NCBI GenBank assembly: GCA_946183145.1
Contig: CAMGZM010000005.1
Span: forward strand, 62,001 to 126,000
Length of the DNA: 64,000 bases
Direction of reading: 5' to 3'
Origin: an uncultured Fretibacterium sp.
Lineage (GTDB): Bacteria > Synergistota > Synergistia > Synergistales > Aminobacteriaceae
Notes under the pieces: generated by a model
What the model saw: the letters and a program-made list of their open reading frames with translations, nothing else
The model's database searches: none
Told to the model about the DNA's origin: nothing
Part shown: piece by piece, positions 1-64,000 of the stretch
Numbering within the stretch: position 1 is the stretch's first letter
Layout: each line of letters begins with the position of its first letter
Made by a program: the position numbers and the translations under genes

Positions 1-731
1 AAGTTACAGCAGTATTTGACGTAGAGGAAGGCCACGCAGACCGCGCATTAGCCGGAAAACACGTAAGCTACAAGATGAAAATTGATACGATCTCTGAGTA
101 CGTTTTGCCGGAAATCAACGAGAAATTTTACCGCGATGTATTCGGCGAGAACACTGACATAAAGGACGAAGCCGCATACCGTGAAAGACTCAGGCAGGAC
201 ATCACCGAAGAAGTTTCACAGCAGAACAAAGCAGACCTTGACAGCCGCGCTCTTGACCTCGTAGCGTCAAAATCAACGTTAGAGCTTCCCGACAAATTCA
301 TAGAGCGTCAGATTGTCGCAATGAGGCAGGAAGATGCAAACTGGGCGCAGTCAAACGGAATCGACATGGATACAGCGTTCGGAATCGGCACTGAGGAAGG
401 CCGCAAAGGTTATGAGGCACTCCTGAGAACACGCGCCGAAAATGCTGTGCGTAATGCTCTTGTGCTTGACGAGCTTGCGAAAAAGTACGACATTCATATA
501 GAACAGGAAGATTTAGACGCAGAATTTGACCGCAGAGCTGAAGAATTGCACGTCTCAAAAGGTTTCGTGGCAAAATATTTCTACGAGAACAAGAACCAGT
601 TAGACCGTCTCACAGACCAATTGAGATGGGACAAAACTATAGGCGCGGCACTCTCACACATGGCCGTGAAGGAAGTCAAAGAACTCTCAAAGCCTGAAGA
701 GCAGACAGAGAGTCAAACACAGGGAGAATAA
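1..731 (+). CDS. tig: Trigger factor, C-terminal part (partial, cut by window start)
   Basis: The reading frame is open from position 3, so the gene begins outside the window and about 243 residues are visible. The first residues (VTAVFDVEEG) look like the end of the peptidyl-prolyl isomerase domain. The rest is the helical C-terminal chaperone domain, ending in an acidic, Gln-rich tail. Trigger factor binds nascent chains at the ribosome exit tunnel. It lies 6 nt upstream of clpP, and the order tig-clpP-clpX is a widespread protein-quality-control operon, which supports the call. An internal ATG at 75 is not the true start because homology continues upstream of it. Confidence 0.93.
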   Translation, partial: VTAVFDVEEGHADRALAGKHVSYKMKIDTISEYVLPEINEKFYRDVFGENTDIKDEAAYRERLRQDITEEVSQQNKADLDSRALDLVASKSTLELPDKFIERQIVAMRQEDANWAQSNGIDMDTAFGIGTEEGRKGYEALLRTRAENAVRNALVLDELAKKYDIHIEQEDLDAEFDRRAEELHVSKGFVAKYFYENKNQLDRLTDQLRWDKTIGAALSHMAVKEVKELSKPEEQTESQTQGE

Positions 732-737
732 ACCCTC

Positions 738-1322
738 ATGGCGTACTATATACCCTACGTAATCGAGCAGACCGGGCGCGGTGAAAGAAGCTATGACATC
801 TACAGCCGATTGCTTAAGGACAGGATAATATTTCTCGGCTCAGAAATCGTTGACGACGTAGCAAACTCAATCGTCGCGCAAATGCTCTTTCTTGAGAGTG
901 AAGACCCCGAAAAGGACATAAACATTTACATCAACAGCCCCGGCGGAAGCGTTACGGCCGGGCTTGCGATATATGACACAATGCAGTACATAAAGCCGCA
1001 AGTCTCCACAATATGCGTTGGACTCGCCGCGAGCATGGCAGCAATTCTCCTCGCAGGAGGCGCAAAGGGCAAACGTCTCGCGCTCCCTAATGCAGAAGTG
1101 ATGATACATCAGCCCTTAGGAGGCGCAAGAGGCCAGGCAAGCGACATAGAGATTCAAGCGAAAAACATCATCAAGACGAAAGAGCGAATGAACCGAATAT
1201 TGTCATCGCACACGGGGCAGGATTACGAGACAATAGCAAGAGACACAGACCGCGACAACTACATGACAGCAGAAGAGGCACTGAAATACGGCCTTATAGA
1301 CAAGATAATCGAGGCAAGATAG
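738..1322 (+). CDS. clpP: ATP-dependent Clp protease proteolytic subunit
   Basis: This is a 194-residue ClpP of normal length. The serine-protease triad is visible as Ser99 (in GLAASMAA), His124 (in VMIHQP) and Asp173 (in DRDNYM). ClpP forms a tetradecameric barrel that degrades unfolded substrates delivered by ClpX, which is encoded 3 nt downstream. An AGGGAG ribosome-binding site lies about 11 nt before the ATG, inside the end of tig. No pro-peptide beyond the usual short N-terminus is seen. Confidence 0.98.
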
Positions 1323-1325
1323 ATT

Positions 1326-2654
1326 ATGCCTTCAGACAAGAACAAGAACGACGAAATATATTGCTCATTCTGCGGAAAACCCCGCTCAATGGTCAATGAC
1401 ATGCTAGAAGGCCCAAGCGGCAACGTGAGAATCTGCGATCAGTGCGTGGCCTTGTGCAATCTCATGATGTCGGGAAAACCGGGGCAGGATGTTTACGTTC
1501 CGCACGATAATTTTTCGGACATAAACAGCATATTGCTTGAGGAAGAAGAGCATTCCGCAAAAGCTCCGGGGAAATTCTCAAACGCTCCCATAAAGCCGCG
1601 TGAGTTAAGCGAGTATTTAGACCAGTATGTTATAGGGCAGTCGAGAGCGAAAAAAGTTGTCTCCGTTGCAGTCTACAATCATTACCAGCGTGTGAGGAAC
1701 AATCTTGACCGCAATAACGCAGATGTAGAACTCCAGAAAAGCAATGTGCTTCTCTTAGGCCCTACAGGTTCAGGGAAGACTCTCATAGCTCAGACTTTAG
1801 CGCGCAAGCTCAATGTGCCGTTTGCGATTGCTGATGCTACGACATTGACGGAAGCGGGCTATGTAGGCGAGGACGTAGAGAATATACTCGTGAGACTTTT
1901 GCAGGCGGCCGATTATGACCTCAAAGCAGCAGAACGCGGAATAATCTATCTTGATGAGGTTGACAAAATTTCGCGCAAATCCGAGTCAACGTCAATAACA
2001 CGTGATGTTTCGGGAGAAGGTGTACAGCAGGCACTCTTGAAGATTCTTGAGGGAACAATCTCAAACATTCCCCCGAAAGGCGGACGAAAGCACCCTCATC
2101 AGGACTTCATACAGATTAACACGGAAAATATATTGTTCATCTGCGGAGGAGCTTTTGACGGACTCGAACCTATAGTAGCAAGAAGAGAACTCCAGAAATC
2201 AATCGGATTCGGCGGTGAATTGGCGCAAAAATCCGGGAGCTATGAGATTCTCAGCAAGGTACAGCCTGAAGATCTCGTAACATACGGATTTATCCCTGAG
2301 CTTGTGGGACGTATACCCGTTCTCGTAACGCTTGAGGATTTAGACAAGGAAGCATTCATACGGATATTGCAGGAGCCTAAAAATTCTCTGGTCAAGCAGT
2401 ACACAAAAATTTTCGAGATGGACGGAGTAAATCTCACTTTCACGTCGGAAGCATTAGAGAGAGTCGCGGAATTGGCTGTAAAACGCAAGACAGGCGCGAG
2501 GGGACTGCGTGCGATAATGGAGAATATCATGCTTGATATAGAGTATGAATTGCCGTCAATCCCAGACGCAGAGAAATCCGGCAAAAAGTTAATCATCACT
2601 CCCGAATATGTGAACAATCCCGTAACACCCCTGAAAGATTTATTGCATGACTGA
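1326..2654 (+). CDS. clpX: ATP-dependent Clp protease ATP-binding subunit ClpX
   Basis: The 442-residue protein starts with the C4 zinc-binding domain typical of ClpX (Cys13, Cys16, Cys37, Cys40). The AAA+ module follows, with Walker A GPTGSGKT at 145-152 and a Walker [11 protein letters not shown] segment. ClpX recognises tagged proteins, unfolds them and feeds them to ClpP. The gene sits 3 nt after clpP and overlaps the next gene, engB, by 8 nt, so the three are probably cotranscribed and translationally coupled. Confidence 0.98.
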
Positions 2655-3288
2655 GAAATTAATCACAAAAGCCCGGCTTGAGGCGACATGCTTTAACCCG
2701 GGCCAGCTTATTCCGCAGGACAATAACATTCCCGAAATCGCAATAGCAGGACGCTCAAACGTGGGAAAATCCTCGCTGATTAATGCGCTGCTAGGCTCAA
2801 AGCTCGCAAAGACAGGACAGACTCCCGGCAAGACCCGCAGCATAAACTTTTACCGCGCTGAGACTCCCGCAGGTGATGTGAGGTTCGTGGATTTGCCCGG
2901 CTACGGTTACGCAAAACGCAGCAAGGACGAGCGCAACGAATGGCAGAGGCTCGTATCAGCGTACATGAATGGGCGTGAAAGTTTGCGGCTTGTCTGTCAT
3001 CTCGTTGATTTCCGTCAAGGCCTGCTGAAAAATGACCGTGAGCTTCAAGAATGGATACGTTCATGCGGGAAAAATATTCTCGTAGTCTTCACGAAAGGCG
3101 ACAAGATTTCGCGGGGAAAATGGCGGTCAACACGCGAGGGCTATATACGTGATGGAATGTACTCGTATGATGTTCCTGTGATAACGTCAGCAGAAAAACG
3201 AGAGGGAATTAACGCGCTTTCGGAATCTCTCGTAAATTTCATCAGGAATTATGATAAAATCTCGGAAAATTCAGCAAAAGGAGTGTAG
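2647..3288 (+). CDS. engB: Ribosome biogenesis GTP-binding protein EngB/YsxC
   Basis: This 213-residue TRAFAC GTPase shows G1 GRSNVGKSS at residues 35-43, G3 DLPGYGYA and G4 TKGD, the arrangement of the EngB/YsxC/YihA family. It acts in large-subunit ribosome assembly. Its ATG lies inside the end of clpX (8-nt overlap). Its stop codon is embedded in the -35 box of a promoter-like sequence that belongs to the next transcription unit. Confidence 0.96.
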
Positions 3289-3314
3289 ACACGGTGATTT
3301 TCGGCGGCTATAAT
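3286..3314 (+). promoter_or_regulatory. Predicted sigma-70 promoter overlapping the engB stop codon
   Basis: TAGACA (3286-3291) and TATAAT (3309-3314) are separated by exactly 17 nt. This is 5/6 and 6/6 agreement with the consensus, and the best two-box promoter seen in the window. The predicted start (about 3321) lies just before an 18-bp palindrome. It would drive either the methyltransferase gene at 3433 or a short RNA ending at the terminator at 3374-3406. Confidence 0.65.
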
Positions 3315-3322
3315 CAAGCCAC

Positions 3323-3340
3323 GAGCATAATATTATGCTC
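3323..3340. repeat. Perfect 18-bp palindrome at the predicted transcript start
   Basis: GAGCATAATATTATGCTC is self-complementary over all 18 bases. It lies 2-20 nt after the predicted start of the promoter at 3286-3314. As DNA it could be an operator for a dimeric regulator; as RNA it would form a 5'-end hairpin with almost no loop. No T-run follows, so it is not a terminator. Confidence 0.5.
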
Positions 3341-3373
3341 TGATAGTCTCTATACGGACAAGAGAAGATTAAT

Positions 3374-3406
3374 ACTCTCACGTGATTTTTTGCGTGAGGG
3401 TTTTTT
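3374..3406 (+). terminator. Rho-independent terminator between engB and the methyltransferase
   Basis: A 9-bp stem (3374-3382 with 3393-3401) with a 10-nt T-rich loop is followed by a run of six T. It can end the tig-clpP-clpX-engB transcript. Because a strong promoter lies upstream at 3286-3314, it could also end a short leader or small RNA of about 85 nt. Confidence 0.75.
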
Positions 3407-3432
3407 CTGCTCTGATTCTGGGAGGCTCGGCA

Positions 3433-4392
3433 ATGCTTAAGCGAATAAGGCAAAAGGTGATGGGAAAACTTTTCGGAAATAATACTATGCTTCACCGTAT
3501 GCTTGGAGAACTGTTCAAGGTGCATCCTTTGAGAGCGGCTATGTTATCAGCATATATACTTCCTGTACGCAATATTCTCAGGGTTCCGGACGATATAAGG
3601 ATCAGCAAGCGTACATTCACAGTCTCAAAAGCATATTACAGCGAGCTTCACAGGCTTCTTCACATAGCGAAAACAGAAGGCCATGAATTAACCAGAACCG
3701 GGCGCGACAATGACGGAGGATATATTATGCTTGACGATTTTCCCGGCGGCATTGCGTACTCATTCGGGATTTCCGGCGATGTTTCGTGGGATAAGGATAT
3801 GGCTTCAAGAGGTTATGACGTGTATATGTACGATCATACGATTGACGGACTCCCGGAAGATAACCCCCGCTTTCACTGGTCGAAGCTCGGAATTTCTGAC
3901 GGCGTTACGGACGATGAGAGACTCAAAACTCTTGAGGAGCTAATATCACGCAACGGCCACGAGAATGAACGCGATATGATTCTGAAGATGGATGTTGAGG
4001 GAGCAGAATGGGGATTTTTCGAGAGCGTAAAGCCTGAAACTCTCTCACAGTTCAGTCAGATTACACTGGAGCTTCATGGCATGGTTAATCCGGCATATTC
4101 TGAACGCATACTCAACGTGCTTAGGAAGATTAACATGACTCATCAGCTCATTCACCTTCACGCAAACAACAACGGCACATATATTACAGCAGGCGGCAAA
4201 AGTTTCTGCTCATTTATTGAAGCGTCATATGTCCTCAGGAAGAAATATAATTTTTCGGGCGATTATGATGTGAAACTCCCGCTGAATATCGACATGCCCA
4301 ATGAGAAAAATTGTCCTGAGATTGAGCTGGGATTCTGGAATCGTGATATGAATATTGATGATACATTCACGCTTTCAGCAAAAGTATTTTGA
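3433..4392 (+). CDS. FkbM-like methyltransferase domain protein
   Basis: A protein of 319 residues from the ATG at 3433, chosen because GGAGG ends 7 nt before it; the frame is open back to 3382 without a ribosome-binding site. The central part resembles FkbM-type SAM-dependent methyltransferases: a GGYIMLDDF strand, an acidic motif after YMYDHT, and the characteristic LKMDVEGAEW followed by a LELHG segment. Such enzymes usually O-methylate sugars or secondary metabolites. The N-terminal 50 residues are basic and have no clear signal peptide. It stands alone between terminators and flanks housekeeping genes, so the substrate cannot be inferred. Confidence 0.6.
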   Translation: MLKRIRQKVMGKLFGNNTMLHRMLGELFKVHPLRAAMLSAYILPVRNILRVPDDIRISKRTFTVSKAYYSELHRLLHIAKTEGHELTRTGRDNDGGYIMLDDFPGGIAYSFGISGDVSWDKDMASRGYDVYMYDHTIDGLPEDNPRFHWSKLGISDGVTDDERLKTLEELISRNGHENERDMILKMDVEGAEWGFFESVKPETLSQFSQITLELHGMVNPAYSERILNVLRKINMTHQLIHLHANNNGTYITAGGKSFCSFIEASYVLRKKYNFSGDYDVKLPLNIDMPNEKNCPEIELGFWNRDMNIDDTFTLSAKVF

Positions 4393-4411
4393 TTTCACGA
4401 AATTGATTCGC

Positions 4412-4449
4412 AATCGGCCTTCTGAAAATCGGGAGGCTGATTTTTTTTT
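4412..4449 (+). terminator. Rho-independent terminator after the FkbM-like gene
   Basis: An 11-bp stem (4412-4422 with 4432-4442, two G-T pairs) is followed by nine T residues. It lies 20 nt after the stop of the methyltransferase gene and isolates it from the rpsB operon. Confidence 0.85.
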
Positions 4450-4476
4450 GCACCGAAAATTTTTGCAAAGCCTTTG

Positions 4477-4485
4477 TGATATACT
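4477..4485 (+). promoter_or_regulatory. Predicted extended -10 promoter of rpsB-tsf
   Basis: TGATATACT is an extended -10 box (TGn plus TATACT) about 110 nt upstream of the rpsB start. No convincing -35 box is seen at 17 nt. The predicted transcript would have a leader of roughly 100 nt. Confidence 0.45.
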
Positions 4486-4521
4486 AACAGCGATTCAAAT
4501 TTCACACGCTCATATTAACGT

Positions 4522-4584
4522 TAAAGGTGTCATGTTGATTTTCACGTGATTAAGATTGAGCGCAAGACAAAAACCTTTAGGAGG
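4522..4584 (+). promoter_or_regulatory. Possible structured rpsB leader pairing next to the ribosome-binding site
   Basis: TAAAGGT (4522-4528) is perfectly complementary to ACCTTTA (4573-4579). The second arm runs directly into the strong Shine-Dalgarno AGGAGG (4579-4584) of rpsB. Such a long-range stem could control S2 translation. Autoregulation of rpsB-tsf by S2 is known in other bacteria; here only the complementarity is seen. Confidence 0.35.
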
Positions 4585-4595
4585 TATTATTCTTT

Positions 4596-5411
4596 ATGGC
4601 AGTAGCAAGCATGAAACAGCTTCTCGAATGCGGAGTCCATTTCGGACATCAGACACGCCGCTGGAATCCAAAAATGAAACCCTACATTTTCACAGAACGC
4701 AACGGAGTCTACATCATTGACCTTCAGAAGACCGTGAAAGGACTCGACCGCGCATATGATTTCATCCGTGAGACAGCAGCAGCCGGGGGACATGTGTTAT
4801 TCGTCGGCACAAAGAGACAGGCGCAGGACACAATCCGCGACGAGGCGACAAGGTGCGGGCAGTACTACATCAATCAGAGATGGCTCGGCGGACTCATGAC
4901 GAACTTCCCGACAATAAGGCGCAGGATTTCACGTATGCTTGAGCTCCGCAAATATGACGAGGAAGGAACATGGGAGGAGTTCAACAAGAAAGAAATAGCC
5001 GCGCTTAAGAAAGAGCAGCTTAAACTTGAGAAATATCTCGGCGGTATTGCGAACATGGCCGCAGTTCCTGATGCAATATTCCTCATTGACCCGCGCCGTG
5101 AAGAGAACGCAATCGCAGAAGCACGCAAACTTCATATCCCTGTCGTGTCAATCGTAGATACAAACTGTGATCCCGAAATGATAGACTACCCCATTCCAGG
5201 AAATGATGACGCAATCAGGGCGATAAAGCTCATCACCGGCTTAATGGCGAATGCAGTAATCGAGGGCAGGCAGGGTGAAGACGCTGTAATTATCCCCGTT
5301 CAGGAACTCAGCGAGCCTGAAGCGATCAGCAACGAGGAACTTATAGCCGCAAGCGAGAGACTTTACGAGAAATACGAAGGCAACATTGACGACGAAACCA
5401 GAGAGGACTAA
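4596..5411 (+). CDS. rpsB: 30S ribosomal protein S2
   Basis: The 271-residue protein starts with the S2 N-terminus ([22 protein letters not shown]) and contains the family segments FVGTKRQAQ and [12 protein letters not shown]2 is a component of the small ribosomal subunit and is assembled late through contact with S1. The acidic C-terminal extension is typical. The start has the Shine-Dalgarno AGGAGG. tsf follows 5 nt later, the near-universal bacterial order. Confidence 0.98.
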
Positions 5412-5416
5412 CAACA

Positions 5417-6289
5417 ATGGCAGAAATTACAGCCGCAAAGGTTAAGGAATTACGCGAACGCACAGGCTCAGGAATGATGGACTGCAAGAAAGCACTTGCT
5501 GAGACTGGCGGAGATATGGAGAAAGCAATAGACTACTTGCGCGAAAAGGGACTCGCAAAGGCCGCAAAGAAAGCAGAACGCACAGCCGCTGACGGGAGAA
5601 TCTTCCACATTCTGAGCAAAGACGGCAAATTAGGCGTAATGATTGAGCTTAACAGCGAGACGGATTTTGTAGCGAAGACTGACGAATTTAACGGACTCGG
5701 CGACAAAATTACAGCTCACCTTGCAGCAAAGTCATATGATGATGTGCCCTCATTGCTTGCGAGTGTACACGAGTCAGGAAGCACAATCAACGATCTTGTT
5801 ACGGCGATAATCGCAAAGCTCGGTGAAAATATTGTGCTGAAGAGATTCGCCCGCTATGATGCCGCAAACGGTAAAGCCTTCTGCTACATTCACAGCAACT
5901 ACAAGGTAGGCGCGCTTCTTGAGCTTGAAGCAGATGACAAGTCAGCGATGTCGAAAGCAGAATTTGACGAACTCGGCCATGAAATTTGCATGCAGATAGC
6001 CGCCGCCGCTCCTCAGTATTTAGTGTCTGATGATGTCCCCGCTGATGTCTTAGACCGTGAAAAGGCCGTTTACCGCCAGCAGCTTATTGACGAGGGCAAA
6101 CCCGCCGACAAGGTAGAGAAGATTATCCCCGGAAAGCTGAGAAAGTATTTTGAGACAGTATGCTTGCTTGAGCAGGAATATATCCGCGACACCGACAAAA
6201 AGGTGAAGGATGTAATAGCTGAAGCAGGAAAGAAGCTCGGCACAAAAATAACTGTGAGACGTTTTGAGCGTTTTGCAATAGGCGAGTAA
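5417..6289 (+). CDS. tsf: Elongation factor Ts
   Basis: A 290-residue EF-Ts. The N-terminal UBA-like segment (VKELRERTGSGMMDCKKAL) is followed by the SETDFVAKTDEF motif that inserts into EF-Tu to displace GDP, then two core subdomains. The C-terminal RFERF block is also present. It is the guanine-nucleotide exchange factor of EF-Tu. It is cotranscribed with rpsB (5-nt gap) and followed by a stem-loop before pyrH. Confidence 0.97.
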   Translation: MAEITAAKVKELRERTGSGMMDCKKALAETGGDMEKAIDYLREKGLAKAAKKAERTAADGRIFHILSKDGKLGVMIELNSETDFVAKTDEFNGLGDKITAHLAAKSYDDVPSLLASVHESGSTINDLVTAIIAKLGENIVLKRFARYDAANGKAFCYIHSNYKVGALLELEADDKSAMSKAEFDELGHEICMQIAAAAPQYLVSDDVPADVLDREKAVYRQQLIDEGKPADKVEKIIPGKLRKYFETVCLLEQEYIRDTDKKVKDVIAEAGKKLGTKITVRRFERFAIGE

Positions 6290-6300
6290 TAAGACAAGTG

Positions 6301-6342
6301 AATATCCCCGGTGTGAATGAGAATTTGCGCCGGGGGTATTTT
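6301..6342 (+). terminator. GC-rich stem-loop between tsf and pyrH, possible partial terminator
   Basis: A stem of about 13 bp (6301-6313 with 6328-6340, two G-T pairs) surrounds a 14-nt loop and ends in only four T residues before C. The weak tail suggests attenuation or mRNA stabilisation rather than full termination, since pyrH and frr follow on the same strand with no clear promoter of their own. Confidence 0.5.
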
Positions 6343-6361
6343 CATAAACGGAGGCGATATT

Positions 6362-7078
6362 ATGCCCAAATACAAGCGTGTGCTTCTGAAACTTTCGGGC
6401 GAACTCTTAGCGGGTGAAAAGCATATTGGGATTGATTTCGGAACTGTGAGAGATTTTGCCGTGAAACTTGCTGAGATTCGCAATGCCGGAATTGAGTTAT
6501 CTCTCGTAATCGGAGGCGGGAATATGATTCGCGGTCGTGATTCTGAGGATTACGGCCTTGACCGAGTGAGTCTCGACGGAATCGGAATGCTTGGTACTGT
6601 CATGAATGCCCTTGCGGTGAAAACAGCTCTTGACAGTCTCAATGTCCCCGCAAAAGTTCTCTCTGCTGTCTCAATATCACCGATTGCGGAGCTTTACAGC
6701 CGTGAACGCGCAAGAGAATACATGAAGGCCGGAAATATCGTAATGTTTGGAGCTGGCACGGGTCATCCGTTTTTCTCAACAGATACCGCCGCGGCTCTCA
6801 GAGCGTCAGAATTAGGGCTTGACTGCGTGATTAAAGGGACGAAAGTAGACGGAATTTATGACAGAGACCCGATGAAATTCCCGGACGCAAAATTTTTCCC
6901 CGAATTGACATACAGCGAGGCAATTTCACGGAATCTTAACGTTATGGACATGGCCGCATTCGCATTATGCCGGGAGAACAAAATCCCCGTGTGGGTAATT
7001 GACGTTCAGACTTCGGGCGCATGGGTAAAGAATATCATTGAAGGTGCTGACGTAGGAACAATCGTAAAGGAGGACTAA
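6362..7078 (+). CDS. pyrH: Uridylate kinase
   Basis: The start is placed at 6362 because GGAGG lies 8 nt upstream and the product then begins MPKYKRVLLKLSGELLAG, the normal PyrH N-terminus; the upstream extension lies in the stem-loop. The 238-residue protein has the amino-acid-kinase fold motifs IGGGNMIRG, GTGHPFFSTDTAAALRA and IKGTKVDGIYD. It phosphorylates UMP to UDP with ATP in pyrimidine nucleotide synthesis. frr begins 2 nt downstream. Confidence 0.97.
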   Translation: MPKYKRVLLKLSGELLAGEKHIGIDFGTVRDFAVKLAEIRNAGIELSLVIGGGNMIRGRDSEDYGLDRVSLDGIGMLGTVMNALAVKTALDSLNVPAKVLSAVSISPIAELYSRERAREYMKAGNIVMFGAGTGHPFFSTDTAAALRASELGLDCVIKGTKVDGIYDRDPMKFPDAKFFPELTYSEAISRNLNVMDMAAFALCRENKIPVWVIDVQTSGAWVKNIIEGADVGTIVKED

Positions 7079-7080
7079 TC

Positions 7081-7635
7081 ATGCCGGATGTATTATCGGA
7101 GTTACGCGGAAATATGGACAAAGCAGTATCGTTTTTGCAGAATGAATTTCTCTCGATACGCACAGGAAGAGCGCACCCCGGACTCGTAAGCGACATTAAA
7201 GTGGACTATTACGGAACGCCCACGCCGATAAAGAGCCTCGCTAACGTAACAATACCCGAAAGCCGCTCGATTCAGATTGCCCCGTTCGACAAGACAGTGT
7301 TGAAGGCTATGGAGAAAGCTATTCTTGCCGCCAACATCGGAATGACTCCGCAGAATGACGGACAAGTTATCCGCCTGACATTGCCCGAACTCACTAAAGC
7401 ACGCCGCGTTGAGCTGACGAAATTATTAGCGCGGAAGGCAGAAGAGTCGAAAGTCGTAATCAGAAATTACAGGCGCGACGCAATAGAAGCCCTCAAGAAG
7501 CAGGAGAAAGCATCAGAAATCACAGAAGACGATCTCAAGAAATTCACGAAAGACGTACAGGACATCACGGACTCATACATCAAGAAAATTGATGAGGTCT
7601 ACAAGGTCAAGGAGAAAGAAGTTCTTGAAGACTAG
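7081..7635 (+). CDS. frr: Ribosome recycling factor
   Basis: This 184-residue protein has the RRF hallmarks: FLSIRTGRAHPGLV near the N-terminus, PFDKTVLKAMEKAI, and the C-terminal long-helix segment with IRNYRRDAIEALKK. It splits post-termination ribosomes together with EF-G. The ribosome-binding site AAAGGAGG lies at the end of pyrH, 2 nt upstream, so translation is probably coupled. Confidence 0.98.
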   Translation: MPDVLSELRGNMDKAVSFLQNEFLSIRTGRAHPGLVSDIKVDYYGTPTPIKSLANVTIPESRSIQIAPFDKTVLKAMEKAILAANIGMTPQNDGQVIRLTLPELTKARRVELTKLLARKAEESKVVIRNYRRDAIEALKKQEKASEITEDDLKKFTKDVQDITDSYIKKIDEVYKVKEKEVLED

Positions 7636-7655
7636 CAAAGGAGGAATAGACCAGA

Positions 7656-8459
7656 ATGGAAGAAAGAAGCCAGTACAATTCACCCGGCTATACAACGTTC
7701 AAGATGAAGCTGAAGAAGTTAATCGGCATTGACCTTAACTCGTACAAAGAGCAGATTCACCGCAGGACTCACGAATTAATGTCGCGCTGGGGCTGCAAAA
7801 CTTATGACGAGTATTATGACATGATGAGCAAGGACGACAAGAAGTTACGCGAGTTCCTTGACCACCTCACAATAAACGTCTCTGAATTTTTCCGCAACGA
7901 CTCCCAGTGGTGGAAGCTCAGGGACAAAATCATTCCCGAACTCATCCAGAAGCGCAGAACAAAACGCCTCAAATTATGGAGCGCGGGCTGTGCAACTGGT
8001 GAAGAGCCTTATTCTCTCGCGATTCTCTCTGCTGTATGCGGGCTTGACACGATGAATCCCGTTTTGGCGGCTGACGTTGACCAGGGCGCAATCTCAATCG
8101 CACAGAAAGCAAATTACCGCAAAGCGCAATTGCTCAATGTCCCGAAAGAGTACCTCGCAAAGTATTTCACGACAAGGGACGCGGGAGCAACATATGACGT
8201 TAATCCCGACATAAAGCGCAGAGTGAGCTTCAAGCGCATGAACATGATTGAGGATCCTTTCGGCGGGAATTTCGACATCATTTTATGCCGCAACGTCGTA
8301 ATCTATTTCACGGCTGAGACAAAAGACAAGCTCTATCACAAGTTTTATGACGCGCTTGCGCCGGGGGGATATTTCCTCGTGGGTTCAACGGAGCAGATAT
8401 TCGGCTATCAGAAAATCGGATTTGTTTCGGCCGGCCCGTTCCTTTACACGAAGAATTAG
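7656..8459 (+). CDS. cheR: Chemotaxis protein methyltransferase CheR
   Basis: The 267-residue protein carries an N-terminal helical CheR domain, then NVSEFFR and the SAM-binding motif SAGCATGEEPYSLAI. ILCRNVVIYF and GGYFLVGSTEQI follow near the C-terminus, as in CheR. It methylates glutamates of chemoreceptors, opposing CheB encoded at 49338-50420. It sits 20 nt after frr with its own AAAGGAGG site and is separated by 40 kb from the main chemotaxis operon. Confidence 0.95.
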   Translation: MEERSQYNSPGYTTFKMKLKKLIGIDLNSYKEQIHRRTHELMSRWGCKTYDEYYDMMSKDDKKLREFLDHLTINVSEFFRNDSQWWKLRDKIIPELIQKRRTKRLKLWSAGCATGEEPYSLAILSAVCGLDTMNPVLAADVDQGAISIAQKANYRKAQLLNVPKEYLAKYFTTRDAGATYDVNPDIKRRVSFKRMNMIEDPFGGNFDIILCRNVVIYFTAETKDKLYHKFYDALAPGGYFLVGSTEQIFGYQKIGFVSAGPFLYTKN

Positions 8460-8482
8460 CGCGTTTCTGCCTGGTTTGCTGA

Positions 8483-8845
8483 ATGTTTGAGTTCACGCTC
8501 ACAAACTCGCTGAATGACGCGCTTCAAAGATTATGCCGTCTCACGGGCTGGAAGAAAGTAACCCGCGTAATGATACGTATCGGCGGTGTGAGGAAAATTA
8601 ACCCTGAGCTTATGGCGTTTGTCTTTGCGGCCGCTGCCAAAGATACTCCCGCTGAAGGTGCTTTGCTGTCAGTGATGATTCTGCCTGTTACGGTGAAGTG
8701 CCTCTCATGCGGGAAAATTTCTGTGAGTGAGGATTCTGAAATATCATGTCCCTTATGCGGAAGCAAGAACGTACAAATATTATCAGGGCTTGAGCTTAAC
8801 ATTGAAGCCCTTGAAGTGGAAAATGACACGTTGAATTATGACTGA
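8483..8845 (+). CDS. HypA/HybF-like zinc-ribbon protein lacking the His2 nickel ligand
   Basis: The 120-residue protein has the HypA layout: a short alpha/beta N-terminal domain, the central strand VTRVMIRIGGV, and a zinc ribbon with CLSC and CPLC pairs (about residues 73-96). HypA delivers nickel to [NiFe]-hydrogenase or urease using the N-terminal Met-His-Glu. Here the protein reads Met-Phe-Glu. An in-frame stop lies immediately before the ATG, so there is no longer version. No hydrogenase gene is nearby. It overlaps the helicase gene by 8 nt. The fold assignment is good; nickel delivery is doubtful. Confidence 0.75.
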   Translation: MFEFTLTNSLNDALQRLCRLTGWKKVTRVMIRIGGVRKINPELMAFVFAAAAKDTPAEGALLSVMILPVTVKCLSCGKISVSEDSEISCPLCGSKNVQILSGLELNIEALEVENDTLNYD

Positions 8846-10868
8846 TTACGAAAAAGATATACTGCATTCGCTCTCACAAAGACAGCGTGAAGCAGTTGAG
8901 TATGTAGACGGGCCTTTGCTTGTTCTCGCAGGAGCCGGGAGCGGCAAGACCCGTGTTTTGACACACAAAATAGCGTGGTTAATCTCGCAGGAAATCGCCT
9001 CTCCTCAAAACATCATGGCCGTAACTTTCACCAACAAAGCCGCAGGAGAAATGAAATCCCGTATAAATTCCCTCGTGCAAAATTCAGCCGGGATTTACGC
9101 GGGTACTTTTCACGCTTACGGACTCAAATTCTTGTTCCGTCATCCTCAGCAGGCGGAAGAAATTGCAGGATTGAGACAAGATTTCACAGTTTTTGACAGA
9201 AGTGAAAGCCGTGCGCTTGTCAAAGAGATTATGACGGAGATGAAATTTTCCGAGAAAGAAACATCACCCGCCTCAATGCTTGACATTATTGCACGCGATT
9301 ATATGACGTGGAGTCCGATTCCCCATGACTCTATGATTGATGACGAAAATATTTTCAGGCTCGCAAAAGAATACCGCAGGCGGCTCCGTGAGCTTAACGC
9401 GGCGGATTTTGATGACTTGATGATTCTTCCGCTTGAGATTCTGAAGACTGACATAACCGCAAGACGGCGTGAACAGGAGCGAATATCATGGCTTCTTGTC
9501 GATGAGTATCAAGATGTCAACAAGCCTCAATATTTGCTCATAAAGTATCTTGCGGGTGAAAACTGCACGGTGAATGTTGTCGGTGATCCTGACCAGTTAA
9601 TTTACGGCTGGCGCGGCGCGGATATAGGAATGATTCTGAACTTCACGAATGATTTTGACGGCGCAAAAACTATAGTCCTCGATGAAAATTACAGGTCAAC
9701 AGGAAATATATTGACGGCCTCAAACGCATTAATCCGCAACAACAAAGCACGCCTCAAGAAGAATCTTCACACGGCAAAAGGAAAGGGCGAAAAGATTTAT
9801 ACCCTCCTCGCATTGAATGACTTTCAGGAAGCGGATTTCATCCAGCAGGAAATTGAACGCCTTGTTTCTGTCTACAGCTACAAGTACAGCGACATTGCTA
9901 TACTCTACAGGCAAAACGCTATGAGCAGGCTTTACGAGAATAAGTTTCTTGAGGAAGATATACCCTACAGAATCATACGGGGAGTTTCGTTTTATGACCG
10001 AATGGAAGTGCGTGATGTTCTGTCTATTCTCCGTTCTGCGATGAATCCTCTCGACAAGTCAGCGTTCGCAAGGGCAGCAGGACTCGCGGTGAAAGGCATG
10101 GGTTCAGCCCGCCGCGACTCCTGGTATGAATGGCTAGCTTCACAGCCTGATGACGTAACAGAAGACCCCGCAAAAGTTTGGAGTCTCACTGCCGGGGGAG
10201 CATGGCCGGTTAAGGGTTCTGTAGGTGAAAACATAAGGGCTTTTGCGTCCCACATGTGCGCGATTATTAATATGGCCGATGAAGGAATCAAGCCCGCAGT
10301 CGATTACGTTCTTGACGAGATGAATTATGACTCGTACCTGAAAAATTATGACCCTGAGAATTACGCCGAAAGACTCGACAACGTTAAAGAGCTGAAATCT
10401 ATTGTGCCTGACGGAAATTTAGCCGAGACGTTAGCAGAAGCAGCACTGTTTACGGACGCTGACTCAGGAGACTCACATGATGACGCTGTCGGACTTCTGA
10501 CTCTTCATGCCTCGAAAGGACTCGAATTCCCCGTAGTCTTCATTGTCGGAATGGAGGAGGATATTTTCCCTCATTCGCGCGCAAAGGATGACCCCGACGA
10601 ACTTGAAGAGGAACGCAGATTGTGTTACGTCGGAATGACACGGGCGGAAGAAAGACTCTATCTTACGGCGGCAAGGTCAAGAAGGATTTACGGCACTGTG
10701 AAATCAAACGAGCTTTCACGATTCCTTTTTGAGATTCCTGACGACTGCAAGAAAACTGATGACAGGGGCAAATGCAGAATGTTTACTGACAGTCCGAGAA
10801 CAATTTACACGCAGGGGCGGAATCAATATGGCGGTTACGGCGGTAACAGGCGAAATCGGTTCTGGTAA
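8838..10868 (+). CDS. UvrD/PcrA-type superfamily 1 DNA helicase
   Basis: A 676-residue SF1A helicase. The Q motif (LSQRQREAV) and Walker A AGAGSGKTRV are at the start, then motif Ia AVTFTNKAAGEM, motif II LLVDEYQDV, motif III VVGDPDQLIYGWRGA, motif IV DENYRSTGNI, motif V TLHASKGLEFPVVF and motif VI YVGMTRAEERL. It unwinds DNA 3'-5' in repair and replication restart. It is slightly shorter than Bacillus PcrA and ends in a Gly/Arg/Tyr-rich tail instead of a Tudor-like domain. The last 41 nt overlap the start of coaE. Confidence 0.95.
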   Translation: MTDYEKDILHSLSQRQREAVEYVDGPLLVLAGAGSGKTRVLTHKIAWLISQEIASPQNIMAVTFTNKAAGEMKSRINSLVQNSAGIYAGTFHAYGLKFLFRHPQQAEEIAGLRQDFTVFDRSESRALVKEIMTEMKFSEKETSPASMLDIIARDYMTWSPIPHDSMIDDENIFRLAKEYRRRLRELNAADFDDLMILPLEILKTDITARRREQERISWLLVDEYQDVNKPQYLLIKYLAGENCTVNVVGDPDQLIYGWRGADIGMILNFTNDFDGAKTIVLDENYRSTGNILTASNALIRNNKARLKKNLHTAKGKGEKIYTLLALNDFQEADFIQQEIERLVSVYSYKYSDIAILYRQNAMSRLYENKFLEEDIPYRIIRGVSFYDRMEVRDVLSILRSAMNPLDKSAFARAAGLAVKGMGSARRDSWYEWLASQPDDVTEDPAKVWSLTAGGAWPVKGSVGENIRAFASHMCAIINMADEGIKPAVDYVLDEMNYDSYLKNYDPENYAERLDNVKELKSIVPDGNLAETLAEAALFTDADSGDSHDDAVGLLTLHASKGLEFPVVFIVGMEEDIFPHSRAKDDPDELEEERRLCYVGMTRAEERLYLTAARSRRIYGTVKSNELSRFLFEIPDDCKKTDDRGKCRMFTDSPRTIYTQGRNQYGGYGGNRRNRFW

Positions 10869-11400
10869 GTCAACACTTTCACGGATATTATCACGTCTCA
10901 TGAATTGCGCTGTGATTGACGCGGACAAAATAGCCGCAAAAATCTGGACTCGTGATGACGTGAAGAATATTTTTGTCTCACGATGGGGCAATGATATTCT
11001 TGACGCTGACGGAAATATCATCAAGGGAGAAATCTCACAACGGATTTTCACGGACAATGAAGAGCATAAATTTTGCGACTCAATCATTCACCCTCTTGTG
11101 ATGGAAGAGATCCGCACTCTCACAGAAAATATTGATGCCGTTGCTGAGATTCCGTTGTTGCCTGAAGCTGGTCGGCCTGAATGGATTATGCGCGTAATCT
11201 ATACTGAGGCTGATTTTTCCCTCAGGGCTGAACGTTGCAGAGTCTCGCGGGGCTGGAGCTATGACGAATTAATGAGGCGTGAGAAATTCTTGCTCCCAAA
11301 AAGTGAAAGGCTTGCGGTTTGCGATTACGTTATACGCACTGAAGGCAGCCTGTCAGATTTACGCGCTCAGGCTGTGAAGTTTTTATCCAAAGACTGCTAG
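10828..11400 (+). CDS. coaE: Dephospho-CoA kinase
   Basis: Starting at ATG 10828 gives MAVTAVTGEIGSGKST, the P-loop at the extreme N-terminus as in CoaE, and 190 residues, the family length. The frame is open upstream to 10729, but only inside the helicase gene. DADKIAAKIW matches the conserved DAD motif that binds dephospho-CoA, and the C-terminus carries the CDYVIRTEGSLSDLR block. It catalyses the last step of CoA synthesis. A GGGGCGG ribosome-binding site is seen. The 41-nt overlap with the helicase gene is unusually long for this window. Confidence 0.93.
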   Translation: MAVTAVTGEIGSGKSTLSRILSRLMNCAVIDADKIAAKIWTRDDVKNIFVSRWGNDILDADGNIIKGEISQRIFTDNEEHKFCDSIIHPLVMEEIRTLTENIDAVAEIPLLPEAGRPEWIMRVIYTEADFSLRAERCRVSRGWSYDELMRREKFLLPKSERLAVCDYVIRTEGSLSDLRAQAVKFLSKDC

Positions 11401-11431
11401 AAAGCCCCTAGCTTTAAGTTAAGTTAATTTT

Positions 11432-11440
11432 TGCTATAAT
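11432..11440 (+). promoter_or_regulatory. Extended -10 promoter box upstream of the structured RNA
   Basis: TGCTATAAT is a perfect extended -10. The AT-rich stretch before it has only a poor -35 (around CTTTAA). It lies about 7 nt upstream of the first conserved-looking block of the RNA element at 11447. It could drive both the RNA and pepF. Confidence 0.6.
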
Positions 11441-11446
11441 CTTTTA

Positions 11447-11640
11447 TGCGTAACGGCAAATGAGACTGCAAAGTCGGAAAAACCATCAAGGGCAGGCCAA
11501 CGTGTGGAGGACGTAATTTAAAGACCTTGCGTATCTGTGAAGCATCGAGCCAAGGAAGCCAGGTTGGAGTTGCTGTTAGAAGCATAGTGAGCGAGCACCG
11601 GGTGAAAAGGGCGGCAGCTGTGCAATGATTGAGGCATTAA
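11447..11640 (+). ncRNA. Structured RNA resembling an IS200/IS605-associated HEARO/omega RNA
   Basis: This 190-nt stretch has no ORF but is dense in short stems. Examples are GACT-GCAA-AGTC near 11465, GC-rich blocks such as GGGCAGGCC, and an inverted ATGATT/AATCAT pair at 11625-11644. It sits right after a strong extended -10 box and 110 nt before a typical IS200/IS605 right end. The combination of left structured RNA and right-end hairpin matches HEARO (IscB omega-RNA) elements in general layout. The RNA family is inferred from layout and remembered motif style, not from a covariance search. It does not show the conserved cores of RNase P RNA, tmRNA or SRP RNA. Confidence 0.5.
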
Positions 11641-11779
11641 TCATAAATATTATAGAAAATAAGCAGTAAAAAAATGGTTGGGGCATCAGCCATCGGAGGA
11701 GAACTCGTAAGACCTGTTTTTGCAGGCAAGGTTTGTTGATACCAGAATCGTCCGCCTTGAGGCGTGGGGAGTATGTCAA
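11447..11779 (+). mobile_element. ORF-less IS200/IS605-like element (left structured RNA plus right-end hairpin)
   Basis: The right end is the clearest part. CGCC-TTGA-GGCG (11753-11764) is followed by TGGGGAGTATGTCAA (11765-11779), the form of IS200/IS605/TnpB-IscB right ends, which finish in a TCAA cleavage tetranucleotide. The 5' arm of the extended hairpin is imperfect (CGTCCGCC against GGCGTGGGG), which suggests decay. Two more small stems precede it (11675-11680 with 11687-11692, and CCTG/CAGG at 11713-11726). No transposase, TnpB or IscB frame exists between the ends, so it is non-autonomous. The right end abuts the ribosome-binding site of pepF. The left boundary is uncertain by about 20 nt. 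This element accounts for the 392-bp stretch between coaE and pepF. Confidence 0.6.
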
Positions 11780-11792
11780 AGGAGATTGAAGC

Positions 11793-13589
11793 ATGAATAA
11801 CACAAATGAAATACCCGAAAGAAAAGACATTCCCGAAAATTACAGATGGAACTTAGAGGCTATATACCCGGATTTTGAGACGTGGCAGAAAGTTTATGAT
11901 GAGACTTCAGAAAAGGTTGACGCGCTCAAAGATTACGCCGGGAAACTTGGTGAAGGTTCTGCAACTTTGCTCGCATTCATTAAGGCTGATGAGGCCGTAT
12001 CACTTGAGCTTGAGAGGCTCTATGTTTACGCGAACATGAAGAGTCATGAAGATTTACGCGAGTCGAAACCTATGGAGCTTGCCGGGCTTGCTGAGTCGTT
12101 AATGGTGAAATATTCTGCAACTGTAGCATTCTTTGAGCCGGAAATTTTATCCCTCCCGCATGACTATATCAATGACTGCATAAAGAATGAGCATGAGTTG
12201 ACGCGCTATGAATTTTTCTTCCGCAAGTTACTGCGAGAACGTGAACATATACTCCCTCACGAACAAGAAATTTTGCTCGCTAAAGCCGGTGAAATCATGT
12301 CAACTCCCTCAAACGCATTCACACTTCTTACTGACGCGGACATGAAATTTCCCGACATTAAGGACGAGGACGGCAATACGTCAGAGCTTACAGAGGAAAG
12401 ATGGTACAGGTTCAGCAGAAGCCGCAACAGGCAGGTGAGACATGACGCGTTTATGGGCGTTTACGGAACTTACGCGAAATACAAGAACGCAATAGCAGCA
12501 TTGTATTCAGGCTCGGTGAAGTGCGACATATTTTCGTCAACCGCAAGAAAGTACGCAAGCTCGTTAGACATGGCGTTATTCGCTGAAAATGTCCCTGAAG
12601 ATGTTTACGGCCATGTTGTAGACACCGCCCGGAAATATTCACCGTTACTTCACAGGCTCGTATCACTCCGCAAAAACGTTTTGGGACTCGGAGATTTTCA
12701 CTTCTACGATTTGAACGCGCCATTAACGGAAGAACCCGAAATCCGCATTGATTTCCCTGAAGCTGTAGATTTGGCGGTGAAAGCATTAGCCCCGCTCGGT
12801 GATGAATATATTTCAGACTTCAAGCGCGGAATCTCTGAACGCTGGATTGACATTTACGAGAACAAAGGCAAACGCAAGGGCGCATATTCATGGGGCGCAT
12901 ACGGTACACAGCCCTATGTTTTGCTGAATTACGACGGGACAATTCACGATGTATTTACGCTCGTTCATGAGATGGGGCACAGTATGCACAGCTATTACTC
13001 ACGCAAAAATCAGCCGCAAGTTTACGCCGATTACACGATATTGCTTGCTGAAGTCGCGTCAACAACAAATGAAGAGTTATTGCTGGAATATCTCCTCAAT
13101 CATTCGTCAAGTGATGAGAATCGCAAATGGCTTTTGAGCTATTATTATGACATGTCGCGAGCAACGTTTTTCCGTCAGGCAATGTTCGCTGAGTTTGAGC
13201 GCGAGACTCATTCATACGCCGAATCGGGAGGAGTCTTAACGCCGGATTATCTCTGCTCATTGTGGGAGAAACTTAACGCTGACTATTACGGGCCTGATAT
13301 GACGATTGACACGGAGCTTTGCGCGGAATGGGCGAGGATTCCTCACTTCTACACTGCGTTTTACGTCTACAAATACGTTACGGGATTCACGGCTGCGAAT
13401 GCTTTTGCGTCATCAATACTTTCGGGCGATGAAAAAGCGGTTGAAAGATACCTGCGATTCCTGAAAAGCGGCGGAAGTGATTACAGCCTGAATATTTTAC
13501 GGCGGGCGGGTGTTGACTTGACGAGCGAAGAGCCGTTTGAACGCACAATGAAATTATTTGATGAGAGGTTAGACGCATGGGAAAAATAA
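11793..13589 (+). CDS. pepF: M3 family oligoendopeptidase F
   Basis: The 598-residue protein has the M3 zinc motif HEMGH (in TLVHEMGHSMHSYYS) with the downstream glutamate ligand in LLAEVASTTNEELL, and the PepF N-terminal segment YRWNLEAIYPDFETWQ. It is a cytoplasmic metallopeptidase cleaving short peptides. The start has AAAGGAG 10 nt upstream, directly adjoining the right end of the mobile element, so the insertion sits within the leader of this gene. It overlaps the following HAD gene by 13 nt. Confidence 0.96.
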   Translation: MNNTNEIPERKDIPENYRWNLEAIYPDFETWQKVYDETSEKVDALKDYAGKLGEGSATLLAFIKADEAVSLELERLYVYANMKSHEDLRESKPMELAGLAESLMVKYSATVAFFEPEILSLPHDYINDCIKNEHELTRYEFFFRKLLREREHILPHEQEILLAKAGEIMSTPSNAFTLLTDADMKFPDIKDEDGNTSELTEERWYRFSRSRNRQVRHDAFMGVYGTYAKYKNAIAALYSGSVKCDIFSSTARKYASSLDMALFAENVPEDVYGHVVDTARKYSPLLHRLVSLRKNVLGLGDFHFYDLNAPLTEEPEIRIDFPEAVDLAVKALAPLGDEYISDFKRGISERWIDIYENKGKRKGAYSWGAYGTQPYVLLNYDGTIHDVFTLVHEMGHSMHSYYSRKNQPQVYADYTILLAEVASTTNEELLLEYLLNHSSSDENRKWLLSYYYDMSRATFFRQAMFAEFERETHSYAESGGVLTPDYLCSLWEKLNADYYGPDMTIDTELCAEWARIPHFYTAFYVYKYVTGFTAANAFASSILSGDEKAVERYLRFLKSGGSDYSLNILRRAGVDLTSEEPFERTMKLFDERLDAWEK

Positions 13590-14410
13590 AGCTGATTGCG
13601 TTTGATCTTGACGGTACACTATTCAACGACAAGAAGGAAATTACCCCCGAAACTTTTGCGACTCTCGAACATGCCGCAGAAATGGGAATAGAAATTGTGC
13701 CTGCAACGGGGCGTTTCTGGAATGCAATTCCTGATAGCATACGAGCAATGAAATTCATACGCTACATGATAAGCCTTAACGGTTCGGAAATTGCTGACGT
13801 GAAAGAAATGAAGTCTCTTGCGTCATTCACGATTCCGATTCACAGGGCTGAAACTTTATGCAGAGTCTTTGATGAATTGCCTGTGCTTTATGATTTTGTT
13901 GCTGACGGTCAGGGCTATATGAGGCGCGAACATCACGAACGAATCCCGGAAGTAATGATTCTCGGAGAATGGCAGGTTAAAGTAATGCGGGATTTGCGGC
14001 TTCCTGTTGATGACATTTACGCGGAATTGCGGCAGAAATCAGGCGTTCAGAAAATGCAAATATATACCACTGATAAGATTCTGCGTGAAAATCTCTTGAA
14101 GTCGCTTCCGTTTGTGTTTCCTAACGCGTTATTCACGTCATCAGTTCCGAACAACATCGAAATCAACGACCCTAAAGCCAACAAAGGAGACGGCCTGAAA
14201 TTCCTCGCTGGGTATTTAGGGCTTCCGATTGAGTCGACATTAGCATTTGGGGACGGGTTAAACGACATGAGCATGATACAGAATGCGGGAATCGGCGCGG
14301 CCATGTCGAACGGAATCGATGAGCTTAAAGCCATTGCGGACTATATTGCGCCCGACAACAATCACGACGGTGTAGCAGAAGGAATAAAGAAATTTTGCTT
14401 CGTGTCGTAA
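13577..14410 (+). CDS. Cof-type HAD-IIB family phosphatase
   Basis: A 277-residue HAD-superfamily hydrolase: motif I FDLDGTLFND at residues 9-18 with the nucleophile Asp, motif II around VPATGR, and motif III/IV K200-region followed by FGDGLNDMSM. The large C2 cap between motifs II and III places it in the Cof/IIB subgroup, whose members dephosphorylate sugar phosphates and cofactors. The substrate cannot be predicted. It overlaps pepF by 13 nt and the following gene by 16 nt, suggesting one transcript. Confidence 0.9.
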   Translation: MGKIKLIAFDLDGTLFNDKKEITPETFATLEHAAEMGIEIVPATGRFWNAIPDSIRAMKFIRYMISLNGSEIADVKEMKSLASFTIPIHRAETLCRVFDELPVLYDFVADGQGYMRREHHERIPEVMILGEWQVKVMRDLRLPVDDIYAELRQKSGVQKMQIYTTDKILRENLLKSLPFVFPNALFTSSVPNNIEINDPKANKGDGLKFLAGYLGLPIESTLAFGDGLNDMSMIQNAGIGAAMSNGIDELKAIADYIAPDNNHDGVAEGIKKFCFVS

Positions 14411-14778
14411 CAATTGCGGCGTTGTGCATAGATATTGAGCATATAGGGCGGATATTTCTTGCGGATTCAGAAAATCTTGTGCTGAATTACGGTATGGCGT
14501 TCAGTTTGCTTAGCGGTTACCCGTCATTAACTATGTGGCTTTCTGTGATTGCTATTGTGATGATTATTGCGGTTCTTGCGTTCACTAATCTCAATGAATG
14601 GGAGAAATTTGGCTATTCGTTGATGCTCGGCGGGGCTTTGTCGAACTGCGCGGAGAAATTTATTCTCGGTTATGTGATTGACTGGATACACTTTCCGTTT
14701 ATACCTTTGACGATTAATCTTGCTGATGTTGAGGTGTCATTAGGCGCGTTAATTGCTCTGCTTAATTTCATGAGGTGA
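14395..14778 (+). CDS. Divergent, short signal peptidase II-like membrane protein
   Basis: The 127-residue protein has four hydrophobic segments and aligns by motif with lipoprotein signal peptidase LspA: LNYGMAFSLLSG (N-x-G-x-AF block), GGALSNCAEKF, YVIDWI and INLADVEVSLGA. The two catalytic aspartates (VID and LAD blocks) are kept. The GNxxDR block is changed to SNxxEK, and the usual Asp-Lys pair after the first helix lacks the Lys. LspA is normally about 160 residues. The only possible start is TTG 14395, inside the HAD gene, with AAGGAA upstream. It is either a fast-evolving LspA or a paralogue with altered function. Confidence 0.65.
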   Translation: MLRVVTIAALCIDIEHIGRIFLADSENLVLNYGMAFSLLSGYPSLTMWLSVIAIVMIIAVLAFTNLNEWEKFGYSLMLGGALSNCAEKFILGYVIDWIHFPFIPLTINLADVEVSLGALIALLNFMR

Positions 14779-14782
14779 GGCC

Positions 14783-15237
14783 ATGAGAATATATCTCGAT
14801 AACTGCTGCTATAAACGCCCTTACGATGAGCAGAGCCAGATAAGAATCTCGCTTGAGACATGGGCAAAAAGGCAAAATTATTCATACAGGAGCAAATCAC
14901 AGCCGGAAATATAGAGCTTGTATCCTCGTATGTTCTTATCGCGGAGAACAGCATGAACAAAATTTTATCGAAGCGGGAAAATATCAGGGACTTCATAAGC
15001 AAACACACAAAATATTATGTCAGTATCCCGCATAAAGATGAGATTGAAAATAAAGCTGCTCAAATTATGCTTGACGGGGTAAAATTCGTAGACGCATGTC
15101 ATGTTGCCTGTGCTATATTTGCAGAATGCGATTATTTTATCTCGACAGATTACAGGCTGCTGAAATATAAGACGGATGAAATAAAACTTTTGAACCCGAT
15201 AGATTTTCTTCTTGAAACGGAGGGTACATTGCTATGA
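14783..15237 (+). pseudogene. PIN-domain RNase/toxin gene disrupted by an 8-bp tandem duplication
   Basis: From ATG 14783 the frame reads MRIYLDNCCYKRPYDEQSQ..RISLETWAK, the start of a PIN-domain protein of the VapC-like type. The rest of the PIN domain (VDACH, CDYFISTDYRLL) is in another frame from about 14866. At the junction GGCAAAAA (14863-14870) is repeated as GGCAAAAT (14871-14878). Removing one 8-bp unit joins the frames exactly as ETWAKLFIQEQ and gives a 148-residue protein of normal PIN length. The Asp residues of the active site (LD6, VDA, STD) are all present. The downstream partner overlaps it by ATGA. It could be inactive, phase-variable, or expressed by slippage at A5. Confidence 0.85.
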
Positions 15238-15476
15238 ATAATTCTCTGGCAAAAAATACAATGGAGCTTTACAACGAGGGCGTATCAATTCTGACTCAGC
15301 ATATGGGAATAGTACTCGCCGAACAATTTATTTCCGTCATAATGCGTGAATCATTTGACTATACGAAATGGCATCAGTCTATGGCTGACATAATGACAAA
15401 AGAAGAGTTCACGAAAATAGCAGAGCAGGCCGAAACCTTAACGCCTTATGAGAGCAGCGCGTCAACCATAATATAG
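15234..15476 (+). CDS. Small partner protein of the PIN-domain gene, putative antitoxin
   Basis: An 80-residue, mainly helical soluble protein whose ATG overlaps the PIN gene stop (ATGA). The segment AEQFISVIMRESFDYTKWHQ looks like a conserved core of small proteins that I recall accompanying such PIN genes; no DNA-binding domain is evident. Position and size suggest an antitoxin or accessory subunit, but this is inference from context only. It is followed by a tandem repeat and a terminator. Confidence 0.6.
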   Translation: MNNSLAKNTMELYNEGVSILTQHMGIVLAEQFISVIMRESFDYTKWHQSMADIMTKEEFTKIAEQAETLTPYESSASTII

Positions 15477-15482
15477 AGCGCA

Positions 15483-15513
15483 AAAGCGAACAAAGCGAAC
15501 AAAGTGAACAAAG
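15483..15513. repeat. 9-bp tandem repeat, 3.4 copies
   Basis: AAAGCGAAC AAAGCGAAC AAAGTGAAC AAAG forms a short direct repeat between the stop of the PIN partner and the terminator. No spacer structure is present, so it is not CRISPR-like. It may be a slippage product. Confidence 0.7.
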
Positions 15514-15514
15514 A

Positions 15515-15547
15515 CTCCCCCGACTCATAATCAGGGGAGCAAAATTT
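15515..15547 (+). terminator. Terminator after the PIN partner gene, possibly bidirectional
   Basis: CTCCCC (15515-15520) pairs with GGGGAG (15534-15539), followed by AAAATTTTT. It separates the plus-strand pepF-to-PIN unit from the convergent minus-strand sulfhydrylase gene, whose stop codon lies immediately downstream. Confidence 0.75.
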
Positions 15548-16831
15548 TTACTTCACAGCCGCAAACCCTTTCGACAAGTCCGCAATAATGTCATCAATGT
15601 GTTCTGTTCCGATTGAGAGTCGAATAGTCGTCGGACGAATCCCGCATGACAATAACTCTTCCTCGCTCAGCTGTGAATGAGTCGTAGATGCAGGATGAAT
15701 GACGAGCGATTTCACGTCAGCAACATTCGCAAGCAATGAGAAAAGCGCAAGGCTCTCGGTGAATTTCTTGGCCGTCTCTGCATTCCCTTTGATGTCAAAC
15801 GTGAATATTGATCCCGCTCCGTTGGGATAATATTTCGCGTAAAGATCCTTCTGTTTTCCCGCTGCGAGTGAGGGATGATTCACACGCTCAACTTTCGGAT
15901 GATTCTTCAGGAAGTCGACAACCTTCAACGCGTTCTTAACATGACGTTCAACCCTAAGCGACAATGTTTCAAGCCCCTGCAGCAGCAAAAACGAATTGAA
16001 CGGTGAAAGGCACGCGCCTAAATCACGCATTAACGTTGTGCGCAGCTTGATGATGTACGCGAGATTTCCCGCAGCCTTCGTGAAGACTATTCCGTGATAT
16101 GACGGGTTAGGCTCAGAGAGTCCCGGAAATTTCCCGCTCGAATCCCAGTCAAAATTTCCCCCGTCAACAACAACTCCGCCCATCACTGTACCATGTCCGC
16201 CCATAAACTTTGTAGCAGAGTGAACAACAATATCAGCTCCGTATTCTATCGGCCTGCACAAGAACGGAGTCGCAAAAGTGTTGTCAATCACAAGCGGAAT
16301 CCCGTGAGAATGCGCGATTTTTGCGGCTGACTCAATGTCAAAAACATCTGAGTTAGGATTTCCGAGAGTTTCAGCGTAAATCAGTTTCGTGTTGGGCTTT
16401 ATGGCCTTTGCGAAATTCTGAGGGTCTGAAGGGTCAACAAATGTAGTTGTGATTCCCTGCTCAACGAGAGTATTTGCGAAAAGGTTGAACGTTCCGCCGT
16501 AAAGGTTCGTTGATGAGACTACATGATCCCCGGCCTTAGCGATGTTCTGCACAGCGTACGCAATCGCCGCAGATCCTGACGCAGTAGCAAGCGCACCGAC
16601 TCCCGACTCCATTGCCGCGACTCTCTTCTCGAAAACGTCATTTGTCGGATTCATCAATCGGGTGTAAATATTTCCCGGCTCAGTGAGCGCGAATCTTCCT
16701 GCCGCTGTTGCCGAGTCCTTGAAGACGTATGATGTTGTCGCGTAAATCGGGACTGCGCGGGAGTCCGTTACGGGGTCTGCATGTTCCTGGCCCGCGTGAA
16801 GCTGGATTGTCTCAAACTTGTATTTTGTCAT
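15548..16831 (-). CDS. O-acetylhomoserine aminocarboxypropyltransferase (sulfhydrylase)
   Basis: The 427-residue PLP enzyme belongs to the Cys/Met metabolism family. The N-terminal FETIQLHAGQ and the PLP-lysine motif VHSATKFMGGHG are those of MetY/CysD-type O-acetylhomoserine sulfhydrylases, which are longer (about 430) than cystathionine synthases. It makes homocysteine from O-acetylhomoserine and sulfide. The ATG has AAGGAA upstream. It is the last gene of a minus-strand unit with argF and an EutT-like protein. Together with thrC and thrB nearby it concerns homoserine-derived amino acids. Confidence 0.93.
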   Translation of the reverse strand: MTKYKFETIQLHAGQEHADPVTDSRAVPIYATTSYVFKDSATAAGRFALTEPGNIYTRLMNPTNDVFEKRVAAMESGVGALATASGSAAIAYAVQNIAKAGDHVVSSTNLYGGTFNLFANTLVEQGITTTFVDPSDPQNFAKAIKPNTKLIYAETLGNPNSDVFDIESAAKIAHSHGIPLVIDNTFATPFLCRPIEYGADIVVHSATKFMGGHGTVMGGVVVDGGNFDWDSSGKFPGLSEPNPSYHGIVFTKAAGNLAYIIKLRTTLMRDLGACLSPFNSFLLLQGLETLSLRVERHVKNALKVVDFLKNHPKVERVNHPSLAAGKQKDLYAKYYPNGAGSIFTFDIKGNAETAKKFTESLALFSLLANVADVKSLVIHPASTTHSQLSEEELLSCGIRPTTIRLSIGTEHIDDIIADLSKGFAAVK

Positions 16832-16835
16832 TGTA

Positions 16836-17315
16836 TCATTCCTTTCTTCCGAACGATATTACTTTGTTGTAGCCTTCAGGTAAATATTCATAAATGAGCG
16901 TATATACGGCACTGCTTAAGCGGTTAAGAGTGTGGCAGATATTCAGCGCGTCTTCATGGCCGAATGTCCTCACAGCGCATAACTCAGCCTCACGAACGAG
17001 AGTCCGCAGAAGATTCATCATGGCCGACTCCCGTCCCATCTCATAATGAGGGAGAATATGACTCAGCCCGTAATATTCCGCCGGATTATGTGAACGCCTA
17101 TAAAGCTCCTCCGAGTCAATCCCCCTTAACGTGAATCCGCCCTCAAAAATTTTCCCGCAAGCCTCGCAACGCTGAATACGATTCACAACCGCTTTCACCT
17201 CTTCAAGGTCAGCAATAAATTTCGGAGATTGTGAGTCCGTCTGCAAAAATATTATTTGTGCGTTAAGGCTGTCGAGTTTTCCCCGTAATTCTATTCGCGG
17301 TGAGTCCTTTGTCAT
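16836..17315 (-). CDS. EutT-like corrinoid adenosyltransferase family protein
   Basis: This 159-residue protein resembles the C-terminal two thirds of Eut[17 protein letters not shown], then a CEAC pair, then [28 protein letters not shown], and the terminal [12 protein letters not shown]. EutT transfers an adenosyl group from ATP to cob(I)alamin. Only a Cys-x2-Cys of the usual H-x11-CC-x2-C metal motif is seen, and the N-terminal third of EutT is missing. It overlaps argF by 4 nt (ATGA) and precedes the sulfhydrylase by 4 nt. No ethanolamine genes are visible; a link to B12-dependent ornithine metabolism or to NrdJ is possible but unproven. Confidence 0.7.
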
Positions 17316-18247
17316 GAGAGTGTAGCAACCATTACGGCTTTTATCGTGTGCATTCTGTTTTCTGCCTCGTCAAAAACTTTTGAGCATTCTGACTCGAAAA
17401 CTTCCTCTGTAACCTCTGCACCTTTCACAGCGGGGAGGCAGTGAAGAAATATTGTTGTGCTTTTTCCCGTTGCTTTCATGATTTCGGCTGTAACCTGCCA
17501 CGCTCCCAAAAGTTTATAGCGTTCTTCTTTGAGTGCTTCCTCACCCATTGAGACCCATACATCTGTATATATAGCGTCAGCACCTTTTACGGCCTCGTAA
17601 GGGTCATTGATGATTGTGATTGTTGAATGTGAAGCGATTTCCCGGCATTTCGTGAGCAAATTTTCATCAGGCTCTAATTCTTTTGGCGTGCTGATAACGT
17701 AATCGATTCCCATTTTCGCGCACCCAATCATTAAAGCGTTGCTCATGTTGTTACGGCCATCACCCAAATACGCGAGCTTGAGTCCCCTGAGAGTCCCAAA
17801 ATTTTCGCGCAATGTCAGGAAGTCAGCGAGAACTTGAGTCGGATGATCTGAGTCCGTGAGTCCATTCCAGACGGGAACGCCGGAATATTTCGCGAGGTCT
17901 TCTACGGTTGACTGCTTGAAGCCCCGGAACTCTATGCCGTCGAACATTCGCCCTAATACGCGCGCTGTGTCTTTCACGTCTTCTTTTGCGCCGAGCTGAA
18001 TATCGTTCTTGTTGAGATATTCCGGGAATGCTCCTTCATCGTTGCACGCTACTGTGAATGCGCATCGTGTTCTTGTTGATGACTTCTCGAATATGAGCGC
18101 GATATTTTTCCCCGCGAGAAGATTACCGCGAATGCCTGAACGTTTCTTTGCTTTGAGGTCAGCTGAAAGTTTGAGGAGATAATCTATTTCATCCGGCGTG
18201 AAGTCCATTAGAGTCAGGAAACTTTTACCCCTGAGATTTTGTGCCAT
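17312..18247 (-). CDS. argF: Ornithine carbamoyltransferase
   Basis: The 311-residue protein has the carbamoyl-phosphate motif SSTRTR at 56-61, the HPTQ motif near 135, and the ornithine-binding HCLPAVKG near 270. It condenses carbamoyl phosphate with ornithine to citrulline, or runs backwards in arginine fermentation, which would be called arcB; the sequence alone does not decide the direction. The start has AGGAGG 9 nt upstream. It is the first gene of the argF/EutT-like/sulfhydrylase unit, behind an extended -10 promoter. Confidence 0.95.
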
Positions 18248-18286
18248 TGTTCCGGCCTCCTGTGTGTGAATGTGTGAATGCCTGCG

Positions 18287-18295
18287 ATTATAGCA
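18287..18295 (-). promoter_or_regulatory. Extended -10 promoter of the argF unit
   Basis: On the minus strand the sequence reads TGCTATAAT, about 40 nt upstream of the argF start. A clear -35 is not seen. The same 9-mer occurs at three other promoters in the window. Confidence 0.55.
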
Positions 18296-18345
18296 CCGTG
18301 TGTTAAACTATCAGCATAATAAAATCATAAGGAGGACTCTTGACA

Positions 18346-19336
18346 ATGATGGAAAAATCTGCGTATAATCAGCCAACAGCGTAATTTATTCCTTGATGTC
18401 GCGAAAGGGATTGCGATAATTCTTGTGGTAATCGGCCATGTACCTGCCGTCAGCAAAGTAATCCGTTATATCGTTTATTCGTTTCATATGCCTTTCTTCA
18501 TGTTCATTTCTGGTATGGTGTTCTCGCTCAAGTTCCATGAATTTCCTTCTCACAATTTCAGCACATCACGCGAAATCATGAAGTCAGTGCGCGGACTCTT
18601 AGTTCCGTTTTTAAGTTGGGCATTAATTATAGGCTTCATAAACTACAGTGCCGGAATACTCGAATATTTTATGAGTGTTATAGAGGGCCGTAACGGTTTA
18701 TGGTTTTTTCTTGGGCTTTTCTACTGCCGGATATTTTTTGTGCTGGTTCACAAGTCTTACATAAAGTTTTTCCGAAAGTATTCTGTTATTTCCCTCATAG
18801 CCTTTATGACAGCGGCTTATACTGCTGCTCTTCTGCTCGTACCTGCTGAATTTACGTTTATGCAGATAGGAGCATTCAGAACGTATTTTCCGTATTTTGC
18901 CTCAGGAGTCTTTCTATATTATTTTCGTGAAAGATTCGCAGATTTTCTTGAAAGTATCCCATTTAACATAATTATTCTGATTCTTTTTCTTATACTTGCG
19001 ACTTTATGCTATGTATACAGGTTTAGTCTTTCTGAAGATGAACTTGCAGAAATTCCGCGGCATATGCTGATAATCTTAAAGGTATTAACAAGAGTTACAG
19101 CTGTTTTCGGAACTTTGATTGCGTTGTCCATAACGTTGTTTATATTTCGCTCAAACTTCAAGCATGTTATTTCTTTCTTAGCGGCTACAGGAAAAATGAC
19201 AATAGGAATATACGTTTTTCACGGCTATTTCTGTGAAATGTTCCCGCCTGTGATATTTCCTCTTTCTGTCAGCATAATCCTAACCATGATCACGGAGAAA
19301 ATACCCGTTGTGCGCTCTCTGCTTCTTGGGAAATAA
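18346..19336 (+). pseudogene. Acyltransferase-3 family membrane protein with an N-terminal frameshift
   Basis: The protein body, about 320 residues and eight to ten membrane segments, has the acyltransferase-3 start QRNLFLDVAKGIAIILVVIGH and the SFHMPFFMFISG motif with its conserved His residues. Members O-acylate cell-surface sugars or lipids. The only start with a ribosome-binding site (GGAGG at 18331, ATG 18346) is in another frame and stops after 12 codons. The interval 18346-19336 is 991 nt, one more than a multiple of three, so a single extra base near 18376-18382 explains it. The GTG at 18425 would omit the first catalytic motif. Either a recent mutation or an assembly error. Confidence 0.75.
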
Positions 19337-19396
19337 ATTATGAGATATTCCGCGCCGTGTTAAGATAATCAGCAAAAACTCACAGGAGGAATCATT

Positions 19397-20440
19397 ATGG
19401 GAGTACTGAAACATTACCGTGAATTATTGCCCGTAACCGACAAAACGCCCGCAGTAAATCTTGAAGAGGGAATGACACCGCTAATCTATTTGCCCCGCGT
19501 AAGTGAAAGATTAGGCATAAAGTTATACGGAAAATTTGAGGGCTGCAACCCGTCCGGCTCATTCAAGGATCGCGGTATGGTTCTCGCAGTCGCAAAAGCA
19601 TTAGAGGACGGAAAACGCGCCGTGATTTGCGCCTCAACAGGAAACACATCAGCGTCAGCAGCAGCATACGCGGCGAGTCAGGGCATACCGTGCTTTGTGT
19701 TGCTTCCCGCCGGAAAAGTCGCGCTCGGAAAATTGGCGCAGGCATTAATGTACGGTGCAAAAGTTATTGCCGTAAAAGGAAATTTTGACCGTGCTTTAGA
19801 GTTGGCGAGGGAAGGTGCAGAGAAAACCGGCTGTGCTATGGTCAACAGCGTAAACCCTTATCGTCTTATCGGACAGCGTTCGGGGGCTTGGGAGATTTGC
19901 GACGTTCTCGGACATGCTCCCGATTGGCACGCAATACCCGTAGGCAACGCGGGAAATATCTCGGCATATTGGGCGGGGTACAACGAGTATCACAAGCTCG
20001 GAAAAATTAACGCGCTCCCGAAAATGATGGGCTTTCAGGCTGAAGGAGCTGCTCCCCTCGTCTACAACAAGCCCTGCCCTAATCCCGAAACAGTAGCGAC
20101 CGCAATACGAATCGGAAATCCCGTTAGCGCACACTTAGCACGCGCTGCAGTCAGTGAGTCCGGCGGAGAATTTAACGCTGTAACAGACGAACAGATTTTA
20201 GAGGCTCAAAGGATTCTTGCGGCTGAAGGCGGAGTGTTCGCAGAGCCTGCATCATGCGCACCGTTGGCGGGACTCCTCAAGCTGAAACGTTCAGGAAGAC
20301 TCCCGGAAGGAATCACAGTAACAATGATTCTCACAGGAAACGGCCTCAAAGACCCCGACACGGCCATGTCTCAAGTAGGAAGGCCGATAGAGATCAACGA
20401 CACGTTAGAAGACTTGATGCGGGTGCTTGAGGGAAAATGA
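19397..20440 (+). CDS. thrC: Threonine synthase
   Basis: A 347-residue fold-type II PLP enzyme with the cofactor lysine Lys57 in NPSGSFKDRGM, the phosphate-binding pocket around GNAGNISAYW, and a C-terminal ILTGNGLKDP segment, all typical of the short-form ThrC. It converts O-phosphohomoserine to threonine. The start has AGGAGG 9 nt upstream. The next gene, thrB, overlaps by 4 nt (ATGA), giving the product-then-substrate order thrC-thrB. Confidence 0.95.
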   Translation: MGVLKHYRELLPVTDKTPAVNLEEGMTPLIYLPRVSERLGIKLYGKFEGCNPSGSFKDRGMVLAVAKALEDGKRAVICASTGNTSASAAAYAASQGIPCFVLLPAGKVALGKLAQALMYGAKVIAVKGNFDRALELAREGAEKTGCAMVNSVNPYRLIGQRSGAWEICDVLGHAPDWHAIPVGNAGNISAYWAGYNEYHKLGKINALPKMMGFQAEGAAPLVYNKPCPNPETVATAIRIGNPVSAHLARAAVSESGGEFNAVTDEQILEAQRILAAEGGVFAEPASCAPLAGLLKLKRSGRLPEGITVTMILTGNGLKDPDTAMSQVGRPIEINDTLEDLMRVLEGK

Positions 20441-21348
20441 TACGGCTGAAAATTCCTGCCACAACCGCAAATCTCGGTTCAGGTTTCGACACTCTCGGAA
20501 TGGCTCTCAATCTCTACAACATTTTCACGGTGAAAGAAATCCTGCCTGAAGGTGAATACACGTCCGAAATTTGGGGCGAGGGTGTTGACCTCCTCAAAGA
20601 CGCAAGCAAGAACATGCTCGTAACAAGCTACATTAAAGCGTGTGAGGAATGGAATGCAACAACAAAGGGATTCGCTTTTGAGAGCTGTAACGCTGTGCCG
20701 TTGAATCGCGGACTCGGAAGTTCATCAACTGCTGTAGTTGCGGGCGTGATGATTGCGGATATATTATCGGGCGTGAAACATGATGAGGCTGAATTATTGC
20801 GTGTCATGACGAAAATCGAGGGGCATCCGGATAATGTTGTGCCATGCTACACGGGTGGAATGACTGTATCTTGCTGGGACGGCGAGTCATTGCGCTATGT
20901 GAGGCTGCCTGCATTGCCGGAAGATCTGAACGTTATCGCCGCTGTTCCTGATTTCGAGGTCAGAACGGAGGACGCAAGAAGGATTTTGCCCGAAAGTGTG
21001 CCGTTCCGTGATGCTGTCTTCAACGTGAGTCACGCAAGTATTCTTTGCGCTGCGTGGGCTATGGGAAGATGGGACTTGCTGAGAGTCGGAATGGAGGACA
21101 GGCTTCACCAGGCTCACAGGGCTAAACTTTTTCCGGGCGAAACGGGAGAAAAGTTCTTCAGCGAGATTGCGAATCACCCGGACTGTGTTGCAACGGCGAT
21201 TTCAGGTTCAGGACCTACGATGATTGCGATCGTTCGAGGCAAACCCGGCAAGCTCTCTCAGGCAATGTGCAGAATCTTCACGGAAGGCGGAGCAGGCTCA
21301 CATTTCTTTGTGCTTAACTGTACGTCTTGCGGCGCGTCTGCTGAGTGA
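20437..21348 (+). CDS. thrB: Homoserine kinase
   Basis: A 303-residue GHMP kinase: the N-terminus IPATTANLGSGFDTLGMAL, the phosphate-binding loop LNRGLGSSSTAVVAG near residue 90, and the C-terminal SGSGPTMIAI motif. It phosphorylates homoserine for ThrC. A terminator follows 12 nt after the stop. Confidence 0.95.
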   Translation: MIRLKIPATTANLGSGFDTLGMALNLYNIFTVKEILPEGEYTSEIWGEGVDLLKDASKNMLVTSYIKACEEWNATTKGFAFESCNAVPLNRGLGSSSTAVVAGVMIADILSGVKHDEAELLRVMTKIEGHPDNVVPCYTGGMTVSCWDGESLRYVRLPALPEDLNVIAAVPDFEVRTEDARRILPESVPFRDAVFNVSHASILCAAWAMGRWDLLRVGMEDRLHQAHRAKLFPGETGEKFFSEIANHPDCVATAISGSGPTMIAIVRGKPGKLSQAMCRIFTEGGAGSHFFVLNCTSCGASAE

Positions 21349-21354
21349 GTCAAC

Positions 21355-21391
21355 AAAAATCCCCTCCGGCCATGTGTCAGAGGGGAAAATT
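21355..21391. terminator. Bidirectional terminator between thrB and the exported-protein gene
   Basis: TCCCCTC (21360-21366) pairs with GAGGGGA (21380-21386). The stem is flanked by AAAAA on the left and AAAATTTTT on the right, so it can act on both strands: for thrB on plus and for the exported protein ending at 21393 on minus. Confidence 0.85.
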
Positions 21392-21392
21392 T

Positions 21393-21926
21393 TTAGTCGT
21401 CCCATTTGTCTGTCTTGTAGATTACCTGAATGAATTTGCTTGTCAGTGAGCTTCCCGGGAATCTTTTCGACATCTCAGAGTTGTACGTTAATGTTATTGT
21501 CGTATACTTGTCGGGAGTCCATACATTTTTCAGCATGATTTTTCCCGCCGCCCTTATGTTTGCTGTGGGAGTCTCCTGCGTTTTTCCGTATAATGCGTTC
21601 ATTCCCTTCCTTAACGCCTCGTAAAATTTCCTGTCATACTCTGCGTTTCCCATGCTCTGAAGATACACGCTCTTTGTTTTCAGCAGCTTGTTTTTGTGGA
21701 AGCCGAATATGAACGTCGCCGGATAATTCTCAAACATTCCTTCCATTGTGAGAGAGTCTTTACGCGGGGTTAAGACTTTTGCGCCGCTGTTCTCCATTCG
21801 TTTTTGAGTCCGTGCGTATGTATGCCCGAAAGGAAGCGACAAAAACGCCTCCGAGCTGTTCGAGGCCGCGAATGACTCACACACCAAAAGTGCCATAAGT
21901 ATCACCGCAAGTATTATCTTCCTCAT
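21393..21926 (-). CDS. Exported protein of unknown function
   Basis: The 177-residue protein begins with a signal peptide (MRKIILAVILMALLVCESFAAS, cleavage probably after FAA or FA) and has no further membrane segment. The mature part contains a repeated Phe/Tyr-Tyr pattern (MEGMFENYPATFIFGF, YDRKFYEALRKGMNALYG) and many Lys residues. No family is recognised. It overlaps the hicB antitoxin gene by 4 nt, so the secreted protein is expressed downstream of a toxin-antitoxin pair. Confidence 0.8.
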   Translation of the reverse strand: MRKIILAVILMALLVCESFAASNSSEAFLSLPFGHTYARTQKRMENSGAKVLTPRKDSLTMEGMFENYPATFIFGFHKNKLLKTKSVYLQSMGNAEYDRKFYEALRKGMNALYGKTQETPTANIRAAGKIMLKNVWTPDKYTTITLTYNSEMSKRFPGSSLTSKFIQVIYKTDKWDD

Positions 21927-22123
21927 CTCATCACCTCATGTGCAGGAATCTCACGCCCTAAAATTTCTGCCGTTTCTATCCATTCCGAGACAATAACGCC
22001 GGAATTTTTCAGGGCTTCTTCAAGCGTATCACCGTCGGCCATGCACCCGGCTAATTCGGGGACTTCTGCTATAAATTTCCCGTCATCATCTGACCAGTAT
22101 ATTATTCTCGTATATTTGTCCAT
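21923..22123 (-). CDS. hicB: HicB-type antitoxin
   Basis: A 66-residue protein with the HicB partial-RNase-H-like fold pattern: RIIYWSDDDGKFIAEVPELAGCMADGDTLEEALKN. It lacks the C-terminal DNA-binding tail that many HicB proteins have. It sits 15 nt downstream of the HicA-like gene. It should neutralise the HicA toxin by direct binding. Confidence 0.85.
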   Translation of the reverse strand: MDKYTRIIYWSDDDGKFIAEVPELAGCMADGDTLEEALKNSGVIVSEWIETAEILGREIPAHEVMR

Positions 22124-22138
22124 GATATTATCTTCCTC

Positions 22139-22387
22139 TCAGAACATCAGCTTGTACTTCTGAATTATTCCGCGCACCTGCTTAACCTGATATGCTTTTG
22201 CTTTGCCGTTGTCGGATTGTATATTGATGATTTCCGCTATGCCCTCGCGCCAGTAAACATAATGACTTCCCTTGACCCTGTAACTGAAGCCAAGAACATC
22301 AAGCAATTTCTGCAAGTCAGAAAACAGAATGTTATTGTCCTTCCTGCCATCCATAACAGAAGCAAATATTTTCGGTGTTTGTGTCAT
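22139..22387 (-). CDS. hicA: HicA-like mRNA interferase toxin
   Basis: An 82-residue protein with the HicA double-stranded-RNA-binding-like core: LQKLLDVLGFSYRVKGSHYVYWREG, where the catalytic His is in GSHY, and a C-terminal YQVKQVRGIIQKY helix. An N-terminal extension of about 20 residues precedes the core. Order hicA-hicB is the usual one. It begins 3 nt after the upstream exported-protein gene, so both are probably cotranscribed. Confidence 0.8.
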   Translation of the reverse strand: MTQTPKIFASVMDGRKDNNILFSDLQKLLDVLGFSYRVKGSHYVYWREGIAEIINIQSDNGKAKAYQVKQVRGIIQKYKLMF

Positions 22388-22390
22388 GTG

Positions 22391-22738
22391 TTAAAACTCC
22401 CACTCCAAATAGCGCGCAGTTTTCGCCTCCTCGCCAGTTCCGTAGCTGAAAAATCCCTTGAACCTTCTCGATGATCTACGCTTGATTTTCGCCGTCAATA
22501 ATTCAGCCCTCGCTATTACACGATAATTACGGTCAAGAAATACCATTGTCCCCCCGAAATTCACGTTATACTTTGAAGGGTTCTTTATCGTTACGCTTAA
22601 CCCTTTGAACGTGTACGATACCGCGCTGAATGAGAGTCTTTTTCCGCGTATAGCTCCGTCCCTGATTACGGCCTCAGAAATTCCCGAGCAAATCATCACT
22701 GCAAGAATTGCCGCCGCGAATGAAAATCCCTTCTTCAT
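22391..22738 (-). CDS. Small exported protein of unknown function
   Basis: A 115-residue protein with an N-terminal signal peptide (MKKGFSFAAAILAVMICSGISEA). The mature part resembles a beta-sandwich pattern (LSVTIKNPSKYNVNFGGTMVFLDRNYRVIARAEL), with the alternating hydrophobic strands and late basic patch seen in FxLYD-type domains; this is only a resemblance. It is first in a minus-strand unit with hicA, hicB and another exported protein. Confidence 0.75.
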   Translation of the reverse strand: MKKGFSFAAAILAVMICSGISEAVIRDGAIRGKRLSFSAVSYTFKGLSVTIKNPSKYNVNFGGTMVFLDRNYRVIARAELLTAKIKRRSSRRFKGFFSYGTGEEAKTARYLEWEF

Positions 22739-22779
22739 TTTTTCCCCGCTCCCTGTGAAAATTATTCCGTGATGCGAAA

Positions 22780-22788
22780 ATTATAACA
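22780..22788 (-). promoter_or_regulatory. Extended -10 promoter of the hicAB unit
   Basis: The minus strand reads TGTTATAAT, an extended -10 with a full TATAAT, about 42 nt before the start of the exported-protein gene. The matching -35 is poor. Confidence 0.5.
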
Positions 22789-22805
22789 GCAAGGAGTTTT
22801 TACGA

Positions 22806-23294
22806 ATGAATGACGCAAACCGCCCGCCGTTTTTCCCTATGATGATAAATTTATCCGGGCAAAGAGTTTTGATTGTAGGCGGAGGAAATGTAGCCTCAAG
22901 ACGAGCTTTTACCCTCAAAAAATGCAGCGCGGAAATCGTTGCTGTGAGTCCGAAATTCAGCCGCGATTTCCCCCCCGTCGCAAAAAGAATCGAACGCGAA
23001 TTTGACTCCTCAGATCTTACGCCGGATTTTTCGCTCGTAATTGCCGCCACGAATGACCGAATCACAAACCACAAAATTTTTCTCATGGCCGCCGATATGA
23101 ATCTTCCTGTTAATGTCGCTGACTGCAAAGAGGAATGTACGTTTTTTTTCCCGTCAATGATAGATTTCGGATCAGTATGTGCGTCAGTATGCAGCGCGGG
23201 CGAGTCTCCGTCATTGACTCACAGGCTTTCGGAACGTCTGCGAAAAGTTTGGCCTATATGGATTACTGAGGAAAATACGCATAAAATACGCTGA
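22806..23294 (+). CDS. Precorrin-2 dehydrogenase-like (siroheme synthase N-terminal domain)
   Basis: The 162-residue protein has a Rossmann NAD-binding motif VLIVGGGNVASRRA, the conserved FFFPSMIDFGSV (counterpart of FxxPA) and AGESPSLTHRLSERLR. This matches the N-terminal domain of CysG and stand-alone Met8/SirC-type enzymes. It oxidises precorrin-2 to sirohydrochlorin in siroheme or cobalamin synthesis. It lacks the C-terminal methyltransferase half of CysG. It stands alone, with AAGGAG 11 nt upstream. Confidence 0.9.
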   Translation: MNDANRPPFFPMMINLSGQRVLIVGGGNVASRRAFTLKKCSAEIVAVSPKFSRDFPPVAKRIEREFDSSDLTPDFSLVIAATNDRITNHKIFLMAADMNLPVNVADCKEECTFFFPSMIDFGSVCASVCSAGESPSLTHRLSERLRKVWPIWITEENTHKIR

Positions 23295-23321
23295 TTGACT
23301 GAGTTTTCACTGTGCTATAAT
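23295..23321 (+). promoter_or_regulatory. First promoter (P1) upstream of the LysM/M23 gene
   Basis: TTGACT (23295-23300) and TATAAT (23316-23321) are 15 nt apart, slightly short, but the -10 is extended (TGCTATAAT). It overlaps the stop codon of the preceding gene. Confidence 0.5.
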
Positions 23322-23385
23322 TTCCGCATTCGGGAGCAGGTGAACTCATTGTTTCGGTGTAAGTATTTATGACTAGTTAGGGCTA

Positions 23386-23394
23386 TGCTATAAT
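23386..23394 (+). promoter_or_regulatory. Second promoter (P2) upstream of the LysM/M23 gene
   Basis: A second copy of TGCTATAAT lies 73 nt downstream of P1 and about 95 nt before the start codon; TTTATG sits 17 nt upstream as a weak -35. The 194 bp between the two genes otherwise shows no ORF. Confidence 0.5.
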
Positions 23395-23488
23395 GCTTAG
23401 TGTCCAATCATGATTTCACAATTTCAGAGGTATCAAAATTTCATGTCGTAAATTACGTAATTGCGCGGCAAGTCGGGAGGAATCTTTT

Positions 23489-26702
<3,214 letters not shown>

Positions 26703-26710
26703 AGCACATA

Positions 26711-27862
26711 ATGAAGGCTGTAAAAATTTTCGTGCTGATGATGTTTGTGATGTCAGCAAGTATTTCAATGGCATCGGAAGCAGTCCCAGACCCTGACAAC
26801 AATCCCGGCTCATCACGTCAGATGATGGGTCAGATAGAGCAGATAATATACGGCTATGTGGCAAAGGGAGGACTGATTGAGCGTCTCGGAAAAGTTGAGG
26901 AGGATTTATTCGGGAGGAGTCTTCCCGGAACAATCGCGGAAAGGCACGCGGCAATCCTGAATTTTCTTGAGAACGGAACAGATGAGCAGCCTTCTATGAT
27001 ATTCAAGCTCGGTGTAGCTGAGTGGGTAGTCGACAAAAAGATTCGCGCCTCTCAACCAGCCGTGAAAAGACTTGAGGACTTAGAGACAAACTTAACAGGA
27101 GCTTCACGCGCCGGAAATCCTATAGTAATGAGGGTTGAAAGTTTGCTTGCGACTCTCGTCATGGATCCTGTAACAGCAGTCCCCGTAACAATTCCCGCAA
27201 ACACCGTGATGAAATTCCGATTTATGGACGAATTAAGCCCCGCGAAATCAAAGGCCGGGGATTCAGTGAGGCTTGAGCTTACTGATGACTTGATCGTGAA
27301 TCAGAATCTCGTAGCTCCTGCAGGGTCATTGCTTGTTACGGAAGTAAGAGCGGTGAAACGTCCCGGCATGTTCGGTATGCCCGGTGAAGTCAGGCTCTCT
27401 TTCAATGAGTTAAAGCCCCTCGGCCCGCAGAAAGCCCCCGTTTGTATCGGCAAAGAGTCAGAAAGAGCCGTAAAGAGTGCGCGTGTAGCAGGCGGAAGGG
27501 GTGAAGGCGCAGTAATCGGAGCAGGAGCAGCAAGCATAGCAGGAGCTGTATTGCTCGGCCCTGTAGGACTCGTAAGCGGCATGTTCATTCGCGGGAACTC
27601 GATAAAAATCCCGGTCGGCTCAGTAACATTTGTGCAGACTTCCGGGGATTGCACGGTCGCGGCGTACCCTATACCTATCAGCCTTCAGACTCCCGACACA
27701 AGCATAACGACAAAAGAAACTGTGAAGGAAGATACATCATCAGGAGGCTATAACCCTAACCGTGATACGATAATCAAGGGGGACGTTTTCAAACAGGATA
27801 ACGGAACGCCCTCAAATTCAGGAGGAGACTTTGAGCTTCCGCCAGAACAAAATGTTAATTAG
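26711..27862 (+). CDS. Exported protein with a beta-rich stabilising domain, function unknown
   Basis: A 383-residue protein with a signal peptide (MKAVKIFVLMMFVMSASISMA). Residues about 30-140 are helical. A beta-rich module follows (about 155-260: PANTVMKFRFMDELSPAKSKAGDSVRLEL.. with the AGSLLVTEVRAVKRPGMFGMPGEVRL segment) of a kind I recall from envelope proteins of several phyla. A Gly/Ala hairpin (about 272-300) and a low-complexity tail come last. AAGGAGG lies near the end of pyrG. Its end overlaps the next gene by 32 nt. It probably acts in the periplasm or on the outer membrane; no activity can be assigned. Confidence 0.75.
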   Translation: MKAVKIFVLMMFVMSASISMASEAVPDPDNNPGSSRQMMGQIEQIIYGYVAKGGLIERLGKVEEDLFGRSLPGTIAERHAAILNFLENGTDEQPSMIFKLGVAEWVVDKKIRASQPAVKRLEDLETNLTGASRAGNPIVMRVESLLATLVMDPVTAVPVTIPANTVMKFRFMDELSPAKSKAGDSVRLELTDDLIVNQNLVAPAGSLLVTEVRAVKRPGMFGMPGEVRLSFNELKPLGPQKAPVCIGKESERAVKSARVAGGRGEGAVIGAGAASIAGAVLLGPVGLVSGMFIRGNSIKIPVGSVTFVQTSGDCTVAAYPIPISLQTPDTSITTKETVKEDTSSGGYNPNRDTIIKGDVFKQDNGTPSNSGGDFELPPEQNVN

Positions 27863-28967
27863 CGCAGGAAAATTATTACTCGCCGGGATATTTACGGCGG
27901 GTATTTTTTTTGTCCGCGCAGACGCAGCAGAGGTTACAGCTTTTGACACGACAATACGAATCCTTGAGCGTTGGACTTCATCACATTGGGGGCAGGACTG
28001 CTTTGTGTGGGTTGTGCATTACCCGGAAGAACTCGCAAAGCCTTGGGCAGAGTCTGAAGCGTTAAGAGCCGGGATGAGCGATGCAGAACAGGAACGATTC
28101 AGAGAAGATTTCATCTCAGAGTTGCAGCTCAAAACGTCAGAAACATTTTTAGTCAGCGTTTACTCATTCGGAGCAAGGCCGGTAAATCTTAATCCCGTAC
28201 GTGATAATGTATCTCTCTTAGCGTCAACAGGCGAGCGGATAAAGCCCGTGAAATATGACAGCGCACTAGATAACCCTTCAGCAGGAGTCGTGCAGGGACT
28301 CGTATTTTTCCCAAAGCAGACGAACAAAGACTACGTTATAGGCATAAGGGGAATGGGACGCAGTGAGCGTATATTCTCGTTCGCGCCACCTGAAGCACCC
28401 CCAGTTACGCCGCAAAAATCAGATGTCGTTGTCGTCAATGTCCCTCCGAAAAAACCAAGAAAGCCCGTCCCCGTCCCCGTCAAAAAACCAACTCCGCCCG
28501 CTCCGCCTCCGATTCCGCCAAAGCCTATTAAGCCGATATTCCAGCAGGAGTCAAGCGACATGGCCGAGTTCGTGAAGTCAGTGAAGGAACGCGGGAATGA
28601 CACGAAAAATGACACGCCGCCGCCATCACCGCCAAAACGTCAGGTCAACACGGAGAACGCATATTCAAGCCGTGAAAGTGTATTGCGGAGATTCCTGAAT
28701 CTTTGGGCTGAAGGGTCATATAGTGATATGTATGATATGTTGTCGGATGGCTCAAAGAAAATCATATCACGCGAAAATTTTGCCAAAGAAGCCGGGAAAG
28801 CATCAGACATTCGCGCAGGGATTAAGGGCGGTGATTTCCGAATTGACTGGTTAGGCGATGAACGCGCAAAGGTCATTACGGTACGCAAGACGCTCGTGTT
28901 CAGAACGGTATCATCACGCACAATAGGAGTCAGGCGTGAGGGTTCATCATGGCGCGTTGTTTGGTGA
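27831..28967 (+). CDS. Exported proline-rich protein with C-terminal NTF2-like domain
   Basis: A 378-residue protein with a signal peptide (ISAGKLLLAGIFTAGIFFVRADA). Domains: an N-terminal beta-rich region (about 30-185), a Pro/Lys linker at about 205-240 (periplasm-spanning style), and a C-terminal segment YSSRESVLRRFLNLWAEGSYSDMYDML that resembles NTF2/SnoaL-like cystatin folds. The start is TTG 27831, with GGAGG 5 nt upstream; ATG 27852 is the alternative and would leave a complete signal peptide. It overlaps the preceding exported-protein gene, so the two probably function together. Confidence 0.7.
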   Translation: MSFRQNKMLISAGKLLLAGIFTAGIFFVRADAAEVTAFDTTIRILERWTSSHWGQDCFVWVVHYPEELAKPWAESEALRAGMSDAEQERFREDFISELQLKTSETFLVSVYSFGARPVNLNPVRDNVSLLASTGERIKPVKYDSALDNPSAGVVQGLVFFPKQTNKDYVIGIRGMGRSERIFSFAPPEAPPVTPQKSDVVVVNVPPKKPRKPVPVPVKKPTPPAPPPIPPKPIKPIFQQESSDMAEFVKSVKERGNDTKNDTPPPSPPKRQVNTENAYSSRESVLRRFLNLWAEGSYSDMYDMLSDGSKKIISRENFAKEAGKASDIRAGIKGGDFRIDWLGDERAKVITVRKTLVFRTVSSRTIGVRREGSSWRVVW

Positions 28968-28970
28968 AAT

Positions 28971-28999
28971 TTTACGGCCATGTGATAAACTGACATAAT
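28971..28999 (+). promoter_or_regulatory. Predicted promoter of the RelBE-like module
   Basis: TTTACG (28971-28976) and CATAAT (28994-28999) are separated by exactly 17 nt, 24 nt before the antitoxin start. It could also drive lptC and lptD, which follow with only 6-nt spacing. Confidence 0.5.
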
Positions 29000-29022
29000 C
29001 CCATTCAAGGAGGAATAATTTT

Positions 29023-29298
29023 ATGACTGCTGCAACAATGGAAAAACCTGCAATCAAAACAGGGAATGCGACTCTCGATATGGTACTGCCTTTGCTGAAG
29101 GCTGACAAACTCGAAAAGCTCGCGGAGTTCGCACAATTTCTCATATGGTCGCGTGATGATGAAAATCATGACTGGGCAGACGCTCCTTTGACGGAAGACG
29201 AAATATCACAGATTGAGGAAAGCGACAGGGATTACGAGAACGGCATATATCTTACGCTTGATGAGCTTCTGGAGGGGCTGCAAAAATGTGGACAGTAA
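29023..29298 (+). CDS. Antitoxin of a RelE/YafQ-type pair
   Basis: A 91-residue acidic, helical protein with ADKLEKLAEFAQFLIWSRDD and a C-terminal acidic toxin-wrapping region (EISQIEESDRDYENGIYLTLDELLEGL). It begins with a good AAGGAGG site and overlaps the toxin gene by 13 nt. Identification rests mainly on the adjoining toxin; no AbrB or ribbon-helix-helix signature is evident. Confidence 0.7.
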   Translation: MTAATMEKPAIKTGNATLDMVLPLLKADKLEKLAEFAQFLIWSRDDENHDWADAPLTEDEISQIEESDRDYENGIYLTLDELLEGLQKCGQ

Positions 29299-29540
29299 TA
29301 ACAGGCAAACCCGTACAGCGCAGGCTAGAGCGTATTCCCAACCCGGACAAGGCGAGGCTGATACAGGCAATAAAACTCTTGGCAGAAAAACCCGAACTGC
29401 TTGACATAAAGCCTTTAACCGGGCGTGATGAACACCGTTTAAGGGTAGGCGACTGGCGTTTCATCATAAAAATAAATGAAGATGAGAAGATAATACGTCT
29501 CCGTTCTCTTGGTTTCCGCGGTGATGTATACAAGAAGTAA
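29286..29540 (+). CDS. RelE/ParE-superfamily mRNA interferase toxin
   Basis: An 84-residue basic protein with the RelE fold pattern: an N-terminal helical pair (AIKLLAEKPELLDIKPLTG) followed by strands DEHRLRVGDWRFIIKI and KIIRLRSLGFRGDVYKK. The arginines in HRLRVGDWRF and the C-terminal LGFRGDVY match the catalytic strand of RelE-type ribosome-dependent toxins. Its stop is 6 nt from lptC, so the module is embedded upstream of an essential LPS-transport operon. Confidence 0.85.
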   Translation: MWTVITGKPVQRRLERIPNPDKARLIQAIKLLAEKPELLDIKPLTGRDEHRLRVGDWRFIIKINEDEKIIRLRSLGFRGDVYKK

Positions 29541-29546
29541 CGCAAA

Positions 29547-30104
29547 ATGAAACTCAAAATTTCACCCAAAAAAATACTCCTCGCTATCATAATTCTCGGT
29601 ACAGTAAGGCTCGTTCAGTACGCAATAAGCGACATGAATCTTGACATCGATTTACTGCGTGAAAGCCTCCTCAATATGCCCGGCATGGTCATGGAGAACA
29701 TCAGATTTTCCCGCGAAATTTCAGGCGACATGTGGCAGGTCAAGCTGCCCTACGTTGAGGAGAAAGACAAGCTGCTGGTATTCATGTCAGCAGATATTTC
29801 ACGGACTCTCAGCGGCGACAAAGGGAAATGGTCATTTTTCGGGAAATCAGGCACATATTCAGATGACGCAAAGACCGCAACAATCACAGAATTAACGGGA
29901 ATTTTAGAGGAGAGTAACCGCAAATGGATCATCGAAAGCCCTAAATTGACGTGGCAGGACAAAAATACAACATTCATTTTTCCTGAAGGACTCAAGATTC
30001 ACGATGAAGAGTTTTCACTTGTTACTCCGATTGCAAGCACAGATAACAGCCGCGTGATATTATTACAGCATGGAGGCGTAATCAGATGGCGAAAAACGCA
30101 TTAA
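29547..30104 (+). CDS. lptC: LPS export periplasmic protein LptC-like
   Basis: A 185-residue protein with one N-terminal membrane anchor (KILLAIIILGTVRLVQYAI) and a periplasmic beta-jellyroll-like region, such as WSFFGKSGTYSDDAKTATITELTGILEES, which matches LptC repeats. LptC links the LptBFG ATPase to the LptA/LptD bridge. It overlaps lptD by 19 nt and lies directly after the RelE toxin with no clear ribosome-binding site of its own. Confidence 0.8.
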   Translation: MKLKISPKKILLAIIILGTVRLVQYAISDMNLDIDLLRESLLNMPGMVMENIRFSREISGDMWQVKLPYVEEKDKLLVFMSADISRTLSGDKGKWSFFGKSGTYSDDAKTATITELTGILEESNRKWIIESPKLTWQDKNTTFIFPEGLKIHDEEFSLVTPIASTDNSRVILLQHGGVIRWRKTH

Positions 30105-31834
30105 TATTATCACTGGCTTTGATGTTGATTTTTACGGCTGAAAGTTATCCGGCTGATTTTCAGGACTACAAGCTCACAGAGACTCAAGAAGAAATTTCCT
30201 CACCATCTACAACAGTTATACCCGATCAAGTAACACTGAATGCAGACAGGGTATCATTCAACGATGAGACAGGCAACGCATTAGCAGAAGGAAACGCGGT
30301 GCTTCAATACAACGGCACAACGATAATGGCCGAACGAATAGAATACAATTCTGACACTCAGAAGGTTAAAGCTATGCCCCTTCCCGGCGACAAAGTAGTC
30401 TTGATGAACTCATCACGCACAATAAACGGAGATCAGATAGATTATGACCTCAGCAGCGGAGAAGGAATACTCACAGGCCCCGCAACACGTCTTTCAGTCG
30501 GTGAACACGGCGAAATACTTTACGTTTACGGCGGAGAAATCAACGTTATCCCTTGGGAGCTTGCGCAGGAACGCGGACTCGTGAAAGGCTCGCCCGAAGA
30601 CTACATGCTACAGTGGCAGAATGTCATAATGACAACATGCGCCCTTGATCACCCTCATTACAGGTTAGAGTCGAAACTGATTACGTTTATCCCAAACAAG
30701 AGAGTAATTGCGAAAAAACCCCGCGTTTATCTCGGCAATACATATCTCTTTACGTCCCCTCTTGATTACGTCGTCCAGCTTAAGCGCAGGCAGCTCGGAT
30801 ATACAATGCTCCCGTTCATACAGAGGAGCGACATAAAAGGCTCGCACGGAGGCATAACGGGGACTCTTGGCTGGGAAACTGGTTCCGTGTCATTAGGGCT
30901 TTCATACGGAAGAAATACAGGGCTTGAATACATGCTTGGTATTGAGCAGGAAATCAACAGCGATTTTTCGGTTCGTTTCGGCGTTGAATATTCATGGGAT
31001 GATGTATGGCGCGAAAAAATTTGGAGGCCGTATGCGACTCTCATGTACAGCCATAACGGATGGGCGGCACATCTCAATTGGACTCACAACGAATATATTT
31101 CAGACAGGAAAGACAGCTTTTACGAGTACAAAGGCAGGTTAGACCGTAAGCCGGAGTTAATCATCTGGGCACCGTGGTTCAGGAACACAAATTACTCATG
31201 GACGAGAATTTTTGCGACTGTCGGCAGCTATGAAGAGACGCTGTACAGGATACCTTCAGCAGGAACTGAGACACGTTACGGAATCGGCGTAAGGAATTAT
31301 GCGGAAAGAAAAGCCGGTGATGTCGAGTTTTTCGCAAACACTGAGGGAGTCGTGCTTATGTATGACAGCGGCACTGACCAGGAAATGCTGAGGAGTTTTA
31401 TGGGACTGCGTTATAAAATAGGAGTGTTTGAGCTTGGCACTGCTTACGAGAGGCAATACTCATGGGGCGAAAGTGCTATGTATTGGGATCAGTACAGTAA
31501 CAGGAGAAGAATACACCAGCGTGTTAGATTCCCAATCGGGCGCGAGGTATATTTAGGTTTCCGGGGAAGCTATGACTTGTTCAACTCAATGATTGATGAG
31601 ACATTCTACAGCGTTCAGTGGGATACGGACTGCATGTTATGGGATCTCCACTACAAGAACGACAGAACACGGAGCGGAAACAGCTCAATAGGACTCACGA
31701 TACAGCTGAAGGCATTCCCGGACAGGGCAGCGGCATTCGGTCAGAGAATAGATATTGACCCGTTCAACAGGCCGTATGATGTCCCAGATAATGACGGTAA
31801 AATACGCAGAGAAAGTTGGTATCAGTTACAGTGA
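30086..31834 (+). CDS. lptD: LPS-assembly outer-membrane protein LptD
   Basis: A 582-residue protein with a signal peptide (ALILSLALMLIFTAESYPA), an OstA/LptA-like domain at about 48-150 (LNADRVSFNDETGNALAEGNAVL, MAERIEYNSDT, INGDQIDYDLSSGEGIL), and then a long region rich in alternating aromatic strands that forms the beta-barrel. It inserts LPS into the outer membrane. It is shorter than E. coli LptD (784). GGAGG within lptC supports the start. It proves a diderm envelope. Confidence 0.9.
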   Translation: MAKNALILSLALMLIFTAESYPADFQDYKLTETQEEISSPSTTVIPDQVTLNADRVSFNDETGNALAEGNAVLQYNGTTIMAERIEYNSDTQKVKAMPLPGDKVVLMNSSRTINGDQIDYDLSSGEGILTGPATRLSVGEHGEILYVYGGEINVIPWELAQERGLVKGSPEDYMLQWQNVIMTTCALDHPHYRLESKLITFIPNKRVIAKKPRVYLGNTYLFTSPLDYVVQLKRRQLGYTMLPFIQRSDIKGSHGGITGTLGWETGSVSLGLSYGRNTGLEYMLGIEQEINSDFSVRFGVEYSWDDVWREKIWRPYATLMYSHNGWAAHLNWTHNEYISDRKDSFYEYKGRLDRKPELIIWAPWFRNTNYSWTRIFATVGSYEETLYRIPSAGTETRYGIGVRNYAERKAGDVEFFANTEGVVLMYDSGTDQEMLRSFMGLRYKIGVFELGTAYERQYSWGESAMYWDQYSNRRRIHQRVRFPIGREVYLGFRGSYDLFNSMIDETFYSVQWDTDCMLWDLHYKNDRTRSGNSSIGLTIQLKAFPDRAAAFGQRIDIDPFNRPYDVPDNDGKIRRESWYQLQ

Positions 31835-32655
31835 TTTACTTGTGCTTTATTGATGGAAAATTTGTTAAGCCGGAAGAAGCCGTTTTGCCGATTTCGGACT
31901 TGATTATACAGCGTGGTGTAGGAGTGTTTGAGGCTTTTGCGTCATTCGGCGGGAAATCGTTGATGCTCACTCCTCACATGGAGAGATTCATAGCAAGCGC
32001 AAAAAGCTCTGAGATAGCGAATATTCCCGACATAGAATATATGAAGAGAGTAATCCGTGAAGGAATTTCGAGAATCGGCCATGACGTGAGAATACGCACA
32101 TTCTTGACGGGCGGAGATGAATTTGACACGGAGAAAGGCTGTTTTCCTGAGCCGAGATTTTTCGTGATATTTGATGACGCAGGACTAATCACAGAGGAAG
32201 GCCGCGAAAAAGGCGTAATACTTCATCCCGTAACATTCGGGCGCGACAATCCTGAAGTCAAGAGCGTGAATTACCGCGCAACCTACAAAATGCCGAAAGA
32301 AGCCTACGATATACTTTACTGCCCCGGCGGTGAGATCACAGAATGCGGACACAGTAATTTCTTCCTTGTCATCAACAACAAAATCATCACAGCCCCGTTA
32401 TCACGAGTCCTAAAAGGTACGACAAGAACAGCAGTGATTGAGCTTGCCAAGAAAGACGGCTATACTGTCGAGGAAAGATGCCCGCTGTGGTCAGAATTAA
32501 CGGGAGCTTCAGAAGCATTCATCACAGGAAGCATGAAACTTGTTGTGCCGGCCGTGAGAATCGGAGGGATAACGATTTCTGACGGGAAAATGGGAAAAGT
32601 TACGCGCCGTATATTTGAGCTTTACAGGAAATATATGGAGAACTGGTTAGAGTAG
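31831..32655 (+). CDS. Class IV PLP aminotransferase (branched-chain aminotransferase or aminodeoxychorismate-lyase type)
   Basis: The start is placed at GTG 31831, whose GTGA overlaps the lptD stop, instead of the TTG 31816 upstream. The 274-residue protein then begins MIYLCFIDGKFV. It has the class IV hallmarks: ISDLIIQRGVGVFEAF, the PLP lysine in KSVNYRATYKM, E(I)TECGHSNFFLV and the late EAFITGS loop. BCAT makes leucine/isoleucine/valine, D-amino acid transaminase acts on alanine, and ADC lyase makes p-aminobenzoate; the sequence does not decide. It is followed by a small repeat and then ptb. Confidence 0.85.
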   Translation: MIYLCFIDGKFVKPEEAVLPISDLIIQRGVGVFEAFASFGGKSLMLTPHMERFIASAKSSEIANIPDIEYMKRVIREGISRIGHDVRIRTFLTGGDEFDTEKGCFPEPRFFVIFDDAGLITEEGREKGVILHPVTFGRDNPEVKSVNYRATYKMPKEAYDILYCPGGEITECGHSNFFLVINNKIITAPLSRVLKGTTRTAVIELAKKDGYTVEERCPLWSELTGASEAFITGSMKLVVPAVRIGGITISDGKMGKVTRRIFELYRKYMENWLE

Positions 32656-32706
32656 TGGGTAGTGGGCAGTGGACAGCTAATTACTTCACACTCCGCACTT
32701 CACACT
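32654..32706. repeat. Short direct repeats between the aminotransferase and ptb genes
   Basis: Three 7-bp units (AGTGGGT, AGTGGGC, AGTGGAC; 32654-32674) are followed by two copies of ACTTCACACT (32683-32692 and 32697-32706). The two sets are partly complementary (AGTG/CACT) and could fold back. Such simple repeats are often extragenic debris; no gene is seen here. A second possible hairpin (GCGTTT 32731-32736 with AAACGC 32751-32756) lies before the ptb ribosome-binding site. Confidence 0.5.
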
Positions 32707-32785
32707 GTAAGCAACGGCAGAATCTCCGGGGCGTTTTGACGTTCCGGGGTAAACGCATAAATTTCAACAGGAGGAAAAAATTTTC

Positions 32786-33718
32786 ATGGAACAGATTCGC
32801 TCATTGTCGCAGTTAATCGAGGAAGCAACGAAACTCTGCGCTGAAAAGGGACGCAAGCGCATATCCGTAGCAATGGCAGAAGATGCCGGACTCATCTCAG
32901 CAATTGAGGAAGCACGCAAAATCGGACTCGTTGAGGCAACACTCGTAGGAAATCCCGAAAAGGTCAAAGCCTGCATAGCCGAAGCCGGAGCAAGTGAGAC
33001 GAACTATCACATAATCCCCGAAATGAACGAGGCAGCCTGCGGTATAGTCGCCGTAACAGAAGTATCATCAAAACGCGCCGACATCTACATGAAGGGCCAG
33101 CTTCACACGGATAATTTCCTTCGCGGAATGCTGAACAAAGAAGTCGGACTCAGAGTCGGAAAAAGAGCAATTTCACACTGCTACTTCCACTCAATTCCCG
33201 GATATGACAGAGTGATATTCATCGCTGACGGAGCATTCAACATGTACCCGGACTTGAAGATGAAAGCCGACATAGTGCAGAACACAGTGAACTTTGCGCG
33301 CTCGCTCGGTGTCGATCTGCCGAAAGTCGCATGTCTCGCCGCTGTTGAGATGGTGAATCCTGATATGCCCTGCACGCTTGACGCAACAGCACTCGTACAG
33401 ATGAACGCAAGAGGCCAGATCAAGAACTGCGTAGTTGACGGGCCTTTAGCACTGGACAACGCAATAGACGAGGAAGCCGCGAAAATCAAGCACATCAAAT
33501 CACCCGTAGCAGGCCATGCAGATATACTTTTCGTGCCTCAGATTGAAGTCGGGAACGCTCTCGCAAAGTCAATTAGCTTCTTCGCAAAGGGAAGCGAGAC
33601 AGCCGGACTCATCATCGGAGCAGCAGCACCCGTAGTACTCACAAGCCGCGCAGATTCACCGAGAGCAAAACTTCTCTCAATCGCCGGTGCCGTAATGCTC
33701 GCACATCATCAGGGATAA
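32786..33718 (+). CDS. Phosphate butyryl/acetyltransferase
   Basis: A 310-residue member of the phosphotransacetylase family. The N-terminal part has AMAEDAGLISAIEEARKIGLVEATLVGNPEKV, and the conserved VVDGPLALDNAI and PVAGHADILFVPQIEVGNALAKSI are in the second half. It interconverts butyryl- or acetyl-CoA and the acyl phosphate in fermentative energy conservation. Its length and DGPLAL motif fit phosphotransbutyrylase (Ptb) better than Pta. AGGAGG lies 12 nt before the ATG. No butyrate kinase gene is visible in the window, so it stands alone with a terminator behind it. Confidence 0.88.
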   Translation: MEQIRSLSQLIEEATKLCAEKGRKRISVAMAEDAGLISAIEEARKIGLVEATLVGNPEKVKACIAEAGASETNYHIIPEMNEAACGIVAVTEVSSKRADIYMKGQLHTDNFLRGMLNKEVGLRVGKRAISHCYFHSIPGYDRVIFIADGAFNMYPDLKMKADIVQNTVNFARSLGVDLPKVACLAAVEMVNPDMPCTLDATALVQMNARGQIKNCVVDGPLALDNAIDEEAAKIKHIKSPVAGHADILFVPQIEVGNALAKSISFFAKGSETAGLIIGAAAPVVLTSRADSPRAKLLSIAGAVMLAHHQG

Positions 33719-33739
33719 ATTCAGGAAGAAATTTTCACG

Positions 33740-33771
33740 GCGGGAGATTCGCAAGAGTCCCCCGCTTTTTT
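33740..33771 (+). terminator. Rho-independent terminator after ptb
   Basis: GCGGG (33740-33744) pairs with CCCGC (33761-33765) and six T follow. It lies 22 nt after the ptb stop. Confidence 0.8.
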
Positions 33772-33815
33772 CATGGCATATAGCTAAAGGCGAGGGGATA
33801 TATTAACGTTCAACA

Positions 33816-33860
33816 AAAATCCCCCTTTCTGTGTTACGCAGGACTGAACAAAAGGGGGGA
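33816..33860 (-). terminator. Terminator after nrdJ
   Basis: CCCCCTTT (33821-33828) pairs with AAAGGGGG (33851-33858). Read on the minus strand the stem is followed by TTTTTG. It closes the long minus-strand region that contains nrdJ. Confidence 0.8.
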
Positions 33861-33866
33861 AAAATT

Positions 33867-36374
33867 TTACTTGCAGGGGGAATATCCGCAGCTGAAGCAG
33901 TATTCGCACCCAGAAATCATTTCAAGAGGCGCGCCGCAGTCAGGACACAAAAGCGATTTGTCCATCTTACGGGCGTTCGCGGTCTTTCGGTCTATCAATC
34001 TGTCAAGCAACAGCGCAATTGCATCGGGGATTGAGCGCGCTACATGGTCATCATCACAATTCAGCATCCAGTACTGTTTTCCCGATAAGCCTTTGAGCGT
34101 GTCAATGAAATCCTCAAGCCTGCACCCTGAACGCAGCCCGATAGAAATCACGCGTGATAATGCTTCTGTCATGGCCTTCAGCTCTGAGCCGGATTTGCCC
34201 ACGTTGATGAATATCTCAAAAGGCTCTTTTCCGTCAAGATTCAGCGTGATGTATATGCTTCCCCACGGCGTTGTGTCCTTTATCGTTTTGCCGAATACTA
34301 CAGGCGCGGGGCGTTCCTTGACTCTTTTCGTCTTCTCTTCTGGCTCAGGGGGATTATTGCTTTCTTCCTTCTTTGTCTCTATCGGCTGGAATGAGCGTGA
34401 GCCGTCCCGGTAAATCGTTATCCCCTTGCAGCCCATGCTGTAGCAGTCATGATATACACGCCGGACATCTTCAACCGTCGCTGAGTTCGGGAGATTCACT
34501 GTCTTGCTGATTCCGCTGTCTACAAAGTGCGCGAATATTCCCGTAACATTCACGTGCTGTTGAGGCGTAATGTCATAGGCCGTAACGTATTCAGGTGATG
34601 AGATATGCCCGCCCGATGAACGGTATTCGGCTCTCAGTTCGGGAGTCAGTAACTTGTGCCAGAACTCTAAATCCTCAAAGCCATTCCCGTCCGTTTTCGC
34701 TACATGCCTGCTCCATGACCACGCGAAATTAGGCTCAATCCCTGAGCTTGCATCAAGAAGCATTGATATTGACCCTGTAGGAGCGATTGAGAGTCTTCTG
34801 CTGTTACGCATGTTCCCCCGGAAGAGATTTGAGAGGATGAATTTTGCGTCCTCAAAGTCATATTCTTCAAGCGTGTTGATGAGTGTTACGGGGATTTTCC
34901 CTTCCTCCCTCATCGCACGCAGCATCGCTCTGTATTCGCCGTTGTTCTCAGGAATCTTCACGCCGTCAAAAAGCTCACGTACTAGGCCGTGTTCAGGGAA
35001 TGGATTTTTGCCAGCGTCCGTAACAATCTGAATCGTTGCGCTTAGTGCTGAACGTGCCATTGTCCCGCCGAGCTTCTTGCAGAACGCGCTGAATTTGTCA
35101 GATCCGTATGTTATCCCCTGCATGATAGAAGCGTCAGCAAGTCCCATTATGCCGAGTCCAACGGGGCGGATTGATTTTGTTCTCACGCCGATTTTCTCAA
35201 GAGGGTACGAACATGCGTCAATTACCAAATCAAGATAGTATATTGACCTGAAGACTTGTGCCGCAAATTTCTGACGGTCAAATTTTCGTTCGCCGTTCAC
35301 AAACATTTCTACGTTTATTGAGCCGAGATTACAGCTTGTGAAATTGGGCAACGGCTGTTCACCGCAGGGATTTGTCGCTTCTATGTCCCATTCATCGCCG
35401 CCCATCTTCAGAATGTTATCCTGCCTCGCTCGGTCAATGAAGAATACTCCCGGGTCTCCTCTCTTCCAGGCTGATTCACAGATGTGATTCATGAGGTCTT
35501 TTGCCTTCACAGTTCGTACTATGCTTCCGTCAACACGCGAATGAAGGTCAAAATCTCCGCCCTCTTTCGCCGAGTTTATGAGAGCGTCTGAGACTGCTAC
35601 AGAAATGTTGAAGTATGACAATTTCCCGTCCTCTGTCTTGCAGTCTACAAAGTCGTAAATGTCGGGATGGTCGTCGAATAACATTCCCATTAATGCCGCG
35701 CGACGTTTTCCGCCCTGAACCACAACCGCGCCCATTGTGTTCCACGTCTCCATGAATGACACGGGGCCGGATGCTTTTCCGCCTGTACCCCCGGCAATCT
35801 CTGAGCTTTGTTCGCGCAAATGTCCGAAATTGCCGCCGACTCCGCCGCCGAATTTGCTGATGATGCTTGCGTTCTTCACGGAGTCAAATATTCCCTCTAT
35901 GCTGTCAGGCACGCTTATCACGAAACACGCGAATAACTGTTGATTCTTTGTGCGGGACTCGTACAGCTTCCTGTAATCGTCATACGTCATTTTTTCCGGC
36001 GACTTGTAGATTATCGCTGAATATTCCGGGATTACCGTCAACCCTGCCGCCGCGCTGAATAAACACGGCGAGTTGAAGAGAAATCTGCGGTTGAGAATGT
36101 CATCGGCTATATTCATCTCAAGAGTCCGAATCCAGTCAGCATCATCGGAGTAATTCACTTCCGCGCTCGCTACTGTACGTGAGACCCTCCGCGCAAATTC
36201 CTCAAACGTTCGCTCCTTCCTCAATGCGTCAATCTCCGCGTCATATCTCTGCACAAAATAACGCTGGTCAAGAAGCCACAAAGCATTCTCCGAAAGCCTC
36301 GGCGTTTCTGAAGGCTCAAGATTACGCGCATCAATCTCCTTGCTGAAATACTCTCTTATGTCCTGTCTGCCCAT
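33867..36374 (-). CDS. nrdJ: Adenosylcobalamin-dependent ribonucleotide reductase (class II)
   Basis: The 835-residue protein has the class II layout: an N-terminal SPCLFSAAAGL with the first redox Cys, then GGVGGNFGHLRE, the NPCGEQPLPNFTSCNLGSI block with the active-site Cys pair, and an SIAPTGSISML segment. A C-terminal zinc ribbon closes it (CPDC..CEYCFSCGYSPC). It reduces ribonucleotides using adenosylcobalamin, without oxygen. It depends on B12, in keeping with the EutT-like gene at 16836. AAAGGGAG lies about 20 nt upstream of the ATG, so the start could differ slightly. Confidence 0.93.
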   Translation of the reverse strand: MGRQDIREYFSKEIDARNLEPSETPRLSENALWLLDQRYFVQRYDAEIDALRKERTFEEFARRVSRTVASAEVNYSDDADWIRTLEMNIADDILNRRFLFNSPCLFSAAAGLTVIPEYSAIIYKSPEKMTYDDYRKLYESRTKNQQLFACFVISVPDSIEGIFDSVKNASIISKFGGGVGGNFGHLREQSSEIAGGTGGKASGPVSFMETWNTMGAVVVQGGKRRAALMGMLFDDHPDIYDFVDCKTEDGKLSYFNISVAVSDALINSAKEGGDFDLHSRVDGSIVRTVKAKDLMNHICESAWKRGDPGVFFIDRARQDNILKMGGDEWDIEATNPCGEQPLPNFTSCNLGSINVEMFVNGERKFDRQKFAAQVFRSIYYLDLVIDACSYPLEKIGVRTKSIRPVGLGIMGLADASIMQGITYGSDKFSAFCKKLGGTMARSALSATIQIVTDAGKNPFPEHGLVRELFDGVKIPENNGEYRAMLRAMREEGKIPVTLINTLEEYDFEDAKFILSNLFRGNMRNSRRLSIAPTGSISMLLDASSGIEPNFAWSWSRHVAKTDGNGFEDLEFWHKLLTPELRAEYRSSGGHISSPEYVTAYDITPQQHVNVTGIFAHFVDSGISKTVNLPNSATVEDVRRVYHDCYSMGCKGITIYRDGSRSFQPIETKKEESNNPPEPEEKTKRVKERPAPVVFGKTIKDTTPWGSIYITLNLDGKEPFEIFINVGKSGSELKAMTEALSRVISIGLRSGCRLEDFIDTLKGLSGKQYWMLNCDDDHVARSIPDAIALLLDRLIDRKTANARKMDKSLLCPDCGAPLEMISGCEYCFSCGYSPCK

Positions 36375-36402
36375 TTCGTTGTTATACTAGCTCCCTTTCT
36401 GC

Positions 36403-36444
36403 AAAAAATTACCCGCAGACCCCCATTTTTTGAGAGTCTGAGGG
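36403..36444 (-). terminator. Terminator between the exported-protein gene and nrdJ
   Basis: On the minus strand CCCTCAGAC and GTCTGCGGG pair over 9 bp with one mismatch, followed by TAATTTTTT. It separates nrdJ from the gene at 36486-38186. Confidence 0.65.
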
Positions 36445-36485
36445 CTGAAATTTTATCTCTGTAAGAAATTTTTACGGCTGAATTT

Positions 36486-38186
36486 TTACTTGCTGAGTCT
36501 CTGGTAAACCTTTACCCCTCTGGAAAATATACCGTTCGCAGGGTTGATTTTCACGTTCGTAAACTCAAAGCGGAATTTCTCTATGTTCTCCGCCCTGAAT
36601 GAGAATGACGGCACGGAAAATTCTGCTGTCAGTATGTCGTTCACAGCTTCAACAATTTCACCGTAACCCGCAAATTTCGCCATCGGCATAACCATAGCCA
36701 TAACTCCGTTCTCATCGTCCATAATCCACGAGCGTATACCGTCAAAATCTACCCATACCGCCGCAATCCCGACAGAATCAGCCAGACTTTTCAGCACAGG
36801 CTTTATCATCGGTGAACCGTTAAGGCTTTCGAGTTCCGCAAAGTTTATCCCTAAAGTTTCGCCCTTGTTCTGAATCAGGCATGACACTGGGCTGATTGAC
36901 GTATCAAGCTGCAAAATTCCTTCCTGCACTTTCTGGAAATGCGGCGATTTCGTGAGGTGTGAGAAAATTTTTCCCGCTGCTCCCTTCATGCCCGTCTGTG
37001 AAATATAAAGCGCAGGTATCTTGAAGCCCTCATATGTTACGCTGTCATTCACCGTTACGGAAAAAGGCCCGTCAAAAAATGATGCCGTCTCACTCTCAGA
37101 AATTCCGAACCTCACACGGAGCTGACGCACAAATTCCGTCCATATGTCTTTGGTCTCTTTGCTGTCTTTCAGGCTTGCAAGCCTCAGAATCCCGCCCATC
37201 GCGAAAAGAGGACTCTTTGTCCCCGCAAGCGTCAAGTATGAGCCTTTCACGGGCGGTGTAGGAGCTTCCATCTTTGCGGCGTATTTCTGGTTTATGGCCT
37301 CAATGAGATTCACTGCGAACGAAAACACAAATTTATCCGGCTGACTCTCAAACGCGCACTCGAAATTTATCGGCTTGTCAAAAAGTTCCGTTACTAGTTT
37401 GTCCGCGCTGTCAAGAGTGTGTTTAGTGTCCATCTTGTCGAGCGTCTTATAGTCAACGTGAACAACCGCAAAATCTTTCTCCGTAAACTGACGCTTCAAC
37501 CCGCTGAATAATCTTGCCTCCGAACCGTTATACGCATTCAGTGAGGCTTTAAGCTCGTCAGGACTCATTGCGACAAGAATCATATCGCCTTCTGCCCTGA
37601 TGAATAACTCATTGTCCACGCGATAAGAGCCGTCATTGAGCTTTTCGGCCTTAATCATAGTTTGTGCTATTGCCGTTATAGGGTTGTCATTTCCGAGAAT
37701 CAATTTCGCAAAGTCAACATCTTCTGCTGTTCCGTCTGAAATCTTTTTGACTGTTGCGGCCATGCTTGAGTCTACGGTGAATGCCATCTGGAAAAAATCT
37801 GACTTCTTTTCGTCAGGGTCTAACGCTCCTATAACTATTGCGGCTGACTTTAACGGAGTCCTTGTCGCAAACGCCCTGAAAAACTCTATACCGCCTAATA
37901 TGTCGTTTGAGTCCTTTGACTTCAGAATCAGCGGCATAAACGGGTTAATGTTGTCATCAGACGCAAGCCATTTCAGGAATGACGCTGTATCATCAAGCCT
38001 TATCACAGCATATACGGAATTATCCGGCCTCACTGTTAATGCGTTCTCCGGGTACACATCTGCGGGCTTGGGTGTTTCATCTGTCTTGAATGACGGAAGC
38101 AAATCACCGAGACTTAACGCCGATGCAGTAACAGAAGAAACGATTACGCACAGGCAAGCGAGAAAAAATATCCTTCTGAGTTTCAC
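36486..38186 (-). CDS. Large exported protein, DUF3352-like
   Basis: From GTG 38186 the product has 566 residues; the frame is open for 18 more codons, but GGAGG (AAAGGAGGAATATTTACC) fits the GTG. A signal peptide (LRRIFFLACLCVIVSSVTASA) is followed by a soluble, alternating alpha/beta region. Segments such as VYAVIRLDDTASFLKWL, FAVVHVDYKTLDKM and AAVWVDFDGIRSWI repeat the pattern of a hydrophobic strand followed by an acidic turn, as in DUF3352-like exported proteins. This family call is tentative. The gene follows tpiA behind a terminator, so it has its own promoter. Confidence 0.6.
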   Translation of the reverse strand: MKLRRIFFLACLCVIVSSVTASALSLGDLLPSFKTDETPKPADVYPENALTVRPDNSVYAVIRLDDTASFLKWLASDDNINPFMPLILKSKDSNDILGGIEFFRAFATRTPLKSAAIVIGALDPDEKKSDFFQMAFTVDSSMAATVKKISDGTAEDVDFAKLILGNDNPITAIAQTMIKAEKLNDGSYRVDNELFIRAEGDMILVAMSPDELKASLNAYNGSEARLFSGLKRQFTEKDFAVVHVDYKTLDKMDTKHTLDSADKLVTELFDKPINFECAFESQPDKFVFSFAVNLIEAINQKYAAKMEAPTPPVKGSYLTLAGTKSPLFAMGGILRLASLKDSKETKDIWTEFVRQLRVRFGISESETASFFDGPFSVTVNDSVTYEGFKIPALYISQTGMKGAAGKIFSHLTKSPHFQKVQEGILQLDTSISPVSCLIQNKGETLGINFAELESLNGSPMIKPVLKSLADSVGIAAVWVDFDGIRSWIMDDENGVMAMVMPMAKFAGYGEIVEAVNDILTAEFSVPSFSFRAENIEKFRFEFTNVKINPANGIFSRGVKVYQRLSK

Positions 38187-38220
38187 GGTAAATATTCCTC
38201 CTTTGGTCTCTATTAGTCGA

Positions 38221-38253
38221 AAAAAATACCCCCCTGACATGAATACAGGAGGG
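38221..38253 (-). terminator. Terminator after tpiA
   Basis: On the minus strand CCCTCCTG and CAGGGGGG form an 8-bp stem with one mismatch, followed by TATTTTTTT, 13-45 nt beyond the tpiA stop. Confidence 0.75.
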
Positions 38254-38265
38254 CATGACTATACA

Positions 38266-39009
38266 CTATGCTTTGTACGCCGTGTAAATCTCAAGGAACG
38301 GTGCGACCTTCAGTGAAGCTCCTCCGACTAATGCGCCGTCAATATCGGGCTGTGAGAGAAGCTCTTTTGCGTTTGAGCCTTTTACGCTCCCGCCGTAAAG
38401 TATCACCGCTTCTTTATGGCCGATTAATTCCCGGCTCCATTTGCAGACCTCTTCAGCCTGTGCAGGCGTGGCAGTTTTCCCCGTTCCGATTGCCCAGACG
38501 GGTTCATATGCGTAGATGATTTTTGCGACTTCTGCGGGCGTTAATCCGTCAATTGCGCTCTTGAGCTGGCGTTCCATAACCGTGAACGTATTTCCCGACT
38601 CGCGCTCCTCTAACGTTTCACCGTAGCAGAATACAGGAGTCATTCCCGCGTCAAGCACTGCCTTCACCTTTTTCGCTATGAGTTCATCTGACTCGCCGAA
38701 AATGTGCCGCCTCTCGCTGTGTCCTATGATGATGTGCGTAACACCGTATTCTTTCAGCATGGGGATTGAGATTTCTCCCGTGAAAGCTCCTTTTGCCTCG
38801 TAGTATACGTTCTGTGCTCCGAAAACTATTCCGCACTTTTTCGCACCCTGCGACAACGGCCACAATGACGTGAACGGGGCGAAAATTCCTACTTCGAGAT
38901 CGTTAGCTTTCACTGCGTTATATGCCGCGGGGAACTCCTCAAAGAATTTCTCCGTCTCGCTGTAGGTGTTGTTCATCTTCCAGTTGCCATAAAGATATAT
39001 CTTCTTCAT
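38266..39009 (-). CDS. tpiA: Triosephosphate isomerase
   Basis: A 247-residue TIM: GNWKMNNT at the N-terminus with the catalytic Lys, IIGHSERR with the catalytic His, the YEPVWAIGTGKTAT loop with the catalytic Glu, and LYGGSVKGSN near the C-terminus. It interconverts DHAP and glyceraldehyde-3-phosphate. pgk lies 14 nt upstream, the usual glycolytic pair. Confidence 0.97.
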   Translation of the reverse strand: MKKIYLYGNWKMNNTYSETEKFFEEFPAAYNAVKANDLEVGIFAPFTSLWPLSQGAKKCGIVFGAQNVYYEAKGAFTGEISIPMLKEYGVTHIIIGHSERRHIFGESDELIAKKVKAVLDAGMTPVFCYGETLEERESGNTFTVMERQLKSAIDGLTPAEVAKIIYAYEPVWAIGTGKTATPAQAEEVCKWSRELIGHKEAVILYGGSVKGSNAKELLSQPDIDGALVGGASLKVAPFLEIYTAYKA

Positions 39010-39023
39010 GATGAATAATCCTC

Positions 39024-40214
39024 CTATACCCTGAAAGGCTCCATGCCGGGAAGTTTTTTGCCCTCGCAGTATTCGAGGCTTGCGCCGCCGCCGGTTGAAA
39101 CGTGTGATACTTTGTCGGCGACTTTGAACTGACGCACCGCGCTTGCTGTATCTCCTCCGCCGATTACCGTTACAGTTCCGTGCTTCTGAGTCATCTCTGC
39201 TACTGCCTCAGCGAGTTTCTTTGTGCCTTCCGCGAATTTCGCATCCTCAAAGACTCCCATAGGGCCGTTCCACAGTATAGACTTTGCGCCGTCAAGAGCT
39301 GCCACAAAACATTTCACCGTTTCGGGGCCAATGTCGAGTCCCATTTTGTCGGCGGGCATGTTGTCGCTTGATACTATTTCCGTGTCTGTTGCGTCCATCC
39401 CTGAAGCTACTACGCTGTCAACAGGAAGCAATATTTTCACGCCCATATCAGCGGCTTTTTTGAGTGTGTCTTTCGCGAAATCGAGTCTTTCAGCGTCGCA
39501 TAATGATTTTCCGATTTCCTTCCCCTGTGCTTTCAGGAACGTATACGCCATTCCGCCGCCGATGAGAATCGTTGTAGCCTTGTCGAGAAGGTTGCCTACG
39601 ATGTCGATTTTGTCCGAGACTTTTGCGCCTCCGAGTATAAGCACGTAGGGTTTTGCGGGATTCTCGCTGACAGCTCCGAGCATATCGCCTTCACGCATGA
39701 GAAGATCCCCGGCAAATGCTGCCTTCACGAACGGTATAACTCCGCATGTTGAGCAGTCCGCACGGTGAGACGCGCTGAAAGCATCCATCACAAAAACGTC
39801 AAAAGGAGCGGCCATCTTCTTTGAGAACTCTTCATCATTCTTCTGTTCCTCAGGGTGAAAGCGTGAGTTTTCGAGCATAACGATTTCGCCGGGCTTGAGT
39901 GCGTCAACAGCTTCTGCTACTTTGTCGCCTACACAGTCATCAACAAATACAACTTTCAGCCCGTATGCTTTCTCGACATCGGGGACAATCTGTGAGAGTG
40001 AGAATGCCGGATCTACTTTGCCTTTAGGACGGCCGAAATGTGAGACTAATGCGACCTTTGCGCCTGCGTCAAGAAGTTTCTTCAGCGTGCTTGTGTGCGC
40101 AAGTATGCGGGCGTTGTCGGTAACTTTTCCGTTCTTGAAGGGTACGTTGAAATCTACGCGCATGAGTACTTTTTTCCCTGCTACATCTGAGGGGGTGAAA
40201 GTTTTCAGCTTCAT
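39024..40214 (-). CDS. pgk: Phosphoglycerate kinase
   Basis: A 396-residue PGK with the N-terminal RVDFNVPFKNGKVTD, the substrate motif SHFGRPKG, and the ATP-side GGGDTASAV and STGGGASLEY segments. It forms ATP from 1,3-bisphosphoglycerate. The start has GGAGGAAT upstream. There is 110 bp between it and the whiA homologue; GAPDH is not present in the window. Confidence 0.97.
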   Translation of the reverse strand: MKLKTFTPSDVAGKKVLMRVDFNVPFKNGKVTDNARILAHTSTLKKLLDAGAKVALVSHFGRPKGKVDPAFSLSQIVPDVEKAYGLKVVFVDDCVGDKVAEAVDALKPGEIVMLENSRFHPEEQKNDEEFSKKMAAPFDVFVMDAFSASHRADCSTCGVIPFVKAAFAGDLLMREGDMLGAVSENPAKPYVLILGGAKVSDKIDIVGNLLDKATTILIGGGMAYTFLKAQGKEIGKSLCDAERLDFAKDTLKKAADMGVKILLPVDSVVASGMDATDTEIVSSDNMPADKMGLDIGPETVKCFVAALDGAKSILWNGPMGVFEDAKFAEGTKKLAEAVAEMTQKHGTVTVIGGGDTASAVRQFKVADKVSHVSTGGGASLEYCEGKKLPGMEPFRV

Positions 40215-40323
40215 GATTAATTCCTCCGTATAAAATTTTCTTTGTGGATTGGTTTCTGCCTGCCCGATATTTTACAGCAAAATTTTCTGAGAGTCTGTTT
40301 GTGTGTGATAAGTCCGCTGGCAA

Positions 40324-41205
40324 TCAAGCATTAATCAGCGCACGTATCTTTTTCCAGCGGTAATTTACTGTGCTTTTGCTGACGGGGGGATTAAGCCTCA
40401 AGCCTAATTCTTCAAGTGATAAGTCAGGATTCTCGATTCTCAGTCTCAGAAGCTCGCGGAAATTTTCAGGAAGCGAATCAATTATCCCAGTCTCAAAAAT
40501 TTTCTCTGCGATTCGTTTTTGCTCGTGAGCGGCCTTAACCGAGCGTGCAATATTCGCCGTGTCATAATTCCTCACGAGATTAGCCTTGTTACGCGCTGAA
40601 CGTATTATTGTCATCTCCTCGAAATCAAGCGCGCCCGACTCAATTCCCGCATTGTATAGAAACGTAGTAATGTCATCATGATTGCGGAGCGTAAATTCAT
40701 TTCGGTGTTCGCTCCAAGTGAGTCCAGTTTGCGAGATGATATTTCGTGTCTTCTGTGATAATTCAGCGTCGGAAACAATGAGCGTCAAATAGTAGCCTGT
40801 TTTCGGGAAATATAATCCTCCAGTGCTGCCCCATAAACCTTTGAGCCATGACCATACAGACGGCAAATTTTCAGGAAGTCTCAGAATTTCGGGAGGGCAT
40901 GTGAATTTTACGGAGGGTTTGCGGTTAGGACGGGTAATCATTGAGATGTTGAGCGTGAGAGACTCAGCGTAAGACGTGAGAGGCCACAAGGGGAATTTTC
41001 CCGGCCCTGTGAGACGGCGCGCGGCTCTGAGTCTGTTTGTCGTGAAAATGCCGTGATGATTCCGCATTCCCATCAACAAGCCGGAAGTTTCAGCGTCAGC
41101 AAGTGAGCGTGATTTTACGGGAGAAGAGAGCCATTCATCCCAAATTTTTGACAGCCATAAATCTTTGTCCATCTCATGAAGTTTCTGCCCGCGTGAAGCC
41201 GACAT
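40324..41205 (-). CDS. whiA: WhiA-family DNA-binding regulator
   Basis: A 293-residue protein that matches WhiA along its length. The LAGLIDADG-like core is seen in WSWLKGLWGSTGGLYFPKTGYYLTLIVSD, followed by FLYNAGIESGALDFEEMTIIRSARNKANLVRNYDTANIARSVKAAHEQKRIAEKI and the C-terminal HTH LSLEELGLRLNPPVSKSTVNYRWKKI. WhiA regulates division or metabolism in Gram-positive bacteria. Its usual partners RapZ and YvcK are absent here. The start is 41205 or 41172 (ATG right after the stop of the upstream gene); neither has a strong ribosome-binding site. It follows a nuclease-like gene pair. Confidence 0.85.
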   Translation of the reverse strand: MSASRGQKLHEMDKDLWLSKIWDEWLSSPVKSRSLADAETSGLLMGMRNHHGIFTTNRLRAARRLTGPGKFPLWPLTSYAESLTLNISMITRPNRKPSVKFTCPPEILRLPENLPSVWSWLKGLWGSTGGLYFPKTGYYLTLIVSDAELSQKTRNIISQTGLTWSEHRNEFTLRNHDDITTFLYNAGIESGALDFEEMTIIRSARNKANLVRNYDTANIARSVKAAHEQKRIAEKIFETGIIDSLPENFRELLRLRIENPDLSLEELGLRLNPPVSKSTVNYRWKKIRALINA

Positions 41206-42001
41206 ATTGAGCGTCTTCTTCTGACCAGCAATATTTATCGCCCTCAGAGAGATTTACGCGAACCGACAAATATCCCTCATCGTCAGGAACGTAATACACT
41301 CTTTTGCCGTCTAAATCTGCCTTGCACCTTATGCAGGGGAAATTCTTGAAGTAGAAATGCTCCCTGATTGCGATTCCGAATTTCTGGGCGAGGGTTTTCA
41401 CACGGCTGATTAGGGCTGATGACGTGAAGCACATTGCGCTTACTCCGTCTGAAACATTATCGCGTTTGTACTCCATAGCCGCGCCTAAAAGAGAGTACAT
41501 GTTATCGAGGTCAATCGTTGCGGCTGACTCAGTTAGGGCGACGATGATTCGTCCTTCCTTCCTGCAAATGAGATTTCTGCCGCAGAAGTAATCCACACTC
41601 CAGCCCATCCGCTCGAACAAGTAACCCGTATATATCCTGTAACGCTTGTTGAGGCCGAGATTTGTTGACGTGAAATTTCTCCAGAGTCCGGCGGAATCAG
41701 CAATATCATCGGGAATTTTCTCATCAGGCGGGAGGAAATCGGGCGGAACTGGTGAAAGATCTGCTGAAAATGCACGTTTGTTGTCTGCGATTTGAGTCCT
41801 CAATGCTGAGTTAAGCTGCTTGAGCCTGAGTCTTTCGGCTTCTGCGTGTATATATTTGGCTTGAAGTGCGTTAATGTCGTCGGTCATATTGTCGAGTCCC
41901 CTGTGAGTGTACAGAAGGAAATTCCCTGTATCATTTTGGGCGGGGAAATTTCTTGCTGTTTTTCGGAAGAATGCGAGAGAGCCGACATTGTTTTTGCTCA
42001 T
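41174..42001 (-). CDS. Restriction-endonuclease-like protein, probable inactive paralogue
   Basis: A 275-residue protein with AAGGAGG 9 nt before its ATG. Residues about 45-75 are a coiled coil (LQAKYIHAEAERLRLKQLNSALRTQI) that aligns with the larger neighbour. From about 115 it has the same fold: RYRIYTGYLFERMGWSVDYF, LICRK, NFPCIRCKADLDGKRVYYVPDDEGYL and SEEDAQYVGFTRAE. The active-site Asp of GIDLICRK is replaced (GRNLICRK) and the Lys of the RCKVE strand is replaced (ALTES), so catalysis is unlikely. Its end overlaps whiA by 32 nt. It may bind DNA or regulate its active neighbour. Confidence 0.7.
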   Translation of the reverse strand: MSKNNVGSLAFFRKTARNFPAQNDTGNFLLYTHRGLDNMTDDINALQAKYIHAEAERLRLKQLNSALRTQIADNKRAFSADLSPVPPDFLPPDEKIPDDIADSAGLWRNFTSTNLGLNKRYRIYTGYLFERMGWSVDYFCGRNLICRKEGRIIVALTESAATIDLDNMYSLLGAAMEYKRDNVSDGVSAMCFTSSALISRVKTLAQKFGIAIREHFYFKNFPCIRCKADLDGKRVYYVPDDEGYLSVRVNLSEGDKYCWSEEDAQYVGFTRAETS

Positions 42002-42083
42002 CAGATTTCCTCCTTGCGTTTGTGTATTATATCTATTATCGCCTCTTTTCGCTCAGTACTTCACACAGCCAATTTGCATATAG

Positions 42084-43271
42084 TCAGAAGCCTTGCTGCA
42101 TTGCGTCATTCACATTATCACAGAACATATCACCGTTTGCAGGGGTTATAGTTGTGGTGAGATAAGCGTCATCCAGCGGAGTGTAATGTACTTTTGTTCC
42201 GTCAGGGAGGACTTTGCATTTTACGTAGGGGAAATTCTGAAACGGAATCGTATCTTTCACGGCAATGCTGAATTTATCCGCTACATTTTTTGCGTTATTG
42301 CTGAGAGTGCCTGATGTTACGCATAATGCGCCGACATTAAGACTCGGATTGTCCATCTTGAAACGTAATGCCCTTGCCGCAAGGTAATACACAAGAATAG
42401 TATTCATTCCTTCTACTTTGCACCGCACGAGAACAGCCCAGTTATCTTTTCTGCATATCAGATCTATTCCATCATCATAAACGCCGTTATTTATCCCGCA
42501 GTACTCGACATTGAAGCCCCTGTATTCACACAAGTAGCCTATGTACAAGTCGTATCTGCGTGCTTGTCCTGCCAACTGACCGAGCGGAAATTGACCGACG
42601 TACCTATTCCAGAAAGTAGGCACAATTCCGCCTGTGTGAGGGCTTCTTAGGAACAGAAATTCACGCGGCCATTCTGAAGGCTGAGTGAGTAAAGCGGGTG
42701 TTTGTGGCGGTGTTTGTCTGAGAGTTTCATTTTCTGCTGTAAGTTTTGTGATTGATTGTGCGTCCTGTAAAATTCTTGCTTTCAGCTTTCTGATTTTTGC
42801 TACTGCTTTTTCTGACAGCTCCGAAAATTTTGCTTTCATCGCGTCGATTAACCTTTGCTTTTTTGCGATTTCCGCGTTCAGTGCTGTGATTTGTGTCCTT
42901 AGTGCGTCAGCCTCGTCATGCTCCGTAAGTCGTGTGATTTCCTGCTGCAACGCTGTAATAGTTTCGTCCCGTTCGGTGATTTCTGCCCTTAATGCGTCCG
43001 ACTCGTCATGCTCCGTAAGGTGTGTGATTTCTTCCTGCAACGCCGTAATAGTCTTGTCTCGTTCTGCGATTTCTGTGTTTGCTTCCTCAAGTTTTTTCCC
43101 CTGCTCTGTGATTTTTTCCCTGAGAGCAGCATTCATATTTTTTTGTCTAACTCTCTCAGACTCAGCCCTGAGATAATTCCCGTAAAGCTCATCAAGGCAA
43201 GCCTCGTAAAGCTCATCAACATTTCTCAGCAAATCTTCTTTGTTCTTCAGCAAGTCTTCTTTTGACAGCAT
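42084..43271 (-). CDS. Coiled-coil PD-(D/E)XK restriction-endonuclease-like protein
   Basis: A 395-residue protein: an N-terminal coiled coil (about 15-185) with two near-identical 30-residue units, then an Mrr-like endonuclease domain. It has RYDLYIGYLCEYRGFNVEYCGINNGVYDDGIDLICRKDNWAVLVRCKVEG, in which Asp of GIDLI and Lys of VRCK are the expected metal-binding pair. The C-terminal NFPYVKCKVLPDGTKVHY is shared with Clostridial relatives I recall as coiled-coil restriction endonucleases. No methyltransferase is nearby, so it is not a classical type II system. It is followed by the inactive paralogue 82 nt downstream; the motility operon lies upstream. Confidence 0.75.
   Translation of the reverse strand: MLSKEDLLKNKEDLLRNVDELYEACLDELYGNYLRAESERVRQKNMNAALREKITEQGKKLEEANTEIAERDKTITALQEEITHLTEHDESDALRAEITERDETITALQQEITRLTEHDEADALRTQITALNAEIAKKQRLIDAMKAKFSELSEKAVAKIRKLKARILQDAQSITKLTAENETLRQTPPQTPALLTQPSEWPREFLFLRSPHTGGIVPTFWNRYVGQFPLGQLAGQARRYDLYIGYLCEYRGFNVEYCGINNGVYDDGIDLICRKDNWAVLVRCKVEGMNTILVYYLAARALRFKMDNPSLNVGALCVTSGTLSNNAKNVADKFSIAVKDTIPFQNFPYVKCKVLPDGTKVHYTPLDDAYLTTTITPANGDMFCDNVNDAMQQGF
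42888..43080. repeat. 90-bp tandem duplication inside the coiled-coil coding region
   Basis: A 90-bp unit (30 codons) is present about 2.1 times; for example CTCCGTAAG occurs at 42921 and again at 43011. It encodes the repeated ITALQxEITxLTEHDExDALR segment, which lengthens the coiled coil by whole heptad multiples plus two residues. The copies differ at several bases, so the duplication is not brand new. Confidence 0.8.
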
Positions 43272-43297
43272 GTGAAATCCCTCTTTCTTGTGCGTAA

Positions 43298-43333
43298 CAA
43301 AAATCCCTCCGGCGTGTAGATATTCCGAAGGGA
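43298..43333 (-). terminator. Terminator of the motility operon
   Basis: TCCCTCCGG (43304-43312) pairs with CCGAAGGGA (43325-43333) with one mismatch. On the minus strand the stem is followed by TTTTTG. It lies just beyond the stop of the last small gene (43349) and isolates the operon from the nuclease-like pair. Confidence 0.75.
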
Positions 43334-43348
43334 CTCTAAATATATTTC

Positions 43349-43711
43349 CTATGCGATGAAGCTGAAACTTTTTGTGCGCTTTTTGCTTTTGACATCTTCT
43401 GTTATGGGTGAGATTTGCTGCGCAGTTAATTCATGGCCGTTTTTGTCTGTTTTCTTCTCTTCAGACTTCACGAACGAATCGCGCTGATTATTTTTCTTCC
43501 GGCCTTCACGCTCGTCATTCTCGGTTTTTCGGTGAACTCTCTGCATCTCATTAGCGGCTTCACTTGCCTGCACTGTCTGTACTGCCCTTATCCCGTCGCG
43601 TATAATCTCCTGCTTCTGGCCTGTATCCTGAGCGGCGGCGAGTGCGTTAGGTGCGTGATGGGTCATTGCCTCGACATTCATATTCGACATCAACATACTT
43701 ACGGGCTGCAT
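43349..43711 (-). CDS. Small hydrophilic protein of unknown function, last gene of motility operon
   Basis: A 120-residue, strongly charged protein without membrane segment. The N-terminal half is Ala/Met/Gln-rich (LAAAQDTGQKQEIIRDGI), the middle is a basic/acidic helical segment and the C-terminus ends SKSFSFIA-like. It is 3 nt downstream of the FapA-like gene. Such proteins at the end of motility operons are often called flagellar accessory proteins; no family is recognised. Confidence 0.55.
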   Translation of the reverse strand: MQPVSMLMSNMNVEAMTHHAPNALAAAQDTGQKQEIIRDGIRAVQTVQASEAANEMQRVHRKTENDEREGRKKNNQRDSFVKSEEKKTDKNGHELTAQQISPITEDVKSKKRTKSFSFIA

Positions 43712-43714
43712 GTT

Positions 43715-45334
43715 TTAACCTCCTCCAATTTTCCCGGCCATGTAGTCATACGGCACAAGGTCAATAGCTCTCTTTTCGTCATTGGCGATGAATGCGGTAT
43801 ACTTGCAGACCTCATGAACGATATACGTCAAGCCTCTTACGGTTATTACTGAGCCGGGGTAACATATATCCTTCACACGCACAATGCCTTTGTCTTTTAC
43901 GAGCGCGATTTGTTCCTCTAATGCGTCAAGCTCCTTCTGCATTCCGGCTCTTGCTGCCTGAAGCTGAAATTTCATTTTCGTCAAGTCCATCATCATGGCG
44001 CGTTTCTTGTCGTCAAGTTTTCCGGCTGCCTCTAAAGTTTTGAGTATCTTCATGTTAGGCTCTATTCGTTCAAGATTCTCATCACAGCGTTTGATTTCTG
44101 TCGTGAAGATCTTGCGTTTCTCTAACTGTTCGGGGGGCAAACCTACAACGACTTCTGTTTTTGTTCCCATTTCAGAGCCGAGAATATGACATGCGACTTC
44201 AAGCCCTGCTTCGATTCTTCCTCCTGCAATCTGTGAATGCTTGCCGGAGTCCAAAGCAATAACGGCTGTCTGCGCGTACAAATGGCTGTGAAGTATAGCG
44301 TTTTTGACGAGAATAGAACCTCCGCTCCTGATTGTTGCCTGGTCTCCGAAACTCAGCGAAATATCACCGTTCGCGCGCACAGAGCCTCGCCCCATTCCCC
44401 TGACTCCGCCCTGAATTACGATAACGCCCTGGCTGTCAATGTCTGCACCTTCTACAGGGCCGTTAATCATGATGTTACCCTGCGCCGCAACGTGAAATCC
44501 ATCACGAACAGCACCCGTAATTTTCACAGCTCCAGTGAAGTCAATGCTTCCGACAGCAAAATCAATGTCCCTGTGAATGTCAAGCTCAGGGAGAACTACG
44601 AGCCGCCCGCGTTCATTCTTGAGCTGGCCTTCAGCGGTTGCGATTAGGAGGAGGGGATTCATTTCGTCGCGCTTGAGTCCATCGCCGAATGAGAAATCTA
44701 CATTTCGGACTGACTGAGCTTTTGCGACTCCGCCGGTAACATCGACTCCGTTTTTGCCGTTGACTAAAGGATGTTTTATTGCGATTTCCTGCCCGGGATG
44801 AACCGTAACAATTGTGCTTCTGCTCCAAAAGTCTATTTTCTCGTCATCGCGAACATCAAAAGGCTTGTCGGGGTCTTTGATGAGTTCGATTACAGCGTCT
44901 TTACCTTCAACGGGAGGAATGCCGGTAGCGACAACAACGGCCTCATTTGCGAGCTTACGCGCTAATAATGACTGTATAGCGTCATCACTGATTCCGATTT
45001 TCACGCCGTGAGCGTCAAGGCTTCTTTTGACCTCATCAAGAGTCGGCCAAGGCTTTGTGAAGAACGGCGGCTCAATTTCAACGTAAGCATTCATTTTAGG
45101 AGCGTCAAGAGTGATTTTGATTCGCGCATTTTTTTCGAGAGACTCACTTCTGAGGCAGATTTTGCATGTTTCACCGTCTTTTACGAACTTACGAACGGCC
45201 TTGAAGTCATAGCGTACAATCCCCCATTCTTTCAGGAAGGCGTACAAATCATTTTCCTTGAAGTCTTTTGTGTAGCATGACAAATATATTCCGTCAGGTC
45301 TTGCCTCAAGGGAAAATTTATCCTTCTCGAACAA
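43715..45334 (-). CDS. FapA family (DUF342) protein
   Basis: A 539-residue protein with an N-terminal domain, then the DUF342/FapA beta-solenoid (about 180-380). The repeating pattern VRDGFHVAAQGNIMINGPVEGADIDSQGVIVIQGGVRG is made of short strands with Gly turns, like the MinC/bactofilin type. A coiled coil (about 400-470) follows. FapA proteins are found next to flagellar sigma genes and are thought to help polar flagellar assembly or polysaccharide handling. It overlaps nothing and follows fliA by 14 nt. Confidence 0.85.
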   Translation of the reverse strand: MFEKDKFSLEARPDGIYLSCYTKDFKENDLYAFLKEWGIVRYDFKAVRKFVKDGETCKICLRSESLEKNARIKITLDAPKMNAYVEIEPPFFTKPWPTLDEVKRSLDAHGVKIGISDDAIQSLLARKLANEAVVVATGIPPVEGKDAVIELIKDPDKPFDVRDDEKIDFWSRSTIVTVHPGQEIAIKHPLVNGKNGVDVTGGVAKAQSVRNVDFSFGDGLKRDEMNPLLLIATAEGQLKNERGRLVVLPELDIHRDIDFAVGSIDFTGAVKITGAVRDGFHVAAQGNIMINGPVEGADIDSQGVIVIQGGVRGMGRGSVRANGDISLSFGDQATIRSGGSILVKNAILHSHLYAQTAVIALDSGKHSQIAGGRIEAGLEVACHILGSEMGTKTEVVVGLPPEQLEKRKIFTTEIKRCDENLERIEPNMKILKTLEAAGKLDDKKRAMMMDLTKMKFQLQAARAGMQKELDALEEQIALVKDKGIVRVKDICYPGSVITVRGLTYIVHEVCKYTAFIANDEKRAIDLVPYDYMAGKIGGG

Positions 45335-45348
45335 TAATTTTCACCTCC

Positions 45349-46101
45349 TTAAAGCTCGTTCATTTTCCTGCGTAATATTGCGCGTAACATTGAGAGTCCT
45401 TTTCCGTGAATCTGTGAGACTCTGCTTTCCGAAACTCCCATTACCGCGCCGATTTCCTTCAACGTCAACCCCTCGTAGTAATACAGGCTCAACATTTGCC
45501 GCTCACGTTCGGGGAGTTCTGCGAGTGCTTCGGCTAACTGCTGCTTGTCGCTCTCATCGTCGAGTCTGTCAGCTGCTGTTTCACGGTCATCCGCTAACGT
45601 AGCTTCAACAGATACATCACCATCATCAAGCGGCGTAGTGTCATCAAGCGAGGTGATATAGCCCCGCGAGGCCAAATCCTGAATCTCGTAGTACTCATCT
45701 TCAGAGACTCCCATTTCGGCCATGATCAGGGAGTCATCCATCTGGCCTTTGTCGCGGAGTATCTTTTCTGTTGCGCGGTTGAATTTCTGTACTTTCTCGC
45801 GGCCTGTGCGTGAAAACCAGTCGCATTTTCTCAGCTCGTCAAGAATCGCTCCTCTAATTCGCGGGATTGCGTATGTCTGAAACACGTAGCCTTTTGTCGG
45901 GTCAAATTTTTCTACCGCGTCCATAAGCCCGAAAACACCGAACGATAATATGTCCTCATAGTCGAGACCCTGCGGAGGAGTTACGGCCATTCTTCCGACA
46001 ACGTACTTTATCAGGGGCAAGTACTGCATGATTAACTCATCGCGGCCCTGCCCGGTAGATGAATATTTCTGCCACAATAATTTTTCTTCTGCTGTCGTCA
46101 T
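45349..46101 (-). CDS. fliA: RNA polymerase sigma factor FliA/WhiG (sigma-28)
   Basis: A 250-residue sigma-70-family protein: region 2 (LPLIKYVVGRMA..GLDYEDILSFGVFGLMDAVEKFDPTKGYVFQTYAIPRIRGAILDELR), region 3, and region 4 (LPERERQMLSLYYYEGLTLKEIGAVMGVSESRVSQIHGKGLSMLR). The GAILDELRKCDWFSR segment is typical of FliA/WhiG. It drives late flagellar and chemotaxis genes. It sits in the motility operon between cheD and the FapA gene. Confidence 0.95.
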   Translation of the reverse strand: MTTAEEKLLWQKYSSTGQGRDELIMQYLPLIKYVVGRMAVTPPQGLDYEDILSFGVFGLMDAVEKFDPTKGYVFQTYAIPRIRGAILDELRKCDWFSRTGREKVQKFNRATEKILRDKGQMDDSLIMAEMGVSEDEYYEIQDLASRGYITSLDDTTPLDDGDVSVEATLADDRETAADRLDDESDKQQLAEALAELPERERQMLSLYYYEGLTLKEIGAVMGVSESRVSQIHGKGLSMLRAILRRKMNEL

Positions 46102-46110
46102 CTTTTCACA

Positions 46111-46602
46111 CTAAATCTCGCTGACTCCTTTCCCAAGAGTCTTTACTTTGAGCATCCAGTTGCTTGTTGAAAATTCTATTGTGCGTCCTTTGTTCCCTCC
46201 TGTATCTGAAGCGACGAGAGCAATACCCATTCTTGCGAGACGTTTTTTTGTTTCAGCGACATTTTTCGCGCCGACTGTGAGAAATTCCGCGCTTGCTCCG
46301 GGCAATGAGAACATCTGCGCTCCTCCTGCGATTTTCGCCTTAATGCGGGGACGTGTTGCGCCTTTCTTGAGCATTTCCTCTATGATTGCCGGGACTGCTG
46401 TATCTGCGAATTTCCCGACTTTTTCGGCTGTTTTGAGTCCGCGGCTGTCAGGGAGCATGATATGAGCCATTCCCGCGACTTTTGCGAATGAGTCATAGAC
46501 TACAAGCCCAATACATGAGCCGAGTCCGAGCGTGATTAACTTTATGGGTGCTGATACGACCATCAAATCAGCCATTCCCAATACTATACTTTGTTCAGCC
46601 AT
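46111..46602 (-). CDS. cheD: Chemoreceptor glutamine deamidase CheD
   Basis: A 163-residue protein from ATG 46602 (GTG 46605 lies directly before it). The catalytic Cys30 is in LGLGSCIGLVVYD and His47 in AGMAHIMLPDS, as in CheD. It deamidates receptor glutamines and interacts with CheC. The ATG overlaps the cheC stop as TGATG, which points to translational coupling with cheC. Confidence 0.95.
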   Translation of the reverse strand: MAEQSIVLGMADLMVVSAPIKLITLGLGSCIGLVVYDSFAKVAGMAHIMLPDSRGLKTAEKVGKFADTAVPAIIEEMLKKGATRPRIKAKIAGGAQMFSLPGASAEFLTVGAKNVAETKKRLARMGIALVASDTGGNKGRTIEFSTSNWMLKVKTLGKGVSEI

Positions 46603-47240
46603 CACATCACCTTCAATTTCTTGAGTAACAGCTCCAATGAATCCGGGTCAGGGATTAATATTATGTGGCCTGAAATTTTATGACCCTCTTCAAGCCCTTC
46701 AACTTTTAACTCAGTGTTCACAAGAAGAGCAGTCTCACCCATCTGGCCGTAAATTGACGCAACGACATCAAGAATCGAGCTTAACATATCATGAGCGACT
46801 CCCGGAACGCTGATTTGATGCTGAGTCCCAAGCAACATATTTATAGCGTTGAGGAATGAGCTTAGTACGATATTGCCGACTTCCGTCAATGCGCTGTCGG
46901 TCATTTCCTGCGGGACTTCTCCGGCCGGGATGAACGTTCCGAACTGCTGTTTGAGCAATAATTCAACCATCAATTGAGCGTCTTCTTCGGGCTGAATAAA
47001 TATCAGGCTGCACTGAAAACCGCCCGTTGAACGAACAAAGACCGCTCCGACAATCTGAAGCGGATCTCCGTAATGTTCACCGAGTTCGTAAATTGATACA
47101 AGCTCCGTTTTAGGCACGTCCATATGAATCATACGGGACAATAACCCGCTGAGAGCTGTTGCGGCGTTCCCTGTACCGATGTTGCCGACTTCACGAATTG
47201 CGTCAAGCTGTCTTTCACTGAATGAAACCATGTCAGACAT
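46602..47240 (-). CDS. cheC: CheY-P phosphatase CheC
   Basis: A 212-residue protein with two copies of the CheC phosphatase motif (E-x3-N-x2): AIREVGNIGTGNAATALS and LTEVGNIVLSSFLNAINML, plus RSTGGFQCSLIFI between them. It dephosphorylates CheY-P and is boosted by CheD, whose gene is coupled downstream. AAGGAG lies 10 nt before its ATG. Confidence 0.95.
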   Translation of the reverse strand: MSDMVSFSERQLDAIREVGNIGTGNAATALSGLLSRMIHMDVPKTELVSIYELGEHYGDPLQIVGAVFVRSTGGFQCSLIFIQPEEDAQLMVELLLKQQFGTFIPAGEVPQEMTDSALTEVGNIVLSSFLNAINMLLGTQHQISVPGVAHDMLSSILDVVASIYGQMGETALLVNTELKVEGLEEGHKISGHIILIPDPDSLELLLKKLKVM

Positions 47241-47255
47241 TGCTATTTACTCCTT

Positions 47256-49322
47256 TTAACCCTTTGTAGAGTAGAACGATGCCACGTCAAGAATCAATGC
47301 CACGTTGCCGTCTCCGAGAATTGTACCGCCTGTAATGCCGTCAATTTTTGACAGGAAGCGGCCCAATGACTTTATGACTATTTCCTGCTGGCCTATCAAT
47401 TCGCTGACTATGAAGCCGATTTTGTTCTTGCCGATTTTGACGACGACAACGGGATATTCATTGCGGTCATGCTCTACTCCCTCAGAGCCTAAAATATCGC
47501 CTAGAATGTTAAGCGACAAAACTTCACCGCGCAATAATGTTGTAGGTTCTCCGTGAACTGTCTTTATGTCATCGCGGCGCACCATGATAGTTTCTTCTAC
47601 ATTTTCGAGTGAGATTGCGTATGTTTCCTTGCCGACTTTTATCAGCAGTGAAAGCACTATTGCGAGCGTCAACGGAAGACGGATATATACGTGAGTTCCC
47701 TCGTTCTTTTTGCTTGCGAGGTCAAATTGTCCGCCAAGTGCCTCGACTTTTGTTTTCACCGCGTCCATTCCGACACCGCGCCCGGATAAGTCCGTAATCT
47801 GTTTCGCCATGCTGAAGCCGGGAAGTAACACAAGCTGCTGTGCTTCCTCGTCAGACATTATTGCGGCTCTGTCTTCTGTTATGACTCCGCGCTCGATAGC
47901 TTTCTGCTTGACTTTTTCGGGGTCAATTCCGGCTCCGTCATCTGAGACTTCAATAACGACTCCGCTTCCTTCCTGATATGCGGCGATTTTCAGCGTGCCT
48001 TTTTCGGGCTTGCCTAATGCTTTGCGCTCATCGGGATGTTCTATGCCGTGGTCCATTGAGTTACGGATAAGATGTACCATCGGGTCGCCAATCTCATCAA
48101 TGACAGTGCGGTCTAATTCTGTGTCTTCACCCTCTAATACGAGTTCTACGTTTTTGTTGAGAGTTTTGCACAAGTCGCGGATTAACCGGGGGAATCTGTC
48201 AAACGTGAAACTTACAGGCACCATACGCAATTTCGTAACAAGCTCCTGAATATCTCCCGAAATCCTTCCGAGCTGTGAAAGTGTATCGTCAAACTGTCTG
48301 AGTCTCGCTTCCTGTACAAGGCGTTCGATTCTTGCGCGTGAAATTACGAGTTCGCCTACAAGATTCATGAGCTTATCGAGACGGCCAATATCGACTCTTA
48401 CGGTCTGGCTTCCCTTTTTGGCGGTTTCCTTCTTAGCGGGCGCGGCGGGTTTTGCAGTATCTTGGGCGACTGGTGCTGGTGCTGACGGTGCCGGGGCTTG
48501 AACGGGAGTCGGTGCTGGTGCTGATGCCTGAGCGGGTGCTGGTGCTGGTGATGATGTTGACTCTGAGGCTTTAACCTCTGTGATGTCTGCCCTCTCAACA
48601 TCGCCAATTTTCTCAATCGCGGCTTTTACCTCGTCAGCAGGTGCGGGAGTCGCTACATAAACGTTGAAATCAAATTCAAATTCTTCCTTCTCTAATGCGT
48701 CAGTAGGAGGCTCGGCACGGAAAATTTCTCCCATTTCCTCAAGACGATTCACAACCATATACGCGCGCGCGGCTTTCAGCAGACAGCTCTGACTCAGCGT
48801 TACATGTACGTTGTATGCGTTTGAGCCTTCAGCGTTTGCTTTTTTCGCCCATTCTGAATCCTGTGAAGATACCATATTTCCGCCTGATGATTGAGCAGGA
48901 GCAGGAGCAGGAGCAGAAGTTGTTGACGCAGGTGCAGGAGCTTCATTCCTCAGGTCGTGAACCATCTCCGAAACATCTATATGTGCGTCATTCCCTCCGC
49001 CGCGAATCGCATCAGCCATTTCCTGAAGAGTGTCGAGTCCCTGAAAGAGTCGATTCATGTCGGCTTCCGTTAATGGTCTCGTACCTTTTCTCGCAGCGTC
49101 TAACCTGTCTTCCATCGCGTGAGTCAAGCCCATCATGTTCGTGAAGCCCATTGTCCCGGCCATGCCCTTTAACGTATGAGCCGCACGGAATATCTCATTG
49201 ATTACGTCCATGTCCGTCATATTTTTCTCAAGGGCTAAAAGCAGGTCATCTAATCTCTGTACATTGTCGTCAGTCTCATCGAGGAATGCCCCCAAGTACT
49301 GACTCATATCCATATCTGCCAA
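47256..49322 (-). CDS. cheA: Chemotaxis histidine kinase CheA
   Basis: A 688-residue protein. The HPt domain has His49 in FRAAHTLKGMAG. Then come two Ala/Pro-rich linkers, a P2-like domain, the dimerisation domain (RVDIGRLDKLMNLVGELV), a GHKL kinase domain (HLIRNSMDHGIE, DDGAGID, GRGVGMDAVK) and a CheW-like tail. It phosphorylates CheY and CheB in response to receptors. The start is TTG 49322 with GGGGGAAG at the right distance; the ATG three codons later would match B. subtilis CheA but is 17 nt from the site. Confidence 0.96.
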   Translation of the reverse strand: MADMDMSQYLGAFLDETDDNVQRLDDLLLALEKNMTDMDVINEIFRAAHTLKGMAGTMGFTNMMGLTHAMEDRLDAARKGTRPLTEADMNRLFQGLDTLQEMADAIRGGGNDAHIDVSEMVHDLRNEAPAPASTTSAPAPAPAQSSGGNMVSSQDSEWAKKANAEGSNAYNVHVTLSQSCLLKAARAYMVVNRLEEMGEIFRAEPPTDALEKEEFEFDFNVYVATPAPADEVKAAIEKIGDVERADITEVKASESTSSPAPAPAQASAPAPTPVQAPAPSAPAPVAQDTAKPAAPAKKETAKKGSQTVRVDIGRLDKLMNLVGELVISRARIERLVQEARLRQFDDTLSQLGRISGDIQELVTKLRMVPVSFTFDRFPRLIRDLCKTLNKNVELVLEGEDTELDRTVIDEIGDPMVHLIRNSMDHGIEHPDERKALGKPEKGTLKIAAYQEGSGVVIEVSDDGAGIDPEKVKQKAIERGVITEDRAAIMSDEEAQQLVLLPGFSMAKQITDLSGRGVGMDAVKTKVEALGGQFDLASKKNEGTHVYIRLPLTLAIVLSLLIKVGKETYAISLENVEETIMVRRDDIKTVHGEPTTLLRGEVLSLNILGDILGSEGVEHDRNEYPVVVVKIGKNKIGFIVSELIGQQEIVIKSLGRFLSKIDGITGGTILGDGNVALILDVASFYSTKG

Positions 49323-49337
49323 AGTATTTTCTTCCCC

Positions 49338-50420
49338 CTATCTAACAAGCCTGACCATTGCGTCAGGAATCTCATTGAGCGGTAAAATTTCGTCAACAAT
49401 CCCAGCATCAGCAGCCGCTTTCGGCATACCATACACAACGCATGTCTTCTGACTCTCTGCGATAACGTAAGCTCCCCGCTTCTTGAGTGCTATTGCGCCG
49501 TCAGTGCCGTCTCTGCCCATTCCCGTCAATATCACGCACAAAACATTTCCGCCGTATTCATCAGCGAGACTCAGAAACATGATATTAGCCGCAGGTTTCA
49601 CCGACAAAACAGGGGGAGCGTCTGACAATGAGCAGATTGATGTACCCTGCCTCCGCTTTATGACGAGATGACTCCCGCCAGGAGCTATTACAGCCCTTCC
49701 AGGTTTAAGCGTGAGTCCTTCAAAGCCTTCAACAACTTCAATCTGTGATGATTCATTGAGGCGTTTTGCGAATGAGCCTGTAAACTCTTTCGGCATGTGC
49801 TGAGTTATGACGATAGGAACGGGAAATTTCTTCGGGAGTTTCGGCAAAAGTTCACTTAACGCCATAGGGCCGCCCGTTGATGAAGCAATTGCTACAATGT
49901 CGTAATGTCCCGTACCCATAAGAGGAGGAGTCATCCGCCTGAAATCTGTTGCGGGTGTCAATGGCTTTGCGGGCGCGGCGAATCCGGGCAAAAATCCTGC
50001 ACGCCGTACTTTTGCGGTGCTTGCGGCTATAACCTTGTCGATGATTTCGCGTCCTACGTCCTTGATGTTGAGTGATATAGATCCTGAAGGCTTCCCGATA
50101 AAGTCAACACAGCCGAGCGCAAGAGCTTTTAGAGTCGTCTCCGCGCCTTCCTGTGTCATAGTGCTTACCATTATTACGGGGATAGGGTTAGTCTTCATAA
50201 TTTCTTCGAGAGCTTTAAGGCCGTCCATGTTCGGCATTTCTACATCCATCGTAACAATATCGGGCTTTATGACTCTGATTTGTGCTAAAGCGTCTTTGCC
50301 GTCGCGGGCTGTTCCTGCTACTTCTATTCGCGGGTCTGAGCGCAATATGTCGCTGATGAACTGGCGCATTAACGCGCTGTCATCTACTACTAATACCCTT
50401 ATTTTACCGTTGGGGGGCAT
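49338..50420 (-). CDS. cheB: Chemotaxis methylesterase CheB
   Basis: A 360-residue protein with an N-terminal receiver (VLVVDDSALMRQF, VTMDVEMPNMDG with the phosphorylated Asp) and a C-terminal methylesterase domain (VAIASSTGGP with the catalytic Ser, ITQHMP with the His, GMGRDGTDG with the Asp). It demethylates receptors; CheR is encoded at 7656. A clear AAGGAGG lies about 50 nt upstream but does not serve this ATG. Confidence 0.95.
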   Translation of the reverse strand: MPPNGKIRVLVVDDSALMRQFISDILRSDPRIEVAGTARDGKDALAQIRVIKPDIVTMDVEMPNMDGLKALEEIMKTNPIPVIMVSTMTQEGAETTLKALALGCVDFIGKPSGSISLNIKDVGREIIDKVIAASTAKVRRAGFLPGFAAPAKPLTPATDFRRMTPPLMGTGHYDIVAIASSTGGPMALSELLPKLPKKFPVPIVITQHMPKEFTGSFAKRLNESSQIEVVEGFEGLTLKPGRAVIAPGGSHLVIKRRQGTSICSLSDAPPVLSVKPAANIMFLSLADEYGGNVLCVILTGMGRDGTDGAIALKKRGAYVIAESQKTCVVYGMPKAAADAGIVDEILPLNEIPDAMVRLVR

Positions 50421-50524
50421 TATGCTTTTTCTGCTGTCTGTAATATTATTGTGTAATACGGCAGCAGATTACACCTCCTTCCTGTTATGCAGATAATTAT
50501 AGCTTTATATTTTTATTTCACGCA

Positions 50525-51511
50525 CTATTTCTTGTCGGCAAATAATTTTTCAGAAAGACGCGACAAAAATCCTTTCATGCCTTTACGTTTTGCGGGCAAA
50601 TCCTCATGAGTTACATTCATTCCCTCGCACATTCTCAGCAAATCACCAGCAAGATTCCTCACACAAATTCCCGCGTTTGAGTCAGGATCTGACCTGTAGA
50701 AGATTCTGCAATTCTTGACCGAGCGTTCTATAACATCATCTTTGAGGACATATCCCAAATACATTGGAGCGTTCCCAAGAAACTGCATTGAAGCAAGCCT
50801 GATTCTTTCGGCGACTTCTTGGGCTTCACGGCTTGAGCTTGCCATGTTCACGATGAGCATTACACCGCTTGGGCCGTCCTGATTCTGCCACGCTGCAGAG
50901 CCTAAAGACTTTATCACACCGTATGCGTCCCGTATGCTTGTAGGCTCAGGAGTCGTAATGAGCAGCGTAATCTCTGAGGCATATGCGAACGACAAAACCC
51001 CCCTGTGAATCCCTGCTCCCGCGTCCATAATGAGATAATCAGACATCATTTCAAGCTCGTAAAGTGCCTCGAACAATCTCCCTATAGCAAAGTCGTCAAG
51101 GTCAGCAATCTCACGAATACCATAACCGCCCGGCAATAATGACACAGAGCCGTTAAGCCTTGTAGCACGTTCGGAGGTCTTGAAGTGTACAAGAATCTCA
51201 TTAAGATTCCGAGAGCCTTCTATGAGGTGAGCTATGTTGTACTTTGCGTTTCTGACTCCGCACAAAATATCAAGATTCGCCATGCCTAAATCAGCGTCAA
51301 TTAATACGACTCTTTTCCCGAAATCAGCAAGTGCGAATGACAATGCCGCGGCTATGTTGCTTTTTCCGACTCCGCCCTTGCCGCTCAATATCGATAAAGT
51401 ATGAAGCCTAGGGGCGGGGGTTTCTGCTTTCTTCTTCTGTATGTTGTCTGTTACCATTCGCCTAAGTTCTCCAGCCTGGTCAGTATCGTAGCCATTATCA
51501 TAACGGCGCAT
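50525..51511 (-). CDS. flhG: Flagellar number regulator FlhG (MinD-like ATPase)
   Basis: From ATG 51511 (2 nt after the flhF stop) the protein has 328 residues. The deviant Walker A KGGVGKSN is preceded by a DQAGELRRMV peptide, the FlhG motif that activates FlhF. A longer frame to 51628 lies inside flhF and is not used. DADLGMANLDIL and the MinD-like DAGAGIHRGVLSF segment follow. It controls flagellar number and position with FlhF. Confidence 0.94.
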   Translation of the reverse strand: MRRYDNGYDTDQAGELRRMVTDNIQKKKAETPAPRLHTLSILSGKGGVGKSNIAAALSFALADFGKRVVLIDADLGMANLDILCGVRNAKYNIAHLIEGSRNLNEILVHFKTSERATRLNGSVSLLPGGYGIREIADLDDFAIGRLFEALYELEMMSDYLIMDAGAGIHRGVLSFAYASEITLLITTPEPTSIRDAYGVIKSLGSAAWQNQDGPSGVMLIVNMASSSREAQEVAERIRLASMQFLGNAPMYLGYVLKDDVIERSVKNCRIFYRSDPDSNAGICVRNLAGDLLRMCEGMNVTHEDLPAKRKGMKGFLSRLSEKLFADKK

Positions 51512-51513
51512 CT

Positions 51514-52989
51514 TCAGCGTTTCCGTTCTTCTTCGGGCTTCATCAGGAAATCTGCTATCCTTGAGCCTGAAGCTGTCTCTATGTCTTTTGGGACGTTCTG
51601 CCCTACCGTCAGGAATGATACGGGGCATCCCATAACCTGATGAATGTTGAAGATTGAACCGTAGCTCACAGTCTCATCAAGTTTCGTGAAAAGCAAATGC
51701 GTTACGGGTATATTCGGTATGTGTTCAACAACGTCAAGCATGTCTTTGTACTTCATGTTAGCGGCTAAAACGAGGTGAACAGCATCGGGCGTGAATGAGC
51801 TGTAAATATTCTCGAAAAGCTCCATGTTCTTTTTGTCGCGCTGAGACCTTCCGGCAGTGTCAAGCAGAATAATATCCGCGTTGTCATGCTCGCTTATGAC
51901 TCCGGGGATTGATGAGATGTCGAAAATTATCTCAATCGGAACGCCTAAAATTTTCGCGTAAGTTTTGAGCTGTTCAACCGCCGCAATCCTGTAAGTGTCA
52001 GCCGTCAGCAGTAACACTCTCTTATGCTCCCACAATGCTTTTATCGCCGCGAGCTTGGCAATCGTTGTAGTTTTTCCGACTCCTGTAGGGCCTAAGAGCA
52101 TAACTTTGCGCCCTCCTGTAGCGTCCTCGCCGTTATCGCCTGAGCATGTTATTTGTGTCGCGAGCCATTTCGTGAAGGGCAATTTTCTCGTTTTGTCCTT
52201 GCGGGTCATAACGCTGTAATCGGCCATGAGCTTGCGTATATATTTCTCGTCAACGTCTGAAGCTCTGAGCCTTCCTTCAACGCTTGCTTCATCCGCTGAG
52301 AACTGCGGCATTCCGGCCTGAAATGTATTTTGCTGACGGGGATTCTGTATTGCGTTCGCGACTCCGTTCTCGACAGCCGTCAATCTCTGCAACAATACGT
52401 CAATCCTATCTGCCAATGCTCCGACTTGGTCTTTCAGGATTTTTGCGTCATCGTTCGACATGGCCGGGGGAGTCGGGGCTTGCTGAACTGGTGCGGGCGG
52501 TGCTACGGGTGCGAGATTCTGGGCTTGCTGAATCGGAGGCTGAACGGGTGCGGGGCGTGTAGTGAGTCCGTAAGCGTTTCGGAGTCCTTCAGGGGAAATT
52601 TTCACGTTATCGCTTGGGAGTCTGTAGCCTTCCTCGCCTAATTCGGTTGAAGGCATTACGGGTGCTGAAGGTGTCATGCTTCCGCGCTCTTTGAACTCCA
52701 TCAGCTTTTGAAACGCTATGAGATTCTCACGGCGCGTGTCTTCGTCCATTGTTGACGCTGATGAAGCCGCGTTAATCGGGCGTGATTTGGGAGCGGGTTT
52801 CGGTTCGTCATCCTCAAGAATCCCTGCCGTAACTTTCAACACTGAACGCTGAAAGAGTCCTAATACGCCGCCTTCCTTTATCATCTGTGTAGAAAGTATT
52901 ACAGCGTCCCGGCCTAATCTCTCAGAGGCGAGCCGTAATGCTTCTGCGTCATCTTTTGCCGTAAATGTTATCTGATTTGTTACCCTCAT
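51514..52989 (-). CDS. flhF: Flagellar biosynthesis GTPase FlhF
   Basis: A 491-residue SRP-type GTPase. The N-terminal B domain (TFTAKDDAEALRLASERLGRDAVILSTQ) is followed by a Pro/Gln/Ala linker, then the NG domain with GPTGVGKTTTIAKLAA, DTAGRSQRD and TKLDE. It recruits early flagellar components to the membrane. flhG follows 2 nt after the stop and flhA precedes it by 3 nt. Confidence 0.96.
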   Translation of the reverse strand: MRVTNQITFTAKDDAEALRLASERLGRDAVILSTQMIKEGGVLGLFQRSVLKVTAGILEDDEPKPAPKSRPINAASSASTMDEDTRRENLIAFQKLMEFKERGSMTPSAPVMPSTELGEEGYRLPSDNVKISPEGLRNAYGLTTRPAPVQPPIQQAQNLAPVAPPAPVQQAPTPPAMSNDDAKILKDQVGALADRIDVLLQRLTAVENGVANAIQNPRQQNTFQAGMPQFSADEASVEGRLRASDVDEKYIRKLMADYSVMTRKDKTRKLPFTKWLATQITCSGDNGEDATGGRKVMLLGPTGVGKTTTIAKLAAIKALWEHKRVLLLTADTYRIAAVEQLKTYAKILGVPIEIIFDISSIPGVISEHDNADIILLDTAGRSQRDKKNMELFENIYSSFTPDAVHLVLAANMKYKDMLDVVEHIPNIPVTHLLFTKLDETVSYGSIFNIHQVMGCPVSFLTVGQNVPKDIETASGSRIADFLMKPEEERKR

Positions 52990-52992
52990 ATA

Positions 52993-55146
52993 TTACTCCA
53001 CCATTCCGACAGTCTTAACCTGTACTCCGCGCACTATCTCATTATATGACACTACGAATATATTTGTGATTGAGCCTTCAATTAACCGTCTCACAATCAA
53101 TCTCACATCAGGATGAACGAGGAGGACGGGCGCGAGATTCTTCACAATCATCTCATCCATTGCGCGCGATATTGCCGAAATCATTTTTTGCACTTCCCGC
53201 GGATCTAAATGCAATTGCCATCCCCGTGTCAAATCTCCGTCAACCCCGGCCATGATTTTCTGTTCCCAGTTAGGCGACAAAGTTGCGGCTGTGATTATTC
53301 CGTCAGGCCCTTGAATCTTGAGCGAAATTAGGCGTGATAATGCTTCTCTTGCGCGTTCTGTGAGAAAGTCAACGCTTCTTGACATTTTCCCGAAATCAGC
53401 AAGAGACTCAAATATCGTAACCAAATCACGAATCGGAATCTGTTCACGTATGAGATTCTGCAATACCTTCTGAATTTCTCCCAATGATAACGATGATAAA
53501 AGCTCCTCGATTACAGCGGGTGCAGTCTCCTTAACCATATCCGTAAGTTTCTGGACTTCCTGACGTGTGAGAAGTTCCGCGCCGTTCTTCTTGATGACTT
53601 CCGAGAGGTGAGTCGCAAGCACTGACGGAGCGTCAACAACCGTATATCCCATAGCTTCGGCCTTGTCGCGCAAATCGGGCGAAATCCACAAAGCAGGGAG
53701 TCCGAATGCCGGCTCAGTTGTAGGAACTCCGATTAAGTCCTCTTCAGCTGCTCCCGTGTTCATGGCTAAATAGTGGTCGGGCAATAATTCTCCTCTTCCT
53801 GCTTCCGCGCCTTTCACGCGCAAAATATATTCTGTCGGTTTAATCTGTATGTTGTCGCGTATTCTTATCGGCGGAACAACTATTCCCATCTCCAACGCCA
53901 TTTGTTTGCGTATTGTCCCTATACGGTCAAGCATATCTCCTCCCTGACCCGGGTCAATCAACGGGATAATCGCGTAACCTATTTCGGCCTCCATAGGCTC
54001 AACCGTCAATAGCTTCATCACGTCTTCAGGAGAAACGGGTTCGGCTTTCGGTGCTTCCTGCGCTGCTCCGGGTGCTGAAGGTGCGCCGGGGACTCCTGCC
54101 TGACTTGCGGGGGCTTGCGCTCCGGGGGTCATTGCGGCTTGTTCCTCTGCTGTAATCTCCTGCACAGCTGCTTCACGGCTCACAGTGTAACCTAATGCGC
54201 CCATCAGCAAAGCGAGACTCAAAAACGGCACTGTAGGAAGTCCGGGAATAAGTCCCAAAGATAACAGCATGGCCGAGGCGATGTAAAGCGGACGGGGGTA
54301 TCTCGTGAATGAGTTTATGAGGTCAGGCCCTAATTCTGAAGATGCCGCCGCCCTCGTAACAATTACGCCCATTGCTGTAGACATGAGCAACGCGGGAATT
54401 TGTCCGACGAGTCCATCACCGACCGTCAACAAGCTGTAATGACCTGCTGCCTGCGCCGCGTCCATTCCGCGCATGAAGATTCCTATTGAGAGCCCGCCGA
54501 TTATGTTTATCGTTGTGATTATGAGTCCGGCTATTGCGTCTCCCTTCACGAACTTTGATGCACCGTCCATAGCTCCGTAAAAATCTGCCTCGCGCTGTAT
54601 ATCCTGCCTTCGCTGTTTTGCTCCCTGCTCATCAATCAGTCCTGAGTTCAAATCAGCGTCAATTGACATCTGTTTGCCGGGCATTGCGTCAAGCGTGAAT
54701 CTTGCGGCGACTTCTGCAACTCTTTCCGCGCCTTTCGTGATGACTAACATCTGAATGATTACGAGTATCAGGAACATGATTATACCGACGACATAATTTC
54801 CGCCGACAACGAAATTACCGAACGCGTTAATCAGTTCGCCCGCATTACCGTAAAGCAAAATAAGTCTTGTTGTTGAGACGTTGAGGGACAAACGGAACAA
54901 TGTAGAAATCAATAACAGCGTGGGAAATATAGAGAGGTCTAAAGCGCGTTTCACGTAGAACGTAACAAGAAGCGTAACAACTCCCAAAGTGATATTCATT
55001 GAGAGAAGTATATCGATTAACCAAGTCGGCAAGGGTACGACCATCATTATGATAATCAATACCATCAACAGAGCCACGCCGATGTCTGAATAGCTCTGAA
55101 CCTTTTTGCGCATTGAAGGAATTGACGCGCCCGCAGCTTCTGCCAA
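52993..55146 (-). CDS. flhA: Flagellar export protein FlhA
   Basis: A 717-residue type III secretion core protein with about eight N-terminal membrane segments (YSDIGVALLMVLIIIMM..., LDLSIFPTLLLISTLFRLSLNVSTTRLIL) and a cytoplasmic domain containing the FHIPEP-like block in lightly altered form (DANSGLIDEQGAKQRR, FVKGDAIAGLI). An acidic, Ala-rich linker lies at about 335-370. Start is TTG 55146; ATG 12 codons later has no ribosome-binding site. It is the first gene of the motility operon. Confidence 0.96.
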   Translation of the reverse strand: MAEAAGASIPSMRKKVQSYSDIGVALLMVLIIIMMVVPLPTWLIDILLSMNITLGVVTLLVTFYVKRALDLSIFPTLLLISTLFRLSLNVSTTRLILLYGNAGELINAFGNFVVGGNYVVGIIMFLILVIIQMLVITKGAERVAEVAARFTLDAMPGKQMSIDADLNSGLIDEQGAKQRRQDIQREADFYGAMDGASKFVKGDAIAGLIITTINIIGGLSIGIFMRGMDAAQAAGHYSLLTVGDGLVGQIPALLMSTAMGVIVTRAAASSELGPDLINSFTRYPRPLYIASAMLLSLGLIPGLPTVPFLSLALLMGALGYTVSREAAVQEITAEEQAAMTPGAQAPASQAGVPGAPSAPGAAQEAPKAEPVSPEDVMKLLTVEPMEAEIGYAIIPLIDPGQGGDMLDRIGTIRKQMALEMGIVVPPIRIRDNIQIKPTEYILRVKGAEAGRGELLPDHYLAMNTGAAEEDLIGVPTTEPAFGLPALWISPDLRDKAEAMGYTVVDAPSVLATHLSEVIKKNGAELLTRQEVQKLTDMVKETAPAVIEELLSSLSLGEIQKVLQNLIREQIPIRDLVTIFESLADFGKMSRSVDFLTERAREALSRLISLKIQGPDGIITAATLSPNWEQKIMAGVDGDLTRGWQLHLDPREVQKMISAISRAMDEMIVKNLAPVLLVHPDVRLIVRRLIEGSITNIFVVSYNEIVRGVQVKTVGMVE

Positions 55147-55192
55147 TTGTGAAAGTCATCCCCGTTCTGTAGCAATCTGGAAAATTGCCTGT

Positions 55193-55220
55193 ATTTTACA
55201 CGAAAAGCAGAAAACGTAAA
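55193..55220 (-). promoter_or_regulatory. Predicted promoter of the motility operon
   Basis: On the minus strand TTTACG and TAAAAT are 16 nt apart, about 50 nt upstream of flhA. TTTACG is also seen as a -35 at 28971. No sigma-28-type TAAA-N15-GCCGATAA was found. Confidence 0.45.
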
Positions 55221-55286
55221 ATCTTACGCCATTTCACGGAGTCTTATTGCTGTTATCTCTTATGAAAAAAGTAATCCGGCGATTTA

Positions 55287-55315
55287 TTGAAATTTCCTCA
55301 TAAAGTTTATACAAT
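55287..55315 (+). promoter_or_regulatory. Predicted promoter of the sugar ABC cluster
   Basis: TTGAAA (55287-55292) and TACAAT (55310-55315) are 17 nt apart, each 5/6 of consensus. A leader of about 115 nt precedes the binding-protein gene, with an imperfect 12-bp AGAAAAAATTTC repeat near 55326. It shares the 288-bp divergent gap with flhA. Confidence 0.6.
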
Positions 55316-55434
55316 ACTTTCATCCAGAAAAAATTTCAGAAAAAATTTTACGAGCTTGTGATTTAGACCTTTGCCAAGAAATTTTTTGACGAAGGTTTGA
55401 AGAAATAAAATTTTCAGGGAGGTACTTTTCGATA

Positions 55435-56370
55435 ATGAAGAGATTTCTTACCGTATCAGTCGCTCTATTAATGGTTATGTGTCTTGCTCTCTCAGCATCA
55501 GCAGCGGGGATCATGTACATCATAACTCCGTCAGCGTCAAATCCTTTCTTCGGAACAGAACAGAGAGTCGGAGCCGCAAAAGCTACAGCACTCGGCTACA
55601 CACCCAAATGTTTCTCGCACGATGACGACGCAGCAGCTCAGCTTCAGCTTTTCGAGGCGGCAATCTCAGACGGAGCAGTCGCAATCATCTGTGATAACGC
55701 AGGCGCGGACGCATCAATCGAGGCAGTACGAAAAGCAGTCGAGGCAAAAATTCCCGTGTTCCTGATTGACCGCGAAATCAACGCATCAGGACTCGCAATC
55801 GCTCAGATAGTCGCCGACAACGCACAGGGCGCGGCCGCAATCGCTGAGAAATGGGTCGAGGCTATGGACTACAAAGGGAAATATGCGGAGCTTCTCGGAC
55901 TTGAGTCGGATACAAACTGCTGGGTACGTTCGCAGAATTATCACTCAGTAATCGATGAATATCCTGATTTGAAGATGGTTGCTCAGCAGTCAGCAAACTG
56001 GAGTCAGACAGAAGGCTACTCAAAGACAGAGGCAATCCTTCAGGCTAATCCGGACATAAGCGGAATAATCTGCGGTAATGATACGATGGCTTGCGGAGCC
56101 GCGCAGGCCTGCATTGACGCAGGAAGGAAGGACATCAAGATTATCGGCCTCGATGGCTCAGATGATGCCGCCGCTTACATCGCAAAAGGCCAGATGGTAG
56201 GAACAGCGTTACAGCAGATAGCGAGAATAACCGAGATCGCAATCGAACAGGCTGACGCTTACATCAAGAACGGAACAAAGCCCGCATCAGAAAAACAGCT
56301 TGTCCCCTGCATAGCAATCACAAAAGACAACGTTGCGAATCTCTCACAGTTCGTATACACAGAGAAATAA
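55435..56370 (+). CDS. Sugar ABC transporter substrate-binding protein, RbsB-like
   Basis: A 311-residue protein with a signal peptide (KRFLTVSVALLMVMCLALSASA^A). The mature part has the periplasmic type I fold: IMYIITPSASNPFFGTEQR, VAIICDNAGADAS, FLIDREINASG, PDISGIICGNDTMACGAA and IKIIGLDGSDDA. That is the ribose/galactose/xylose-binding protein family. It captures a monosaccharide for the permease at 58608. GGGAGG lies 10 nt before the ATG. A terminator lies right behind the gene, allowing high expression of the binding protein alone. Confidence 0.93.
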   Translation: MKRFLTVSVALLMVMCLALSASAAGIMYIITPSASNPFFGTEQRVGAAKATALGYTPKCFSHDDDAAAQLQLFEAAISDGAVAIICDNAGADASIEAVRKAVEAKIPVFLIDREINASGLAIAQIVADNAQGAAAIAEKWVEAMDYKGKYAELLGLESDTNCWVRSQNYHSVIDEYPDLKMVAQQSANWSQTEGYSKTEAILQANPDISGIICGNDTMACGAAQACIDAGRKDIKIIGLDGSDDAAAYIAKGQMVGTALQQIARITEIAIEQADAYIKNGTKPASEKQLVPCIAITKDNVANLSQFVYTEK

Positions 56371-56381
56371 CTTCACTTTTC

Positions 56382-56414
56382 CCCCCTTCAAACACGGAGG
56401 GGGAGATTTTTTTT
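56382..56414 (+). terminator. Internal terminator after the binding-protein gene
   Basis: CCCCCTTC (56382-56389) pairs with GGAGGGGG (56396-56403), one T-G pair, 6-nt loop, followed by AGA and eight T. Because the remaining transport genes lie on the same strand, it probably allows partial read-through and a high binding-protein to permease ratio. Confidence 0.85.
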
Positions 56415-56440
56415 ATCCCAATAAAAGGAGAGAATATACT

Positions 56441-57025
56441 TTGAAGGGAAAAATTTTAGCCGTCATCATCATTGTAGCTATTGCTGCGTTTGTCGCAAAT
56501 TCCGCGCTCGTAATCGACAAAGGCACGGAAGGAAAATACACGGGCGTTGTAGCTTTTGACGCTCATGCAAGCTCAGGAAGCGACTGGGCAAAAATTTCAT
56601 CCGAAATCACAGGCAAGGCAGAAGACATTAACGCGGTCAACCTCAAAGAGTTAGGAGCAGGAAAGGCGGTAAAGTTCCGGGGGACTGTCAGCGAATTTTC
56701 ATCAAAAGCCGGGGGCAAGCGCAAGACTATGGCCGTAACTCCTGAAAATTATTCGGGCGGTATGCAGTTTGTGATTCAGCTCGGAAGCATTTATACGGGG
56801 ACTGCTGTGCGTGATGTTCAGACCGTAAAGAGTTTCGGAGATTTCACGAACCAAACCGAATGGAGCCAGTACGCAAAGGCTTTGAACACTCAGGTAGACA
56901 ATGAAGTAGTATCACCCCTCGCAATCAATGACAGCGTGAAGGGAAAAACTGTAACAATCATCGGCGCGGCTGTGTCATCAGGGAATCAGGTGAATATTAC
57001 CCCTGTTTCAATCGCTGTTGAATAG
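56441..57025 (+). CDS. DUF2291-like membrane-anchored protein of a sugar ABC cluster
   Basis: The start is TTG 56441 with AAAAGGAG 10 nt upstream; the frame extends to 56333 over the terminator, which is not coding. The 194-residue protein has one N-terminal membrane segment (KGKILAVIIIVAIAAFVANSALVI) and a soluble domain with AVKFRGTVSEFSSKAGG and FVIQLGSIYTGTAVRDV. This resembles the DUF2291 family that accompanies RbsB-like transporters. Its role is unknown. It runs directly into the ATPase gene. Confidence 0.75.
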   Translation: MKGKILAVIIIVAIAAFVANSALVIDKGTEGKYTGVVAFDAHASSGSDWAKISSEITGKAEDINAVNLKELGAGKAVKFRGTVSEFSSKAGGKRKTMAVTPENYSGGMQFVIQLGSIYTGTAVRDVQTVKSFGDFTNQTEWSQYAKALNTQVDNEVVSPLAINDSVKGKTVTIIGAAVSSGNQVNITPVSIAVE

Positions 57026-57038
57026 GGGAGGGGATTTT

Positions 57039-58583
57039 ATGTTTGATGATCCCAATGTAGTTTTGCACTGCGAGAAAATCGACAAAATTTACCCCGGCAC
57101 AAAGGCTTTAGACCAAGTTTCTTTTGACCTCCTCAAAGCAAAAGTGAATGTGTTAATCGGCGAGAACGGAGCAGGAAAATCAACGCTGATGAAAATGATT
57201 GCCGGGATTGAGCAGCCTTCAGCGGGGAAAATGTACATGGACGGAGAAGAAGTTTACTTCCGGGACATTAACGACGCAAAAGCAAAAGGCATCGGAATAA
57301 TTCACCAAGAATTGAGCCTCTTCCCGAATCTGACGGTGTATCAAAATATTTTCATGAATCACGAGAAGACTAACGCAGGATTTCTTGACGACAGGAAACA
57401 CATTGAGGGCGCGCGGAAAATTCTCCAGCGTCTTGAGCATGAAATACCGCCGGAGACTCTTGTCGGTGATTTGAGAGTCGGACAACAGCAGATGGTAGAG
57501 ATTGCACGGAATCTTGTTGATGATGATTTGAGAGTCTTAATCATGGACGAGCCTACATCATCACTTTCGGCGGCTGAAGTCAAGGTGCTGTTCAAAATCA
57601 TGCGCGAGCTTTTGGAGCAGGGAATCTCAATCGTGTACATCTCACACAGGCTTGAAGAGATTATGGAGATCGGCGACCACGTTACGATTCTCAGGGACGG
57701 GAAATATGTTGCAGACGCTGACATAAAAGACATCACGCTTGAATGGATAGTTGAGAACATGGTCGGGAAAAATACCCAGTATCACAGGTTTGAACGGAGC
57801 ATTGACCTTAACGCGGCCGAGAAAGTTCTTGAAGTCAACAATTTGTACCTTCCCAAAACTGGCGGAGGATGGCTGCTTGATGATGTCAGCATGTACTTGA
57901 AGAAAGGTGAAGTGCTTGGCATTTACGGACTCTTAGGCGCGGGACGTAGCGAGCTGTTTGAGTGCTTGATGGGAATGCGCCCCGAACATTCAGGAGAAAT
58001 CATCTACAAGGGGCAGAAAATGAAAGTCGGAACGATTGCCGACCAGCTTAACGCGGGGTTCGCGATTGTGCCGGAAGACAGACAGAGGCAGGGACTCGTT
58101 CAAAGTCTCGACATCTGCAAAAATGCTTCTCTTGCGTCTCTTGAGGAGTTCACAAAATTCTGCTTCATGGATTACACAGCGGAAGGGAAAGCGGTTGACG
58201 AGGAAATAAGAGAGCTTCACATAAAGGTTGCGGACAAGCATTTGCCGATTCTCTCGCTTTCAGGAGGAAATCAGCAGAAAGTTGTAATCGCAAAAGGACT
58301 CATGACAAAACCCGAAGTGCTTTTGATGGATGAACCTTCACGGGGAATCGACATCGGCGCAAAAACAGAAGTCTTTGAGATCATACATGAGTTTTCAGAG
58401 CGGGGACTCTCAATCATCGTAATATCTTCAGAGCTGAAAGAGATTATGGCGATTGCTGACAGAATATATGTCCTGTCAAACGGAAAATGCACCGCAGAAT
58501 TAACCGGCTCAGAGATAACAGAAGACAATTTAGTCCGGGCTTCCTATGCGGGACTCGGAACAGGCAAACACGCGGCGGCGTAA
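57039..58583 (+). CDS. Sugar ABC transporter ATPase with two nucleotide-binding domains (RbsA/MglA-like)
   Basis: From ATG 57039, preceded by GGGGAGGGG, the protein has 514 residues. NBD1 has Walker A GENGAGKST, signature LRVGQQQMVEIARNL and Walker B LIMDEPTSSLS. NBD2 has the degenerate Walker A GLLGAGRSE and signature LSGGNQQKVVIAKGL. This is the monosaccharide-transporter pattern. It energises uptake with the permease 24 nt downstream. The upstream frame to 57018 overlaps the DUF2291 gene by 8 nt and is not needed. Confidence 0.95.
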   Translation: MFDDPNVVLHCEKIDKIYPGTKALDQVSFDLLKAKVNVLIGENGAGKSTLMKMIAGIEQPSAGKMYMDGEEVYFRDINDAKAKGIGIIHQELSLFPNLTVYQNIFMNHEKTNAGFLDDRKHIEGARKILQRLEHEIPPETLVGDLRVGQQQMVEIARNLVDDDLRVLIMDEPTSSLSAAEVKVLFKIMRELLEQGISIVYISHRLEEIMEIGDHVTILRDGKYVADADIKDITLEWIVENMVGKNTQYHRFERSIDLNAAEKVLEVNNLYLPKTGGGWLLDDVSMYLKKGEVLGIYGLLGAGRSELFECLMGMRPEHSGEIIYKGQKMKVGTIADQLNAGFAIVPEDRQRQGLVQSLDICKNASLASLEEFTKFCFMDYTAEGKAVDEEIRELHIKVADKHLPILSLSGGNQQKVVIAKGLMTKPEVLLMDEPSRGIDIGAKTEVFEIIHEFSERGLSIIVISSELKEIMAIADRIYVLSNGKCTAELTGSEITEDNLVRASYAGLGTGKHAAA

Positions 58584-58607
58584 GTAAACTTGACTTGAGG
58601 TGAAAAC

Positions 58608-59636
58608 ATGAAAAAAGATAACAGCCAGCTGATTATGACCTTGCTAAAAGGCCGTACGTTTATCGTTTTGATTCTTCTCGTGATTTTCTTCAGCTTTGCT
58701 TCTTCATCGTTCCTTTCACTTAACACATTAACGATGGTTGCGAAACATGTTGCGCTTTACGGCATTCTTGCGCTTGGTATGACGTTCGTAATCATCACGG
58801 GCGGAATTGATTTGTCTGTCGGCTCAGTTGTCGGGCTTGTCGGAATGCTTGCGGGCGGATTGATTCAGGAAGGCTTGACGGTCGGAGGCAAAACGATTTA
58901 TTTCACAGTCCCTGCAATTATTGTGTTAATGCTCTGCATGGGCTGCCTTATTGGACTCGTAAACGGATTAATCATCACAAAACTTAACGTAGCGGCATTC
59001 ATTACGACGCTCGGAACAATGTACATCTGCCGGGGACTCGCTAACCTGCGTTCGGCGGGCGCAACATTCTCAAGCATAGGAGGCTTTGAGGGACTCGGCA
59101 ATGTCGGCTTAAAGTCATTTGGGGCTAACTGGTTCGGGATTCCTGCGGGCGTTTATGTCTTTGCGATACTCTCAATCATTGCAGCGTTATTGCTGAATCG
59201 GACTCCAACGGGCTGGCACTTCCTCGCTGTCGGAGGCAATGAGAAATCAGCAAAACTTTCAGGGATTAAGGCTGACCGCGTGAAGATTCTTGCGTATGTG
59301 ATTTCGGGATTCTGCGCGGCGTGGATAGGAATCATCAACACGGCTCAATTGTCGGCGGCTCATCCTGCTTCGGGCGATGGCTGGGAAATGAACGCAATCG
59401 CGGCTACAGTTCTCGGCGGAACGTCAATGTCGGGCGGATCAGGTACGATTATCGGGACAATTGTCGGAGCATTCGTTATCGGAGTCATAAATGATGGAAT
59501 GACAATGTGCGGAGTCTCTGAGTTCTGGCAGAAAATCATACGCGGCGCAGTAATAATCCTCGCGGTAATAATCGACCAGACACAGAGAAATCTTCAAGCA
59601 AAAATGGCGTTACAAGCACGCAACGAGTCAAAGTAA
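58608..59636 (+). CDS. Sugar ABC transporter permease, RbsC-like
   Basis: A 342-residue membrane protein with about ten hydrophobic segments, among them FIVLILLVIFFSFASSSFLSLNTLT and ALGMTFVIITGGIDLSVGSVVGLVGML, which is the hallmark of RbsC/AraH-type permeases. The EAA-like loop GGTSMSGGSGTIIGTIVGAFVIGVINDGM is also present. It forms the membrane channel with the ATPase upstream. The start has TTGAGGTG upstream. Confidence 0.95.
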   Translation: MKKDNSQLIMTLLKGRTFIVLILLVIFFSFASSSFLSLNTLTMVAKHVALYGILALGMTFVIITGGIDLSVGSVVGLVGMLAGGLIQEGLTVGGKTIYFTVPAIIVLMLCMGCLIGLVNGLIITKLNVAAFITTLGTMYICRGLANLRSAGATFSSIGGFEGLGNVGLKSFGANWFGIPAGVYVFAILSIIAALLLNRTPTGWHFLAVGGNEKSAKLSGIKADRVKILAYVISGFCAAWIGIINTAQLSAAHPASGDGWEMNAIAATVLGGTSMSGGSGTIIGTIVGAFVIGVINDGMTMCGVSEFWQKIIRGAVIILAVIIDQTQRNLQAKMALQARNESK

Positions 59637-59657
59637 CAAGATAAAGGGGGAAAATCT

Positions 59658-61082
59658 ATGAGCGCAAAAATCAAGATAGGATTCGCGCCAACAAGACGGG
59701 CAATCTTCAGCGCACCCGCGGCGGTAGAGTACAGGAAATTGACGGCAAATCGACTCCGTGAACTGAACATTGATTTTGTTGACATTGACGACGTGAACGA
59801 GGAAGGATTGTTGTATGACGATGCCGGACTCGAAAAGATTACCGCGAAATTCAAGGCCGAAAATGTTGCCGGGCTTTTCATTCCTCACGCTAATTTCGGG
59901 ACTGAGTACGAATGCGCAAGACTCGCAAAAGCGTTAAACGTTCCTGTACTCTTATGGGGGCCGAGAGACGAACGCCCAAGCCCTGACGGAATGCGCTTGC
60001 GTGATAGCCAGTGCGGACTCTTCGCAACGGGAAAAGTTTTGCGGCGTTTCAGAGTCCCATTCACCTACATGAACAACTGCAACCTTACTGACCCGGAATT
60101 TGAGCGCGGATTAAGGGACTTCATAGCTGTCTGCAACGTGGTAAAAGTTTTCAGGCACACGAGAATTTTGCAGATCGGCCCGCGTCCGTTCGATTTCTGG
60201 TCAACAATGTGCAATGAAGGCGAGCTTCTCGAAAAATTCAACATTCAGCTTTCACCGATTCCCCTTCCTGAACTTTACGCTGAGATGCGGAAATGGAAAG
60301 AAGAGAAAAACGAGGTTGCAAAAGTCATCGCCTACTGCAAAGAAAATATGTTCTGCAAGATTGAAGACAAATCACTTGAGGAAGTTGCCGCGCTTAAAGT
60401 TGCGATGAAGAGTCTTGCGGAAAAATACGGGTGCAACGCCATCGCTATACAGTGCTGGAACGCATTGCAGGACGAAATTAACATAATGCCTTGCGCCGCT
60501 AACAGCCTTCTTAACGAGGAAGGAATCCCCGTAGTGTGTGAGACTGACATTCACGGGACAATCTCGCAGTTAATCGCCGAGGCAGCCTCAATGAATGAAC
60601 GCCGCGTAATGTTCTCCGACTGGACAGTAAGACACCCCGACAATGAGAACGGAGAATTGTTGCAGCACTGCGGGCCTTGGCCGATTTCAGTCGCAAAAGA
60701 GAAGCCCTCTATCTGCGTACCTGTAGCATTCCCTCAGAACGGCGCAGTATCGGCTGAAGCGAAACACGGACTCATGAGCCTTGTACGTTTTGACGGCGAC
60801 GGCGGAGAGTACTCGATACTTCTCGGACATGCAAAGGGAATTGACGGGCCATTTACGCGGGGGACTTATGTGTGGATTGAGGTCAATAACCTGAAACGGC
60901 TTGAAGCAAAAGTTGTTGAAGGGCCGTATATCCATCATGTTGCGGCGATTCACGGTGATGTTGTTCCTGTCGTGTATGAGGCGTGCAAATATATCGGAGT
61001 GAAGCCGGATCTCTATGATCCCATTGAAGAGAAAGTGAAAGCATATCTTCACGGTGAAGATGTAATTTTTGATGAGGTGTAA
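59658..61082 (+). CDS. L-fucose/L-arabinose isomerase-like sugar isomerase
   Basis: A 474-residue protein of the FucI/AraA C-terminal-domain superfamily. NAIAIQCWNALQDEINIMPCAANSLLNEEGIPVVCETDIHG contains the Glu/Asp metal ligands, and LQHCGPWPIS-type and GHAKGIDGPFTRGTYVWIEV follow in the second half. The N-terminal half has a Rossmann-like DxxDVNEEGLLYDD region. It should convert an aldose into a ketose with Mn2+. The substrate is not predictable; it is not a canonical FucI (about 590 residues). It lies between permease and transketolase genes with GGGGG upstream. Confidence 0.8.
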   Translation: MSAKIKIGFAPTRRAIFSAPAAVEYRKLTANRLRELNIDFVDIDDVNEEGLLYDDAGLEKITAKFKAENVAGLFIPHANFGTEYECARLAKALNVPVLLWGPRDERPSPDGMRLRDSQCGLFATGKVLRRFRVPFTYMNNCNLTDPEFERGLRDFIAVCNVVKVFRHTRILQIGPRPFDFWSTMCNEGELLEKFNIQLSPIPLPELYAEMRKWKEEKNEVAKVIAYCKENMFCKIEDKSLEEVAALKVAMKSLAEKYGCNAIAIQCWNALQDEINIMPCAANSLLNEEGIPVVCETDIHGTISQLIAEAASMNERRVMFSDWTVRHPDNENGELLQHCGPWPISVAKEKPSICVPVAFPQNGAVSAEAKHGLMSLVRFDGDGGEYSILLGHAKGIDGPFTRGTYVWIEVNNLKRLEAKVVEGPYIHHVAAIHGDVVPVVYEACKYIGVKPDLYDPIEEKVKAYLHGEDVIFDEV

Positions 61083-61085
61083 TAC

Positions 61086-61934
61086 ATGCGGAAAATCAAA
61101 AACGTAAAAGAGTTAAGCATTAAGGCTTTCGACATTCGCCGGGACGCTCTCGACATCATCATGGCCGGCGGCGGAGGTCATATCGGCGGGGACATGAGCG
61201 AACCCGAAATACTTCTCACGCTCTACGAGAGAATGAATGTTACGCCCGAAACGCAGGACTCACCAGACCGGGACAGATTCGTACTCAGCAAGGGACATTG
61301 TGTAGAGACTCTTTACGCGGTGTTATCGTATGAAGGCTTCATGAATCTTGACGAGGTGAAAGCGAAATTCTCAAAATTCGGCTCTGAATACATCGGTCAT
61401 CCTCATAACACATTGCCGGGAATCGAAATGAACTCAGGCTCACTCGGTCATGGACTCTCTGTTTCTGTCGGAATGGCTTTAGCCGGGAAAATGGACAAGA
61501 AAAATTACCGCGTCTATACGTTAATGGGAGATGGCGAACTCGCTGAAGGTTCTGTGTGGGAAGGTGCTGCGGCTGGCGGTCATTACAGGCTGGATAATCT
61601 GTGCGCGTTCGTGGATCACAATCATCTTCAGATTTCGGGGAATGTTGACGAGGTTTTGTCGCCCGGAAATATCGCGTTAAGGTTCGAGGCTTCCGGCTGG
61701 AATGTGATTAACGTCATGAACGGCAACGACATTCAGCAGATAAGCGACGCTCTTGACGTTGCGGAGAGGACGAAAGGAAAACCCACCGTAATTATCGCTG
61801 AGACTCTCAAGGGAAAAGCATCACCGTTAATCGAGAACAAAGCGAACTGGCACCACAAATTGCCGACACAGGAAGAATACGAAAGAATCTGCGCTGATAT
61901 TGCCGCGTACAAGGAGGCTTTAATCAATGGCTAA
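61086..61934 (+). CDS. Transketolase, N-terminal (thiamine-binding) subunit
   Basis: A 282-residue protein with the TPP-binding half of transketolase: GGGGHIGGDMSEPEILLTLYE, RFVLSKGHCVETLYAVL, GSLGHGLSVSVGMALAGK, and GDGELAEGSVWEGAAAGGHYRLDNLCAFVDHNHLQISG. It pairs with the C-terminal subunit encoded next (8-nt overlap), as in bacteria with split transketolases. It transfers two-carbon ketol units between sugar phosphates. Confidence 0.93.
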   Translation: MRKIKNVKELSIKAFDIRRDALDIIMAGGGGHIGGDMSEPEILLTLYERMNVTPETQDSPDRDRFVLSKGHCVETLYAVLSYEGFMNLDEVKAKFSKFGSEYIGHPHNTLPGIEMNSGSLGHGLSVSVGMALAGKMDKKNYRVYTLMGDGELAEGSVWEGAAAGGHYRLDNLCAFVDHNHLQISGNVDEVLSPGNIALRFEASGWNVINVMNGNDIQQISDALDVAERTKGKPTVIIAETLKGKASPLIENKANWHHKLPTQEEYERICADIAAYKEALING

Positions 61935-62862
61935 TAAAATCGCAAACCGCGCTGTAATGTGCGAGGTACTCAAAGAGGCAGCCTCAAAAGATAAAAGCGT
62001 TGTAGTATTGTGCAGTGACTCGCGGGGATCTGCTTCACTGTCGTCATTCGCTGACACATTCCCGGAGCAGTTCGTAGAAGTCGGAATCGCCGAGCAGAAT
62101 CTCGTGAGCATTGCGGCTGGTCTTGCCTCATGCGGTAAAAAGGCGTTCGCTATTTCTCCCGCGTCATTCATTTCAACACGGAGCTATGAGCAGTGCAAAG
62201 TTGACTGTGCATATTCCGACACGAACGTGAAACTTATCGGCATTTCCGGCGGTGTGAGTTACGGCGCGTTAGGGATGACTCACCATTCAGCGCAGGACAT
62301 CGCGGCCATGTCAGCAATACCGAACATGAGAGTATATTTGCCGTCAGACAGATTCCAGACTCGCTGTGTGTTTGAAGCCCTCCTGAAGGACAACAAGACC
62401 GCTTACGTGAGAATTGGACGCAATCCAGTTGAAGATGTCTACTCAGAAGGCAATGTGCCATTCACGATGGACAAGGCTACAGTTCTCGCTGAAGGCTCAG
62501 ATGTTCTCATTGTCGCTTGCGGTGAAGTCGTAAAAGCCTCAAAGGATGCCGCCGAATTGTTGCGGGCAAAAGGAATCTCAGCGGGAGTCCTCGATATGTA
62601 CTGCGTGAAGCCTCTCGACACTGAAACACTGCTGAAACATGCCGCCGGGAAAAAGTTAGTACTTACGGTTGAAGAGCATTCGCCTTTCGGTGGACTCGGA
62701 AGCATGGTAGCTCAGGTTATCAGCGCGAACGACCCGAAAAAGGTCATCAATCTCTCGCTTCATGATGAGCCTGTAATCACGGGAAAATCTCAGGAAGTTT
62801 TCGCCTACTACGGAATGAACGCAGAGGGAATCACTAAGAAAGTCTGCGAAATTTTAGGCTGA
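61927..62862 (+). CDS. Transketolase, C-terminal (pyrimidine-binding) subunit
   Basis: A 311-residue protein with the transketolase PYR domain (FVEVGIAEQNLVSIAAGLASCGKKAFAIS, the conserved Glu) and C-terminal domain (DVLIVACGEVVKASKDAAELL, VLTVEEHSPFGGLGSMV). GGVSYGALGMTHHSAQDIAAMS carries the conserved His pair. It forms a heterodimer with the upstream subunit. Its stop overlaps the kinase start as TGATG. Confidence 0.93.
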   Translation: MANKIANRAVMCEVLKEAASKDKSVVVLCSDSRGSASLSSFADTFPEQFVEVGIAEQNLVSIAAGLASCGKKAFAISPASFISTRSYEQCKVDCAYSDTNVKLIGISGGVSYGALGMTHHSAQDIAAMSAIPNMRVYLPSDRFQTRCVFEALLKDNKTAYVRIGRNPVEDVYSEGNVPFTMDKATVLAEGSDVLIVACGEVVKASKDAAELLRAKGISAGVLDMYCVKPLDTETLLKHAAGKKLVLTVEEHSPFGGLGSMVAQVISANDPKKVINLSLHDEPVITGKSQEVFAYYGMNAEGITKKVCEILG

Positions 62863-64000
62863 TGGGAAAATATATTCTTAGTGTTGACCAGAGCACACAA
62901 GGCACAAAGGCTTTGCTGTTTGATGACAAAGGCGCGTTGCTTTGCAGGACGGACAAACCGCACAGGCAGATCATCAACGATAGGGGCTGGGTTGAACACG
63001 ATCTCAACGAAATTTACGCGAACACTTTGCAGGTTGTGAAAGACCTCGTGTCAAAAGCCGGAATCGACAAGGGCGAAATTGTTGCGCTGGGAATAAGCAA
63101 TCAGCGTGAGACTTCAGCATGTTGGAGCAAAAAGACGGGCGAACCTCTGTACAATGCTATTGTGTGGCAGTGTTCGAGGGGCGCGGCAATTTGTGAAGGA
63201 CTTGAACGGCAGGGATATTCCGATACAGTTTACAGGAAGACAGGAATCAAATTGTCCCCGTATTTCCCCGCCGCTAAATTAGCGTGGATATTCCAGAATG
63301 TCGCGGGAGTCTCTGAACGTTCAAAGGCCAGAGAAATTGCAGCAGGAACAATTGACTCGTGGCTCGTCTGGAAACTCACTAACGGCGAACGGCATCAGAC
63401 GGATTACTCTAACGCCTCGCGGACTCAGCTCTTCAACATCAATTCGCTTGAATGGGATGATGATTTGCTGAAAATTTTCGGCCTCGATAAAAATTGCATG
63501 GCTGAAGTTACAGACTCTGACGGCGATTTTGGCATGACGGATTTTGACGGCTGGCTTGACAGGAAGATTCCAATCTGCGGAGTCTTGGGTGATTCTCACG
63601 GCGCGTTGTTCGGTCAGGGCTGTTTGAACACGGGAATGATTAAGGCGACTTACGGCACAGGCTCTTCTATCATGATGAACACAGGAGAAAATCCTGTATT
63701 CACTGATGCGGGAATTGTTACGAGTCTTGCGTGGAAGATCGGCGGAAAAGTTAATTACGTCCTCGAAGGCAACATAAATTATACGGGAGCTGTTATCACT
63801 TGGCTGAAAGATGACGTGAAACTAATTGCGAGTCCCGGTGAAACAGAATCACTTGCGCGGGCCGCAAAAAGGAACGACAAAACATATTTAGTCCCGGCGT
63901 TTTCGGGATTAGGCGCGCCGTATTGGGACTCTCACGCTTCAGCCTGCATTGTGGGAATGACTCGCTCAACGGGGAAAAATGAGATCGTAAAAGCCGCGTT
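62862..64000 (+). CDS. FGGY-family carbohydrate kinase (partial, cut by window end)
   Basis: The frame is open from ATG 62862 to the window end, 379 codons. The N-terminus MGKYILSVDQSTQGTKALLFDDKG, ISNQRETSACW, VWQCSRGA and the catalytic Asp in VLGDSHGALFGQG are FGGY features, closest in style to glycerol kinase/xylulokinase relatives. It phosphorylates a ketose or polyol with ATP. Together with the isomerase and split transketolase it completes a sugar route. The Asn/Cys in WQCSRG differs from the WxDxR of glycerol kinase, so glycerol is unlikely. The C-terminus lies outside the window. Confidence 0.85.
   Translation, partial: MGKYILSVDQSTQGTKALLFDDKGALLCRTDKPHRQIINDRGWVEHDLNEIYANTLQVVKDLVSKAGIDKGEIVALGISNQRETSACWSKKTGEPLYNAIVWQCSRGAAICEGLERQGYSDTVYRKTGIKLSPYFPAAKLAWIFQNVAGVSERSKAREIAAGTIDSWLVWKLTNGERHQTDYSNASRTQLFNINSLEWDDDLLKIFGLDKNCMAEVTDSDGDFGMTDFDGWLDRKIPICGVLGDSHGALFGQGCLNTGMIKATYGTGSSIMMNTGENPVFTDAGIVTSLAWKIGGKVNYVLEGNINYTGAVITWLKDDVKLIASPGETESLARAAKRNDKTYLVPAFSGLGAPYWDSHASACIVGMTRSTGKNEIVKAA

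What the first reader, a model, noticed from the sequence alone, without database searches (positions are those of the whole stretch)
11432..11792. Orphan IS200/IS605-like element with structured RNA and no transposase, placed in the pepF leader
Directly seen: a perfect extended -10 box, about 190 nt of compact GC-rich stems without an ORF, then a classic hairpin plus TGGGGAGTATGTCAA right end finishing in TCAA, 13 nt from the pepF start. Known: HEARO/IscB omega RNAs and TnpB reRNAs live in IS200/IS605-type elements, and ORF-less copies exist. Inference: the nuclease gene has been lost or never carried, so the RNA may be a remnant, a trans-acting guide RNA for a nuclease elsewhere, or a domesticated leader that controls pepF. 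The 5' arm of the right-end hairpin is degenerate, which favours age.
Basis: partly seen in the sequence, partly recalled or inferred. Interest (0 to 1): 0.75.

Follow-up and report, generated by a model that had tools for sequence, protein, structure and literature searches.

The report
Gene-less transposon encoding a guide RNA
A 393-base jumping element with no genes of its own sits just before the pepF gene; it carries a promoter and the guide-RNA scaffold of the TnpB RNA-guided nuclease, and it belongs to a family of guide-only elements spread through this group of rumen bacteria that probably borrow their proteins from other elements.

Summary
Bases 11387-11779 (393 bp) are an ORF-less IS200/IS605-family element. 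Relatives have a gapless empty site there (TTTTTAC|AGGAG between coaE and pepF), and insertion replaced the end of coaE. The left end has decayed (24-nt deletion of the hairpin arm; TTAC now TTAT), so the copy is probably stuck. No HEARO or other Rfam family fits. The part read as a 'right end' (11674-11779) is a complete TnpB reRNA scaffold. The same fold overlaps the 3' end of tnpB in tnpA-tnpB elements of this genus and of Campylobacter, and covaries strongly in tnpB-less copies. The 'about 190 nt of stems' is an extra 5' domain of unknown origin, seen in five genomes of this genus, always upstream of the scaffold. Many scaffold copies in the genus lack tnpB; they carry a promoter plus no, a short or a long 5' domain. 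The short one covaries. Best reading: promoter-driven, guide-only elements whose RNA programs TnpB made elsewhere (an apparently intact TnpB exists in this genome). Expression and trans action are inferred, not shown. New variant of a known kind (IS605 PATE/MITE plus TnpB guide RNA).

The parts
11387..11779 (+). whole non-autonomous IS200/IS605-family element, 393 bp
   Evidence: gapless empty site in relatives when 11386 is joined to 11780; full-length copies at other loci
11380..11386 (+). target flank TTTTTAT; ancestral TTTTTAC judged from relatives and from TTAC at other copies
11387..11416 (+). left-end remnant; the 3' arm of its hairpin is deleted (about 24 nt) relative to L007 and L008
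   Evidence: alignment A1; match to the left ends of L013 and L146
11386..11400 (+). new end of coaE (codons TCC AAA GAC TGC and stop TAG) supplied by the insertion
11432..11440 (+). extended -10 box TGCTATAAT, kept in long-type copies L007, L008, L033 (not in L040)
11447..11645 (+). long (type C) 5' RNA domain, origin unknown
   Evidence: model R2: 6 places in 5 of 183 genomes of the order
11464..11475 (+). hairpin GACU-GCAA-AGUC; GAUU/AGUC in L007 and L008, GAUAC/GUAUC in L033, GGUA/UGCC in L040
   Evidence: read from the sequences
11674..11739 (+). remnant of the last tnpB codons, MVGASAIGGELVRPVFAGKVC*
   Evidence: homologous tnpB ends in L013 and L014
11674..11779 (+). TnpB reRNA scaffold with helices 11674-11680/11687-11693, 11701-11705/11730-11734, 11713-11717/11722-11726 and the right-end hairpin 11750-11756/11761-11769
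   Evidence: covariation; model R1 125 bits
11780..11795 (+). predicted 16-nt guide AGGAGATTGAAGCATG (pepF ribosome-binding site and start codon)
   Evidence: inference from the published reRNA layout (PMC8612924)
11793..13589 (+). pepF, oligoendopeptidase F
   Evidence: TIGR00181, 618 bits

Best explanation
The feature is a non-autonomous IS200/IS605 (IS608-like, TTAC-target) element that lost tnpA and tnpB but kept, under its own extended -10 promoter, a guide-RNA gene: a 5' domain of about 200 nt followed by the complete TnpB reRNA scaffold, with the guide read from the flanking DNA beyond the right end. It is one of a class of guide-only elements in this genus. Proposed mechanism: TnpA made elsewhere moves the element as single-stranded DNA. 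Its RNA binds TnpB made elsewhere and directs cleavage of the re-formed empty site (TTAC plus guide), so that repair from a sister copy restores the insertion. Shown: mobility, boundaries, scaffold identity, multi-copy tnpB-less families, RNA-level constraint. Inferred: transcription, TnpB binding in trans, cleavage. The window copy is probably immobile now, but its RNA part is intact.
For: Empty site and non-orthologous copies. Scaffold covariation in 18 tnpB-less copies: 95.5% of cells paired, 14 pairs changed on both sides against 6.4 in shuffles; also within type B alone, helices outside the right-end hairpin, 10 pairs against 4.0. The model from tnpB-less copies scores tnpB-linked scaffolds, Campylobacter included, at 113-118 bits. 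Up to 71 of 96 scaffold places in the genus have no adjacent TnpB Zn-ribbon. In G029 the -10 box lies 5-6 nt before the scaffold in six copies. The short 5' hairpin of tnpB-less copies covaries in 7 of 10 pairs. TnpB of the same family is present in the genome: 18 Zn-ribbon matches, one 410-codon frame.
Against: No expression data. Passive mobilisation of ends could explain copy number. Four genomes with tnpB-less copies (G002, G007, G016, G026) show no strong TnpB match of the right type (incomplete MAGs). The intact TnpB here has an enlarged scaffold of its own (59 bits). The TnpA match in this genome is truncated. -10 matches in many type B copies are no better than shuffled sequence. The 71 of 96 count is an upper estimate.
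Confidence: 0.6

Rival explanations
1. Passive deletion derivative (PATE/MITE): TnpA acts in trans on the ends, and the reRNA scaffold is carried along only because it overlaps the right end. The RNA has no function.
For: Such ends-only IS605 elements, including one with the last 58 nt of tnpB plus the right end, are described (PMC7290912). The window left end is decayed. Some tnpB-less copies are plain deletions (L181, L182, L190).
Against: Helices not needed for transposition covary within tnpB-less type B; a 5' hairpin not recognised in tnpB covaries; the -10 box sits at the scaffold boundary in type A.
Confidence: 0.3
2. Domesticated leader: the element's promoter and RNA now drive or regulate pepF, whose ribosome-binding site lies 1 nt after the element.
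For: The promoter points at pepF, and the insertion uncoupled pepF from coaE, whose stop overlapped the pepF start in relatives.
Against: Present in one genome only at this site; no sign of selection at the site can be tested. The same RNA occurs at unrelated loci. Read-through into pepF may still be a side effect.
Confidence: 0.05
3. Guide decoy: the tnpB-less RNA mainly titrates or inhibits TnpB of other elements instead of guiding it.
For: Part of a tnpB mRNA inhibits TnpB cleavage in vitro (PMC10278001); a long 5' domain could act so.
Against: The scaffold and the right-end/guide junction are intact, and copies with no 5' domain exist.
Confidence: 0.05

Closest known systems
TnpB reRNA / omega RNA of IS200/IS605 elements (ISDra2 and related TnpBs)
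   Same: Scaffold of about 106 nt overlapping the tnpB 3' end and the right end, then a guide from the flank (PMC8612924, PMC10278001); the same fold is found beside tnpB in this genus and in Campylobacter.
   Different: No tnpB in cis; own promoter and an extra 5' domain; trans use not shown.
PATE (palindrome-associated transposable element) of IS605, Halanaerobium hydrogeniformans
   Same: Left end, a short tnpB 3' remnant and the right end without intact genes (PMC7290912).
   Different: That report gives one ends-only copy and no RNA or promoter; here there are many copies with promoter-scaffold layouts and covarying RNA domains.
Stand-alone omega RNA loci of IscB (HEARO-type), from memory of Altae-Tran 2021
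   Same: Guide RNA gene without its nuclease gene beside it, presumed to act in trans.
   Different: Different nuclease and RNA family; guide at the 3' end here; no Rfam HEARO match. Paper not held.
IStron (group I intron plus IS605)
   Same: IS605-type element with a large structured RNA near its left end.
   Different: No group I intron match in Rfam.

Membership tests
IS200/IS605-family element (non-autonomous) | subterminal imperfect hairpins at both ends | tested here: met
   right-end hairpin 11750-11769; left-end hairpin in L007 and L008, 3' arm deleted in the window copy
IS200/IS605-family element (non-autonomous) | insertion next to a fixed short motif without target duplication | tested here: met
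   gapless empty site; TTAC before the left end in other copies
IS200/IS605-family element (non-autonomous) | ends shared with an element that encodes tnpA/tnpB | tested here: met
   L013, G009 C62, G005 C29, Campylobacter L146
TnpB reRNA | scaffold homologous to one overlapping the 3' end of a tnpB gene | tested here: met
TnpB reRNA | scaffold ends at the right end and the guide is the flank | tested here: met
   right end exactly at 11779; guide use itself not tested
TnpB reRNA | bound by TnpB and directs cleavage | not testable with these tools
   needs expression and binding assays
HEARO / IscB omega RNA | match to Rfam HEARO | tested here: not met
HEARO / IscB omega RNA | IscB (RRXRR) in the genome | tested here: inconclusive
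   no hit, but the positive control also failed
IStron | group I intron core | tested here: not met
   no Rfam match up to E 10 in the element

The most novel reading that the evidence does not exclude
Guide-only elements form a lasting class of non-coding selfish DNA that borrows two proteins in trans, TnpA to move and TnpB to enforce its own retention, with RNA domains (short and long 5' types) evolved for stand-alone guide expression rather than left over from tnpB.
Probability: 0.45. Interest if true: 0.8.

Novelty: new variant of a known kind. Interest (0 to 1): 0.6.

Why it matters
If the RNA works in trans, a DNA element of 170-400 bp with no gene could drive its own retention through somebody else's RNA-guided nuclease. 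One TnpB would then be programmed by many guides scattered over the genome, a layout that resembles a dispersed CRISPR array. It would also give a natural set of compact, promoter-ready TnpB guide scaffolds with tolerated 5' extensions, and a direct test of whether TnpB acts in trans between elements.

Tried and rejected
(1) HEARO, group I intron and all Rfam families: nothing. (2) Long-range pairing of GACCUUGC (5' domain) with GCAAGGUUU (scaffold), suggested by the minimum-energy fold: rejected, because it competes with helix 2, which covaries. (3) The long 5' domain as decayed tnpB or tnpA: only a 24-nt match to one tnpA (1 of 300 shuffles as good; none with a second tnpA; protein level 70 of 500), no profile hit. 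(4) The short 5' hairpin inside the long domain: model R3 does not find it. R3 gave a weak hit inside tnpB coding sequence of L014 (18.5 bits) with poor pairing, taken as chance but not excluded as an origin. (5) A small conserved ORF in the long domain: frames shift between copies. (6) Phage collection: no match. (7) A wrongly registered structure was counted first for the short hairpin and replaced.

Full report
What is there. The window lies in a rumen-type Synergistaceae genome; the nearest named relatives are Synergistaceae and Fretibacterium MAGs. Between coaE (dephospho-CoA kinase) and pepF (oligoendopeptidase F) sits an insertion whose exact limits come from relatives. Joining window base 11386 to 11780 gives a gapless alignment to L047, L072, L048 and L049. 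In L047 the coaE stop overlaps the pepF start (ATGA); here the element supplies SKDC and a TAG stop, and the pepF ribosome-binding site survives directly after the element. The target was TTTTTAC, now TTTTTAT.

It is mobile. Copies of 87-90% identity lie at unrelated loci of other species: L007 (G002) and L008 (G035:C5). Four more (L033, L044, L045, L046) stop at contig ends, as repeats do in assemblies. Most intact left ends follow TTAC and carry a full hairpin. The window copy lacks about 24 nt of that hairpin, so I infer that it no longer moves. The only TnpA match in this genome is a truncated remnant.

What the right part is. Bases 11674-11739 still read as the last codons of tnpB. The same stretch overlaps the 3' end of tnpB in L013 and L014 and in an annotated tnpA-tnpB element of Campylobacter fetus. 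Eighteen copies without an adjacent tnpB were aligned. A four-helix fold is kept in 95.5% of cells, with 14 pairs changed on both sides (6.4 in shuffles) and far better than any slid register. A covariance model from these copies (R1) scores tnpB-linked copies at 113-118 bits, so the RNA fold is the same. By literature, the TnpB reRNA/omega RNA is just this: a scaffold (106 nt in one ortholog) ending at the right end, followed by a guide read from the flank (PMC8612924; PMC10278001). The guide here would be AGGAGATTGAAGCATG.

How common it is without tnpB. R1 matches 25 of 43 genomes of the genus. Of 96 places checked, 71 have no TnpB Zn-ribbon beside them. That number is an upper estimate: 7 are at contig edges, some (L181, L182, L190) keep other tnpB pieces, and the TnpB list was cut at its weak end. 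The loci read by eye fall into three layouts between promoter and scaffold. Type A has nothing between: G029 copies L012/L178, L179, L180, L186, L187 and L212, with TGCTATAAT or TGCTATACT 5-6 nt before the scaffold, plus L194. Type B has a short hairpin: many near-identical copies in G036, plus G002, G010, G040 and two in this genome (L002, L003). Type C has a domain of about 200 nt: the window, L007, L008, L033, L040, and a decayed L208. A type B hairpin also appears in another family of the order (L246).

Why I think the RNA is selected rather than carried along. The type B hairpin is not recognised in tnpB, apart from one weak, poorly paired hit, and has compensatory changes in 7 of 10 pairs. 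Within type B alone, scaffold helices outside the right-end hairpin covary as well (10 of 17 pairs changed on both sides against 4.0 in shuffles). If type B arose once, these changes came after tnpB was lost; a single origin is inferred, not tested. The promoter evidence is mixed: exact extended -10 boxes in most type A and type C copies, weaker matches in many type B copies, and matches that weak are common in shuffled sequence.

The long 5' domain. It occurs in 5 of 183 genomes of the order, only in this genus, always upstream of the scaffold. One hairpin (11464-11475) covaries by eye; the rest of the predicted fold has weak support (2 of 48 pairs changed on both sides). No origin was found. 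Its role, such as protecting the 5' end or tuning TnpB loading, is open.

Mechanism. In the published model TnpB cuts the empty donor joint so that repair restores the element (PMC8612924). I propose that the guide-only elements use that cycle with TnpB from other loci. This genome has 18 TnpB Zn-ribbon matches, one of them a 410-codon frame of the right type, although its own scaffold is enlarged (59 bits). No copy of the empty site exists elsewhere in the genome, as expected if it is a target. The literature library held no description of promoter-driven TnpB guide-only elements, but several key papers are not held, so the novelty claim is cautious.

Noticed in passing
L004, L005, L006 (tnpB copies of this genome), scaffold region: The reRNA scaffolds of these tnpB copies carry extra palindromic inserts in three hairpins (153-173 nt instead of 112), and similar lengths occur in G030 tnpB copies.
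   Followed up: partly
L146 and Campylobacter/Helicobacter plasmid hits H1-H20: The same scaffold and right end occur in tnpA-tnpB elements on plasmids of Campylobacter fetus, C. concisus and Helicobacter suis, a different phylum, at 74-78% DNA identity.
   Followed up: partly
G060 (another genus of the family), L230-L239: About 20 scaffold copies, the ones read being truncated tnpB 3' ends, several with short repeats such as CGGGATATCAATCGGGATATCAAT just before the scaffold.
   Followed up: no
L040 (G028:C88), just after the element: A second right-end-like sequence (GGCGGAGTATGTCAA) follows 44 nt downstream of the first, which suggests a nested or tandem insertion.
   Followed up: no
L014 2123-2156 and L028 2122-2155, minus strand: Weak matches (18.5 and 12.1 bits) of the short 5' hairpin model inside tnpB coding sequence; may hint at the origin of the type B hairpin, or be chance.
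   Followed up: no
G000 C19 12.7-13.7 kb (L263): A decayed tnpA-tnpB element, tnpA truncated at its 5' end, is the only TnpA match in this genome.
   Followed up: partly
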